The notes beneath the pieces were generated by a model that was given only the letters and a program-made list of their open reading frames with translations, was not told where the DNA came from and searched no databases. The translations under genes were made by a program, and so were the position numbers. From positions 1-42,575 of IMG/VR virus record IMGVR_UViG_3300027997_000003: a stretch of 42,575 nucleotides of DNA. One strand, given 5' to 3'. The stretch comes from a virus. Positions 1-42,575 of this stretch are shown piece by piece; position 1 is the first letter of the stretch; the number at the start of each line of letters is the position of its first letter.

Positions 1-183
1 CAAGATGACCCCTGGCAAGATCCTTCGGTCATCTTGGTGTGGTTCGACCATCCGACGTTGGTGAATGTAGTCGCCAATGGAGATGGCAACCTTGCCTTCC
101 CACCTCGTGCGGTGCGTCTATTCACCAACTCCGGGGTAGGTGAGGTTGACTTCACCCTGGTTCAAGCGGGGATAGCAGCATGA
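1..183 (+). CDS. C-terminal part of a virion-associated protein (partial)
   Basis: This reading frame is open from the first base and ends at a TGA that overlaps the next gene's ATG (ATGA). About 60 residues remain, ending in DFTLVQAGIAA. The fragment alternates hydrophobic and small polar residues, as in a beta-rich structural protein. I do not recognise a family. The tight coupling to a long run of virion genes suggests another structural or accessory virion protein, which is inference. The start lies outside the window. Confidence 0.6.
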   Translation, partial: QDDPWQDPSVILVWFDHPTLVNVVANGDGNLAFPPRAVRLFTNSGVGEVDFTLVQAGIAA

Positions 184-746
184 GCGAAAGCATTGCTGGT
201 GGAGATATGGCTGGTTCTCGTGGAGCCGGTATGGTCACGATCCCTGCCTACATTCTCGAAGACTCGCCACGACTGGCGAAGAAACTCAATGATCTCCAAC
301 AAGCTGAGGAACGGGCGCGTGCAGCAGTCGCGCTCGTTGGTCCCGCTAACGAGATCGCACAGTTGCGTGCGCAGGCAGCTACGGAGAGAGATGAGCAAGA
401 TCGAATCACCAATGAGACTCGAACGCATTGTGAGGAGATCACTGCGAAGGCGAAGCGTGAAGCCGCTGACATAGTGAGCCGAGCCCGTGAAACGGCTGAA
501 GGTTTACTGTTAGAGGCTGACGCAGTAGTTGCGCGTGCACGGGACACTGTAGCGGACGCTACCACGATGAAGAGCGAAGCAGCGCAGCTCCATGCAGACC
601 TACAAGGGACGCAAGTAGCTTCGACGGCAGAGCGGGAGGCACTGAATAAACTTCAGCTTGACCTCCATGAACGTGAACAACTACTTCTGGACGAGAAGTC
701 TAAGCTCGCAACAGTGCGCGAGCAGATCGATACGATCCTGGGGTAG
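180..746 (+). CDS. coiled-coil virion-associated protein, 188 aa
   Basis: From residue 30 onward almost the whole protein is predicted alpha-helical coiled coil, rich in Ala, Glu, Arg, Leu and Gln, with few prolines or aromatics. A short glycine-rich N-terminus (SIAGGDMAGSRGAG) precedes it. No catalytic motif is visible. It starts on the ATGA overlap with the upstream gene. Its TAG stop is in frame with the following gene, separated from that gene's TTG start by a single CCC codon. A trimeric stalk or an accessory virion rod is plausible, but function is unknown. Confidence 0.7.
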   Translation: MSESIAGGDMAGSRGAGMVTIPAYILEDSPRLAKKLNDLQQAEERARAAVALVGPANEIAQLRAQAATERDEQDRITNETRTHCEEITAKAKREAADIVSRARETAEGLLLEADAVVARARDTVADATTMKSEAAQLHADLQGTQVASTAEREALNKLQLDLHEREQLLLDEKSKLATVREQIDTILG

Positions 747-749
747 CCC

Positions 750-1574
750 TTGACGGCACAATCTGGTCTGGGGTTTTCAGGGATCGTTGCGATACAGATC
801 CCTGACGATGGTGCTACGGGAACGCAGCTCACCAAGCAATCCCCTGACAACTACGATTACGATTGGGAAGCCGATCCCGTCGCGCCTTCGCCTCAGAGAG
901 CTTGGTTTGAGGCAATGGGAACTCGGTCGCTGGTGTCGTCTGACTTCACCATTGGCTCCACCATTGCGGAGGGAGTCCAGGCAGTAACGGCAGGTGCCGG
1001 TGCGACGATCTTTAGTCCGTTAGGCATCCAAGATGATCACCCAGGAATCTGGGGTCTGCGTACCGGGACGACTGCTGCTGGTCGAGTGTTTGTCATTGGC
1101 AGACCGGGCTCCTTTAACATCGGGGTCGGTGGCATCACACGAGTCGGGACGTGGGTGCTAACACCGTCATCGCTTTCGGATGCTGTTCAAGAGTACGTTC
1201 TCCGCGCTGGCCTTTTCAGCATCAGCCTACCCAACACCATCGACTTCGGTGTGGGCTTCGAGTATCAGTTCGACCAGAACGGTGGTCGATGGCAGGGCAT
1301 CACGGATGCTGCGGCAGAGTCATCGCTCGACACAGCCATCACGGTGACCGTGGACACTTGGTACTACTTGGAGTTTGAGGTCAACGCTGCCGGGACCTCA
1401 GTGGAATTCTTTATCGACACTGTTTCGGTCGGCACTTTAGCGGTCGCCGCCAACATTCCGTCTGGCACGGGTTTCAATAACTTCTACAACACGCACATCA
1501 TGAAGTTGGCAGGAACGACTGTTCGTGATTTCTTCATCGACGCTTACTACACGTATCAGGAGATTTCTCGCTAG
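750..1574 (+). CDS. virion protein with a lectin-like beta-sandwich region, 274 aa
   Basis: The protein is beta-rich. Residues about 165-245 read like a concanavalin A/laminin-G sandwich: a VGFEYQFD strand, then DTAITVTVDTWYYLEFEVN and a VEFFIDTVSVGTL strand pair, the usual look of carbohydrate-binding phage appendage modules. The only start that keeps the N-terminus is TTG at 750, with a weak GGGG ribosome binding site 6 nt upstream. The first internal ATG is about 55 codons later. The frame is the same as that of the preceding coiled-coil gene. A receptor- or glycan-binding tail accessory protein is inferred from fold style only. Confidence 0.7.
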   Translation: MTAQSGLGFSGIVAIQIPDDGATGTQLTKQSPDNYDYDWEADPVAPSPQRAWFEAMGTRSLVSSDFTIGSTIAEGVQAVTAGAGATIFSPLGIQDDHPGIWGLRTGTTAAGRVFVIGRPGSFNIGVGGITRVGTWVLTPSSLSDAVQEYVLRAGLFSISLPNTIDFGVGFEYQFDQNGGRWQGITDAAAESSLDTAITVTVDTWYYLEFEVNAAGTSVEFFIDTVSVGTLAVAANIPSGTGFNNFYNTHIMKLAGTTVRDFFIDAYYTYQEISR

Positions 1575-1987
1575 TGGCTGGTATCCCAACAGACGAAAAA
1601 CGGACACTGGAGTGGGACCCAACACTGGAGTCCTCCAGCTCAGCTGAGGGTAGTGCTGACCAGCGGGTAGGGATCACTGTTGAATGTCCTGTACTGCTCG
1701 ACAACTTCACTCTGTTTTTTACTCCCGTAGAGATAACTGTTCAGCAGTTAAACTTTGTTCTGCAAGGCACCACCAACGTAACAGTTTTTGTGAGGTTCGA
1801 TGCTGATAGAAGTGTAGCTGGCACCAGCGTTATCAATGCGGGAACAGTCGTGACCAGCACAACGAGCGGGCAAGAAATTACGTCATTCGACAATGCCGTC
1901 ATACCAGCCGGAAGTTGGATATGGGTAGAGTTCACTGCCGTCACCGATAATCCAGACGAGGTCAACGTGTCTCTGGTGTACAGCTAA
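1574..1987 (+). CDS. small beta-rich virion protein, 137 aa
   Basis: It starts at a GTG overlapping the TAG stop of the upstream gene; CAGGAG lies 11 nt upstream. The sequence is Thr/Val/Ser-rich with alternating hydrophobic positions (VRFDADRS, SWIWVEFTAV), typical of a beta-sandwich accessory virion protein. There are no cysteines beyond one, no signal peptide and no catalytic motif. I do not recognise a family. Its place between two other structural genes, with overlapping ends on both sides, supports a virion or tail accessory role. Confidence 0.65.
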   Translation: MAGIPTDEKRTLEWDPTLESSSSAEGSADQRVGITVECPVLLDNFTLFFTPVEITVQQLNFVLQGTTNVTVFVRFDADRSVAGTSVINAGTVVTSTTSGQEITSFDNAVIPAGSWIWVEFTAVTDNPDEVNVSLVYS

Positions 1988-2178
1988 TGCCCACTCGTGA
2001 AGAAGCCGTAGACTTTGTTAAGGACTCCCGGTTGCCCGACCGCGTTCCTGATGTAGTCGCTGACGCTGGGGCTTTTCGGAGACTGGGTTTGAAGTCAGAC
2101 GATCCGTCGAGAGCGGAGACTTTGCGAGCTGTCGATCTTTTGCCACCGGATAAGCCATTCCCGGTGAGGGAATCGTAA
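1987..2178 (+). CDS. small conserved-type phage protein, 63 aa
   Basis: A 63-residue charged protein begins one base into the stop of the gene before it and ends one base into the next start (TAATG). It has an acidic, helical N-terminus (REEAVDFVKDSR) and a proline-rich end. No family is recognised. The start-stop overlaps and lack of gaps support translation; the product could be a small head or tail completion factor, but nothing in the sequence shows this. Confidence 0.55.
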   Translation: MPTREEAVDFVKDSRLPDRVPDVVADAGAFRRLGLKSDDPSRAETLRAVDLLPPDKPFPVRES

Positions 2179-3374
2179 TGGCTCTAATAACAGAATCTTT
2201 TCAGGAAGATAATGATTACTGGGCTACTTGGACGCATGTATTCCAAGGCAAAAACCTTACGTTCGTTGGACCCCCATTCCAAATACCTCGTCAGATTCAG
2301 GGTAACTTTTTCATTGGATTGCAAGCGCAGCCGGTGAACATGTTCGATACACAAATTCCTCCGGGGGCAACCATAGAATCTGCAACGATGGATGTCATAG
2401 CGCATTCCAATTCGGGGGCTGGCACTCACACAACTACGATCAATGCGCCGGAACGATCAGATGGTAGCCAACTCTTAGACCCGTACCAAACGCCGTTCAT
2501 TCCGTTTACAGGCTGGCGCAGAGACATGTGGTCGAATCAAGAGATCGCGGTTGTCTCAACCACGTTCACTTTCATTGCGCAGCCGATTGGGTTCGCTGTT
2601 GGTAATGCGGATTGGGAAATGAATGCGTTCACTGTGCTGGGAGGTTCGGGTGCTAACCGAGAACGGATGGCACAGAAGATCACTGTCTTAGATTCAGGTA
2701 ATAATGCGGTCTCCTTCATCTCATACCAGATGCAGCGATTCGGCAATCCTCCGGGCAACATCACTTGTAGCATTCAAGGTGTCACAACTGATCGAGGAGT
2801 TACTATTCCAGACGGTATCACTATCGTTGACGGTCTTAGTACGCCTGTCGCGGCTAGTACCCTATCGACCACGGCACTCAGCGGGATCATTTTCTTCTAC
2901 CCAGGCAACCCGGTGCTGGTAACTGGACAGGACTATTTTCTCGTCATCGACGTGGAGTATCCGACCAGCGTTCCCAACCGCATCATAATTGGGCACCTGA
3001 ACCAGTTCCTTCAAGACGGTCAGCTTTATCATTTTGGCGAAGGGTTGGGTAACGATTGGCAGAACGGTCCCGGTAGCGTAGACGCGAACCAATGGCATAC
3101 GGTGGGATCGCCTCGCGTGGCGGCAGACACTGACTGGGACATGCCTCCCTTCGTGACTGGTGTCACCTATTCCACTCCAGACATCACAGCGCTCGTTCAA
3201 GCACAGATTCAAGATCCGGGTTACACGGCTGACGCTGGCATCATCATCAGTGTTGATCGAACTCAGACTGACCCGCTGCTCAGCCGAATCTGGCGCAGCA
3301 ATTTCTTTCCGGGTCTTGTCGATGGACCGATATTGAACATCACTTACCGCGAACGAAGGGTAATGCTTACATAG
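2178..3374 (+). CDS. beta-rich virion appendage protein, 398 aa
   Basis: A long, Thr/Pro/Gly-rich protein without membrane segments. The middle has alternating hydrophobics typical of jelly-roll modules (QPIGFAVGNADWEM, GQDYFLVIDVEYPTS). The C-terminal third contains a strand-rich segment ending NITYRERR. That layout (choice-of-anchor or DNRLRE-like sandwich modules followed by a short strand-rich cap) is common in phage fibres and adhesins. The family cannot be named with certainty. It belongs to the run of accessory structural genes and is probably an appendage or receptor-binding component. Confidence 0.65.
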   Translation: MALITESFQEDNDYWATWTHVFQGKNLTFVGPPFQIPRQIQGNFFIGLQAQPVNMFDTQIPPGATIESATMDVIAHSNSGAGTHTTTINAPERSDGSQLLDPYQTPFIPFTGWRRDMWSNQEIAVVSTTFTFIAQPIGFAVGNADWEMNAFTVLGGSGANRERMAQKITVLDSGNNAVSFISYQMQRFGNPPGNITCSIQGVTTDRGVTIPDGITIVDGLSTPVAASTLSTTALSGIIFFYPGNPVLVTGQDYFLVIDVEYPTSVPNRIIIGHLNQFLQDGQLYHFGEGLGNDWQNGPGSVDANQWHTVGSPRVAADTDWDMPPFVTGVTYSTPDITALVQAQIQDPGYTADAGIIISVDRTQTDPLLSRIWRSNFFPGLVDGPILNITYRERRVMLT

Positions 3375-3386
3375 GAGAGAGAGAGG

Positions 3387-4490
3387 ATGACTAAGAACGT
3401 GGGACTGACTTACGTCAAAGAATTCGAGTTCCCTTCGGAGCAAGGATTCACTGGCTCTGCAGGCAAACACAATGTGCGCGGTTACTACCGTGGTGGTCGC
3501 GTCAAGAAAGATCCAGTCAAAGCGGCTGCGCAGAAGCCTCGTGCACCTGGGCCTGGAGCTGCTCGTGGTGGTTACCTGGGTGACTCCAAGAAGGGGATGC
3601 CGAAAGGTGTCAAAGCTCGTGGAGGTACTGTGGGGGTAACGACTCCACGAAGGGGCAAGTCAATGCCTCAGCAAGGTGAGCAGGAGCACTACGCTGCAAA
3701 GAGTGCGAAGAAGGGACACGGCGGCAAGATGGATTACGCCGAAGGTGGCTCTGTGCACGACAAGCTCAAAGCCGAAGGCGCGAAGATGGGCTATGCCTAC
3801 GGAGGCACCGTCAAGAACACCTCTGCGGAGTTCGTGCAGACCCGTGGCAAACAGGACACGATGGATCACGCCAACTTTCCAGTTGTCAACGAAGCGAGCC
3901 AGCGTGACAAGGAGTCTGGTCCACGGAAGGAACGTCGTCCACGGTTCAACTACGGTGGCAAGGTGCGTCAGGTGCGAGTGTTAGAGACAGCTCGTGGAAC
4001 TGGTGGCAAGAAGAAAGCTGCACAGCGTCGTAAAGCATCGGGCAAAGGCATGCCGAAAGGCGTGAAGGCACGGGGTGGTCTCGCTGCATACGCCAATGGA
4101 GGGGCGGTAGAAATCTTGGGAAAGGGCGCGGCGCGGGACACAGCTGACAAGCTGTTGAATCGCGCTGGTCGTCAACGCAAGGTTCTGGATGAAGCAACGG
4201 CAGCTCTGCGAGCTAACACACAGACGACGCGGACACCATCGACCTTCGGTGCTATGTCACGAAGGGAGATAGACATCAGTTTGCCTCCTGCACCGAAGTA
4301 CAAGCCGAAGCCCCAACCTAAGGCAGCAGCTCCAAAGGCTAAGGCAAAGGCGGCACCGGGATCGGAGCGAGGCAAGCGTCAGCATTACGGTTTGCCTTTC
4401 AAGGCAGCGAAGATCGATCCAGATGCAGTGGAGGCTGCAGTCGGTGGTCCTGTCACTGCTGCGAGAGGTGGAAGGAGAAAGCGGGGGTAG
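3387..4490 (+). CDS. basic, repeat-rich structural protein with YxxGGxV motifs, 367 aa
   Basis: Very basic (Lys/Arg/Gly/Ala) and probably disordered. It carries many copies of a short motif of the form [YF]-x-x-G-G-x-[VL]: YYRGGRV, DYAEGGSV, GYAYGGTV, NYGGKV, YANGGAV. The 11-residue string GMPKGVKARGG occurs twice, about 150 residues apart. The same motif type recurs in four other virion proteins of this window. The ribosome binding site is a run of GAGAGAGAGG just before the ATG. Nucleic-acid association inside the capsid, or a scaffold/tether role, would fit the charge; this is inference. Confidence 0.7.
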   Translation: MTKNVGLTYVKEFEFPSEQGFTGSAGKHNVRGYYRGGRVKKDPVKAAAQKPRAPGPGAARGGYLGDSKKGMPKGVKARGGTVGVTTPRRGKSMPQQGEQEHYAAKSAKKGHGGKMDYAEGGSVHDKLKAEGAKMGYAYGGTVKNTSAEFVQTRGKQDTMDHANFPVVNEASQRDKESGPRKERRPRFNYGGKVRQVRVLETARGTGGKKKAAQRRKASGKGMPKGVKARGGLAAYANGGAVEILGKGAARDTADKLLNRAGRQRKVLDEATAALRANTQTTRTPSTFGAMSRREIDISLPPAPKYKPKPQPKAAAPKAKAKAAPGSERGKRQHYGLPFKAAKIDPDAVEAAVGGPVTAARGGRRKRG

Positions 4491-4493
4491 ACG

Positions 4494-5555
4494 ATGGCAA
4501 CGTCAGGGACAATTGGCAGTACGATTTTTCTGAATCAGCAGATCATCGATCATGCGTTTAGACGCTGCAAGATGGTCCCACAGGAGATCACCGTAGAGCA
4601 CATCGACACGGCTCTCGATTTGATGTGGCTGTTCTGCATGACGTTGGTCAACAAAGGCATCAAACTTTGGAATGTTCAGCCGATCATCCTGCCTATATAC
4701 GAAGCTGAGCAGACGGTGCCTCTGCCTCTGGGCACGGAGGACATCCTCGATATCAACCTGCGCACTCAGACTCGGATCACTGGGACTGCCAGTGCCACGG
4801 AAGGTGTAGCTGACAATGCGTTCGATGGTGACGTGACGACTGCGTGCACCCAGACGTCAACGCTGGGCACGATCACGATGGCACTTGAGTCAGCGACAGC
4901 CATCAGGACCTTTGGAATCCTGCCAACGGTCACTGCCAGCTGGGACTTCGTCATCGAGGCGACGAACGACAACTTCGTGACGAGCACTGCGCTCATCACA
5001 CGCACAGCTCAGGCTATGGTCGCGGGTGAGTGGCTGTGGATCGACGTGCAGGGTGTCACCGCATTCGATGGCTACCGATTGCGTGCGACCGGCACCACGG
5101 TGCTCGACGTGCTGGAGCTGGTGTATCAGGACACCCCGCAAGAGATCCCGTTCTATCACACGCTGAATAGGACGGATTACTCGAACCTTCCTGACAAGAC
5201 AAACCTGGGGCGACCGACGCAGCTCTGGTACGACCGACAACGCACGATCCCTGAGCTGGAGATCTGGCCGAGCCCTGAGTTCCAGTTCACGTTCGCACAG
5301 ATCACTGGTTTCGTGCAGAGCCAGATGCAGGACGTCGGTGAGCTGACAGATGAGCTGCAGGTTCCTGATCGTTGGTATCTCGCCATCGTGTGTAGCTTAG
5401 CTTCACATCTTGCACGCGAGATCAAGGAAGTGAATGTCGAGCTGATCCCGATCATCGATGCCGATGCAGCTCTTTACCTATCTGATGCTTGGACAGGTGA
5501 GGGAGATGGTGCTGATACGTTTCTGCGTCCGAACATCTCACCGTACACGAGGTAG
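4494..5555 (+). CDS. tail-adaptor-like protein with an inserted discoidin (F5/8C)-like domain, 353 aa
   Basis: Residues 10-85 and about 210-353 form a helical scaffold resembling P22 gp4-like and other podoviral connector accessory proteins (ALDLMWLFCMTLVNKGI, then VPLPLGTEDILDI, then GRPTQLWYDRQ, then VPDRWYLAIVCSLASHLAREI). Between them, residues about 95-205, sits a beta-rich insert. It has the hallmark of F5/8 type C domains: an NAFDGDVTTAC segment, then strands leading to FVIEATNDNF and a YRLRATG strand. An adaptor at the portal vertex that also carries a ligand-binding domain is the simplest reading. The family call is by memory of motifs and is moderate. Confidence 0.6.
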   Translation: MATSGTIGSTIFLNQQIIDHAFRRCKMVPQEITVEHIDTALDLMWLFCMTLVNKGIKLWNVQPIILPIYEAEQTVPLPLGTEDILDINLRTQTRITGTASATEGVADNAFDGDVTTACTQTSTLGTITMALESATAIRTFGILPTVTASWDFVIEATNDNFVTSTALITRTAQAMVAGEWLWIDVQGVTAFDGYRLRATGTTVLDVLELVYQDTPQEIPFYHTLNRTDYSNLPDKTNLGRPTQLWYDRQRTIPELEIWPSPEFQFTFAQITGFVQSQMQDVGELTDELQVPDRWYLAIVCSLASHLAREIKEVNVELIPIIDADAALYLSDAWTGEGDGADTFLRPNISPYTR

Positions 5556-5557
5556 GT

Positions 5558-5908
5558 ATGCCAATCTTCATTGACCCAACAGGCAGATCGACATACGGCA
5601 TCGGAGTGTGTGCACGTTGCTGGCGTAAGTTCAGCCTGGAGGATCTTTACTCGGACCCGAACTCGCCTGGGCTCAAAGTCTGTCTCGATGATTTGGACGA
5701 CTACGATCCGTATCGATTGCCTGCACGGCGCACAGAGGATGTGACGCTGCCATTCTATCGACCTGATGAGCCGCTGACTGCTGGTGGTGAAAACACAGTT
5801 GCTCTGTTTGGCATTCGCTCCACTGTCGGTGGTAACCCTCGCATAACAGCGGGGGGTGACTTGCGTCAGCTTGAGAGCAGTTCACTGGGACCAATTTCAG
5901 AGAGTTAA
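5558..5908 (+). CDS. zinc-ribbon-like virion accessory protein, 116 aa
   Basis: The N-terminal 50 residues contain CARCWRKFSLEDLY and, after a PGLKVC strand, a third cysteine followed by Asp/Tyr-Pro residues. This resembles the two-cysteine-knuckle start of small phage proteins encoded beside connector and tail genes. The fourth ligand is not obvious (Asp or His may serve, or metal may be absent). The C-terminal part is Gly/Thr-rich and likely disordered. It is directly followed by a large fibre gene. A head-tail or fibre attachment factor is possible; it is not proven by sequence. Confidence 0.6.
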   Translation: MPIFIDPTGRSTYGIGVCARCWRKFSLEDLYSDPNSPGLKVCLDDLDDYDPYRLPARRTEDVTLPFYRPDEPLTAGGENTVALFGIRSTVGGNPRITAGGDLRQLESSSLGPISES

Positions 5909-5910
5909 TA

Positions 5911-8172
5911 ATGGCTAACGTACAAATCTCAGATCTGCCCTTTGCCACTCTCCCACTGGTTGGTTCCACCACATTCTTCGAGGTGGAGGCTACGGAAGGT
6001 GGAGTAGTCGTTAGTCGAAGAGTTGCTGCAGACGATCTCACTATCTCTGTGACATCTCTCGTCATCACGGGCACGAGTACAGATGATCCTTCCATTGGAG
6101 CGGGGACCTTCGATGGCAGACTCTTATGGCAGAACGCGAACGCTCTGCAAACGGGTGTCTTTGGTTTCGATCCTGCAGGCGACAACTTCATCTGGTCAAA
6201 TGATGCAGAGGGTGGCTTCCACCAAATTGCGATCCGTGATGGCACTGTTCTAGTCGAAACAATCGCTGCAGCTGCGGGTGGACTGCTTGCCAACAACCTG
6301 CTCACAGGTGCAGGGCTCGAACGTGTTCTGACGGTTGCTGATATTTCGGTTACACCTGCACTGGGCGACTTGACTGATGTCACGCTGACGGCACCAGCAA
6401 CGGGAGCTGTTCTCTACAAGTCAGCAGGCGATTGGTTGGATACACCAGGGATTCTCATCGACCCTGCAGCGGATGTGAAACTACATCAAGCGACGGTCGA
6501 AGTCTTCCGTACATTGCCTGCAGCATCTGGCGGAGCAGAAGCTAACAACACCAGCACGGGTGCAGGCTTTGAGCGAGTGCTTACGACTGCCGATCTCTTC
6601 GCAGGTGTATTCATTGGCACGAGCACTGACGATCCAACGGTGCCGGGTGGGACATTCGATGCGAATGCTCAATGGCAGAACGCAAACCTTTTACCCCTAG
6701 CCAATGTAGGGTTCGACCCTGCTGGTGACACGCTCTTCCTCGCCAGTCAGGTACATGGCGGCAAGATCATCCTGCGAGGTGAAGTAGCAGCAGGCACGAT
6801 ACGGGATGTCTATGAAGTTGATTTCGACGCTGCAGAATTATCTCATGTCTGGCGTGAGCCGGGTGGCACCCAAGACCTGATGCGGCTGGATACTGGCATC
6901 AATGCAGTTACGCAGAAAGCGAATATCCTCAACCAACCCTCTGGTGGTTTCGCCCAGGTCGGTGGCTTCCGCGTTCAAAATAGAAACGCCTCTCCTGAAG
7001 TTTCTATGTTCGTCGGGTTCAACGAAACAGTTGGTCAAACCACCTTAGAGTTAAAGAACTTCGTGCACGGCGGGCCTGTTCAACTCGTCGGTGAGAATGC
7101 TGCAGGCACCGAGCGTGTTCTCTTCTTTTACGATCCTGACAATTCGGGTCCGATCATCTTTGGACCACTCGACAATAACCCTGCAACGGATGCCTCCGTC
7201 CAAGATACACGGCTGACATTCAGGAACCCGTCTGCGCAAACCATTTGGCAGATAGGATTCCTCGAAGGCACCAATGATTTCTCTCTTAAGCTCTTCCAAG
7301 ACACTGGAACCCTGCGGCTTCGAGGAAGCAGTGCAGCTAGTGCAGACGTTCTCATGGCAGAGTTCGATCCTGTTGGTGCGGCGCAATTGATGAACGCTGG
7401 TGCCATCAGGTTTCTTACATCGACACTAGGTGCAGCGGTTCGGGGTAGCGCAGTCGATGCTGTCACATTGATCATGGAAGATAGTGCTGGCACCGACATG
7501 CTGACGGTTACTGGTACTTCGTCACTTGTGACGTTCGTCAGTGAGAGGGATGGATCTACTGTCAGATTCAGGGGGAGCGATCTTGGAGCTTCCATTCGTA
7601 CTCTGTGGGAAGCGGACCCCGATGGTGACTTTAGTGCTTTTCGGGTTGGATCGCTGCGTGCGGGTACACGTTTCGATGGTTGGAGAATTCTTGGTCTTCT
7701 TAACAATGTCCCTTCGGCAGGAGGAACACAAGACGTCAGTCTCGAATTCCAAAATGGTGTCGGCACTATAGCTGGGGCTCTTCGATACAACACCAGTATC
7801 GATATGCGGATAGAGAATTTTGTTCATGGTGGTAGCATTTTCATGCTGGCAGAGGATACGGGTGGAACTCTGCGTTCTTTGATCTTCATGGACCCCGATG
7901 GTCCCAACAGCATTCTGCTGCATGAAGTAGGTGTTGCAGTTGCACGCACAGCTACGGCAGCACTCGGTGGCCTCTTTGCCAACAACACGTTAACGGGTGC
8001 AGGCTTCGAGCGAGTGCTGACCATTGCAGATCGCACAAGCGCAGCAGCTTATACACCCACGAATGTTGTAACGACTCGCACCTATGATGCGAATGCGACA
8101 TCAATTGATGAACTGGCAGATGTACTCGGCACGTTGATCGCTGATCTACAGGCAATCAATGTCATTCAATAA
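5911..8172 (+). CDS. large repetitive fibre-type virion protein, 753 aa
   Basis: An extended beta-repeat protein. A module starting GTSTDDPS and continuing through TFDG, WQNAN and GFDPAGD occurs at residues about 53-92 and again at 235-275. A second motif, TGAGFERVLT preceded by an Ala-Gly-rich strand and ANN, occurs three times (about 112-146, 195-227, 672-707). A DLTDVTLTAPATG segment at about 153 is of a type common in phage fibres. The C-terminus ends in a helix that could trimerise. It shares two of these modules with the 676-aa protein at 11421. Tail fibre or appendage shaft is likely. Confidence 0.75.
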   Translation: MANVQISDLPFATLPLVGSTTFFEVEATEGGVVVSRRVAADDLTISVTSLVITGTSTDDPSIGAGTFDGRLLWQNANALQTGVFGFDPAGDNFIWSNDAEGGFHQIAIRDGTVLVETIAAAAGGLLANNLLTGAGLERVLTVADISVTPALGDLTDVTLTAPATGAVLYKSAGDWLDTPGILIDPAADVKLHQATVEVFRTLPAASGGAEANNTSTGAGFERVLTTADLFAGVFIGTSTDDPTVPGGTFDANAQWQNANLLPLANVGFDPAGDTLFLASQVHGGKIILRGEVAAGTIRDVYEVDFDAAELSHVWREPGGTQDLMRLDTGINAVTQKANILNQPSGGFAQVGGFRVQNRNASPEVSMFVGFNETVGQTTLELKNFVHGGPVQLVGENAAGTERVLFFYDPDNSGPIIFGPLDNNPATDASVQDTRLTFRNPSAQTIWQIGFLEGTNDFSLKLFQDTGTLRLRGSSAASADVLMAEFDPVGAAQLMNAGAIRFLTSTLGAAVRGSAVDAVTLIMEDSAGTDMLTVTGTSSLVTFVSERDGSTVRFRGSDLGASIRTLWEADPDGDFSAFRVGSLRAGTRFDGWRILGLLNNVPSAGGTQDVSLEFQNGVGTIAGALRYNTSIDMRIENFVHGGSIFMLAEDTGGTLRSLIFMDPDGPNSILLHEVGVAVARTATAALGGLFANNTLTGAGFERVLTIADRTSAAAYTPTNVVTTRTYDANATSIDELADVLGTLIADLQAINVIQ

Positions 8173-8184
8173 GGGAACAGTCAG

Positions 8185-8724
8185 ATGAATTTTGGTGAGG
8201 TCATAAGTAGTCAAGGACTGTCGGATCAGATCCTCATCACGGCTGAGCAGTTTCGCAATGGTGCGACTGCACCAACAGGCGTGACGATAGGCACGACACC
8301 GACAGTCGATGCACTGCAATTCTCAGCTACCAACCAATTGGTCTCGACGTTCTTCGCGCTGCCATTCAACATGGATCGCACCGTCAATCCAGACTTGGTA
8401 TTGATCTGGAGCCTAGCTCAAGTTGAGACCAACGCTGACACGCTGGACTTAACGCTGGATTACACAGCTCCCCTCGATCTTGTAACAGCCAGTGGAATTG
8501 CGAAGGCATCGACGCAGCTGACGGACGCCTTGACGGTGACAACTGCAAATGGATTAGCCATAGGCGATATCTACACGCAGACATTCTCGTTTGCTGTAGG
8601 TGATGCGACCAACCCGCTGGCAAGTGCGATTGGGCTCGCAATTGAGTTTCACCTGACAAACACAACGGGTGTCGGGACGGTCGATCTCATCGGTGCCTGC
8701 TTAGGCTACGAGAGAAACCACTAA
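8185..8724 (+). CDS. beta-sandwich virion protein, 179 aa
   Basis: A Thr/Ala/Leu-rich beta protein: strands around FFALPFNMDRTVNPDLVLIWSL and then TLDLTLDYTAPL. Only one cysteine and no catalytic motif. It lies between the large fibre gene and the small genes leading into the lysis cassette. The look is that of a decoration or fibre accessory protein, similar in style to the 137-aa protein at 1574. No family recognised. Confidence 0.65.
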   Translation: MNFGEVISSQGLSDQILITAEQFRNGATAPTGVTIGTTPTVDALQFSATNQLVSTFFALPFNMDRTVNPDLVLIWSLAQVETNADTLDLTLDYTAPLDLVTASGIAKASTQLTDALTVTTANGLAIGDIYTQTFSFAVGDATNPLASAIGLAIEFHLTNTTGVGTVDLIGACLGYERNH

Positions 8725-8741
8725 CCAAAGGAGAACTAGAA

Positions 8742-9017
8742 ATGGCAAACATGAACGTGACACCGGCTCAAGTCCAGATGGCAGCGTCTGCTGGCGCACA
8801 GTTGCTAAAGATCGATGATCTTGCTGTGCCACTGGTCATCTCGAAGAGTGGCGTACTGGGGGTGCTTGAAAATTTGCTGGGTGCGATTGCACGAGGGGAG
8901 TTGATCGTCTCACCGAACCCAGAGCTTGCGGAGAATCAACCACCAACTGATCCACCGGGTGAGGACCCCAAAGTACCTCGCAGACTCAAGCCGGTGAAGG
9001 ACGACAAGGTTAACTGA
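8742..9017 (+). CDS. small phage protein upstream of the lysis cassette, 91 aa
   Basis: It has a strong ribosome binding site (AAAGGAG). The N-terminal two thirds form helices (TPAQVQMAASAGAQLLKID, then a hydrophobic VLGVLENLLGAIA segment). The last 25 residues are proline- and charge-rich (PPTDPPGEDPKVPRR). The stop overlaps the next ATG (TGATG). Not recognised. It may be a small virion protein or a lysis-associated accessory. Confidence 0.55.
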   Translation: MANMNVTPAQVQMAASAGAQLLKIDDLAVPLVISKSGVLGVLENLLGAIARGELIVSPNPELAENQPPTDPPGEDPKVPRRLKPVKDDKVN

Positions 9018-9388
9018 TGATGAAGGTCACCAAAGAAGACTCGGTTCGGATCTCGTTGGCAGCGGTAGCGTCGTGGATTCCACTTCTACCGTTCCTGTGG
9101 TTCGTGCTCCAGCCGATTTTGGTGACTGCAGTCAGTGACGCTATGGCCGATCAGATCTCAATGCAGATCAAGCAGGAGGTGGCTCCCATTGGAGCTGCCT
9201 TCACGGTGCTCGTGAAACGAGACATCGTCAGTCTGCGCAGGCGCATCGCTGAGCAGGAATTCATACGGGACAATCCCCCTGATGGAGACTGGACTGCTGA
9301 TGACGCTGAAGATCTCGTGGATCTGGTGTTGGAATTGGAAAGTTCTCAAGAAGCACTGAGCGCATTGCAGGGTGAACCTGATGCCTAG
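9017..9388 (+). CDS. single-span membrane protein of the lysis cassette, 123 aa
   Basis: One clear transmembrane segment at residues about 12-35 (SLAAVASWIPLLPFLWFVLQ) is followed by a helical, coiled-coil-like soluble part ending in acidic residues. Two adjacent ATGs (9017, 9020) are possible starts. The arrangement, an N-terminal anchor then a helical periplasmic or cytoplasmic domain, resembles inner-membrane spanins and some pinholin-like or accessory lysis proteins. Its position directly before the endolysin supports a lysis role. It could be the i-spanin partner of the lipoprotein at 9984; this is inference. Confidence 0.55.
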   Translation: MMKVTKEDSVRISLAAVASWIPLLPFLWFVLQPILVTAVSDAMADQISMQIKQEVAPIGAAFTVLVKRDIVSLRRRIAEQEFIRDNPPDGDWTADDAEDLVDLVLELESSQEALSALQGEPDA

Positions 9389-9788
9389 CTTCTCGGAAAA
9401 TTCTGTACGTCAGCTCGATACCTGTGACATGAAGCTGCAGGCAATTTTTCATAAGGTCCTCGTGCATCGTGATTGCACCATCATCGAAGGACATCGCGAT
9501 GAAGAACGACAAAACGAAATGGTTCGTCAAGGGAGGTCAAAGCTCAGATGGCCTGATTCTCGACATAACACAAGTCCCTCCAAAGCAGTCGATGTTGGAC
9601 CATATTATTCTGGAGAGGGGGTGGCTTGGGATAGGGAGCGGCTCATCTTCTTTGCCGGATTCGTCTTTGCGGTGGCGGACGATTTGCAAATCCCAGTCCG
9701 GTGGGGTGGGGATTGGGATAGCGATCTGAAATTCACCGACCAAAGCTTTCACGATCTCCCACACTGGGAGCTGGTGGAGGAGGACTAA
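9381..9788 (+). CDS. endolysin, M15-type zinc D,D/L,D-peptidase, 135 aa
   Basis: This is a compact M15-family peptidase that would cleave stem peptides of peptidoglycan at lysis. The zinc-site pattern is visible: SRHNTSPSKAVDV gives His62 and Asp71, and FHDLPHWEL gives Asp125 and His128, matching the SxH...D and [ED]xxH motifs of VanY/T5-endolysin-like enzymes. An upstream GHRDEERQNEMV helix is also typical. No signal peptide, so holin release is expected. I chose ATG 9381 (AGGG with 8-nt spacing) over the in-frame GTG at 9372. It overlaps the membrane protein before it and the holin candidate after it. Confidence 0.85.
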   Translation: MPSFSENSVRQLDTCDMKLQAIFHKVLVHRDCTIIEGHRDEERQNEMVRQGRSKLRWPDSRHNTSPSKAVDVGPYYSGEGVAWDRERLIFFAGFVFAVADDLQIPVRWGGDWDSDLKFTDQSFHDLPHWELVEED

Positions 9789-9991
9789 TGAACGATCAAA
9801 CGAATATACAAACGGTTGGGTTAGCTGCAGGAGCAACGGTCATCGTGATGTGGCTGCTGGGCTTCTTTGCACCTGCCCTGATGTCAACGGCACCAGTTGG
9901 TCTCGAAGCTGCGATCACAGGTGTCGTTGCAGTCATGGCAGGCTACGTCCTACCCAAAGACAAATTCACGAAGGGGACGGGCAATGGTTAA
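9788..9991 (+). CDS. putative class II holin, 67 aa
   Basis: A small protein with two hydrophobic spans: about 10-32 (VGLAAGATVIVMWLLGFFAP) and 36-54 (VGLEAAITGVVAVMAGYVL). A short polar start and a basic C-terminus (PKDKFTKG) complete it. Size, topology and position directly after the endolysin, with start-stop overlap, are those of two-span holins, which open the inner membrane to the endolysin. No more specific family is claimed. Confidence 0.7.
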   Translation: MNDQTNIQTVGLAAGATVIVMWLLGFFAPALMSTAPVGLEAAITGVVAVMAGYVLPKDKFTKGTGNG

Positions 9992-10376
9992 ATTCCACAA
10001 ACAAGAATTCTTCACAAGCATTTATCCACTTCTGATCTTTGTTCTTCTAGGCACCGCTGCATGCCAGTCGATCAACCCGGTTGCTAAGGCAGAGACGCTG
10101 GAGCAAAAGGCGTATGCCGTCTACGGCACCTACGTCGTCTTCGCGGAGAAGGCAGCGGATCTCGCAGAGAACGACGCACTGTCCCGTTCCATTCGATTGG
10201 GTCTAGTGAACGCTGAAGAGCGAGCGAGCCCTGTCGTCGCTTCACTGCTCAATGCGGTGGACGAGCTGACGACATTGAACAATTCAACTACACGTACGAA
10301 TCTCGAATCATGGATTGACCGAGCGTTGCCGCTCATCAGCGATCTGGTTCGTAGCGTCAAAGGAGCACAGGAATGA
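9984..10376 (+). CDS. outer-membrane-type lipoprotein in the lysis cassette, 130 aa
   Basis: The N-terminus is a lipoprotein signal: basic start, hydrophobic IYPLLIFVLLG, then TAAC with the modified cysteine at residue 27. The mature part is helical (ETLEQKAYAVYGTYVVFAEKAADL). It begins inside the end of the holin-like gene. Lipoproteins here often act as o-spanins, but this mature domain (about 100 residues) is longer than classic Rz1. A host-envelope or superinfection-related role is therefore an alternative. I chose ATG 9984 because the upstream in-frame codons lie inside the holin gene and have no signal-like sequence. Confidence 0.65.
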   Translation: MVKFHKQEFFTSIYPLLIFVLLGTAACQSINPVAKAETLEQKAYAVYGTYVVFAEKAADLAENDALSRSIRLGLVNAEERASPVVASLLNAVDELTTLNNSTTRTNLESWIDRALPLISDLVRSVKGAQE

Positions 10377-10765
10377 GTCCAATCGAACTAGTACTTGTTG
10401 CACTGCGTGGTATCTCCACGCTTCTTGGGGGAGTCAAGATTCGAGGAAGGGATGGGTCTGAACTCCTGGGTCTCCTCGCCTCCTTGATCGAAGAAGGTGC
10501 AGATGCCTTTGAAGATCTGAAAGCTTTCACTGGAACCATCGAGGCTATGGTGACTGACAATCGAGATCCAACATCCGCTGAGTGGGATGACTTGCGTTCG
10601 CGTGGTCAGGCTGCACATGATCGACTGCAAGCTGTGAAGGCAGAACTTGAACCGGAGGCTGAAGTTGAAGAAGAAGAAACCCCGGAAGCAGAGCCGGTTC
10701 CTGAGGCTGAACCTGAAGCGGAAGAAGAAGCCGATCCTACACCTACCCCCGAAGGACAACCCTGA
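10373..10765 (+). CDS. small protein with an acidic Pro/Glu tail, 130 aa
   Basis: Residues 1-85 form a helical domain (LLGLLASLIEEGADAFEDLKAFTGTIEAMV is broken by short turns). Residues 93-130 are almost entirely Glu, Ala and Pro (EPEAEVEEEETPEAEP). The start overlaps the lipoprotein stop (ATGA). The pattern of a helical holin-adjacent domain with an acidic tail is seen in many phage lysis-linked small proteins, but I cannot assign a function. The acidic tail would be disordered and could bind basic partners. Confidence 0.55.
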   Translation: MSPIELVLVALRGISTLLGGVKIRGRDGSELLGLLASLIEEGADAFEDLKAFTGTIEAMVTDNRDPTSAEWDDLRSRGQAAHDRLQAVKAELEPEAEVEEEETPEAEPVPEAEPEAEEEADPTPTPEGQP

Positions 10766-10776
10766 GGACGTAGACG

Positions 10777-11421
10777 ATGGCAGAGACACTGACGTTTGAT
10801 TCGTTGCAGACTGACCTGCGTCAGTATCTGGAGCGTGGTACGTCCGTCGATCCCACAGTGTTTGAGCAGCTGCCCCGGTTGATCAACCTCGCAGAGCGTC
10901 AGCTTGCGAACTCGCTCAAGATTCTGGGCTTCATCAACGTCGTGACGGATACGTGGACAATAGGTCAGTCGGTGGTCCCCAAACCTGACAGGTGGCGGGA
11001 CACGATCAGCATCAACTTCGGAGTGGGCGCAACACAGATACGCACACCGTTGTTTCCTCGTGTGTATGAGTACCTGCGACGGTATTGGCCGGATGAGGAT
11101 CTCACGGATCAGCCGAAATTTTATGCGGACTACGACTACTTCAACTGGTTGATCGCACCGAGCGCTGACTTCGCATATCCGTTCGAGGTGAACTACTGGG
11201 AACTGCCTGCGCTGTTGGATGGAGCCAACCAGACGAACTGGACGACAGACTTTGCCCCGAATGCTCTGTTGCATGGTGCACTTACGCAAGCGGCTCCTTT
11301 TTTGAATAACGATGAACGTCTTCCGATATGGCAAGGCATCTACGACCGTGACGTAGCGATCCTTGAGCAGCAGGACGTGAAGCGCATCATCGACAGATCC
11401 GTCACAAGGAGTAGCGTCTGA
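10777..11421 (+). CDS. head-tail connector adaptor protein (SU10-adaptor-like), 214 aa
   Basis: The protein matches the pattern of phage adaptors that form a ring under the portal: an N-terminal helical part (PRLINLAERQLANSLKILGF), a central strand hairpin with KPDRWRDTISI, then FEVNYWELPALLD, NQTNWTTDFAPNALLHGAL and LNNDERLPIWQGIYDR. These conserved stretches are characteristic of SU10-type adaptor proteins. Length fits the family. It sits upstream of a fibre-type gene and the hub candidate, in keeping with assembly of the neck. This is among the best-supported structural calls here. Confidence 0.8.
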   Translation: MAETLTFDSLQTDLRQYLERGTSVDPTVFEQLPRLINLAERQLANSLKILGFINVVTDTWTIGQSVVPKPDRWRDTISINFGVGATQIRTPLFPRVYEYLRRYWPDEDLTDQPKFYADYDYFNWLIAPSADFAYPFEVNYWELPALLDGANQTNWTTDFAPNALLHGALTQAAPFLNNDERLPIWQGIYDRDVAILEQQDVKRIIDRSVTRSSV

Positions 11422-13451
11422 TGGGATACACCGAAACCTTTGGCGGCGACCTGATCTTCCCGTCGCAGACCAGTTACCTTGCGATCACTACCCTTGTAGA
11501 CGTCACGTTGCAATGGCCGATTGAGCAACAGATCGCTGGCATCGATGTCGTTGCTGATTTCATGGACGTTGACACTGGGATTGGGCTCAACATCGATATG
11601 CCCGATGCGAGGCAGGCATCCACGGGTCAGAAGGCGACGTTCAATAATGTCGGTGCAAACCTGTACACAGTACGTGACGCTGTTGGAGGGACGATCCAGA
11701 CCGTTGCTATTGGTGAGCAGTGGGTGTTTGTCCTCACGGACAACACGACAGAGGCAGGAACGTGGGACGTCTTCCAGATGGGCTCGACCGTATCGGTCGC
11801 CACAGCAGGTCCGTTAGCGGGTGCAGGAATCAAAGCGATCTCCGCTACGCTGAACCAGATGATCGACTCCACTGTTGAGGCAGCGACTCCGTTCACGGTG
11901 GTCGATGGAGATCGAGCGGACTGTCTGATCTACACCGCTGGTTCAGGCACCTGCAACTTGCCTTCTCCAGCTGCGGTGGGTAACGATTGGTTCTTCCTGT
12001 TGAGGAACTCTGGGACTGGCACACTCAACATCGTGCCTCCTTCTGGTGTGATCGATGGTGCGGCGAGCATCAACCTCGATCCCAACGACTCGTGCTTCAT
12101 CTTCACAGATGGCACTGATTTCTTCACGGTGGGATTGAGCACAGGCTCAGTCATTGCATTCGACTTCGTCTCGATTGCGATCCCAGGTTCAGGAGACTTC
12201 ACACTCTCCGGTGCGAACCTCAACAGGATCTCCTACCGATTCACTGGACTGCTCACAGGCAACCGCAAGATCGTCGTCCCCGGCACTACGCAGCAATACT
12301 GGGTGGACAACCAAACGACAGGTGCTTTCGCACTGACCATTGGTACATCTGCACAGGTGGGTGAACCAGAGGTGACTCAAGGACTGAGCGAGATCCTCTA
12401 TTGTGATGGTGTTGATGTAGTCACTGCGGTGTCGGCAAGTACCATATCGGTCCCGGTCACCATTGCTGAGGGTGGTACGAACGCAACGACTGTTGCTGGT
12501 GCTCAGACTTCCCTGCAGGTGCCTCCAGCATCACGACTGGTCTCAGCAGGCACCGGGTTGAGTGGAGGGGGAAGTCTCGCAGCAGATCGCACCATCAACC
12601 TCGATGCTGCTCTGGACGATCTGAATGATGTTACGTCCCCTGCACCGGCAACAGGTGACGTTCTCTTCAAGACCGCAGGCGATTGGGTAAGTACCAATGC
12701 AATCGTCGTTGTTCCTGCAGGTTCTATTTCGCTCAGGCACAACACAGTCGTAGTTTTCGAGACGCTCTCGACTGGCGCAGAGATCGACATCAATGAGGAT
12801 GTCGCACACATCTTCCGTATATTGAATAGCCAGGGGGGCATTCGCATCCTGCAGCAAGCGTCTGGTCAGTCAGGTGATGCATTGATCTCTCAGGTCTCGA
12901 ACGTGGGTGCAGTCGAAGATACGTGGATACAGCTCACGAGAAACGGTGACGTCGGTCTGTTCTTCAACGGATTGGAAGTTCTGCGCACGTTGATTGCTGC
13001 ATCAGGTGGACTCGAAATTGACAACCAGTCCACGGGTGGGGGATTCGAGCGTGTTCTGACTACGAGCGATGTTCCTGCCGCAATCACAGCCACCTTCACT
13101 TCGGGACTCACTGCAGTCAACGGCAACGTGAATTCGGTGGTCACTATTGCACATAGTCTTAGTGGACTTCCCGACATCGTGCAGCTCTATCTTGAAAACA
13201 CTACAGGCGAGCTTGGCTATTCAATTGGTGATCAGGTACTGCTTAACCCTGTACAGGCAGGCTCAGACGAGGCGGCAGGACCTGCGCAAGCGACGAACAT
13301 GGTCGCCTACGATGCCACCAACATCTATGTAACGGTCAATCAGGAAGCTGGCACCAACGCACTTCAAGTCAATGATCGCGGGACACCGGGAACAGCAGCG
13401 AATATTACGCTCACAAGTTGGAGTTTCTTGGTCAAGGCAATTCAATTCTGA
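11421..13451 (+). CDS. fibre-type virion protein, 676 aa
   Basis: A long beta-rich protein. The first 120 residues (FNNVGANLYTVRDAVGG, EQWVFVLTDN) look like a repeated beta-prism-type domain. Residues about 365-430 contain GTGLSGGGSLAADRTINLD followed by DDLNDVTSPAPATG, a classic fibre signature. Residues about 518-551 contain the GGGFERVLTTSD module shared with the 753-aa fibre at 5911. The C-terminal 130 residues form a separate beta domain. It starts on TGATG after the adaptor gene. A tail appendage or fibre attached near the adaptor ring is likely. Confidence 0.75.
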   Translation: MGYTETFGGDLIFPSQTSYLAITTLVDVTLQWPIEQQIAGIDVVADFMDVDTGIGLNIDMPDARQASTGQKATFNNVGANLYTVRDAVGGTIQTVAIGEQWVFVLTDNTTEAGTWDVFQMGSTVSVATAGPLAGAGIKAISATLNQMIDSTVEAATPFTVVDGDRADCLIYTAGSGTCNLPSPAAVGNDWFFLLRNSGTGTLNIVPPSGVIDGAASINLDPNDSCFIFTDGTDFFTVGLSTGSVIAFDFVSIAIPGSGDFTLSGANLNRISYRFTGLLTGNRKIVVPGTTQQYWVDNQTTGAFALTIGTSAQVGEPEVTQGLSEILYCDGVDVVTAVSASTISVPVTIAEGGTNATTVAGAQTSLQVPPASRLVSAGTGLSGGGSLAADRTINLDAALDDLNDVTSPAPATGDVLFKTAGDWVSTNAIVVVPAGSISLRHNTVVVFETLSTGAEIDINEDVAHIFRILNSQGGIRILQQASGQSGDALISQVSNVGAVEDTWIQLTRNGDVGLFFNGLEVLRTLIAASGGLEIDNQSTGGGFERVLTTSDVPAAITATFTSGLTAVNGNVNSVVTIAHSLSGLPDIVQLYLENTTGELGYSIGDQVLLNPVQAGSDEAAGPAQATNMVAYDATNIYVTVNQEAGTNALQVNDRGTPGTAANITLTSWSFLVKAIQF

Positions 13452-15016
13452 TGCCTGAATCACCTGCCCTACTCGCATCCGCACCGGGCATCAAGCGCGA
13501 TGGCACGAAGTTCGAGGGAAACAACTACGTCGATGGACGTTGGTGTCGCTTTCAGCGTGGCAAGCCGAGAAAGATGGGGGGCTATGTAGAGGTCAGCGAT
13601 CAGGTGCCTGAAGTTGCACGCGGCATGGACAGTTTCTCTTCCCAGAACATTCAGTTCCTTCACATCGGACATCCTCTCAGCTTGGGTCAGTATCAAGTCT
13701 CCGATGGCACTCTGGGTTTGTTCAGTGTTCGCACGCCTGTGGGATACGTGACGGATGTTAACAACCTGTGGCAGTTCGCTGTGTTTGCTGACACTGCTGG
13801 TACAGGCAATCACCTATTGATCGCGCATGCTCCAGCAAACCTAGCGGATATCGATAACGCTGTAGGGCAAAACATTTTCATAGACACACTCACTGCGACG
13901 ACTGCATTGGATGTGACAGGACTGAGCGTCGATGCACAAACTGGTTGGAACACTGGCACGCTTGGACCTTTGAGTGGTGGCATCGTCGTCAGTGGTCAGT
14001 ATCTGTTTGGGTTTGGCAGTGATGGGATCATCCGAATATCAGCTGCCAACAACCTGTCCACTGCTCCTATCGAATTCAACCTGGGCATGCAGAAAATCGT
14101 GAAGGGATTCCCACTGCGTGGTCAAGGCTTTGGTCCTGCCGTGATCATGTGGGGACTCGACTCGGTCATTCGTGGCACATTCCAGCAAAGCGGTCCACCT
14201 GATTTCGCTTTTGACGTCCTCTCGACTGACACTTCAATCCTGTCCTCGCAGGGTGTGGTCGAGTACGACGGTATTTACTATTGGCCTGGAGTGGATCGTT
14301 GGCAGCTGTTCAATGGTGTCGTGCGTGAAGTGCCGAACAACATGAACCTGAACTTCTTCTTCGACAACCTGAATTTCTCTGCACGGCAGAAGGTGTTCGG
14401 GTTCAAGGTGCCCCGCTTCGGTGAGATTTGGTGGTGTTTTCCGAAAGGGGCTGCGACTGAGTGCAACCACGCTGTGGTTTATAACGTGCGTGAGCAGACG
14501 TGGTACGACACCGCACTGCCTGACTCTAACGATGTTGATCAGGGGCGCACTGCAGGTGTGTTTGCCAAGGTCTATCAGAAGCCGTTCATGGTGGACAACG
14601 AAGTCCTGGCATCCGGTCGCACGCTGTGGCAGCACGAGACTGCTATGGACAAGGTCCGTGGCACTCAGATCCTCGCAATCCCCTCGTTCTTCGAGACGCA
14701 TGAGCTGAATCTACTGGAAGCGGGGCAGGCATTGAAAGAGATCCGCGTTGCACGCATCGAGCCCGATTTTGTGCAGACAGGTTCCATGACGTTGACCGTG
14801 CGTGGACGGCAGAATGCGAAGGCACCGCAGACTGAAGTTACTCCTGCAAGCACGTTCGTTGAGACACCTACAGAAGGCACGGACGAGACCATCAAGCTGA
14901 AGGATGTCAAACGCTTGATGAGTTTCAAGTTCGAGTCGAATGTGGCTGGAGGTGACTACGAGTATGGCGACACCTACGCGCACATCGAACCAGCAGATGG
15001 GAGGGTCGAGTCATGA
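13451..15016 (+). CDS. tail hub / packaged-DNA stabilisation-like protein, 521 aa
   Basis: The start of the protein (GTKFEGNNYVDGRWCRF, then GKPRKMGGY) and the beta-propeller-like body with repeated GIYYWPGVDRWQLFNG and FGFKVPRFGEIWWCFP segments resemble P22 gp10-like hub proteins. These close the portal vertex after DNA packaging. Its place right after the adaptor and a fibre gene fits the neck of a podovirus. I chose ATG 13451, on the TGATG junction, over the TTG at 13418 that would overlap the previous gene by 34 nt. Family assignment is from motif memory. Confidence 0.65.
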   Translation: MPESPALLASAPGIKRDGTKFEGNNYVDGRWCRFQRGKPRKMGGYVEVSDQVPEVARGMDSFSSQNIQFLHIGHPLSLGQYQVSDGTLGLFSVRTPVGYVTDVNNLWQFAVFADTAGTGNHLLIAHAPANLADIDNAVGQNIFIDTLTATTALDVTGLSVDAQTGWNTGTLGPLSGGIVVSGQYLFGFGSDGIIRISAANNLSTAPIEFNLGMQKIVKGFPLRGQGFGPAVIMWGLDSVIRGTFQQSGPPDFAFDVLSTDTSILSSQGVVEYDGIYYWPGVDRWQLFNGVVREVPNNMNLNFFFDNLNFSARQKVFGFKVPRFGEIWWCFPKGAATECNHAVVYNVREQTWYDTALPDSNDVDQGRTAGVFAKVYQKPFMVDNEVLASGRTLWQHETAMDKVRGTQILAIPSFFETHELNLLEAGQALKEIRVARIEPDFVQTGSMTLTVRGRQNAKAPQTEVTPASTFVETPTEGTDETIKLKDVKRLMSFKFESNVAGGDYEYGDTYAHIEPADGRVES

Positions 15017-15255
15017 GTCACATCGACCCACGCGGCTTTGGTGATGACGTGGTTGCGTGGGCAGATCGCATGGTCCTTCTCCTTGAGACCGACGTTGATA
15101 ACATGCCGCGCCTCGATGACCCAGAGAAGTGGCGCGAGTGGGCAGGAGCGATCTTTGGCGAGCCTGACAGGAGTGGGCAGGACGCACCTGACCCAGAGGG
15201 ATTCGATACATGGCAGGAATGGGCTGAACGTCTGTTCCAAACACAGGATTACTAA
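15013..15255 (+). CDS. small Trp/Asp-rich phage protein, 80 aa
   Basis: An acidic 80-residue protein with two similar short segments, DPEKWREWAGAIFGEPD and FDTWQEWAERLFQTQD, each of the form W-x-E-W-A-x-x-[IL]-F. This suggests an internal duplication. It overlaps the hub-like gene stop (ATGA) and is followed 2 nt later by a large ejection-type gene. Function is unknown; a small virion or assembly factor is inferred from context. Confidence 0.6.
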   Translation: MSHIDPRGFGDDVVAWADRMVLLLETDVDNMPRLDDPEKWREWAGAIFGEPDRSGQDAPDPEGFDTWQEWAERLFQTQDY

Positions 15256-15257
15256 CG

Positions 15258-17003
15258 ATGCCACAAGGTGGACTCGCACAAGTACTTGAGCAGGCAGGTG
15301 GCGAACCTGATGTCATCAAGGCTGCTAAAAAAATCGAGAAGGTGAAGGGAGGAACGGAGACGCTCTTCACTCTCGCTGCCCAAGCAGCGTTGGATACAGG
15401 AGGCAAGAAGAATACCAACAAAGGGCTTCGTCTCTACTGCCTTGGCGGAAAGGTTGAAGCAGCGAAGGGTGGATCGACACGGGCAGCAGCTGAGCGTACC
15501 CGACGAGCTGGCAGAGGGGACGATGAGATCCTGATGCATGTGACTCCCGATGAAGCGAAGATCATCGAGGGTCTTTGGGGCAAGCCCCAGACCAATCCCA
15601 ACACCGGCATGCCTGAGTATGGCTTCTTCAAGAAGGCATGGAAAAAGGTCAAAGGTGCCGTGAAGAAGGTGGTGGGGTCCAAGGTCTTCGGAACCGTGGC
15701 ACCCATGCTGTTGAACATGATCCCTGGCATTGGCACAGGGCTCTCCATCGCATTGCAGGCTGGACTCGGTGCTATGACTGCTCAGGCTCGTGGAGAGAAA
15801 CCACTGCTGGGAGCTATCTCGGGAGCTGCTGCTGGAGCAGGCAGTGCGATTGGAAAAGCTGCGGCAGGTGCGAAGGAAGCAGGGACTCTGACCCTGAAGC
15901 AGAAGCTTGGAGCAGGGGTAGGAAAAGCTCTCGCAAAAGGTGTGGAGGGTGCAGCTAGATCTGGGGACGTGCGGGGCTTTGCTCCTGCTGCAGTTGGATC
16001 GGGTGTCATGCAAGGTTTGGGAGCACTCACACAGGCATTCGCACCACCGGAGGCTGCGACGGATCAAGGTTTGGGTCTGGTGGCTAAACAGCCAGGAGCG
16101 TATGCCCCAGGTGCGACCACGGAGTTCCCTGGTGGTCTCCCCGGAGGTGGTGGGGCAGGTGGAATAGATCCGATCTCGTTTCTGCCCTCAGCGACGGACC
16201 CGACGAAGACGGGTATCGACTGGGGCAAGATGCTCAAGAAGTGGGGTCCCATCGCTGGAGCAGGAGCCCTGGCAATGGCTTCAAGCGCGGGACGTAGGGA
16301 GGAAGGTCCTCCTGAATGGGCAGGGGGCGACGATAGTTTCGGTGAGTCGTTGCCGCTCTACACCATGAACCGACAGTTCCGGGGACTGCCCACGGAGGAG
16401 GACTACTACACCTATGGACAGACTGGAGCCCCATACTCTGGACAGGCACTCTTCCTAGAGCCTGATCCGTTCCCCATGGAGCCCGTCCCAGAGGCCACAG
16501 GAGGCTACGTGAACGGTGCTGGCGGACTCGGTGCCATCAGTCAGCTCTCAGAGGACGACCTGCGTGCGCAGCTGTACGGTGGGGGAGTCCCTGGATATCA
16601 GGAGGGAGGCGAGTTCGACTACTGGGAGCAGAATGAGGACGTCACCAACACGGTCCCCACAGTGAGCGCTCAGGGACGCTACGTGAAGGGTCCTGGCACC
16701 GGACGGTCGGACGACATCGAGGCACGTCTGAGCGATGGCGAGTACGTCATGGACGCTGAGACCGTCGCCCTCCTGGGTGATGGCTCCAGCGACGAGGGAG
16801 CTGCACGATTGGACTCGATGCGATCCAACCTGCGCAAGCACAAGGGTGAGAATCTTCGGAAGGGCAAGTTCAGCCACAAGGCGAAGGAGCCTGCCCAGTA
16901 CATGAACAAGGTCCACGGTGGGAAGGTGAAGATGAAGCGCAAGCGCACCTATGAACATGGTGGCGTGCACAATGTGCCACGAGCCACGGGAGGGAGAATC
17001 TGA
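15258..17003 (+). CDS. internal virion/ejection-type protein with membrane-active core, 581 aa
   Basis: Residues about 120-175 combine a basic amphipathic helix (KKAWKKVKGAVKKVVG) with a glycine/alanine-rich hydrophobic stretch (MIPGIGTGLSIALQAGLG), typical of proteins that insert into host membranes during DNA ejection. Residues about 473-530 carry the module GPGTGRSDDIEARLSDGEYV with VALLGDG and RLDSMRSNLRKHKG, which I recall from many phage structural proteins. GG motifs recur (GYQEGGEF, NKVHGGKV, YEHGGV, ATGGRI). The rest is Gly/Pro-rich and disordered. Ejection protein is a contextual inference. Confidence 0.65.
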   Translation: MPQGGLAQVLEQAGGEPDVIKAAKKIEKVKGGTETLFTLAAQAALDTGGKKNTNKGLRLYCLGGKVEAAKGGSTRAAAERTRRAGRGDDEILMHVTPDEAKIIEGLWGKPQTNPNTGMPEYGFFKKAWKKVKGAVKKVVGSKVFGTVAPMLLNMIPGIGTGLSIALQAGLGAMTAQARGEKPLLGAISGAAAGAGSAIGKAAAGAKEAGTLTLKQKLGAGVGKALAKGVEGAARSGDVRGFAPAAVGSGVMQGLGALTQAFAPPEAATDQGLGLVAKQPGAYAPGATTEFPGGLPGGGGAGGIDPISFLPSATDPTKTGIDWGKMLKKWGPIAGAGALAMASSAGRREEGPPEWAGGDDSFGESLPLYTMNRQFRGLPTEEDYYTYGQTGAPYSGQALFLEPDPFPMEPVPEATGGYVNGAGGLGAISQLSEDDLRAQLYGGGVPGYQEGGEFDYWEQNEDVTNTVPTVSAQGRYVKGPGTGRSDDIEARLSDGEYVMDAETVALLGDGSSDEGAARLDSMRSNLRKHKGENLRKGKFSHKAKEPAQYMNKVHGGKVKMKRKRTYEHGGVHNVPRATGGRI

Positions 17004-18061
17004 TGGCAAACGGTGACGACTCACCCTTTGGCTTCATGGATTTCTTGTTCGAGGGCAAGCCTCCGAAATCGGTCACGACCTACGGGCAGACCGTCGAGAA
17101 CATCCCCAAGTGGCTGTCCGACTACACGCAGGGCATGATCGGTCGCGCTAACGCGGCGGCAGCTGAGCCCTACATCCCCTATGGTGGACCCAGGATCGCT
17201 GGATTCACAGGGGAGCAGGAGGAGGCATTCGGTCAGGTGCCGGGAGCTGCGCGAGCGTGGCAACCCTACATGGAAGGAGCAGCTGCGGGCACCATCGGCG
17301 GACTCGAACAAGCTTCACGAAGCTTCGTTGATCCGGGCAACGTCGAGCAGTACATGAACCCCTACATCGAGAACGTGCTCAAGCGGCAGGAGTCTCTCGC
17401 CGGTCGCACGTTGACGGAGGATTTCTTACCTCAGCTCCAACGAACCTTCGGAGGGGCGGGACAGTATGGCTCTCGTGGTGGTCCAGGCTCGATGGAAGAC
17501 ATCGGTATGCGAGGTGTGCGCGACATCCAAGAGAACTTGGAGGAGCAACGACTCGCGACACTCGGTGGAGCCTATGGGCAAGCGGCTGACATCTTCGGCA
17601 GGGATGTTCAGCGAGCGGGTGAGTTCGGGCTTCGAGGAGGTGCACAGTTGGGTGCACTAGGGGAAGCAGCTCAGACAATGGGTCTGCGTGGAGCAGCAGC
17701 GGAAGAAGCTGTCGGTGCACAGCGCCAGCAGATGGGTCAGGCTGGTCTCGATCTCGCGTATCAAGATTTCCAAGAGCAGCGTGATCTACCCTTCGACCGA
17801 CTCGGATTCATGTCCAACATCATTCGAGGTATGCCCTACTCCCGTCAGGTCGAGACTCAGCAGAGAGGACCTGCAAGTATCTATCAGCCGTCACCCCTCT
17901 CCCAGATTGTTGGTGGCTATGCCACGTATCGAGGGCTCACGGGTGAAGATAGTCCCTTCCGTGCGAGGGGCGGATACGTTCGCGGCTATGCAAAAGGTGG
18001 CCTAGTGGCAGCGGCAGAGGTGATCGATCTCAGCCCTGAAGAATACTGGGAGGTGGCGTAA
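17003..18061 (+). CDS. internal virion protein with FMNPY-type motif, 352 aa
   Basis: The order YIPYGGPRIAGFTGEQ, then QYMNPYIENVLKRQ, then long helices rich in Ala, Gln and Arg (residues 120-260), is a pattern I associate with a widespread group of phage internal or DNA-transfer proteins. The C-terminus carries two GG motifs (RARGGYVRGYAKGGLV) followed by an acidic end (DLSPEEYWEV). No membrane span. It sits between two other ejection-type genes with start-stop overlaps. A DNA-ejection or internal virion role is likely but not proven. Confidence 0.65.
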   Translation: MANGDDSPFGFMDFLFEGKPPKSVTTYGQTVENIPKWLSDYTQGMIGRANAAAAEPYIPYGGPRIAGFTGEQEEAFGQVPGAARAWQPYMEGAAAGTIGGLEQASRSFVDPGNVEQYMNPYIENVLKRQESLAGRTLTEDFLPQLQRTFGGAGQYGSRGGPGSMEDIGMRGVRDIQENLEEQRLATLGGAYGQAADIFGRDVQRAGEFGLRGGAQLGALGEAAQTMGLRGAAAEEAVGAQRQQMGQAGLDLAYQDFQEQRDLPFDRLGFMSNIIRGMPYSRQVETQQRGPASIYQPSPLSQIVGGYATYRGLTGEDSPFRARGGYVRGYAKGGLVAAAEVIDLSPEEYWEVA

Positions 18062-19239
18062 TGGCTACACGAGGTGGCGGATTGCAACAAGGTGGACTCG
18101 CCGCTGCACTAACGGGTGTCGGTAGGGACGATGACGTGGATGCTTTGACACCGACGTCACGTTCCATTGTCTCCGATGTTCTACGACGCAACACACGGAG
18201 ATTCGCCAACGGAGGTTCCGTTAGTGAAGACATCATTGCAGATGTGATGCCTGATCCTATTGGGGCAGCGACGTCGAGTCTCGCGCAGGCGCGTGCACGT
18301 CTGACAGCATTGCAGGAGAAGAGGGAGGCTAGAAGTGCCACTGACAGATGGCTCGCACTTGCGCAGGGGATGTTGGCACCTACGAGGACAGGTGGTTTCG
18401 GTGAGTCCGTGAGTCAGTCTGCTGGTCAAATCGGAAAAGTGTCAGCAGCTGAACGCAAGGAAGACATTCAGCTTGCAAAAGCTCAAGTCGCACTGGGTCC
18501 TTCATCTGCACAGCGGATGTTTGATGAGATGAGTCAGCATCTTTCTCCTGAGGACCTGAAGCTGGCACGCGAGATCAACTTAGGTTTGAAGCCACGGAGG
18601 GTGGGGAACGCTGCAATAACCACCATGCTGGAGGATTACACTGAGGCACTTGGTCGGTCAATGGGGGAAGTTGGGGAGCGTAAGAAATTCGGAGAGCTGA
18701 AGGGAGCTGCTCGCTCTAGAGAGATTGATAATGCCTATACCACGATCCAAGCTATCAATGCAAATGTACTCAATCTCGATAAGGCATACAACTATTTAGC
18801 AGAGGGGGCATCGACAGGTTTCATTCAGGATATGCTCCCTTCAATTCGAGAATCCAGTATTAAACTCGATCAGATTCAGAAGGAACTTGGCTTAGATATT
18901 ATTGGTGCAACGACGTTCGGTGCTTTGTCAAAGGGTGAGTTAGAGTTAGCCCTAGCTACTGGGATACCCACAACGCTTGAACCTCCAGAACTGATGGAGT
19001 GGCTGCAAGAAAAAAAATCTGCTCAACTGAAACTCAGGGACTATTACATAGCGCAAATAGACCACCTCGATACAGGAGGTTCCACAGCTAGCTGGATACG
19101 CAAGATGGAACGCGGAGCGCCACCAATACCGACAGAGGGTGGAGCAACTGGAGCACCATCTCTTACAGAGCTTTCTGAAGAGGATCTTGATCGTCAGATA
19201 GAAGAAGCGCAAGCAGCAGCTGCGGCGCAGGGCATTTAG
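18061..19239 (+). CDS. ejection-type internal virion protein, 392 aa
   Basis: The N-terminus has low-complexity GG motifs (TRGGGLQQGGLAAAL and RFANGGSV). Next come a helical segment with WLALAQGMLAPTRTGGFGESV, then long helices to residue 330 including ALSKGELELALATGIP. This layout (short N-terminal region, helical bundle, LAQGMLAPT segment) is found in podoviral ejection proteins, as far as I can recall. The end is Ala/Gln/Glu-rich. It probably enters the host with the DNA; exact role unknown. Confidence 0.65.
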   Translation: MATRGGGLQQGGLAAALTGVGRDDDVDALTPTSRSIVSDVLRRNTRRFANGGSVSEDIIADVMPDPIGAATSSLAQARARLTALQEKREARSATDRWLALAQGMLAPTRTGGFGESVSQSAGQIGKVSAAERKEDIQLAKAQVALGPSSAQRMFDEMSQHLSPEDLKLAREINLGLKPRRVGNAAITTMLEDYTEALGRSMGEVGERKKFGELKGAARSREIDNAYTTIQAINANVLNLDKAYNYLAEGASTGFIQDMLPSIRESSIKLDQIQKELGLDIIGATTFGALSKGELELALATGIPTTLEPPELMEWLQEKKSAQLKLRDYYIAQIDHLDTGGSTASWIRKMERGAPPIPTEGGATGAPSLTELSEEDLDRQIEEAQAAAAAQGI

Positions 19240-20850
19240 ATGGCTACGTTAGAAGAATTGATGGCGGAAAGGGAACGTCGAGTTTCCGGTGCGCCTGCAC
19301 CTGCACCTGTACAAGCACCTGCACCTACACAAGCTGCAGTCCCATTAGAAGAGCTGCTCGCTGAGAAAGAACGACGCATTGCTGCACAACCACAGTTCGC
19401 CACTGATCCCACGCTGACTCCTGAGCGTGTAGCAGAGATGGGTGAGCTGACTAACATCGGCGCAATGCTCGAAGAGCGCGAGTATCCCGTCTCAGCAGAG
19501 ATGGAAGCAATGGGTCTGGGAAAAGCGGAAGAGGTAGTCGGAAGGGAAATCGAAGATCTCACTCAGATATGGCTCAACCTGACCACACCTGATCCGATGG
19601 AACTGGGGCAACAATTAACGAAGCGTTTCCCTAACGATATTGAGGTGGTGCTCTCACCTGAAGGTGTGCCTACCGCGATCAACAAGCACAAGCGTGATGC
19701 GATCCAACAAGAGCTGGAGACTGGAGCCATTACAGAGGAAGAAGCTGCCGAACGCATGGAAGGTGTACAGGTTGCGATCAACAGACCAGGGATGAGCCCC
19801 TTCGATGTCATGCAGGCCATCGGGATTATCGGTGCCTACGCTCATCCCACACGATGGGCTGGTGCGGTGAGCGGTTTAGGGAAGAGAATCATTTCCAGCA
19901 TGTTCGCTGCTGGTGCAACGGAAACAGGACTGCAGGCAGGTCAGGCTTTAGCTGGAGGTGAGTTCGATGAGTCAGACGTCGCGCTCGCTACAGCACTGGG
20001 TCCATTGGCTGAAGTAGCAAAGCCTGTGGTTGCACTAGGGACCAAGGCGAAAGAATTCGTCAAACCTCTCGGTGATATCGTTCCAAAGAACATCATGCAA
20101 GCACTGAAGTTTGCTGATGAGCGTGGGTTCAAGATCACTACAGGGGATGCGTTGAAGGAATACCTCACGTTTCCGATGCAGCTCTTCTTCAAAATCTCTG
20201 AGCGTATCCCGGTTTTTGGTACAAGTAGGATTGCGGTTAGGCAGACAGCTCAACGTGCTGATGCACTCAGCAACATTGCGAAAAATTTCAACATCAATAT
20301 CGAGACAGAGTTTGGTCAAAATGTTATCCGGTCTTTCGTTGATCGCATGATCAAGCAGCGCTTTTGGGGGAAGAACAAAAATCCCAGTGGGGAGATGATA
20401 CAACGTGCGTTTCAACGTGAAGGTGACGAGATCACTGACATCGTCCTTGGCAAACATCTTCGTCGGGGAGGTATCGATGAAGGAGTCGTAGACAAAGTAC
20501 TCGACTCTGGTAAGACGGCGCGTATCCACGAGCTGTTAGGTCGATTGGATGATCAAGGACAGCAAGCCGTAAGACAACGCTTCATTGCACAAGGATTAGA
20601 GAAAGCAGGGTGGACAGCAGAGGGTGCACAGGTTGCAGATCCCAAGAAGTTTTTCAATTATCTCAACGCTCCTAAGAATCAAAAAACCATAAGGGCTATG
20701 TTCAACGCGGAAGATCAGGAGATGATCAAGGGAACGCGGGAGTATCTTCGACTCACTGCACAAGCAGGGGACATTAAAGGTGCGGGGATGACGGCAGCCA
20801 TGGCTGCGGGTGCGGGTGGGTTATATGGGACTTGGCAACAGCTGCAGTAG
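19240..20850 (+). CDS. large internal virion/ejection protein, N-terminal part (apparent frameshift at the end), 536 aa
   Basis: The N-terminus has two near-identical segments (LEELMAERERRV and LEELLAEKERRIA) around an Ala-Pro linker. A hydrophobic stretch follows (about residues 188-235, FDVMQAIGIIGAYAHPTRWAG, Gly/Ala-rich). Then comes a long helical region with KFADERGFKITTGDALKEY. The frame ends abruptly in a Gly/Ala-rich segment (MAAGAGGLYGTWQQLQ). The overlapping -1 frame continues with the same composition (TAAVGGIATGVTANVIQ). The two frames together read as one natural protein of about 645 residues. See the next entry. Confidence 0.65.
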   Translation: MATLEELMAERERRVSGAPAPAPVQAPAPTQAAVPLEELLAEKERRIAAQPQFATDPTLTPERVAEMGELTNIGAMLEEREYPVSAEMEAMGLGKAEEVVGREIEDLTQIWLNLTTPDPMELGQQLTKRFPNDIEVVLSPEGVPTAINKHKRDAIQQELETGAITEEEAAERMEGVQVAINRPGMSPFDVMQAIGIIGAYAHPTRWAGAVSGLGKRIISSMFAAGATETGLQAGQALAGGEFDESDVALATALGPLAEVAKPVVALGTKAKEFVKPLGDIVPKNIMQALKFADERGFKITTGDALKEYLTFPMQLFFKISERIPVFGTSRIAVRQTAQRADALSNIAKNFNINIETEFGQNVIRSFVDRMIKQRFWGKNKNPSGEMIQRAFQREGDEITDIVLGKHLRRGGIDEGVVDKVLDSGKTARIHELLGRLDDQGQQAVRQRFIAQGLEKAGWTAEGAQVADPKKFFNYLNAPKNQKTIRAMFNAEDQEMIKGTREYLRLTAQAGDIKGAGMTAAMAAGAGGLYGTWQQLQ

Positions 20851-21176
20851 GAGGTATCGCCACGGGTGTCACAGCGAACGTAATTCAAAGCGCTGCTGCA
20901 CGTAATCTCTTCCTTCGTATGGCACATGCTGAAGGCAACCCTGCTATGACACAAGCGATCATGCAAGAGCTGCGTCCACTAATGATAGGACTAGGGCAGC
21001 AAGCCATCCAGGGTGTCAATCCAATTGATCTGAGTGTTGACATCACGCAGGACATGGTCAAAGGACCAACAGATGAAGCCTTGGGATATCTGCGAAGTCA
21101 GGGAAGGATGGCAGTTGAAACCTATGAAGACGTGAGCACACGGTTGCAGGAAATGCTGCAGAGTGGGAGGCAGTAA
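20832..21176 (+). CDS. probable C-terminal continuation of the preceding ejection protein in the -1 frame, 114 aa
   Basis: This frame is open from 20778 to the TAA at 21174-21176. The only early start is TTG 20832, with no good ribosome binding site; the first ATG is about 30 codons in. It starts in the middle of a hydrophobic Gly/Ala segment that continues the upstream protein, then has helices (RNLFLRMAHAEGNPAMTQAI) and an amphipathic end. A single base lost or gained near the G runs at 20818-20829, or ribosomal -1 slippage, would join the two. No canonical heptamer is seen. Its stop overlaps the small terminase start. Confidence 0.6.
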   Translation: MATAAVGGIATGVTANVIQSAAARNLFLRMAHAEGNPAMTQAIMQELRPLMIGLGQQAIQGVNPIDLSVDITQDMVKGPTDEALGYLRSQGRMAVETYEDVSTRLQEMLQSGRQ

Positions 21177-21751
21177 TGCCAGCAGTACGAATAAGGCGAG
21201 GCAAGGTACGCAATCGAGAAGGACGTCTCCTCGCAGAGGGCAGACGCCTGTTCTTGCCTGGACATCTGGAGCAGGTGCGAGCGATTGCTATGCGCGGCAT
21301 CGATGAAGATCAGATGTCAGAGCTGTTCGATATCAACCGACGTCAGATCGGGACGTGGAAGAAGCAGTATCCTCTGTTCAAAGAGGCACTCGAAGATGGA
21401 TACACCGATGCAGATGCTGCCGTTCTTTCCGCCCTCTATCAATCCGCAGTGGGTTACACACACGACGAAGAGAAACTGTTCTTTTGGGACGGTGACGTTA
21501 CTCGTGCTCCTACCGTCAAGCATTACAAACCCGACGTCACAGCTATCAAGCTCTGGCTTACCAATCGACAGCGAGACAACTGGAAAGATCGTCAGCATAC
21601 TGCGGTATCTGGAGGTGACGGAGACAGCTCACCACTAGGACTGCGAGATGAGACCAAGCTCGAAGTGATGAGCAGCATCTTAGCTTTGATTCAGCCCAAG
21701 CCTGACAACGTGACCATCGACGGCAAGACCGGCGAAGTGGTCGAGGAATAG
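21176..21751 (+). CDS. terS: terminase small subunit, 191 aa
   Basis: It recognises phage DNA and loads the large terminase for packaging. The helix-turn-helix-type N-terminal domain is visible at residues 30-70 (VRAIAMRGIDEDQMSELFDI, then RRQIGTWKKQYPLFKEAL). The characteristic central part is DADAAVLSALYQSAVGYTH, then a strand pair and HYKPDVTAIKLWLTNRQRDNWK. This W-x-K...Y...LYxxAxGY...P[DP]xTAxxxWLxNR pattern is that of TerS proteins. No large terminase is present in the window. The gene sits at the end of the ejection genes instead of next to terL. Confidence 0.85.
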   Translation: MPAVRIRRGKVRNREGRLLAEGRRLFLPGHLEQVRAIAMRGIDEDQMSELFDINRRQIGTWKKQYPLFKEALEDGYTDADAAVLSALYQSAVGYTHDEEKLFFWDGDVTRAPTVKHYKPDVTAIKLWLTNRQRDNWKDRQHTAVSGGDGDSSPLGLRDETKLEVMSSILALIQPKPDNVTIDGKTGEVVEE

Positions 21752-21753
21752 TC

Positions 21754-23229
21754 ATGCCATCCAAAAGTCCAGCACAGGCGAAGCTCATGCGAGCGGTTGC
21801 ACATGGTTGGAAGCCTGATCGAATGAAGGGACCTCCGCGTAAGGTGGCGAAGGAGTTCGTTGCTGCTGACAAGAAAGCTAAGGGGTATCAGTTCGGTGGG
21901 AAAATAGTTAAACGTCTGATGAGGGAAGCGCGATTAAAACAAGAAGGGAAATTGCCCGATGCACCACGAAGATCTGGCAGTAGGATAGCGAGATTCATCC
22001 AAGAAGGACGTCGGGAACAGGAATCTAAAACGGCAGCTGCACAGGCAGCAGCATTCACCGGAGACCCTGCTACCGGACCTCTATGGAATGAATATCTCGT
22101 AGACACGCAAGCCAAAGGAGATCCTGAAATCATTGGTCCAAGGACAATGGGTGCATCTTTAGGAGATCCAACACAGTATGCCATCCAAGCGGGGATGCAA
22201 TCGAAAAACAACCCTGAGGGGATGACTGAAGAGCGACGTGGTGCATTGTTGGCTGCAGGCTACACTCCAGGGACGGGAAGATACTCAAATTACCTGATGC
22301 CTCCAGCTGAGCTGCTTGGAGGAGCCGCACCACCTGAAGGTGGGTTGGCTGAAGCTACACAACCTGTGCGAACGATCCAACCTGTCGCAGGACGTGAGTT
22401 CATCTCCGGTGATGCTCCTCCTCGACAAGCTGCACCAGCAGGACCTGCGTTCGATCCCGGTCGAGTTCCGGTTGCGCTTCAGAGATATCTGACGAAGGTG
22501 CGTGCTGCTGCTGGTGAGCAACCCGTGAAGATGCAGATGGGTGGTGCACTGAACTTTCTTAGGCAAGGTCGTGTACCACCAATGCAACAGTTTCAACAAA
22601 GAGGACAGCCTCCGGGTGGTGGCATGACCAGTGATATGGGGATGCAGAAGTTCCTACGTCGAGGTCAAGTGCCGGGTGGTGGAGGTGGTGGAGGTCGATT
22701 CAAAGGCATCGGACGCGCTATGAATGAGGCGATACAGAAACTCCCAGGTCAAGGACAACCACCGGGAGGTGGTGGACCCCAACAAAGACCTCAACCACCT
22801 GGGGCAGGCGTGCCGTTGCGCGGTGTTGGTCGTCCACCTGGGATGGGTGGACCGGGTGCCGGTGGTGCTCGCCCCGATGTCCAGCCGGGACGTCAGTTCG
22901 TGGCAACACCGGGTGGTGGTGTACCGACTGCGGGAACACCGTTCAGACCTGAGGGTATACCATTTAATCCTGCTGGTGGCGGCGGCGCAGGAATGCCGGG
23001 AGGGGGATTCGGTGGGAGAGGTCGCGGTCAGAACCTTCGGGGTTTGATGCAGCAGATGCGTCAGCAGAGGCAGCAACAGACTGGGGGAGGTCGTCCGCGT
23101 ATTGGGATGGGCGATCAACAAGGCGCGCTCGCGAGAGCAACGCAGGTTCAGACAGGGCGTCCACCGATCTCTCGTCGTCAAGCGTTCCCCGGTCGAGGTG
23201 GTCGAGGTAGAGGTCGATTCCAGCGCTAA
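21754..23229 (+). CDS. virion-associated protein with SPAQAKLM head and RGG-like disordered tail, 491 aa
   Basis: Residues 1-45 (SPAQAKLMRAVAHGWKP and KVAKEFVAADKKAKGYQFGG) match a short basic domain I recognise from many small phage proteins. Residues about 250-491 are almost wholly Gly, Pro, Gln and Arg, with PPGGG, GGRGRG and RQQQ runs. Such RGG/PQ-rich sequence is disordered and can bind nucleic acid or condense. The segments MGGALNFLRQGRVP and MGMQKFLRRGQVPGG are near repeats. It follows terS and ends the + strand late module. Function unknown. Confidence 0.6.
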   Translation: MPSKSPAQAKLMRAVAHGWKPDRMKGPPRKVAKEFVAADKKAKGYQFGGKIVKRLMREARLKQEGKLPDAPRRSGSRIARFIQEGRREQESKTAAAQAAAFTGDPATGPLWNEYLVDTQAKGDPEIIGPRTMGASLGDPTQYAIQAGMQSKNNPEGMTEERRGALLAAGYTPGTGRYSNYLMPPAELLGGAAPPEGGLAEATQPVRTIQPVAGREFISGDAPPRQAAPAGPAFDPGRVPVALQRYLTKVRAAAGEQPVKMQMGGALNFLRQGRVPPMQQFQQRGQPPGGGMTSDMGMQKFLRRGQVPGGGGGGGRFKGIGRAMNEAIQKLPGQGQPPGGGGPQQRPQPPGAGVPLRGVGRPPGMGGPGAGGARPDVQPGRQFVATPGGGVPTAGTPFRPEGIPFNPAGGGGAGMPGGGFGGRGRGQNLRGLMQQMRQQRQQQTGGGRPRIGMGDQQGALARATQVQTGRPPISRRQAFPGRGGRGRGRFQR

Positions 23230-23314
23230 TACCACAGCGTAAGCAGCTGCCAGTCGAGCCCCACAAGTGGAAGAGGAATCCATCCTCACACTGTAGGTTC
23301 ATGTCGTTGTCCCT
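23230..23314. other. short convergent gap between late and replication modules
   Basis: This 85-bp stretch separates the last + strand late gene from the last - strand gene. No open frame of note. At its right edge a 5-bp stem (TCCCT with AGGGA, loop of six, 23310-23325) overlaps the - strand stop codon. It could serve as a weak bidirectional terminator, but there is no T-run of length. Confidence 0.35.
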
Positions 23315-23770
23315 CTAGGAAGGGAAGTCCGATGGTCCCAGCACCACGGTGTGAGGACACCAGTGCTTCACTTTATCACGAACCTCTTCGCGATCATCGA
23401 TCAGGATTGTAGGGTTGTCGCGCACTGCCCACTCTGCAACCAGATCGGGACCCTCGATGCGTGTCTCCCACTGATCGCGTTGGCGCAGGCGCACACTGTT
23501 GAACAATTCGTGATCACGTAGCCACTCTTCTTCGTGAGCGTACTTGTTCTTGAAGCGGGTGCTGTAGACGAGGATGTAGTTACCACCCTTGATCCAATCC
23601 TTGATTGCAACCATGACATTATGGCGAGGTAGATCGTCGGGCAATCCTTTGTAGTAGATCTTCCATGCCTCACGATTGCGAGGGTCCGCTGCCGTGGTAG
23701 CCTGAAGGATAGCCAAGCGATCAGTGTGATCACTCAGCGTACCTTCGAGGTCCACCATGATCAGGCTCAT
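23315..23770 (-). CDS. HAD-superfamily phosphatase, 151 aa
   Basis: Motif I is VDLEGTL (Asp7), with Glu in place of the usual second Asp. Motif II is the Ser/Thr of LVYSTRF, with a Lys/Arg-rich strand after it, and motif IV is LIDDREEV. The cap region carries HTDRL and RNREAWKIYY. This layout resembles phage HAD enzymes related to the polynucleotide 3'-phosphatase domain. Substrate may be a nucleotide or a nucleic-acid 3' end. The DxE substitution may change activity to hydrolase with altered rate. It ends the left transcription unit and overlaps the gene upstream by 4 nt (ATGA). Confidence 0.7.
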   Translation of the reverse strand: MSLIMVDLEGTLSDHTDRLAILQATTAADPRNREAWKIYYKGLPDDLPRHNVMVAIKDWIKGGNYILVYSTRFKNKYAHEEEWLRDHELFNSVRLRQRDQWETRIEGPDLVAEWAVRDNPTILIDDREEVRDKVKHWCPHTVVLGPSDFPS

Positions 23771-24003
23771 GCTTTGCGCTTCGCCTTCTTCTTGCGTAGG
23801 ACTAGCTTCGCCTTCTTCTTGTTGGGTCCTCTCTTCGTTGCCTTCGACGGATCGAAATCGCGTAGCTGCTTGCGGACTTCGGTGATGAACTCCACCAGTG
23901 CCTCGCGATCACGGTCGTTGGTCAGGCTCACCTCGAAGTTGCCTCTGAGCTTGCGCCCATGGATTTCGAGAGTCGCCTTGCGGTGTTGCTTCAGATATCC
24001 CAT
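23767..24003 (-). CDS. small basic phage protein, 78 aa
   Basis: A strand-helix N-terminal half (ATLEIHGRKLRGNFEVSL) is followed by a highly basic tail (RGPNKKKAKLVLRKKKAKRK). The tail suggests nucleic-acid binding. It overlaps the phosphatase start and is separated by 9 nt from the zinc-finger-like gene before it. No family recognised. Confidence 0.6.
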   Translation of the reverse strand: MGYLKQHRKATLEIHGRKLRGNFEVSLTNDRDREALVEFITEVRKQLRDFDPSKATKRGPNKKKAKLVLRKKKAKRKA

Positions 24004-24012
24004 AGGGGTTCC

Positions 24013-24249
24013 TTACTTTGCTGCTGTTTTGCGCCGAGCCTGACGTGCGGCTTTCGCTTCCTTCGCTGCCGCTCTTTCCTTACGCCGCAGATACGCAGCA
24101 CGGAACCGGCACTCGTCGGAACAGTAGTTGGTGATCACGAGACCCTCGAACACGTTCTTGCACTCGGGGTTCACGCACTCTTTTGTGTTGCGCTTTCGCA
24201 TCATTGCGAGCTGCGCGCCCACGCTCTCGGATGCTGCTCTCACAGGCAT
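24013..24249 (-). CDS. small zinc-binding, basic phage protein, 78 aa
   Basis: Cys ligands are arranged as CVNPEC and, 16 residues later, YCSDEC, a treble-clef or MYND-like knuckle often seen in tiny phage proteins. The C-terminal third is Arg/Lys/Ala-rich helix (RRKERAAAKEAKAARQARRK). GGAG lies 8 nt before the ATG, and a promoter of the phage's recurring type lies just upstream (24280-24307). It is probably the first gene of its own small - strand transcript with the two genes that follow. A nucleic-acid-binding regulator is possible. Confidence 0.65.
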   Translation of the reverse strand: MPVRAASESVGAQLAMMRKRNTKECVNPECKNVFEGLVITNYCSDECRFRAAYLRRKERAAAKEAKAARQARRKTAAK

Positions 24250-24279
24250 AGATTTTCTCCAGTTTCAAATACTTAGGAG

Positions 24280-24307
24280 AGCATACAGGAAAACGCTGCC
24301 GTGTAAA
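24280..24307 (-). promoter_or_regulatory. promoter of the recurring CGGGAGCG class (P1)
   Basis: On the - strand: -35 TTTACA, a 16-nt spacer that begins CGGCAGCG, and -10 TATGCT. Spacing and octamer agree (one mismatch) with the elements at 39098-39125, 39181-39208, 40650-40677 and 41522-41549. It would start transcription of the three genes that end at 23315. Confidence 0.55.
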
Positions 24308-24313
24308 AGGGGT

Positions 24314-24496
24314 CTAGCCCTTCATCTCACGGGCTTTCTTTGCCAAGATTTTGATCGCGTCTGCGAACTCGTCGGCGGAATCAGGATCGAATCTGATGGT
24401 GGCGATGAGTTCGGACCAGAAGATCACGACCTCTGCGTTCTCTACTCCCATGCGGGTGGTGACTTTATTCTCACCTTCAGATTCGTGGTCAGACAT
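24314..24496 (-). CDS. small acidic phage protein, 60 aa
   Basis: A 60-residue protein with strands (AEVVIFWSELIATIRFD) and a C-terminal helix (EFADAIKILAKKAREM). Start overlaps the stop of the gene upstream by one base. No family recognised; small anti-host or regulatory proteins of this size are common here, but there is no specific evidence. Confidence 0.55.
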   Translation of the reverse strand: MSDHESEGENKVTTRMGVENAEVVIFWSELIATIRFDPDSADEFADAIKILAKKAREMKG

Positions 24497-24759
24497 TACT
24501 TGCGCTCCGGGTTGAGATCGAGCAGCGCTTTGGCGAGCAGGTCGGGCATGATCTGGTCGTTGGGATTCATCCCCCGGCTGTACTGATTACAGGCTTCGAC
24601 CCAGCACCACCCGATAGCCTCAGCACGTACACCGTCGATCAGCTTCTCTAGTGGCTCCACGAGAGCGGTGCCGAGAGCTGAGATGTGGATGGGTGAGAGC
24701 CCTGCCTCTTTGCCTGCGGCTACGATGATGTCAATCAGTCGTTCCTTGTCCCACTTCAT
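24496..24759 (-). CDS. small helical phage protein, 87 aa
   Basis: Mostly helical: KERLIDIIVAAGKEAGL, then VEPLEKLIDGVRAEAIGWCWVEACNQY. Two cysteines and three Trp lie in the central helix. GGAG lies 8 nt before the ATG. It overlaps the gene upstream by 29 nt. No known domain seen. Confidence 0.55.
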   Translation of the reverse strand: MKWDKERLIDIIVAAGKEAGLSPIHISALGTALVEPLEKLIDGVRAEAIGWCWVEACNQYSRGMNPNDQIMPDLLAKALLDLNPERK

Positions 24760-24916
24760 TCTCTTTCTCCGCGCAGGTGGGGGTGTGAGTCATCGAGTAC
24801 GACCAGTTCATAAACTCTGCCAGCGTGACGTTCGATGACAGGAGCCCGGTATTGATGTAGAAGCATGCGATCAGCTCATCGAGACTGCGATGCAACTTCA
24901 GGTGTCGCTTCTTCAT
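24731..24916 (-). CDS. small basic-to-acidic phage protein, 61 aa
   Basis: The chosen ATG at 24916 has AAGG about 5 nt upstream and lies just after the csrA stop. The in-frame ATG at 24949 would overlap csrA by 23 nt. The protein has a helix (LHRSLDELIACFYINTGLL) and a polar tail. Function unknown. Its place next to csrA and the tight packing suggest co-translation with it. Confidence 0.5.
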   Translation of the reverse strand: MKKRHLKLHRSLDELIACFYINTGLLSSNVTLAEFMNWSYSMTHTPTCAEKENEVGQGTTD

Positions 24917-24926
24917 GTCCTTCTTG

Positions 24927-25118
24927 TCATGTCTCTTCTGTATCTTCACGTTGACGCTCCCGTTGAATGCGTTCGTAGATCTCTTCGCGGTGCACCGGGA
25001 TCTCCTTCGGAGCGACGATGCCCAGTCGGACCTGTCCTCCCTTGATGCCGAGCACCTTCACCTCGACCTCGTCACCGATGCAGATCGCTTCACCTATCCT
25101 TCGTGTCAGAATCAACAT
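24927..25118 (-). CDS. csrA: CsrA-family translational regulator, 63 aa
   Basis: Phage-encoded CsrA, a homodimeric RNA-binding protein that binds GGA motifs in leaders and changes translation or decay of mRNA. The match is full length: [18 protein letters not shown] at the start with the RNA-binding Leu4 and Arg6 region, the [20 protein letters not shown] block with the conserved arginine, and the YERIQ helix. The tail (QREDTEET) is acidic. The ribosome binding site is GGAGGTGGGAG. Its start overlaps the end of the Cro/YdaS-like regulator by 29 nt. It could act on host mRNA or on phage leaders (see 38976-39097 and 39223-39236). Confidence 0.93.
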
Positions 25119-25437
25119 CTCCCACCTCCAGATCCAGCATGTTGATGATGTCTCGCATCAGATCTGAGTTCTCCCGGTGTGCCATGAGGAGCCTGAGCTT
25201 GTACATGACGTCCACCTCCCAGGCTTTGCTCAACGTCAGCTCCCGGCTGAAAACGTCAGGGTTCATCTCGTACAGGGGTATCCCTGTCAGGTAGAACAGC
25301 ACCGTGCAGTGCTTCGCAGGGATGCCTACCTTGCGCCACTTGTCGATGCTGCTGGTGGAGACATCGAGGTGAGCTGCCAGTTCCGTTCGGCTCCCACAGA
25401 CCTCGACTCCCTTCGCGATGATCGTTGCCGGTTTCAT
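25090..25437 (-). CDS. Cro/YdaS-type helix-turn-helix regulator, 115 aa
   Basis: Residues 1-60 are typical of YdaS/Cro-like DNA-binding proteins: [19 protein letters not shown], then the recognition-helix region [18 protein letters not shown], then the third helix with [16 protein letters not shown]. The remaining 50 residues form a helical extension with no similarity I recognise. A near-perfect 16-bp palindrome (25457-25472) lies 20-35 nt upstream of the ATG and overlaps a -10-like TATAAA, so autoregulation is likely. Its role may be early-gene control; no integrase or partner repressor is present. Confidence 0.75.
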
Positions 25438-25456
25438 ATTGCCGGAAAGGTAGACA

Positions 25457-25472
25457 CCTTTTATACAAAAGG
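25457..25472. promoter_or_regulatory. operator-like palindrome upstream of the HTH regulator
   Basis: CCTTTT, a 4-nt centre ATAC, then AAAAGG. The two 6-bp arms are exact inverted copies. On the - strand the centre reads as part of TATAAA, a -10-like box directed at the regulator gene. It is placed as an autoregulatory operator would be. Confidence 0.45.
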
Positions 25473-25482
25473 GAAGTTCTGA

Positions 25483-25902
25483 TCAGTACTGCCGGGAAAC
25501 TGGGCCACGAGGTAGATCTTCCTCGACAGCTGGGAAAAGGTAGGTGTAGTCAGCGTCACCCTCGACAGCCACACGGATCGCCATAGCAGCTGCCTGTACT
25601 GCCTCTCGCAGGACTTCCTGGGTGGTGGTGCCTAGACCACGGTCGTGCCGAGCCAGCAGTGTGGAGAGCATCCCGACCTTCTCCATGAGCGTGCCGAGCA
25701 GGTGGACTGTCGTCGGATCGTCGGCGCGACCTGCGGCTATCTCATCCCTGACCATGCGGATCACCATCCCATCAGGGCTGTTCAGACGACCGTAAGCAAT
25801 GCCATCGGGGTTGATGCACTGGCACAGGCTGAGATCGTGACCGCACTCTGTGCATGCGGGTGCGTTGTGCAGGTCCATGTAGACGCAAGTTCGATCAGCC
25901 AT
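25483..25902 (-). CDS. zinc-knuckle phage protein, 139 aa
   Basis: The N-terminal 35 residues contain CTECGHDLSLCQC, a compact Cys4 knuckle like those of RNase E-type or ribosomal zinc ribbons. The rest is helical: GMVIRMVRDEIAAGR, HLLGTLMEKVGMLSTLL, and a helix of QAAAMAIRVAVEG. A GAGG ribosome binding site lies about 10 nt before the ATG. It follows the nuclease gene directly, with no gap between the stop and the start. No known family. Confidence 0.6.
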   Translation of the reverse strand: MADRTCVYMDLHNAPACTECGHDLSLCQCINPDGIAYGRLNSPDGMVIRMVRDEIAAGRADDPTTVHLLGTLMEKVGMLSTLLARHDRGLGTTTQEVLREAVQAAAMAIRVAVEGDADYTYLFPAVEEDLPRGPVSRQY

Positions 25903-26331
25903 TTATTCTGTTCCTCTTAGGATGTTGTCGAGTAGCTCAGCAGCTTTCTCGGGATCGTCACGATTCAAAACTGCCACCGAAATTTTGTGCAGGTTTTCAC
26001 GGGTTGAACCATTGATTTCCTCGGCTTCGTTCCCGTGGATAACAAAGATATCGGGAGGTGCTTCAGCAATGACGAAGACGTTGCCCCAGCATTCGAGGTT
26101 CTTCCGAATCCACATCAGCTGCGAGTCCCTCATCCCTTTCTTCCCATCAACGAAGGGAGTCGTGCGATTCCTTGCGTTGTGTTTCAGTTCGATGGTGCCG
26201 CATTGATTTTGTCCAAGCTGATAGTGTAGGTCAGGAAAACCTGCGCATGTGCCGCCGGTCTCGACTCGCGAAAACTGACCTGTGGGCAAGGCTATGTCCC
26301 GCAACCAAACCCACAGACCATGTTCACTCAC
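25903..26331 (-). CDS. VRR-NUC / PD-(D/E)xK endonuclease-like protein, 142 aa
   Basis: The catalytic pattern is AGFPDLHYQLG followed by CGTIELKHN: an Asp in PDLH and an ExK about 14 residues on, as in VRR-NUC and related phage nucleases. An upstream RVETGGTC loop matches the family's glycine-rich approach to the site. Such enzymes cut branched DNA (Holliday-junction or flap). The start is GTG 26331: an in-frame TAA sits directly before it and GGAG lies 6 nt upstream. It begins just downstream (on the - strand) of the pentamer array. Confidence 0.7.
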   Translation of the reverse strand: MSEHGLWVWLRDIALPTGQFSRVETGGTCAGFPDLHYQLGQNQCGTIELKHNARNRTTPFVDGKKGMRDSQLMWIRKNLECWGNVFVIAEAPPDIFVIHGNEAEEINGSTRENLHKISVAVLNRDDPEKAAELLDNILRGTE

Positions 26332-27291
26332 TTAGCGCTCCTGCCCTACCACGATCAACGCGAGCCTACCTGATCGAACCACGACAGACCGTGACTGCCT
26401 CACCGGAGCGTGCCAAAGATTACTCCACGGCACCATGCGCCACCTCGACTGCCGTACCTAGCCAGGACGTTCCGTAAGAGACCCTGCCACACATTGACTG
26501 CCTTACCATGCCGAGCGTTGCCTGATCCCACCAGACCTACCTCACCTGACCATGACTGCCTCGCCTTACCACAACCGACCTTGCCCCACCAAAACTCGCC
26601 TTGCCTCACCATGACTGCCGAACCACAGCGAACCTCACCAGAACATACCAATCCACAACTCACCGGGACTGTCTTACCTGACGAAACCCCAGAGGGGCGT
26701 ACCGTCCTAACCCCACCATCACTGCCGTACCTCACCTAAGCTCGACTCACCATGCGATATCGGACCTGACCAAGACTGCCTGACCTCAGCTTATCGGAAC
26801 AGAACATACCTGACCGAACCTAGACTGCCGTGCCGTGCCCGAACAGAACTCACCAGACCCAGCCTAGCGCTACCCAACCGCGACTGCCGTGCCGTACCCC
26901 AGCAAACCCTACCGACCTGACGCTACCACGACTGCCGCACCTTGCCCTACCATGGCAGAACCAACCATACCTAGCCTGACCTCGACTGCCTTGCCCGACC
27001 ATGACCCAGCGGACCCCGCCGTTCCTTGCCTTACCATGACTGCGTTGCCACACCTTGCCAGAGGCTACCTCGCCACACCTAACCTGACCACGACTGCCGT
27101 ACTGGGCACACCATGCCCTAGCCTACGTTGCCCCGCCTTACCTTAACTGCCGTACCGTTGCCCGCCGTGACGGACCTCGCGATGCCTAACATGACCATGA
27201 CTGCCTTGCCATACCGTGCCTAATCGCACAGGACCTGATCAAACCATGTCGGACCATGACTGCCCCAGCAAACCTAACCGTATGAGTGAGA
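26332..27291 (-). repeat. gene-free array of degenerate pentamers with ~54-bp units
   Basis: No plausible gene. On the - strand the sequence is a chain of GGYNN pentamers (GGT/GGC plus two variable bases). A fixed core, GGCAGTC followed by two bases, comes about every 54 bp. Read on +, the core ACTGCC (or one-base variants) starts at 26340 (weak), 26394, 26448, 26497, 26555, 26614, 26668, 26721, 26775, 26824, 26883, 26931, 26985, 27039, 27093, 27146, 27200 and 27259. Spacings are 48-49, 53-54 or 58-59, differing by one pentamer. Open frames seen through it on both strands are by-products of a stop-free repeat. Function unknown. Confidence 0.85.
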
Positions 27292-27774
27292 TCAGCCTTT
27301 CGCCGCACGCTTCTTCTTAGGAGTGCGACGTGAAGTGGTTCGCCTGACTGCATCGATTGCTTCGATGACAGTCTCTGCGAGCTTGAGCCCCGCCCACTTC
27401 TGTCGAAAGGTATTGATCTGACTTAGAAATCGCTGCTCTGCATCAGTTAGCTCTTCCTCACTCGCATCGAGAGTGACAACGTATTGTCCTTTGTCGGAAG
27501 CAGCAATGTATGCTGGGATGTGAGTTGGCTTCTTGTCTTTCTGCTTCACTTCGATCCGCAACGATGAACGGATCTCAGCAGCTTGGCGCAGTCGATACTT
27601 CGATGCAGCTTTCGACTCATCCCACTCGAACAAGGGGTGACCGGGACAGAGGACATCAGCGGCGGCATCGACCATGCCTTGACCGCTGTTGTCGTTCAGT
27701 GATTCGATCCATTCCCCGATGGCCTGAGCCTCAACGGGGTGCTGCTTGGACCATGAGTAGATGTTGCTGCTCAT
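27292..27774 (-). CDS. conserved-type phage protein with FEWDESKAA motif, 160 aa
   Basis: The segment HPLFEWDESKAASKYRLRQA followed by an AEIRSSLRIEV strand is one I recognise from many phage replication-region proteins of unknown function. The C-terminus is a helix and a very basic tail (RRTTSRRTPKKKRAAK). Its start overlaps the stop of the gene upstream (ATGA) and its stop is next to the pentamer array. DNA binding through the tail is possible. Confidence 0.6.
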   Translation of the reverse strand: MSSNIYSWSKQHPVEAQAIGEWIESLNDNSGQGMVDAAADVLCPGHPLFEWDESKAASKYRLRQAAEIRSSLRIEVKQKDKKPTHIPAYIAASDKGQYVVTLDASEEELTDAEQRFLSQINTFRQKWAGLKLAETVIEAIDAVRRTTSRRTPKKKRAAKG

Positions 27775-28427
27775 GCGGACTTCCTCTTACGAGTTTTCTT
27801 CGGAGCCTGCACTTCCCACATTCCGAAATCACCCCCGAATCCCTTCTTGCCGAGCGGACGCAGCTCACCGATACCAATGGTGGCACCCGCTCGTGCGAGC
27901 AGGTTGGCGACGTCAGTCTCCGTGCAGAGATCTGCATCGAAGTTGAGCGTCATAGTCACTGCCCAGTCGGTATAGATGGGACGGTTGCGCAGGTCGAACG
28001 TGTTGACGATGGCGACCGGTCGCGTGTCGTGGATCGGCTTCTTGCTTTCGATCTTGAGCAACGGAGTGCCGTCCGTCCTATCGAAGCCATCTGCGTCGAT
28101 GAAGAACGCACTCTTCGCTCGCGTCATATCGAGCCCGTCGATGTTGGCGCATGCCCGGATCATCGAAGCTCGAATCTGACGACACGGCACACCGTCCCAA
28201 CCTTGACGGCTGACATAGCGTGCGGCGTTGAACTCGGCTTTGTAATCCTTTGGTGCGCGTGGTTTCTTCACGGCATCGCTAGCGGTCTGCTTCTCCGCGA
28301 TTGCATCAACTGCTTTCTTGGAGAATTTGTTCTGCATCAGCGGGGACATCCCCTGCAGCCGTAATTGGACTGACTGGAAGTTGGGAGGGGTGATCGTAAT
28401 CCTAGATGATTTCTTAGCTGTAGCCAT
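27771..28427 (-). CDS. conserved-type phage protein with Gly-rich C-terminal loop, 218 aa
   Basis: The N-terminus has a strand-rich segment (FQSVQLRLQGMSPLMQNKFS), then a helix and GWDGVPCRQIRASMIRAC. The C-terminus ends in IGIGELRPLGKKGFGGDFG and MWEV, a glycine-rich loop before the last strand. This overall pattern recurs in phages next to recombination genes. The glycine-rich loop superficially recalls RAMP/Cas7-like RNA-binding folds, but that is a guess that needs structure comparison. Preceded by a promoter-like element (28461-28490). Confidence 0.55.
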   Translation of the reverse strand: MATAKKSSRITITPPNFQSVQLRLQGMSPLMQNKFSKKAVDAIAEKQTASDAVKKPRAPKDYKAEFNAARYVSRQGWDGVPCRQIRASMIRACANIDGLDMTRAKSAFFIDADGFDRTDGTPLLKIESKKPIHDTRPVAIVNTFDLRNRPIYTDWAVTMTLNFDADLCTETDVANLLARAGATIGIGELRPLGKKGFGGDFGMWEVQAPKKTRKRKSA

Positions 28428-28460
28428 AACGATATCACTCTAACTTAATTTGGGAGAGGG

Positions 28461-28490
28461 ACATTACCATGGCAGTGCTCCACCTGTAAA
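28461..28490 (-). promoter_or_regulatory. promoter-like element in the 70-bp gap before the 218-aa gene
   Basis: On the - strand: -35 TTTACA, an 18-nt spacer containing GTGGAGCA, and -10 TAATGT. It resembles the recurring class in having GGAGC early in the spacer, but the spacer is 2 nt longer, so it may be a divergent member or an ordinary sigma-70-like promoter. Confidence 0.35.
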
Positions 28491-28497
28491 CCCCTAA

Positions 28498-29925
28498 TCA
28501 GACGTCGAGCTTGAGCTGCCTTTCACGGGCTTTGCGAACTCGGCGCGGATTCTTTCGAGCTGCTCCTCGACGCTGAGCTGCTTGCGTTTTGCGGTACTTG
28601 TCGAGGACGAGCGTCGAGAAATCCTTCTTGCGTGCGATTGCTTCAAAATATTCCTCCTCAATGCTGTCGCGTGCTATCAGGAAGTGGTAGTTGATCTGCT
28701 GTGTTCTCTCCATGTCCATGATGCGGAAGCGGGACTGTTCAAACGTGATGTAACTGTGATCCCATGAATAGAAGATGTAGGTGTTCGCCTCGCTCAGATC
28801 GAAGCCGAGACCACTGCGGACCTGCATCACCACGACGTCGGTGTTGAACTTGCCATCCCACTCCGAGCTGCCTGAGATCTCCTTGTGAGTCCATTTGAAT
28901 TCATCGAGCAGCTCGTTGATGGCTTTGATCTCGTGGGTGAAGCGAGCACAGATGACGAGCTTGCGATCATCCATACCAGAGAGCACCTGCATGAGACACG
29001 TCAGCTTCTCGTCACCGACAGGCACGACGAGTCGCTTGCGTTTCTTCTGACCAGGGATGCGCTGCTGGTGGAGAAGGAAGCCTCCGCAGATCTGTTGCAG
29101 CTTCTGCACCTTGGTGACCGGCAGTGGTGCTTCGATGTCGAGTCCATCGACGGTGACTTGCAACTCCTTGTCCATCTGATCGTAGAGTTTCTGTGATTTC
29201 TCACTGAGATCGAAGTACACCTTGCGTTTGCGTATCGTGACTGGCTTCTTGCCCATGGCGATGCGTGCCTCGTTGAATGTTATTCGATAGCTGTACTGAT
29301 GGATGATCCTCAGCAGCTCAGGTCCACGCTGGTAGCCAGTGATCACTTTGTATTGACGACCATCCCTGCGTTCCTTCTCATCGTAGAGCACGTATCGATT
29401 CTTGAACTGCGCGTAGGTGCCGAACGCTACCTTGTGCTGAACGAAATCAAACGTCGCCCAAATCTGCTCGTAACCTTTGTCGATTGGTGTGCCAGTCAAT
29501 GCGAGTCGCCACTGTGCACGCTTGCCAATGGTGCGAACGAAACGTGACTGTGCAGTTCCAGGTTTTTTGATGTGATGACTTTCGTCTGCGATCACCATCA
29601 ACGTGCCACCACTATCCACGAAGTCTTTCGTAAACTTGTACCAATGCCCGCGAAGCGCTAGATTTTTTACGGGTTGTTGATAATTTATGATGTAGAAGGC
29701 ACAGTCCCAGTTGAGGTCGAGATGTTTTTCAATCTCCGATTCCCAAGTGAGTCTTGCTTTCTTCGGGCACACGATGACCACGACGTCAGGCTTGCGTGCA
29801 TCCACGATAGCCAGCGCGATCAGGCATTTGCCTGTGCGTTGCTCAGGAAATAAAGCGAAGCCATCGTGCTGGAGTGCAGCAGCGACAGCCTCGCTTTGAT
29901 ATGAGCGAAGCTCAGTTCTGAGCAC
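28498..29925 (-). CDS. SNF2/DEAD-like helicase, 475 aa
   Basis: A superfamily 2 helicase. Motif I is PEQRTGKC at residues 27-34 (Cys in place of the usual Thr/Ser). Motif II is ADESHHIK near 114. Motif III is ALTGTPI near 141. The second RecA-like half has SGLGFDLSEA, then a motif VI-like QSRFRIMDMERTQQI with its arginines. The C-terminus is basic (AARKNPRRVRKARERQ). Phage enzymes of this type are thought to remodel DNA or displace proteins in recombination-dependent replication. Its start overlaps the stop of the ssDNA-binding-like gene. Confidence 0.8.
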   Translation of the reverse strand: MLRTELRSYQSEAVAAALQHDGFALFPEQRTGKCLIALAIVDARKPDVVVIVCPKKARLTWESEIEKHLDLNWDCAFYIINYQQPVKNLALRGHWYKFTKDFVDSGGTLMVIADESHHIKKPGTAQSRFVRTIGKRAQWRLALTGTPIDKGYEQIWATFDFVQHKVAFGTYAQFKNRYVLYDEKERRDGRQYKVITGYQRGPELLRIIHQYSYRITFNEARIAMGKKPVTIRKRKVYFDLSEKSQKLYDQMDKELQVTVDGLDIEAPLPVTKVQKLQQICGGFLLHQQRIPGQKKRKRLVVPVGDEKLTCLMQVLSGMDDRKLVICARFTHEIKAINELLDEFKWTHKEISGSSEWDGKFNTDVVVMQVRSGLGFDLSEANTYIFYSWDHSYITFEQSRFRIMDMERTQQINYHFLIARDSIEEEYFEAIARKKDFSTLVLDKYRKTQAAQRRGAARKNPRRVRKARERQLKLDV

Positions 29926-30737
29926 TACGCCTTACTTAACTCAGAGGTCGGAATTTCCCACTGGCTTTCTTCGTCATCGACTACGGTTGCAAGGTCGCCC
30001 TCGATGTATTCGATCACACCTTGGACGTCGTCACCGTCCTCGCCCTCGAAGGTGACACGAGCACCAGTGCGGAGGGTTAGTTTCTTCTTCTTAGCAGGAG
30101 CCTTCTTGCTTTTGGCCTTGGCTTTGCGTTTCTTGGGTGCGGGCTCCTCCTCTTCTTCTTCCTCTTCTTCCTCTTCCTCCTCTTCCTCCTCTTCTTCCTC
30201 CTCCTCGACCTCTTCTTCTTCAGGCTCTTCTTCTTCCTCTTCGACAGCAATGCCTTTCTCAGCCATCACTTTCTCAGCGACATCGACGGGCATGTATCCA
30301 GTGACGCGAGGACGCTCAACGTCTTCGTACTCTTCGTTCTGGATGTCGAGACCACATGACTCACCGACAAGTGCATCGATGTCGAGGTCGTACTCGGAGT
30401 CAGGGATGTCAAACCCCATGCACTCCAATGCGGTGCGCAGAACCCACAGTGCCTGCGGTTGCAGACTGAAGTTGTCGAACACGGACGAGCCGATGTTCGT
30501 CTTCCAGCGTACTGCGAGATATTCCGCACCACTGCCCTGTGAAACCTCCCGTGAGATACTTGAGATATCCCCCGTGTACGGTCCATCAGGCGTAGGCATT
30601 GCTCCACCGGATTCGACGTCGGTGAAGTCAACGGTCACCATATTGGCTGATGATCGTCGTCCCCGCTTCTTAGCAGGTGCGCGTTTCTTCACTGGCGCTT
30701 TGCGGCGCTGGCTCTTTGCCTTAGCTCGCGGCGGCAT
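29925..30737 (-). CDS. DUF669-like single-strand DNA-binding protein with polyglutamate tract, 270 aa
   Basis: The core at residues about 34-150 (TVDFTDVESGG, GPYTGDISSIS, FDNFSLQPQALWVLRTALECMGFDI, DIDALVGESCGLDIQ) matches DUF669-type proteins, which are encoded with recombination genes and considered OB-fold ssDNA binders. The N-terminal 30 residues are basic. A 33-residue tract with 31 Glu follows the core, then a basic Lys-rich linker. A C-terminal Tudor/KOW-like strand set comes last (LRTGARVTFEGEDGDDVQGV). It overlaps the ATPase gene and the helicase gene. Confidence 0.75.
   Translation of the reverse strand: MPPRAKAKSQRRKAPVKKRAPAKKRGRRSSANMVTVDFTDVESGGAMPTPDGPYTGDISSISREVSQGSGAEYLAVRWKTNIGSSVFDNFSLQPQALWVLRTALECMGFDIPDSEYDLDIDALVGESCGLDIQNEEYEDVERPRVTGYMPVDVAEKVMAEKGIAVEEEEEEPEEEEVEEEEEEEEEEEEEEEEEEEEEPAPKKRKAKAKSKKAPAKKKKLTLRTGARVTFEGEDGDDVQGVIEYIEGDLATVVDDEESQWEIPTSELSKA
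30144..30242 (-). repeat. GAR triplet repeat coding for polyglutamate
   Basis: Thirty-three codons, 31 of them GAA or GAG, interrupted by one Pro and one Val. On the + strand it reads as a CTC/TTC run. It is in frame, so slippage in steps of three would change the acidic tail length without breaking the gene. It also produces a long antisense serine-rich frame that is not a gene. Confidence 0.85.
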
Positions 30738-31587
30738 TAGCTTTTCTCCTTAGCTTTCGTCGTTTGGGTTTAATACCTGACGTCAGATCCTTAATCTTCT
30801 GAAAGGTGGGGTTCACGATCACATCCGGTAGCGCACCTGCTGATGCAGGTCGCCGGATCTTGGTCGCATAGTATTGTTGGGGTCCGATACGCATGCAGTA
30901 TTCAGCGACGGTTGTTGCCTCATCGGCTTCGCCTTCCCAACGCTCACGGATGAACGTACCACCGATGGTATCAACTGCACCTTCGATGAACGTCACCACA
31001 GATGGAATCACACGAGCACTGATGTTGGGAACGATCACGTCTGCCTCTTCATCAGTGTCGCTATCAAAGATGCGCTCGTGCGCGATGAAGCACACGTTGT
31101 ATTCATGCTTCAAGTCGCGCATGTGTTCGAGTCCTTCCTTGAACAGCCCAGACATCTGTCCCCAGTTGCGAGTGCTGAACACATCATCGGCTGACTTCTT
31201 CACTTTCATGCGAACATCAGTCATGGCGAAGTCTTGCAACGCCGTGATCTGATCGATGATGATCGACTTGTACTCGGTGCCTGCTTCCAGCTCCCAATAC
31301 AGTCGGTCGAACTCGTCCCACGTAGTGATCATCACATGATCGATGTCATGTCGATCTGCAATAGTGTCGGTGCCACCTTCGTTGCAGTCGATGAGCAGCG
31401 ACGGGGTTGGGAACGTCGAGGCGAAGTGAGTCTTGCCTGATCCACTGCGACCGTACACCAGCATGACGATGTTGCTTTCAACCTCCGTCAGTGGTCGTGC
31501 ACTGTCGAGGATCGAGCGTGCAGGTGGGGCTTTGCGTTTCGCTTTGCGTCGAACCACTCGCTTCTTCTTTCGTTTTGCGGTAGCCAT
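30721..31587 (-). CDS. Sak4-like RecA-fold ATPase, 288 aa
   Basis: Walker A is GRSGSGKT at residues 46-53 after a basic N-terminus (KRKKKRVVRRKAKRK). The next strand has LLIDCNEGG, and Walker B is KSIIIDQI. The RecA-core helix with DLKHEYNVCFIAHE follows. This arrangement is that of Sak4-type phage ATPases, which support single-strand annealing together with an SSB. I chose ATG 31587, on an ATGA junction, over the TTG at 31590. The next gene downstream is the likely ssDNA-binding partner. The C-terminus is basic. Confidence 0.75.
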   Translation of the reverse strand: MATAKRKKKRVVRRKAKRKAPPARSILDSARPLTEVESNIVMLVYGRSGSGKTHFASTFPTPSLLIDCNEGGTDTIADRHDIDHVMITTWDEFDRLYWELEAGTEYKSIIIDQITALQDFAMTDVRMKVKKSADDVFSTRNWGQMSGLFKEGLEHMRDLKHEYNVCFIAHERIFDSDTDEEADVIVPNISARVIPSVVTFIEGAVDTIGGTFIRERWEGEADEATTVAEYCMRIGPQQYYATKIRRPASAGALPDVIVNPTFQKIKDLTSGIKPKRRKLRRKANAAAS

Positions 31588-32570
31588 CAATCGTCTCCGA
31601 TTTCTCGTTGGATGTAGTCTGCTTTGATGACGAAGTCTGTATCGTGCCCGCGTACTTCAGCCTCACAGACACTGCGGAATTCACAAGAACTACAATTGAA
31701 TGGGCTCATGGAGCGTGCAGCTCGTGCTCCTTTCCTACGAACGAGCTGGATGTCTTCGGCTGTCGATAAGAAGTCTTCGACCACCTCGTTGACCATGTGA
31801 GTGGTGGGCTTCGGTAGAAATACACGCTCGAAGAAACTGTCCTCTTTGCCTTCGAGGTGCTTGAGCATCTCCGTGTAATTTCTCGGGTCCTTGTTATTCT
31901 CTGCGATGGTGCGTTGGTAGGTGAAAACATCGCAGTCTAAGTTTTTGCGCTGAGACAGCTCACCATTCTTCAATACCTCTGGCACCGTGGGTGCCTTCGA
32001 GCGTGCGTAGTCCCAGAGCACACCATCGATCTCAATCTCCGGGTTTGATTTGCCCAGTCCCCAGACGTAGAGCAGCAGCTGCAGCTCACTGAACCGATCT
32101 TCTCCTGTAGGAATGGAGCTAAGGAATTTGTGATCGACAATCCAACGACGGTCCTGTGCATCAACAGCTATCTTGTCGATGAATCCGGCGAAGCGCATTT
32201 TGCCGGGGAGATCAAAGTAGACAGGGACCTCTGACTTTTCATAACGCAGTGGATCATGCCGGTACTTGCGCAGGTAACCCTCGAAGATGGCACCGCAGTC
32301 GCCAATGATGTCACCGAACCGCTCCTTCTCTTCCTCGAAGTAGCTTTTGAATTTCTCTGCGTAGCCTGCGAGGACGTCCCACGGATCGTCACCAATGAAT
32401 CCCTTGACGAGCTTCGCATTGATGTATGCGTTCAGCATCTCGTGCAGAATCTCACCTTTGATTAGGCGCACTCCTTTGCGCTGACGTTTGAGCCCTGTTT
32501 TGTAGCGGTACTCCCATGCCTTCTTACATCGTCGAAACGATGAGACTTCGGAATAGCTAACCGTTGGCAT
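31587..32570 (-). CDS. Cas4/RecB-family PD-(D/E)xK nuclease with Fe-S cluster motif, 327 aa
   Basis: The N-terminus SYSEVSSFRRCKKAWEYRY gives Cys15. A C-terminal CSSCEFRSVC gives Cys293, Cys296 and Cys302. Together these are the four ligands of the Cas4/AddB-type iron-sulfur clamp. The nuclease motifs are GEILHEMLN (motif with His), AGFIDKIAVD and IVDHKF, the D...DxK pair. Such enzymes resect DNA ends; in phages they often stand beside an annealase and polymerase as here. No Cas1/Cas2 genes are nearby, so adaptation is not implied. It overlaps polA by 14 nt. Confidence 0.85.
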   Translation of the reverse strand: MPTVSYSEVSSFRRCKKAWEYRYKTGLKRQRKGVRLIKGEILHEMLNAYINAKLVKGFIGDDPWDVLAGYAEKFKSYFEEEKERFGDIIGDCGAIFEGYLRKYRHDPLRYEKSEVPVYFDLPGKMRFAGFIDKIAVDAQDRRWIVDHKFLSSIPTGEDRFSELQLLLYVWGLGKSNPEIEIDGVLWDYARSKAPTVPEVLKNGELSQRKNLDCDVFTYQRTIAENNKDPRNYTEMLKHLEGKEDSFFERVFLPKPTTHMVNEVVEDFLSTAEDIQLVRRKGARAARSMSPFNCSSCEFRSVCEAEVRGHDTDFVIKADYIQREIGDD

Positions 32571-35061
32571 ACTTTGTCCCCCTTCCCCACGGTCCCAGTT
32601 CTGCCTCGCCTTCCATCGGGACGTTGAGTTTGATTTTGAATGTGTCCATCAGCTTCGGACGCCTGATGATGTCGAGCACCTTCGGCACGCACTCATCGAT
32701 GTGCTCGTCCTTCACGATGATCAGCAGCGCGTCGTGGTGCTCACCTACCACCCTGAGCTTCGAGCGCTCAAAGGTCTGGTGACATTCAACCAGAGCCATC
32801 GCTTTGTAATCACCGATGAATCCCTGCACAGGACTGTTCACTGCCTGTCTCTCAGCTTCGGCACGCACGGTGCGATCTCTTACTTGGATGCCGGGAAGAC
32901 GTCGCAGTCGTCCGGTGAGGGTGCGTACATATCCATTCAATCGAGCGAGCTTCTTCACCTTGCGGTGCCACGCTTCGAGCTGTGCGTACAATGCGAAGTA
33001 AGCTGCGCGTGCCTGCTTTGCCTCAGCCATCGACGGCTCGAAGCCGTAATCTTTTTTGCATTGTTCGACATATTTTTTCTCACGCATGCCGTAGATGTAT
33101 CCAAAGTTCGTTGCCTTGGATCGATAGCGTCCGTCGTACCAGCGTGACTCGATGTCGATGCAGTCAGCAGGTCCTACTTCGAGCAGTGTCTCGATGCCTT
33201 GCGAGTAGTGAGTGACATGATCTGCACCGAGACGCTCGCACGTTGGCATCACCAGTTCAGAGAATTCGTTGGTGCCCACCTCCATCGTGTTCATGCAGGT
33301 ACGCCAGTGGATGTCGATGCCCTCATTGAAGCAACGCATCATCTCAGTATCATGCGAGAGGTGCGCTGCCGTGCGTAGCTCAGCCTGCGACACATCAGCA
33401 AAGAGGAACGTCCACCCCGGTAGTGCAGTGACGAGATTGCGAATGGTTCCATCGCGAGGTATCGGATGCAGTGGTGAGCTGTAGCGTCCGGTAACGGTCC
33501 CGTGTAATTTGTAATCGAAATAGTAGGTGTTGCCGATCCGATATTTTTCCCAACCCACGACATAGGTGTTGTAAAGTTTTGCGGTCGTGCGGTACTCCAA
33601 CAGTTTGTCCACCACCTCGTTCCCGATCAGGTGGTAGAGCGCGGCCTCAGATGTGCTCTTCTGCTTTTTCGCCGTGAAAATTTTGCAGGGTAGTCCGAGA
33701 TCCTCATATAGGACGTCACCCACCTGCTTCGGAGCGTCCCAGTTAATCTCGTAGCCGATCAGCTCGTTCAGCTCACGGTTGAGCGTGATCTTCTTCGACA
33801 GCAGCTTGAGCCCCTCCTCCTTGCGTGCGACTGGATCGATGGTGAGCCCCTCCAGCTCGATGTCCTCCATCGCTCGCGCTCCAGGCATCGTGAGTCGCCA
33901 GAAGAGACGATGTAGCTCAGGGTGCTGCTCCAGCATGCCCTCAAGGATGTGACCCAACCTGAGCGTGTACGCGCCGTCCTTGGCGCAATACTCGTAGTTC
34001 AGCGTGGGCTTCTCCGACCTGCCGTTTTTGATCGCCAGATCGACGTCGTACTCGGGCTCGTCATCGAGGTGAGCACGCACCATGCTGGTGAGGTCGTGGT
34101 TCAGATTCTCGTCAAGCAAATGGTGTGCCAGCATGGTGTCGAAGCTCAACCGGAAGCTCCCACCGAACTGTATACGCATCCACTTGTTGTCGAATTTTCC
34201 GTTCTGCCCGTAGGTGCGCTTGCGATCTCGACGTGCGATGAAAAACAGCAGCTGCATCAGCCTCTTGAGTGCGTTACCGTGCGCAAAAGGACTGTGGGAA
34301 AAGCGTTGATAATCAGGGTGCATGTGACCGGGTATGACCCACGTCCGTTCTTCGAGAGCTATCGCGATGGCTGTGATGTACCCGTTCGGGTCGAATGGGA
34401 AGAGGCCGGAAGTTTCACAGTCGAAGGCGAACTCGGGAGCCTCCTCGAATTCACGGATAAACTGGTCGAGGTTGCCCTTGCGAACGACGTTCCAATTCAC
34501 TGTGTCAGTGCGGAGCCCACCTTCAAGTAGTCGAGCGAGGCGAGCGATGTCATCCTTGAAGCCGGGGAGCTTCGATGGATCTCGGAGGCAGTAGGCTGGA
34601 TGGAAAACTGGGAAGCCGGTGTAGCTCACCTTTTCGTTCTCGATGATCTCACCGTGGAACTGGTTGATTTTTGCCTTGCCACGGAAGAGCGTCTTCGTTG
34701 CAGGCACACCTGCGGTGACGACAACCTGTGGACAAAGTGTGGATAACTCTTCTTCGAGATACGGTTTGCACGCTTTGATCTCTGCAGCCGTTGGCGTGCG
34801 GTTGTTTGGTGGGCGACACTTGACGAGGTTGGTGATGTAGGTCTTGTGGATAAGTCCGTGGCGATTCAGCTCAGTGCGTAAAATCTGACCACTGTCACCA
34901 ATGAATGGCACACCACGACGATCCTCGTTTGCTCCCGGTGCCTCACCAATGACCACCACTTGCACGTCATCGGACGACTGTGGACCGTCACCTCGCATGC
35001 ACACAGTAGATGCGTTCGCGTGTAAGGGGCAAAGCGTGCAGCTGGGGTTTATGCTCGTCAC
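32557..35061 (-). CDS. fusion: family 4 uracil-DNA glycosylase + 3'-5' exonuclease + family A DNA polymerase, 834 aa
   Basis: Residues 1-190 are a family 4 UDG: CTLCPL at 8-13, GEAPGANEDRRGVPFIGD, KCRPPNNR and IKACKP (the four Cys of a 4Fe-4S site), and HPAYCLR. Residues about 205-370 are a DnaQ-like exonuclease: FDCETSGL, NGKFDNKW and YCAKDGAY hold the acidic set. The rest is PolA: motif A DVSQAELR, motif B RSKATNFGYIYG (Phe at the E. coli 762 position) and motif C HHDALL (Ala where Glu is usual). It starts at GTG 35061; the cluster cysteines need this start. It is likely the replicative polymerase with uracil scanning in cis. Confidence 0.9.
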   Translation of the reverse strand: MTSINPSCTLCPLHANASTVCMRGDGPQSSDDVQVVVIGEAPGANEDRRGVPFIGDSGQILRTELNRHGLIHKTYITNLVKCRPPNNRTPTAAEIKACKPYLEEELSTLCPQVVVTAGVPATKTLFRGKAKINQFHGEIIENEKVSYTGFPVFHPAYCLRDPSKLPGFKDDIARLARLLEGGLRTDTVNWNVVRKGNLDQFIREFEEAPEFAFDCETSGLFPFDPNGYITAIAIALEERTWVIPGHMHPDYQRFSHSPFAHGNALKRLMQLLFFIARRDRKRTYGQNGKFDNKWMRIQFGGSFRLSFDTMLAHHLLDENLNHDLTSMVRAHLDDEPEYDVDLAIKNGRSEKPTLNYEYCAKDGAYTLRLGHILEGMLEQHPELHRLFWRLTMPGARAMEDIELEGLTIDPVARKEEGLKLLSKKITLNRELNELIGYEINWDAPKQVGDVLYEDLGLPCKIFTAKKQKSTSEAALYHLIGNEVVDKLLEYRTTAKLYNTYVVGWEKYRIGNTYYFDYKLHGTVTGRYSSPLHPIPRDGTIRNLVTALPGWTFLFADVSQAELRTAAHLSHDTEMMRCFNEGIDIHWRTCMNTMEVGTNEFSELVMPTCERLGADHVTHYSQGIETLLEVGPADCIDIESRWYDGRYRSKATNFGYIYGMREKKYVEQCKKDYGFEPSMAEAKQARAAYFALYAQLEAWHRKVKKLARLNGYVRTLTGRLRRLPGIQVRDRTVRAEAERQAVNSPVQGFIGDYKAMALVECHQTFERSKLRVVGEHHDALLIIVKDEHIDECVPKVLDIIRRPKLMDTFKIKLNVPMEGEAELGPWGRGTKYANG

Positions 35062-35156
35062 TGAGCTTTCTTCTTCACAGTGTCCTGTTCTCAGGCTAGG
35101 ATGGATCTCCTAGCTGGATAGATCACTCGGTTCCCGATCCCATCCTAACGGACGAG
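35062..35156. promoter_or_regulatory. divergent intergenic region with nested dyads
   Basis: Between the leftward polymerase fusion and the rightward primase-helicase. GCTAGGA (35095-35101) and TCCTAGC (35108-35114) form an exact 7-bp inverted repeat. TAGGATGG (35097-35104) and CCATCCTA (35140-35147) form an exact 8-bp one, extending to 11 bp with a one-base bulge (TAGGATGGATC against GATCCCATCCTA). The two share arms, so they are alternative structures. A divergent operator or a replication origin component is possible. No clear -35/-10 pair was found. Confidence 0.45.
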
Positions 35157-37259
35157 ATGGCAAATAATAAAACAGGTTTCAACCCGATACAAACAGCAGA
35201 AGACTGGCGGGAACGCGACGTCTATTGCGTTCCTCTTCGACCTCATTCCAAGCGTCCCAAAAACACCGACTGGACTAAGTTACGGCTCGATGGTGCGAAG
35301 CTCAGGAAAGCCTTCAAAGTAGGTGACAACATCGGTGCATTGTGGGGCGAGCCATCCAAGCATGCAACCGATCTCGACCTCGATCTCGAAGAAGCTTGCC
35401 TCGTTGCTCCGCACATCCTGCCATCGTCATTCATCTACGGTCGTCGCGATAAACCGTGCTCGCATTACGTGTACCGATGTCCAGGCGCAGAAACGAAGAA
35501 ATGGCAGATCGGTAGAGGCAGTGACATTGGCACTGTGGTGGAAATTAGATCCACGGGAGCGCAGAGCGTGTTGCCTCCATCGATCCATCCCGATGGTGAT
35601 CGCTACCACATCGAGAACGACGTCGAGTTCTTCGACATCAGCAAAGGAGAGCTGGAACGCTACGGTGACGAAATCGCAATCGCAGCCATTTTTACACTGT
35701 TTTATCCACAGTCAGGTTCGCGACACGATTACGTGCACGCCTGCACTGGCACGCTATGTCATGCAGAGTGGAGTGAAGACAAGACCCGGCGAGTGATGGC
35801 TGCAGTACTCAGTGTGGTGCAGCTTCAAGAGGACGAGCTGAAGGATCGATTGGGTAGTGTGGTGAACACCATCGAGCACTACAAGATCGGTGATCGCGTG
35901 CAAGGTTTCCGTACACTTGAAACGTGGATGGAGATGCCGGTCATCACGCAGTTGCGTCGATGGTGCACGAGCGGCTCGAAGATAGATCGCTTATTGATTC
36001 CACCACCGATCACGTTGCGTGCTGCATCGGAAAAAGATTTCGATGAGTCGTGGCTCAAAGTCGATGGACTCGTTGGTCAAGTCACAGCGTGGGCAGGTAA
36101 GAGTTCGTATGTTCAACAGCCCATGTTCGATCTGTCAGTAGGTATCATGTGCACCGCACTCGCGAGTTGCAACAACTATCTTGTCGATGGATGGGACACA
36201 CCACTGCAGCCTTACCTGATGATCACTGCACCGACAGGTGACGGGAAGAATGCAGTGCTCAGTGCAGTGCAAAGATTTGCACATGAGATTGACTTAGGCG
36301 ATTACGTTTATCGTGGGTTTCAAAGTTACTACGCAATGCTCGATGAGCTAGCGGAGTCACCAAACATGGCATGCTGGTTGTGGGATGAAGCAGCACGGCA
36401 TATGGCAAATGCAAAACATGCGAGCAGCGTGGATTTCCAAACGCTAAGCCATGTGATCTCACTTTATGGACAGGCAAATGTGTGGGTCCCTGGTACACCC
36501 GGTCGCAAGCAAACGATCCCGCCGCTCGAACATCCTTTCCTCACCGTCCTCGCAACAGCACAACCCGACCAGCTCATGGAAGCACTGACGAGCGCAGCTG
36601 AAGAGACTGGATTCACTAATCGTTTCATTCTGATTGATTCCGGCGAGACATTCCCTCCGCGCAATCGCAAGCGAGCGAAGACGTTTCCCTCTGCAATCAA
36701 AAAGCACGCTCGCCTGATACGTGACCATGAACCTATGGAAGGCGAGTTCACTCTCATCAAGTGGGCAGACACCAAGACGTGGGCGATGTTCGATGAGTTC
36801 GAGGAGATGTCCCGACGTCGAACGCATCGAGGTGAGAAGGCATGGGCGCGTGCCAATCAGAATGCACTGATCCTCGCAGGCATCGCAGCTGTTGGTATCG
36901 ATCCTGCCAGACCAGAGATCACACAAAAGATCGCACGTTGGGCACTGGAGCTTGTAACGTGGAGCACCGACCGATGGGCTGATAAGATTCGTTTGGTTGG
37001 TGGCGATACGATCAACGAGAAGGAATCATTCCACGTCGAGGAACGCATCAGGCATGCGCTCAAGTATCAGAAGAGCGCACAGTCGAAGGCACATCGAGAT
37101 CTGATTCAGAAAGGCTTCATGCCTCATTCAGTGCTGCTACGTTTGTGTCGCAAGGTGCAACGTCAACGCCTGGAGCAGATCCTCGATGACTTGCACGATT
37201 CTGAAATCATCGGATCGAGCGAGGATGAGAATGGGACTATCTACTATTTCGCTAAGTGA
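35157..37259 (+). CDS. primase-polymerase / superfamily 3-like helicase, 700 aa
   Basis: The N-terminal 200 residues are a bifunctional prim-pol domain: GDNIGALWGEPSKHATDLDLD supplies the catalytic Asp residues (72, 74, 76), CSHYVYR the following basic strand, and EIRSTGAQSVLPPS the typical loop. The middle is helical. Residues about 350-560 are a P-loop helicase domain of the DUF3987/D5-like kind: APTGDGKN as Walker A (Asn in place of Ser/Thr), CWLWDEA as Walker B, then ATAQPDQLMEAL. A winged-helix-like end follows. It would prime and unwind for the polymerase encoded divergently. Confidence 0.85.
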   Translation: MANNKTGFNPIQTAEDWRERDVYCVPLRPHSKRPKNTDWTKLRLDGAKLRKAFKVGDNIGALWGEPSKHATDLDLDLEEACLVAPHILPSSFIYGRRDKPCSHYVYRCPGAETKKWQIGRGSDIGTVVEIRSTGAQSVLPPSIHPDGDRYHIENDVEFFDISKGELERYGDEIAIAAIFTLFYPQSGSRHDYVHACTGTLCHAEWSEDKTRRVMAAVLSVVQLQEDELKDRLGSVVNTIEHYKIGDRVQGFRTLETWMEMPVITQLRRWCTSGSKIDRLLIPPPITLRAASEKDFDESWLKVDGLVGQVTAWAGKSSYVQQPMFDLSVGIMCTALASCNNYLVDGWDTPLQPYLMITAPTGDGKNAVLSAVQRFAHEIDLGDYVYRGFQSYYAMLDELAESPNMACWLWDEAARHMANAKHASSVDFQTLSHVISLYGQANVWVPGTPGRKQTIPPLEHPFLTVLATAQPDQLMEALTSAAEETGFTNRFILIDSGETFPPRNRKRAKTFPSAIKKHARLIRDHEPMEGEFTLIKWADTKTWAMFDEFEEMSRRRTHRGEKAWARANQNALILAGIAAVGIDPARPEITQKIARWALELVTWSTDRWADKIRLVGGDTINEKESFHVEERIRHALKYQKSAQSKAHRDLIQKGFMPHSVLLRLCRKVQRQRLEQILDDLHDSEIIGSSEDENGTIYYFAK

Positions 37260-37464
37260 CAGGGAGCGGCTCGATCCACACTGAGGTGAGCCCCACCATA
37301 TCTGCCGATGACGGGTGCGAGTAGTAATCGTCGTCAGCATCGTGGGGTTTCGTGAGACGCTCTACGTGCTGCTGTGCATGCTCCTCAAGAGCGTGTGCCT
37401 TAATGATGACAGGTGCACCGTCCCTAGCAAAACGTCCCATCACGAGGTATACACGGTCTGTCAT
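37252..37464 (-). CDS. small phage protein, 70 aa
   Basis: A 70-residue strand-helix-strand protein (VYLVMGRFARDGAPVII, ALEEHAQQHVERL, GLTSVWIEPL). Its 3' end overlaps the primase-helicase 3' end by 8 nt (convergent). It overlaps the next gene upstream by 4 nt (ATGA). No family recognised. It is the last gene of the leftward cluster that starts at 38975. Confidence 0.55.
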   Translation of the reverse strand: MTDRVYLVMGRFARDGAPVIIKAHALEEHAQQHVERLTKPHDADDDYYSHPSSADMVGLTSVWIEPLPVT

Positions 37465-37919
37465 AGCTTACCCTCCTTGCGCAATCTGCCAGCGATTTTG
37501 TTAGCCCACTCCTGAGCGCACGCCTGACTGTGAAAGAGACCCCGTCGATCAGGACCGTAGCGTCCCATCCAGATACGGACGGTCACGTCGTAGTGGGACC
37601 GATCCGGTTCCTTAGCCTGACTCTTTATCAGGTCTCGACGGAATTTACCTATGCGAGTCGTATCAGGGGGCTCATTGCTACCGGGTGCGAGCTTGAGACG
37701 CGCCTCTTCCATCTGCTCTAGACGTTCGTCGTATCGCTTGCTCGACTGACGCTGACGCTGACACACAGTCCTGTAGGCATCCATCATCTGGTAGTCGCGC
37801 CCTTTCAGCTGCTCACGGATGCATACATCGACATCTCTGTCGAAGGGCACCCTCACGGTGTTGACATCCTTGCCGAGAGGCTTGCCGCAGTTGACGCAGC
37901 CCGGTCGTTCTGTGTTCAT
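37461..37919 (-). CDS. zinc-binding phage protein, 152 aa
   Basis: CVNCGKPLGKD near the N-terminus and FHSQACAQEW near the C-terminus are spaced like a split zinc knuckle of treble-clef type, joined by a long helical hairpin with many Arg and Glu (KRYDERLEQMEEARLKL). The stop and start are overlapped on both sides. Possibly nucleic-acid or protein binding; no defined family. Confidence 0.55.
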   Translation of the reverse strand: MNTERPGCVNCGKPLGKDVNTVRVPFDRDVDVCIREQLKGRDYQMMDAYRTVCQRQRQSSKRYDERLEQMEEARLKLAPGSNEPPDTTRIGKFRRDLIKSQAKEPDRSHYDVTVRIWMGRYGPDRRGLFHSQACAQEWANKIAGRLRKEGKL

Positions 37920-38128
37920 GGATTCCAGATCCTTGACTCACAGCTTTTCTCTATCACCTCACGCACCTCACTGCGCTCGTTGGTGAAGTACACCCTGCTG
38001 TAGACTGTGGTGTCATTCATGTTGAGCAACCTCTGACAAGTCGCCTCATCCGGGGTCAAGATGGTGACGTGCTGCTCGATGGCATTGTCACCTGCGGTCA
38101 AAATCAAAGCCAAAAACCATACTTTCAT
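37916..38128 (-). CDS. small secreted or membrane-anchored protein, 70 aa
   Basis: Start ATG 38128 has a strong GAGGAG site; the longer frame upstream has none. The N-terminus MKVWFLALILTAGDNA is signal-peptide or anchor-like. The mature part has two cysteines (ATCQRLL and KSCESRIW) that could form a disulfide outside the cytoplasm. Overlaps its neighbours. An envelope-acting early protein (for example superinfection exclusion) is conceivable, but unsupported by similarity. Confidence 0.55.
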   Translation of the reverse strand: MKVWFLALILTAGDNAIEQHVTILTPDEATCQRLLNMNDTTVYSRVYFTNERSEVREVIEKSCESRIWNP

Positions 38129-38132
38129 AGCG

Positions 38133-38345
38133 TTACTCCTCTCGTGATTTATAGAGTGCCTCAACAGCGTCGAGGACTTTGTGCATTGCTTCACGCTCTG
38201 TCTGATCCTGTTCGCCATCCGCGTATTCGCGCAGGATGCTCAGAGCCTCTTGAACGTCTTTGTCCGAATAGATACCGACGCGGACCAGCACCTCCGACAT
38301 GGGGTGCACGATGCCTGCGACGTCATAGTTGAACCGAGCGCTCAT
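38133..38345 (-). CDS. small phage protein, 70 aa
   Basis: It has a short N-terminal strand and then helices (KDVQEALSILREYADGEQDQ, REAMHKVLDAVEALYK). ATG 38345 on an ATGA junction is favoured over the GTG at 38348. No family recognised. Confidence 0.55.
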   Translation of the reverse strand: MSARFNYDVAGIVHPMSEVLVRVGIYSDKDVQEALSILREYADGEQDQTEREAMHKVLDAVEALYKSREE

Positions 38346-38551
38346 CACACATCCTCTTCTTTGTGCTTGTTGGTGTGGTAGATCTTGTCGTTCTCATCGA
38401 CAACGCGCCACCAGTTGACTGCGGTCCAGCGCATGAAGAGATCTCTGGCGGCAGCGAGCGCTTCCTCAGCGGTGTCGTGACGGATGGCGTTGCATGCCCA
38501 TGAGTCTGGCGGATCGCCTGCGGTGTTGACCTCGACGCGATACTCACTCAT
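38345..38551 (-). CDS. small phage protein, 68 aa
   Basis: Start ATG 38551 overlaps the stop of the gene upstream. Strand (YRVEVNTAG), helix (AEEALAAARDLFMRW), strand (WWRVVDENDKIYHT). Three Trp residues are in the helix-strand junction. Function unknown. Confidence 0.55.
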   Translation of the reverse strand: MSEYRVEVNTAGDPPDSWACNAIRHDTAEEALAAARDLFMRWTAVNWWRVVDENDKIYHTNKHKEEDV

Positions 38552-38853
38552 AGCTGAAGCCTCAATCCGCAACGCGAGCATGCAGGGAAATCTTCCCCGA
38601 ACTCATCCTTGCGCATCTTGTAGGTGGAGAAAGGTTGACCGCAATCGCAGGAGGATTGGTGCTTCTGATACTGAGGGATCACTGATAGGGGACCATCTGG
38701 GTCCTTCTTGGTGACTGCGACCGTAGCTGCGAGAACGAACACGCGCTTGAACTGCTCCCACGTTAGCGTGAGACCGCCGGTCTTTTCGAGCTTGTCGAAC
38801 ATCGCTTTCCTGAAGCGCATCCACTCGTCCTGGGTCATGTTCATGCCGTTCAT
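38548..38853 (-). CDS. small zinc-ribbon phage protein, 101 aa
   Basis: The C-terminal half holds CDCGQPF and, 25 residues on, CSRCGLRLQL, a CxC...CxxC zinc ribbon. The N-terminal half is helical (QDEWMRFRKAMFDKLEK). AAGGAG lies 8 nt before ATG 38853, which overlaps the stop of the 41-aa gene upstream. It may bind nucleic acid. Confidence 0.6.
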   Translation of the reverse strand: MNGMNMTQDEWMRFRKAMFDKLEKTGGLTLTWEQFKRVFVLAATVAVTKKDPDGPLSVIPQYQKHQSSCDCGQPFSTYKMRKDEFGEDFPACSRCGLRLQL

Positions 38854-38975
38854 CCTAGCTGCTCCTTGATTGCTGCTTTACCGGCGCGACGTTCCTTACA
38901 ACGTGCACGACGACGATTCTTGTGATTCTCACCACGAGACAGGCTTACCTTATATGCCTCTGCGCCGTACTTCAT
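38850..38975 (-). CDS. very small basic phage protein, 41 aa
   Basis: ATG 38975 has GGAG 7 nt upstream; the TGA (38852-38850) overlaps the next ATG (ATGA). The product begins MKYGAEAYKVSLSRG and continues with a strongly basic stretch (HKNRRRARCKERRAG). The good ribosome binding site, the coupling to the next gene and the upstream promoter at 39098-39125 support a real gene. It is the first gene of the leftward small-gene operon. Confidence 0.7.
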   Translation of the reverse strand: MKYGAEAYKVSLSRGENHKNRRRARCKERRAGKAAIKEQLG

Positions 38976-39097
38976 TCAATCGCTCCGTTGCCAATAAGAT
39001 CCGGGGGACACCACCACCATGCATGGTTGTCGAGGCATCCCCCTCGCAGCGCCGGATTTTTATTCCCCCTTCTAGGGTTTCGCCGCTACTGAAACGA
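38976..39097 (-). promoter_or_regulatory. structured 5' leader of the leftward small-gene operon
   Basis: Transcripts from the promoter at 39098-39125 would carry about 115 nt of leader. It can fold in two exclusive ways. In one, CGAGG and CCTCG (39042-39046 with 39031-39035) close a hexaloop GGGATG. In the other, GGGGG (39043-39039) pairs with CCCCC (39007-39003) and is extended by ATCC with GGAT. A 12-bp palindrome ACCATGCATGGT (39016-39027) lies inside. The ribosome binding site reads ACGGAG. A GGA in a hexaloop plus one in the SD is the pattern CsrA binds. Confidence 0.5.
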
Positions 39098-39125
39098 ACC
39101 ATACTTGACGTCGCTCCTGTGTAAT
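39098..39125 (-). promoter_or_regulatory. leftward promoter of the CGGGAGCG class (P2)
   Basis: On the - strand: -35 ATTACA, a 16-nt spacer beginning CAGGAGCG, -10 TATGGT, followed by the shared start region. It drives the leftward genes from 38975 to 37252. Confidence 0.55.
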
Positions 39126-39180
39126 ATGAAGTAGATCACACTTTTGACCTTAAATCGAGTACCATTATGTGACTAAAGTC

Positions 39181-39208
39181 TCGACACGGGAGCGTCTTCT
39201 AGTATAAG
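39181..39208 (+). promoter_or_regulatory. rightward promoter of the CGGGAGCG class (P3)
   Basis: -35 TCGACA, a 16-nt spacer beginning CGGGAGCG, -10 TATAAG, followed by GGTTCGTTTCAGT. It drives the genes from 39243. The spacer also ends TTCTAG, close to the TCTCTAG of the element at 41522-41549. Confidence 0.6.
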
Positions 39209-39222
39209 GTTCGTTTCAGTGA

Positions 39223-39236
39223 TCGCAAAGGAGCGA
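39223..39236 (+). promoter_or_regulatory. hairpin presenting the ribosome binding site of the 39243 gene
   Basis: TCGC and GCGA close a hexaloop AAAGGA that contains most of the Shine-Dalgarno sequence, 6 nt before the ATG. The stem is only 4 bp. A GGA exposed in a hexaloop is the preferred CsrA target geometry. Confidence 0.45.
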
Positions 39237-39242
39237 AACAGA

Positions 39243-39545
39243 ATGGGAAAAGCACTGGACAATCTGAAGCCCCTCGCTGACGAGTACGGCGAGATCAAGG
39301 CCCAGCTAGCTGACCTGAAGAAGCGTCAGAACAACATCAAAGAGGTGTTCGAGCAGGCTGGCGTGAGCGAACTGGAAGGTCTGACCTTTCGTTGCGTGGT
39401 CTCCACTGTCGAGGAGAGCTACACCACCGACTACAAGACCATTTGCGAGAAGCTGAAGCCCTCGCGTCAGATGATCGCGGCGAACCAGAAGCTCACCAAG
39501 GGCTACGTTCGCATCAACGTGTACGGTCGCACGGGGGACGAGTGA
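39243..39545 (+). CDS. small early-type phage protein with coiled-coil start, 100 aa
   Basis: Residues 5-45 form a coiled coil (LADEYGEIKAQLADLKKRQN). A strand-helix-strand part follows (GLTFRCVVSTVEES, KTICEKLKPSRQMIAANQ, YVRINVYG). AAAGGAG precedes ATG 39243. It is the first gene of the rightward cluster. Proteins of this layout occur in many phage early regions; function not known. Confidence 0.65.
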   Translation: MGKALDNLKPLADEYGEIKAQLADLKKRQNNIKEVFEQAGVSELEGLTFRCVVSTVEESYTTDYKTICEKLKPSRQMIAANQKLTKGYVRINVYGRTGDE

Positions 39546-39793
39546 TGCAAATTGTACGAGGCACTCGTGGAAACGCACGTCATTGTGATCTGTTGATGAC
39601 GTCAGCTCAGACCATGCGGTTCAGCCAGGAGGACAGTCAGCTGGGTTTTGTCGAGACGATCTTTTCGAGCAGTCCCCGCGAGTTCCTCGAACTGGCACTT
39701 GCCATCATCGGCAAGCAACCCGCACTTGCGCTCGCTGAGAGCGATGAGATGAAAGCGATGGCTCGCATGATTCTCGCACTGGAGGATGACTGA
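39545..39793 (+). CDS. small early-type phage protein, 82 aa
   Basis: Starts on a TGATG overlap. A strand-rich beginning (MQIVRGTRGNARHCDLLM) and then helices (REFLELALAIIGKQPALALA). The long in-frame extension upstream overlaps the previous gene and is not used. No family recognised. Confidence 0.55.
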   Translation: MQIVRGTRGNARHCDLLMTSAQTMRFSQEDSQLGFVETIFSSSPREFLELALAIIGKQPALALAESDEMKAMARMILALEDD

Positions 39794-39794
39794 T

Positions 39795-40127
39795 ATGGCG
39801 AAGCAGCAGCATTTTTACAGCAGTTTGCAAGGACGTCGGATCACGCCGATACCTCTGCGAACTCAACCGAACTACCACATGCACGAGGATCTGCCGCAAG
39901 GCATCGTGTATCTCATCCACACTGTGTACGTCGATAGCGAAGGCACACCGACCATGGTGGGCGAGCGTGTCGATATCACAAACGCTTTCAGGGATGGCGA
40001 GTTGAACAAGGACGCGCCTGCGGCTGTTGGTGACAAGGGCACCATCGCTCAGGGATTCGATAGCGCACCGCAAAGCGCGACGATCCCGATCCACTTCCTG
40101 GGTGCGATCTGGGAGTTGCTGGCATGA
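39795..40127 (+). CDS. small early-type phage protein, 110 aa
   Basis: ATG 39795 is chosen over ATG 39786 because GGAGG lies 9 nt before the former and directly touches the latter. Beta-rich with QGIVYLIHTVYVDSEGT and a short C-terminal hydrophobic helix. It overlaps the next start (ATGA). Function unknown. Confidence 0.55.
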   Translation: MAKQQHFYSSLQGRRITPIPLRTQPNYHMHEDLPQGIVYLIHTVYVDSEGTPTMVGERVDITNAFRDGELNKDAPAAVGDKGTIAQGFDSAPQSATIPIHFLGAIWELLA

Positions 40128-40423
40128 TCAGATACGCAATCATCAGCAGCACCCACTCTCGTGAATTGATCGAGAGCTATCTACCAGCGAATTACCACGT
40201 CGTGCACGTCGATCCGAATGGACAAGGCGTGCTGATCGCAGGCGAGGACGATCACGGTTGGACGTTGGACGATTACGTTATCCCAAGGTTCGGCTCAGGC
40301 ATGATCGCATGCCGAGAAGTGCACGCAGTGTTCATGGCGCAAGAGGGTGACTTTGGACCCGGCTTCTGCATGGACGTGCCTCGCGCTTGGATACTCAGAC
40401 AGGTGGGCCCCAATGCCGATTAG
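40124..40423 (+). CDS. small early-type phage protein, 99 aa
   Basis: The N-terminus alternates strands and helices (IRYAIISSTHSRELIESYL, YHVVHVDPNGQGVLIAGEDD, GWTLDDYVIPRF), a small alpha/beta fold. Two cysteines. No known motif. Co-transcribed with its neighbours. Confidence 0.55.
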   Translation: MIRYAIISSTHSRELIESYLPANYHVVHVDPNGQGVLIAGEDDHGWTLDDYVIPRFGSGMIACREVHAVFMAQEGDFGPGFCMDVPRAWILRQVGPNAD

Positions 40424-40437
40424 AAAGGAGGCTGATG

Positions 40438-40635
40438 ATGACAGAAGTACTTACTGCAGGGCTGATTCTCTTTCTCTTTTTGGTGATCGCGATGCCGATT
40501 AAAATGCTCTTCTCATACCTCGCAGTAGCGGTGGGCTATGGACTCATCCAGTTTGTGCAGGTCTGGCGGATATTTCTCGGCACCCTGATCGTCGTGCTTC
40601 CGTTCATCATCCTCGCGAAACTCATCTTCGAGTAA
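40438..40635 (+). CDS. small two-span membrane protein, 65 aa
   Basis: Two hydrophobic spans at about 5-24 (LTAGLILFLFLVIAMPIKML) and 41-62 (IFLGTLIVVLPFIILAKLIF), possibly with a third weak one between. AAAGGAGG lies before two adjacent ATGs (40435, 40438); 40438 gives the better 6-nt spacing. Early-region membrane proteins may affect superinfection or host physiology; that is speculation. Confidence 0.6.
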   Translation: MTEVLTAGLILFLFLVIAMPIKMLFSYLAVAVGYGLIQFVQVWRIFLGTLIVVLPFIILAKLIFE

Positions 40636-40649
40636 CCGACGAGTGGTAG

Positions 40650-40677
40650 TGGACACGGGAGCGCTAATGTGGATAAT
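40650..40677 (+). promoter_or_regulatory. promoter of the CGGGAGCG class (P4)
   Basis: -35 TGGACA, a 16-nt spacer beginning CGGGAGCG, -10 GATAAT. The 12 bases GACACGGGAGCG are identical to those of the element at 39181-39208. It lies 32 nt before the DUF932-type gene at 40710. Confidence 0.6.
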
Positions 40678-40709
40678 CAAATTCTGAAGTCACCCGGAGC
40701 AATAGAAAC

Positions 40710-41465
40710 ATGGCACTAAATTTCTCCATCTACTGCGGCGGCGAGAAGCTCGAACGTGAAGAGCTTGTCAACGTCGAAACCCCCCGAGCCACTAGCTCGC
40801 ACGTCCCCGTCCCGCACTCCGACTACATCGATATGATCGAGGATGCGTTCCGCACCGTTGGTCTCGCGTTCGGTGAGCAGGCTCACGCCGTAGCTCGCGA
40901 AGGCAAGCAGTACTTTGGCATGGCCGAGGTGGTGGGCGACATCGCGAAGAACTCGAAGTGGGCGACGGTCGCAGGCTTTCGCGGCTCGCACGACAAGAGC
41001 CTCGCTCGCGAACTGGTCATCGGTGATCAGGTCTTTGTCTGCGACAATCTCTGCTTCTTTGGCGAGATCAAGTTCGGTCGCAAGCATACGACCAACATCA
41101 TGCGCGACCTCCCTGATCTGATTCACGGTGCAGTGGCACAGATCAAGTCCCGCTCAGAGGATCAGGCAGTGCGTTACGAGCGCTATCAGGTCGCACGCTT
41201 GAAGGACTCGGTGGTCAACCATACGATCATCCAAATGCTGCGCCAGGGTGTCATCAACACTCAGCGCGTCGAGAAGGTCGTCAACGAGTACTATGAGCCG
41301 AGCCACGTCGAGCACCTGAACGACGATGGCGAGCGCACCATCTGGACGCTGCACAACGCAGTCACAGAGTCGCTCAAAGGTATCGGTCCCAACTCACTGC
41401 CGCGTCGTACCATCCAGCTACAGGATCTGCTGGACAAGGCTACGGACTACGCACTCGCGGCGTAA
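40710..41465 (+). CDS. DUF932-family phage/plasmid-like protein, 251 aa
   Basis: The N-terminus (ETPRATSSHVPVPHSDYIDM) and the central block (LAFGEQAHAVAREGKQYFGM, then VAGFRGSHDKSLARELVIGD, then VFVCDNLCFFGEI) match the DUF932 family, widespread in phages and plasmids, of unknown function. The C-terminal half is helical. Strong expression is likely: it has its own promoter and a GGAG site, and is followed by a terminator-like hairpin. Confidence 0.75.
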   Translation: MALNFSIYCGGEKLEREELVNVETPRATSSHVPVPHSDYIDMIEDAFRTVGLAFGEQAHAVAREGKQYFGMAEVVGDIAKNSKWATVAGFRGSHDKSLARELVIGDQVFVCDNLCFFGEIKFGRKHTTNIMRDLPDLIHGAVAQIKSRSEDQAVRYERYQVARLKDSVVNHTIIQMLRQGVINTQRVEKVVNEYYEPSHVEHLNDDGERTIWTLHNAVTESLKGIGPNSLPRRTIQLQDLLDKATDYALAA

Positions 41466-41483
41466 AGGTCGCTCCACTGGGAT

Positions 41484-41499
41484 GGGACATGGACGTCCC
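41484..41499 (+). terminator. terminator-like hairpin after the DUF932 gene
   Basis: GGGAC and GTCCC close a 6-nt loop, followed by TTTCAGTTTTG. The stem is only 5 bp, so termination may be partial. It precedes a promoter-like element and the next small-gene cluster. Confidence 0.4.
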
Positions 41500-41521
41500 T
41501 TTCAGTTTTGTGAACCAGTTC

Positions 41522-41549
41522 ATATCACTAGAGAACGCTCCCTTGTAAA
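41522..41549 (-). promoter_or_regulatory. element of the CGGGAGCG class in antisense orientation (P5)
   Basis: On the - strand: -35 TTTACA, a 16-nt spacer beginning AGGGAGCG, -10 TGATAT. It directs leftward, into the end of the DUF932 gene, although all genes here run rightward. It may be an antisense promoter, or the octamer may be a protein-binding site independent of promoter direction. Confidence 0.45.
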
Positions 41550-41558
41550 GTCCGTTGC

Positions 41559-41681
41559 ATGAAGTCAACCCGCAACATCGTCGCCAAGCACGCACGCACC
41601 TTCAATACGGCGCGGACGTTTAAGGACCGCAAGCAAGCGGCAAAGCGCGGCGAGCGCAAGCATCGAGGCAACTGGACATGA
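41559..41681 (+). CDS. very small basic phage protein, 40 aa
   Basis: A 40-residue, strongly basic protein: MKSTRNIVAKHARTFN, then FKDRKQAAKRGERKHRG. This pattern occurs in a small conserved phage protein I recall from many early regions. The stop overlaps the next ATG (ATGA). RNA or DNA binding is suggested by charge alone. Confidence 0.65.
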   Translation: MKSTRNIVAKHARTFNTARTFKDRKQAAKRGERKHRGNWT

Positions 41682-41824
41682 GCAAGACCACCCGACGTTC
41701 CTACACCGGCAGCAAGCGCTTTGATCGCGGATGCCGCAACCACGGGTCCTGCACCTACTGCAGCGAAGCCCGTCAGTTCTCAAACAAGCGGCGTGCCCCG
41801 GCACCGCAGGAGGCACTGCGATGA
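41678..41824 (+). CDS. very small zinc-knuckle phage protein, 48 aa
   Basis: The sequence CRNHGSCTYCSEARQ, with a basic N-terminus, is a compact Cys/His knuckle (C-x3-H-x2-C-x2-C). The pattern GxCxxCxxxR followed by NKRR is common in tiny phage proteins. Overlaps both neighbours. Function unknown; nucleic-acid binding is plausible. Confidence 0.65.
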   Translation: MSKTTRRSYTGSKRFDRGCRNHGSCTYCSEARQFSNKRRAPAPQEALR

Positions 41825-42069
41825 GCATCGAACATATCCCCGGCACTGCCGATCAATTCAAGCTTGTGATCGACTTCGACGTGCAAGCCACCGACGATGG
41901 CAACTGGATGCTGTACGCACGCACCAATGCTGGTCGCGACTGGATCACCTCGAAGTTCAAAATGATGGCTGATCCGATCTTGGACCCCTCAGGTGCCTCG
42001 TTAGCGATGCAACTGATCGCGCAAGAAGGTCTGACCTACACCATCGATGGGGAGCTATTGCACGGATGA
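41821..42069 (+). CDS. small phage protein, 82 aa
   Basis: ATG 41821 overlaps the previous stop and has GCAGGAGG before it. Strand-rich (KLVIDFDVQATDDGNWMLYA) with a C-terminal helix. The longer upstream frame overlaps two genes and is not used. No family recognised. Confidence 0.55.
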   Translation: MSIEHIPGTADQFKLVIDFDVQATDDGNWMLYARTNAGRDWITSKFKMMADPILDPSGASLAMQLIAQEGLTYTIDGELLHG

Positions 42070-42380
42070 GCAAAGTAGTCTACAGAGTAGTGGTCAACGA
42101 CGTGCAGCAACCGGGTGACAACGTCCGCATCAAGGAATGGATCATCTACGTGGGTGGTCGTCGCGTGGGGAGCATGTCGAGCCGGATCACGATGCTCAAC
42201 TGGAACCCGACCAACTACAACGTGTACGTGGCTGCGTACGTGGACGGTGACCAAGTTTTTGCCCGTCAGTCGAATGCGTTTGTCACGACCGCGCAGGAAG
42301 GTCGCTGGGAGCGCACGCGCTTTGTGAGCATGGCGAAGGAAGCGGTAACGAGACAGTTAAGGGGCGTCATCGATGCCTGA
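42066..42380 (+). CDS. small phage protein, 104 aa
   Basis: Starts on ATGA. A beta-rich first two thirds (YRVVVNDVQQPGDNVRIKEW, NVYVAAYVDGDQVF) and a C-terminal helix (RFVSMAKEAVTRQLRG). Function unknown; overlaps the SWIM-type gene after it by 8 nt. Confidence 0.55.
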   Translation: MSKVVYRVVVNDVQQPGDNVRIKEWIIYVGGRRVGSMSSRITMLNWNPTNYNVYVAAYVDGDQVFARQSNAFVTTAQEGRWERTRFVSMAKEAVTRQLRGVIDA

Positions 42381-42575
42381 CCTCACTCGACACGCGACTC
42401 AGACCTGCGCCAGCAACACCAACTGGCTCTGTGAGGTCAAGTCGAGAAGCGGCAGCACCTACATGGTGCGCTACGAGTTTCGCGAGCGTGGTCCCCACCA
42501 GTTCGACTACACCTGCACCTGCCTCGCGTTCAAGTTCGGCAAGGGCAAGCGCTGCAAGCACATCGAACTGGTGGG
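42373..42575 (+). CDS. SWIM-type zinc-finger protein (partial, 3' end outside window)
   Basis: AAGGGG precedes ATG 42373. The visible 67 residues end in YTCTCLAFKFGKGKRCKHIE, the CxC...CxH pattern of SWIM domains, which bind DNA or protein and occur in recombination mediators. A YEFRERGPH strand leads into it. The gene runs off the right edge. Confidence 0.65.
   Translation, partial: MPDLTRHATQTCASNTNWLCEVKSRSGSTYMVRYEFRERGPHQFDYTCTCLAFKFGKGKRCKHIELV

What the first reader, a model, noticed from the sequence alone, without database searches (positions are those of the whole stretch)
26332..27291. 960-bp gene-free array of degenerate GGYNN pentamers inside the replication operon
The - strand is a chain of five-base units starting GGT or GGC, about 18 times interrupted by a fixed GGCAGTC core. 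Single bases vary freely, but the 5-nt phase and the ~54-bp higher period are kept. That suggests selection for rhythm and core, not for a coded protein. It sits between a branched-DNA nuclease gene and two conserved unknowns. I know of no named element that looks like this. Candidate roles are a replication origin, packaging or recombination site, long structured RNA, or a docking array for a phage DNA-binding protein.
Basis: partly seen in the sequence, partly recalled or inferred. Interest (0 to 1): 0.9.

Follow-up and report, generated by a model that had tools for sequence, protein, structure and literature searches.

The report
Phage guide-RNA array (VIPR system)
The strange five-base rhythm is a string of about 16 guide RNAs of a recently described phage weapon called VIPR, and one of the guides spells out, two bases in every three, a piece of the DNA-polymerase gene of closely related rival phages.

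Summary
In detail: window 26332-27291 (- strand) is a non-coding chain of GGYNN pentamers with a strong lag-5 and lag-54 signal. It forms a cassette with the two 'conserved unknowns' beside it. The 218-aa protein (27771-28427) is RAMP/Cas7-like, and its family profile matches the solved 'SUSP1 Vipr protein' (E=2e-17). The other (27292-27774) is its usual neighbour. This is the Viral Interference Programmable Repeat (VIPR) system of a 2026 preprint (PMC13142463), whose GGY/NN guide RNAs read DNA with one skipped base per pair. About 50 viral-contig loci carry such arrays; 42 of 51 have the Vipr homolog, against 1 of 74 control loci. Decoding the window's first guide by the one-base-skip rule gave 14 exact hits. 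Thirteen lie in the uracil-glycosylase/DNA-polymerase gene of sister phages, every skipped base at a wobble position. The sister contigs searched show no Vipr, and the phage's own gene has four mismatches. A skip-0 control hit no relatives. The GGCA-GTC 'core' is a 4-nt phase reset marking where each guide begins. Verdict: a new member of a newly known system. The preprint's supplement, which may already describe this array layout, could not be read.

The parts
26332..27291 (-). vrRNA guide array: about 16-17 reset-delimited guide segments of GGYNN units
   Evidence: lag-5/lag-54 periodicity; unit parse; association with vipr in other phages; target of guide G1
27206..27264 (-). Guide G1: GGCA reset plus NN string AT CC AT TT CA CC GC TA AC AT AA; the first 9 NN (18 bases) match the UDG-DNA polymerase gene of 13 sister phages under the 1-nt skip rule
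27771..28427 (-). vipr gene: 218-aa RAMP/Cas7-like protein (phrog_4652 family)
   Evidence: family profile hits PDB 36pp 'SUSP1 Vipr protein' E=2e-17; AlphaFold model pLDDT 88 matches type VII Cas7 and Csm3 folds
27292..27774 (-). vap-like accessory gene: 160 aa, phrog_15946, function unknown
   Evidence: phrog_15946; found with vipr and array in 34 of 51 array loci; confident model but no PDB fold match
32557..35061 (-). The phage's own homolog of G1's target (UDG + DNA polymerase A); carries 4 mismatches in 18 at the target site, so it should escape its own guide
   Evidence: Pfam UDG and DNA_pol_A; site comparison

Best explanation
The array is the guide-RNA part of a VIPR system carried as an accessory cassette (vipr, vap, array) between the helicase and nuclease genes of a temperate-or-lytic phage of unknown host. 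It is transcribed on the - strand with vipr and vap. Each stretch from one GGCA reset to the next (usually 9-12 units) is one guide. Vipr subunits presumably hold the GGY triplets, and the exposed NN pairs read double-stranded DNA as NNxNNxNNx, with the skipped base falling on codon wobble positions. Bound complexes would repress genes of rival phages; guide G1 aims at the DNA polymerase of sister phages. Shown here: array, gene association, strand rule, family membership of Vipr, the G1 target and self-mismatch, and guide boundaries. Inferred from the preprint and not shown here: transcription, RNP assembly, DNA binding and repression.
For: Vipr profile matches solved SUSP1 Vipr, E=2e-17, and folds like Cas7/Csm3. 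42 of 51 array loci carry vipr versus 1 of 74 non-array loci, and the G-rich strand is the gene strand in all. Over 363 guides, matches of 16/18 or better: skip-1 48, skip-1 shuffled 22, skip-0 20, skip-2 20, skip-3 24. G1 exact pattern: 14 hits, 13 in the same gene of sister phages, skip = wobble; own gene 14/18; skip-0 control 6 hits, none related. In four guide-target pairs (window, L005, L043, L128) the match begins at the first NN after the reset. Orthologous guides keep NN better than scaffold, Fisher p=0.016. Cassette absent from the site in the sister phages.
Against: Only G1 of the five window guides scanned has a convincing target; G7, G9, G12 and G16 gave 1, 1, 4 and 1 hits, about chance level and in unrelated contigs. 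The 13 G1 hits share one conserved peptide, so they count as one independent event. G1's last two NN are not matched in most targets. Four segments contain irregular 4-nt units that break the guide. No structured 3' tail like that of SUSP1 vrRNAs was found, and SUSP1 Vap1 is not detectably related to this Vap. No RNA data.
Confidence: 0.93

Rival explanations
1. The pentamer array is an RNA or DNA scaffold that a Cas7-like filament coats for a structural or regulatory purpose (for example a decoy or sponge), and the NN bases carry no target information.
For: The GGY rhythm alone would suffice for protein docking; most window guides have no detectable target; TRAP is a known case of a ring protein reading a 5-nt period (own knowledge).
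Against: G1 target in 13 sister phages with self-mismatch; skip-1 excess over other skips and shuffles; reciprocal portal-gene targeting between L005 and L006-L008, and a guide of L043 aimed at rival vipr genes; NN conserved more than scaffold.
Confidence: 0.04
2. A DNA site: replication origin, partition/centromere or recombination site read as double-stranded DNA.
For: It lies in the replication gene block and has strong GC skew.
Against: Strand always equals the gene strand although the array may lie before, between or after the two genes; in Gordonia phage Ecliptus the cassette lies among tail genes; the sister phages replicate with the same gene block but show no array at the site.
Confidence: 0.02
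3. Decayed tandem repeat or relic of a repetitive protein gene with no present function.
For: Low identity between units; not found by tandem repeat software.
Against: Phase and reset kept across dozens of loci with widely diverged Vipr proteins; guides inside one array are no more alike than guides of different arrays (4.92 versus 4.75 of 18 matches), which is not how decaying duplicates look; constraint on NN.
Confidence: 0.01

Closest known systems
VIPR (Viral Interference Programmable Repeat), PMC13142463 / doi 10.64898/2026.04.26.720920
   Same: RAMP-like Vipr, small vap gene, GGY/NN repeat tracts of 9-16 units, phage location, 1-nt skip rule with skip at codon wobble, targets in competing phages
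   Different: SUSP1 (type II) has four discrete ~100-nt vrRNAs each with a 3' tail (read in L195); here about 16 guides run head to tail with only a 4-nt GGCA reset between them and no tail was found; the Vap is of another family. The preprint mentions 'staggered arrays with overlapping vrRNAs' (its fig. S18), which may be this layout; the supplement could not be read.
Class 1 CRISPR-Cas effector RAMPs (Cas7 of type VII, Csm3 of type III)
   Same: Fold of the predicted Vipr, glycine-rich loop, periodic guide reading
   Different: No CRISPR repeats or spacers; discontinuous 2-of-3 code in a 5-nt RNA scaffold; single small protein
TIGR-Tas (tandem interspaced guide RNA, PMC12045711)
   Same: Phage-borne tandem guide array read by one protein
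   Different: TIGR-Tas was seen here only as a title and abstract in a search list; the window protein matches Vipr and Cas7/Csm3 instead, and the pentamer scaffold is not described in that abstract
TRAP (Trp RNA-binding attenuation protein) sites
   Same: 5-nt periodic RNA motif with about 11 units per ~54 nt
   Different: Coincidence: TRAP reads (G/U)AG, no TRAP homolog is involved, and NN carry information here (own knowledge)

Membership tests
VIPR system | RAMP-type Vipr protein beside the array | tested here: met
   profile to PDB 36pp Vipr E=2e-17; Cas7/Csm3 fold
VIPR system | Tandem GGY/NN repeats, 9-16 units per guide | tested here: met
   unit parse, mostly 9-12 units between resets
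VIPR system | Minimal locus with one vap gene | tested here: met
   phrog_15946 gene adjoins vipr and array in the window and most relatives; not detectably related to SUSP1 Vap1
VIPR system | NN string finds natural targets under the 1-nt skip rule, skip at wobble | tested here: met
   G1: 13 of 14 hits in one gene of sister phages; class-wide skip-1 excess
VIPR system | Targets are competing mobile elements, not self | tested here: met
   sister phages 18/18, own gene 14/18
VIPR system | 3' structured tail on the vrRNA (described for the type II systems) | tested here: inconclusive
   no Rfam match, no excess folding; tail may be a type II feature only
VIPR system | vrRNA transcribed and bound by Vipr | not testable with these tools
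   needs sRNA-seq and pull-down
VIPR type (I-VII) | Assignment to one of the seven types | not tested
CRISPR-Cas | Array of identical repeats with unique spacers, and cas genes | tested here: not met
   no tandem repeat called at the array; the gene beside it is Vipr, and the Vap has no Pfam match above cut-off

The most novel reading that the evidence does not exclude
This class of continuous, reset-delimited arrays gains new guides by an active writing step that copies two of every three bases of a rival's coding sequence into the pentamer scaffold. That would be an acquisition process without known parallel. Hints: only about 6 of 16-17 guides are shared between the window and its close relative L002, guides in one array are not duplicates of each other, and targets sit in conserved genes of near relatives. 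Duplication, mutation and selection is not excluded.
Probability: 0.08. Interest if true: 0.95.

Novelty: new member of a known kind. Interest (0 to 1): 0.6.

Why it matters
VIPR is proposed as an ancestor-like relative of CRISPR, with a discontinuous guide code. The window gives an independent test of that code in a lineage far from the two studied systems (Vipr sequence similarity only detectable by profile): a guide that decodes to a piece of the polymerase of sister phages lacking the system, with the phage's own gene escaping. It fixes guide boundaries in continuous arrays (the GGCA reset), shows the cassette as an insertion with an empty counterpart site, and points to cultured Mycobacterium smegmatis and Gordonia phages (Saal, UmaThurman, Ecliptus) that carry the same cassette and can be studied in the laboratory. 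How guides are acquired remains open and becomes testable.

Tried and rejected
Protein-coding repeat: rejected (no long frame, 5-nt steps). Structured RNA: no excess folding and no Rfam hit. CsrA sponge (the phage encodes CsrA): the motif is GGY, whereas CsrA reads GGA (own knowledge). TRAP-like ring: considered because 11 units give ~54 nt; dropped once the partner proved to be Vipr. Cellular origin: the genome-collection scan gave only 3 true arrays on contigs of two genomes (Microvirga, a Lachnospiraceae MAG), the rest chance. BLAST of the window array against phages found nothing; a GGC-rich array (L098) found Mycobacterium, Gordonia and cyanophage arrays. Targets for the other window guides in seven sister phages: none above shuffles. 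Reading NN substitution bias from all similar guide pairs: abandoned, because at the 30% cut-off non-orthologous pairs dominate; only the six hand-registered window/L002 pairs are used. PDB fold of the Vap: no match. First paper searches with generic terms found nothing.

Full report
What is there. The - strand of window 26332-27291 is a chain of pentamers. Autocorrelation against 300 dinucleotide-preserving shuffles gives z=9.6 at lag 5 and z=12.1 at lag 54, with strong signals at 10, 15, 49 and 59. Parsing into units gives 174 five-base and 22 four-base units. The fixed core GGCAGTC is a four-base unit GGCA followed by a unit starting GTC, so the core is a phase reset. Spacings of 49, 54 and 59 are 10, 11 and 12 units. 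The array runs from just after the stop of the gene at 27292-27774 to just before the start of the gene at 25903-26331. No ORF explains it; it does not fold better than shuffles.

It is a class, not a singleton. In 350 clean segments the number of units per segment peaks at 10-12, the first unit after the reset is usually GTC or GGC, and GGY is best kept next to the resets. In 84,980 bacterial and archaeal genomes only three true arrays appeared with a stricter pattern, on contigs of two genomes. Among annotated phages, arrays were found in Mycobacterium, Gordonia and one cyanophage.

The partner genes. A homolog of the 218-aa protein of 27771-28427 lies beside the array in phages Saal, UmaThurman, Ecliptus and Cy-LDV1, and so does a homolog of the 160-aa protein. 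Of 51 array loci, 42 encode the first, 36 the second and 34 both. Nine lack the first: in eight the expected side is cut off or only a short stretch is stored, and one (L034) is ambiguous. Of 74 pattern hits without an array only one (L126) has them. The order varies (genes then array; gene, array, gene; array then genes), but the G-rich strand is the gene strand wherever both are seen. That argues for a transcribed element.

Identity. A profile of 43 members of the first protein matches one PDB entry, 36pp, 'SUSP1 Vipr protein', E=2e-17, over nearly the whole length. The AlphaFold model of the window protein (pLDDT 88) has as best fold matches Cas7 of type VII CRISPR and Csm subunits. The preprint PMC13142463 describes VIPR: a RAMP-like Vipr, a vap gene, and vrRNAs of GGY/NN repeats that recognise double-stranded DNA through the NN pairs with one skipped base, and repress competing phages. 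It reports 9-16 repeats per vrRNA and skip bases mostly at codon wobble positions. Every one of these features that can be tested from sequence is met here. The accessory protein has a confident model but no PDB match and is not detectably related to SUSP1 Vap1.

Reading the guides. From 57 array loci, 363 unique nine-NN guides were compared with all DNA in hand, arrays masked. Matches of 16/18 or better numbered 48 for skip 1, against 22 for order-shuffled skip 1, and 20, 20 and 24 for skips 0, 2 and 3. The best cases are telling. A guide of L043 matches vipr genes of L028 (19/20) and of Gordonia phage Ecliptus (18/20). A guide of L005 matches a gene of L007 and L008 (23/24) that reads like a phage portal protein, and a guide of L006 matches the adjoining codons of the same gene in L004 and L005 (17/20). 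These L00x loci are the window's near relatives, so the targeting is reciprocal within the clade.

The window's own guide. G1 (window 27206-27264) reads AT CC AT TT CA CC GC TA AC. The exact skip-1 pattern gave 14 hits in viral contigs. Thirteen lie in one gene, coding for MPIFHPAYT, with wobble bases differing among phages. The gene is the homolog of the window's uracil-DNA glycosylase/DNA polymerase A fusion (Pfam) in sister phages about 66-71% identical in that protein. The window's own gene reads FPVFHPAYC there, 14/18, and the close relative L002 offers at best 13/18 in its whole genome. The skip-0 version of the same letters gave 6 hits, none in a contig with homologs of window genes. 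Four other guides gave 1, 4, 1 and 1 hits, about what chance predicts. The 13 hits are one evolutionary event, not 13; the weight comes from their falling in the window phage's own relatives, which none of the background hits convincingly does (one of them, L163, has a weak helicase match).

Guide boundaries and evolution. In four independent guide-target pairs the match starts at the first NN after the reset and runs 9-12 pairs, so the reset is the guide boundary. Comparing the window with L002, six guides are clearly shared and the rest are different. In the shared ones the scaffold has 20 changes in 171 sites and the NN positions 4 in 114 (Fisher p=0.016), the pattern expected if NN is the information. 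Guides within an array are not recent copies of each other. The sister phages that G1 matches show no Vipr on the contigs held. In five of the seven examined at length, helicase and nuclease genes lie 62-73 bases apart where the window has the 2.1-kb cassette; in the other two the gaps are larger (about 270 and 400 bases). The cassette is therefore an accessory insertion.

What is shown and what is inferred. Shown by sequence: array, class, gene association, strand, family, a target for one guide, self-mismatch, guide boundaries. Inferred from the preprint: transcription, assembly, DNA binding, repression. Not settled: the VIPR type, whether the preprint's 'staggered arrays' are this layout, the role of the Vap, and how guides are acquired.

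Noticed in passing
window 24927-25118 (-): The phage encodes a CsrA-family RNA regulator downstream in the same gene run.
   Followed up: no
L146 6363-6686 (Gordonia phage UmaThurman gp40) and L144 6824 (Saal gp51 start): Public annotation places a hypothetical protein on the vrRNA array in UmaThurman, and starts the Saal Vipr gene inside the array; both look like gene-calling errors.
   Followed up: partly
L045 and L098 (one contig, IMGVR 3300036759_000122): One viral contig carries two separate arrays.
   Followed up: no
L102 12923-14426: Two vipr-like ORFs in one locus with an extended array region.
   Followed up: no
L147 6100-8652 (Gordonia phage Ecliptus): The vipr-array-vap cassette sits between tail chaperone and tape-measure genes, next to HTH genes, like a movable cassette.
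   Followed up: no
L139 (Microvirga zambiensis), L131 and L132 (Lachnospiraceae MAG): Arrays in bacterial genome records; L131 and L139 also have Vipr homologs. Whether these lie in prophages was not checked.
   Followed up: no
L043 guide against vipr genes of L028, L147, L009, L022, L066, L115: One guide aims at conserved codons (SLLDAGGM) of rival vipr genes, i.e. VIPR against VIPR.
   Followed up: partly
window 30144-30242: Run of GAG/GAA codons giving a long poly-glutamate tract in the 29925-30737 protein.
   Followed up: no
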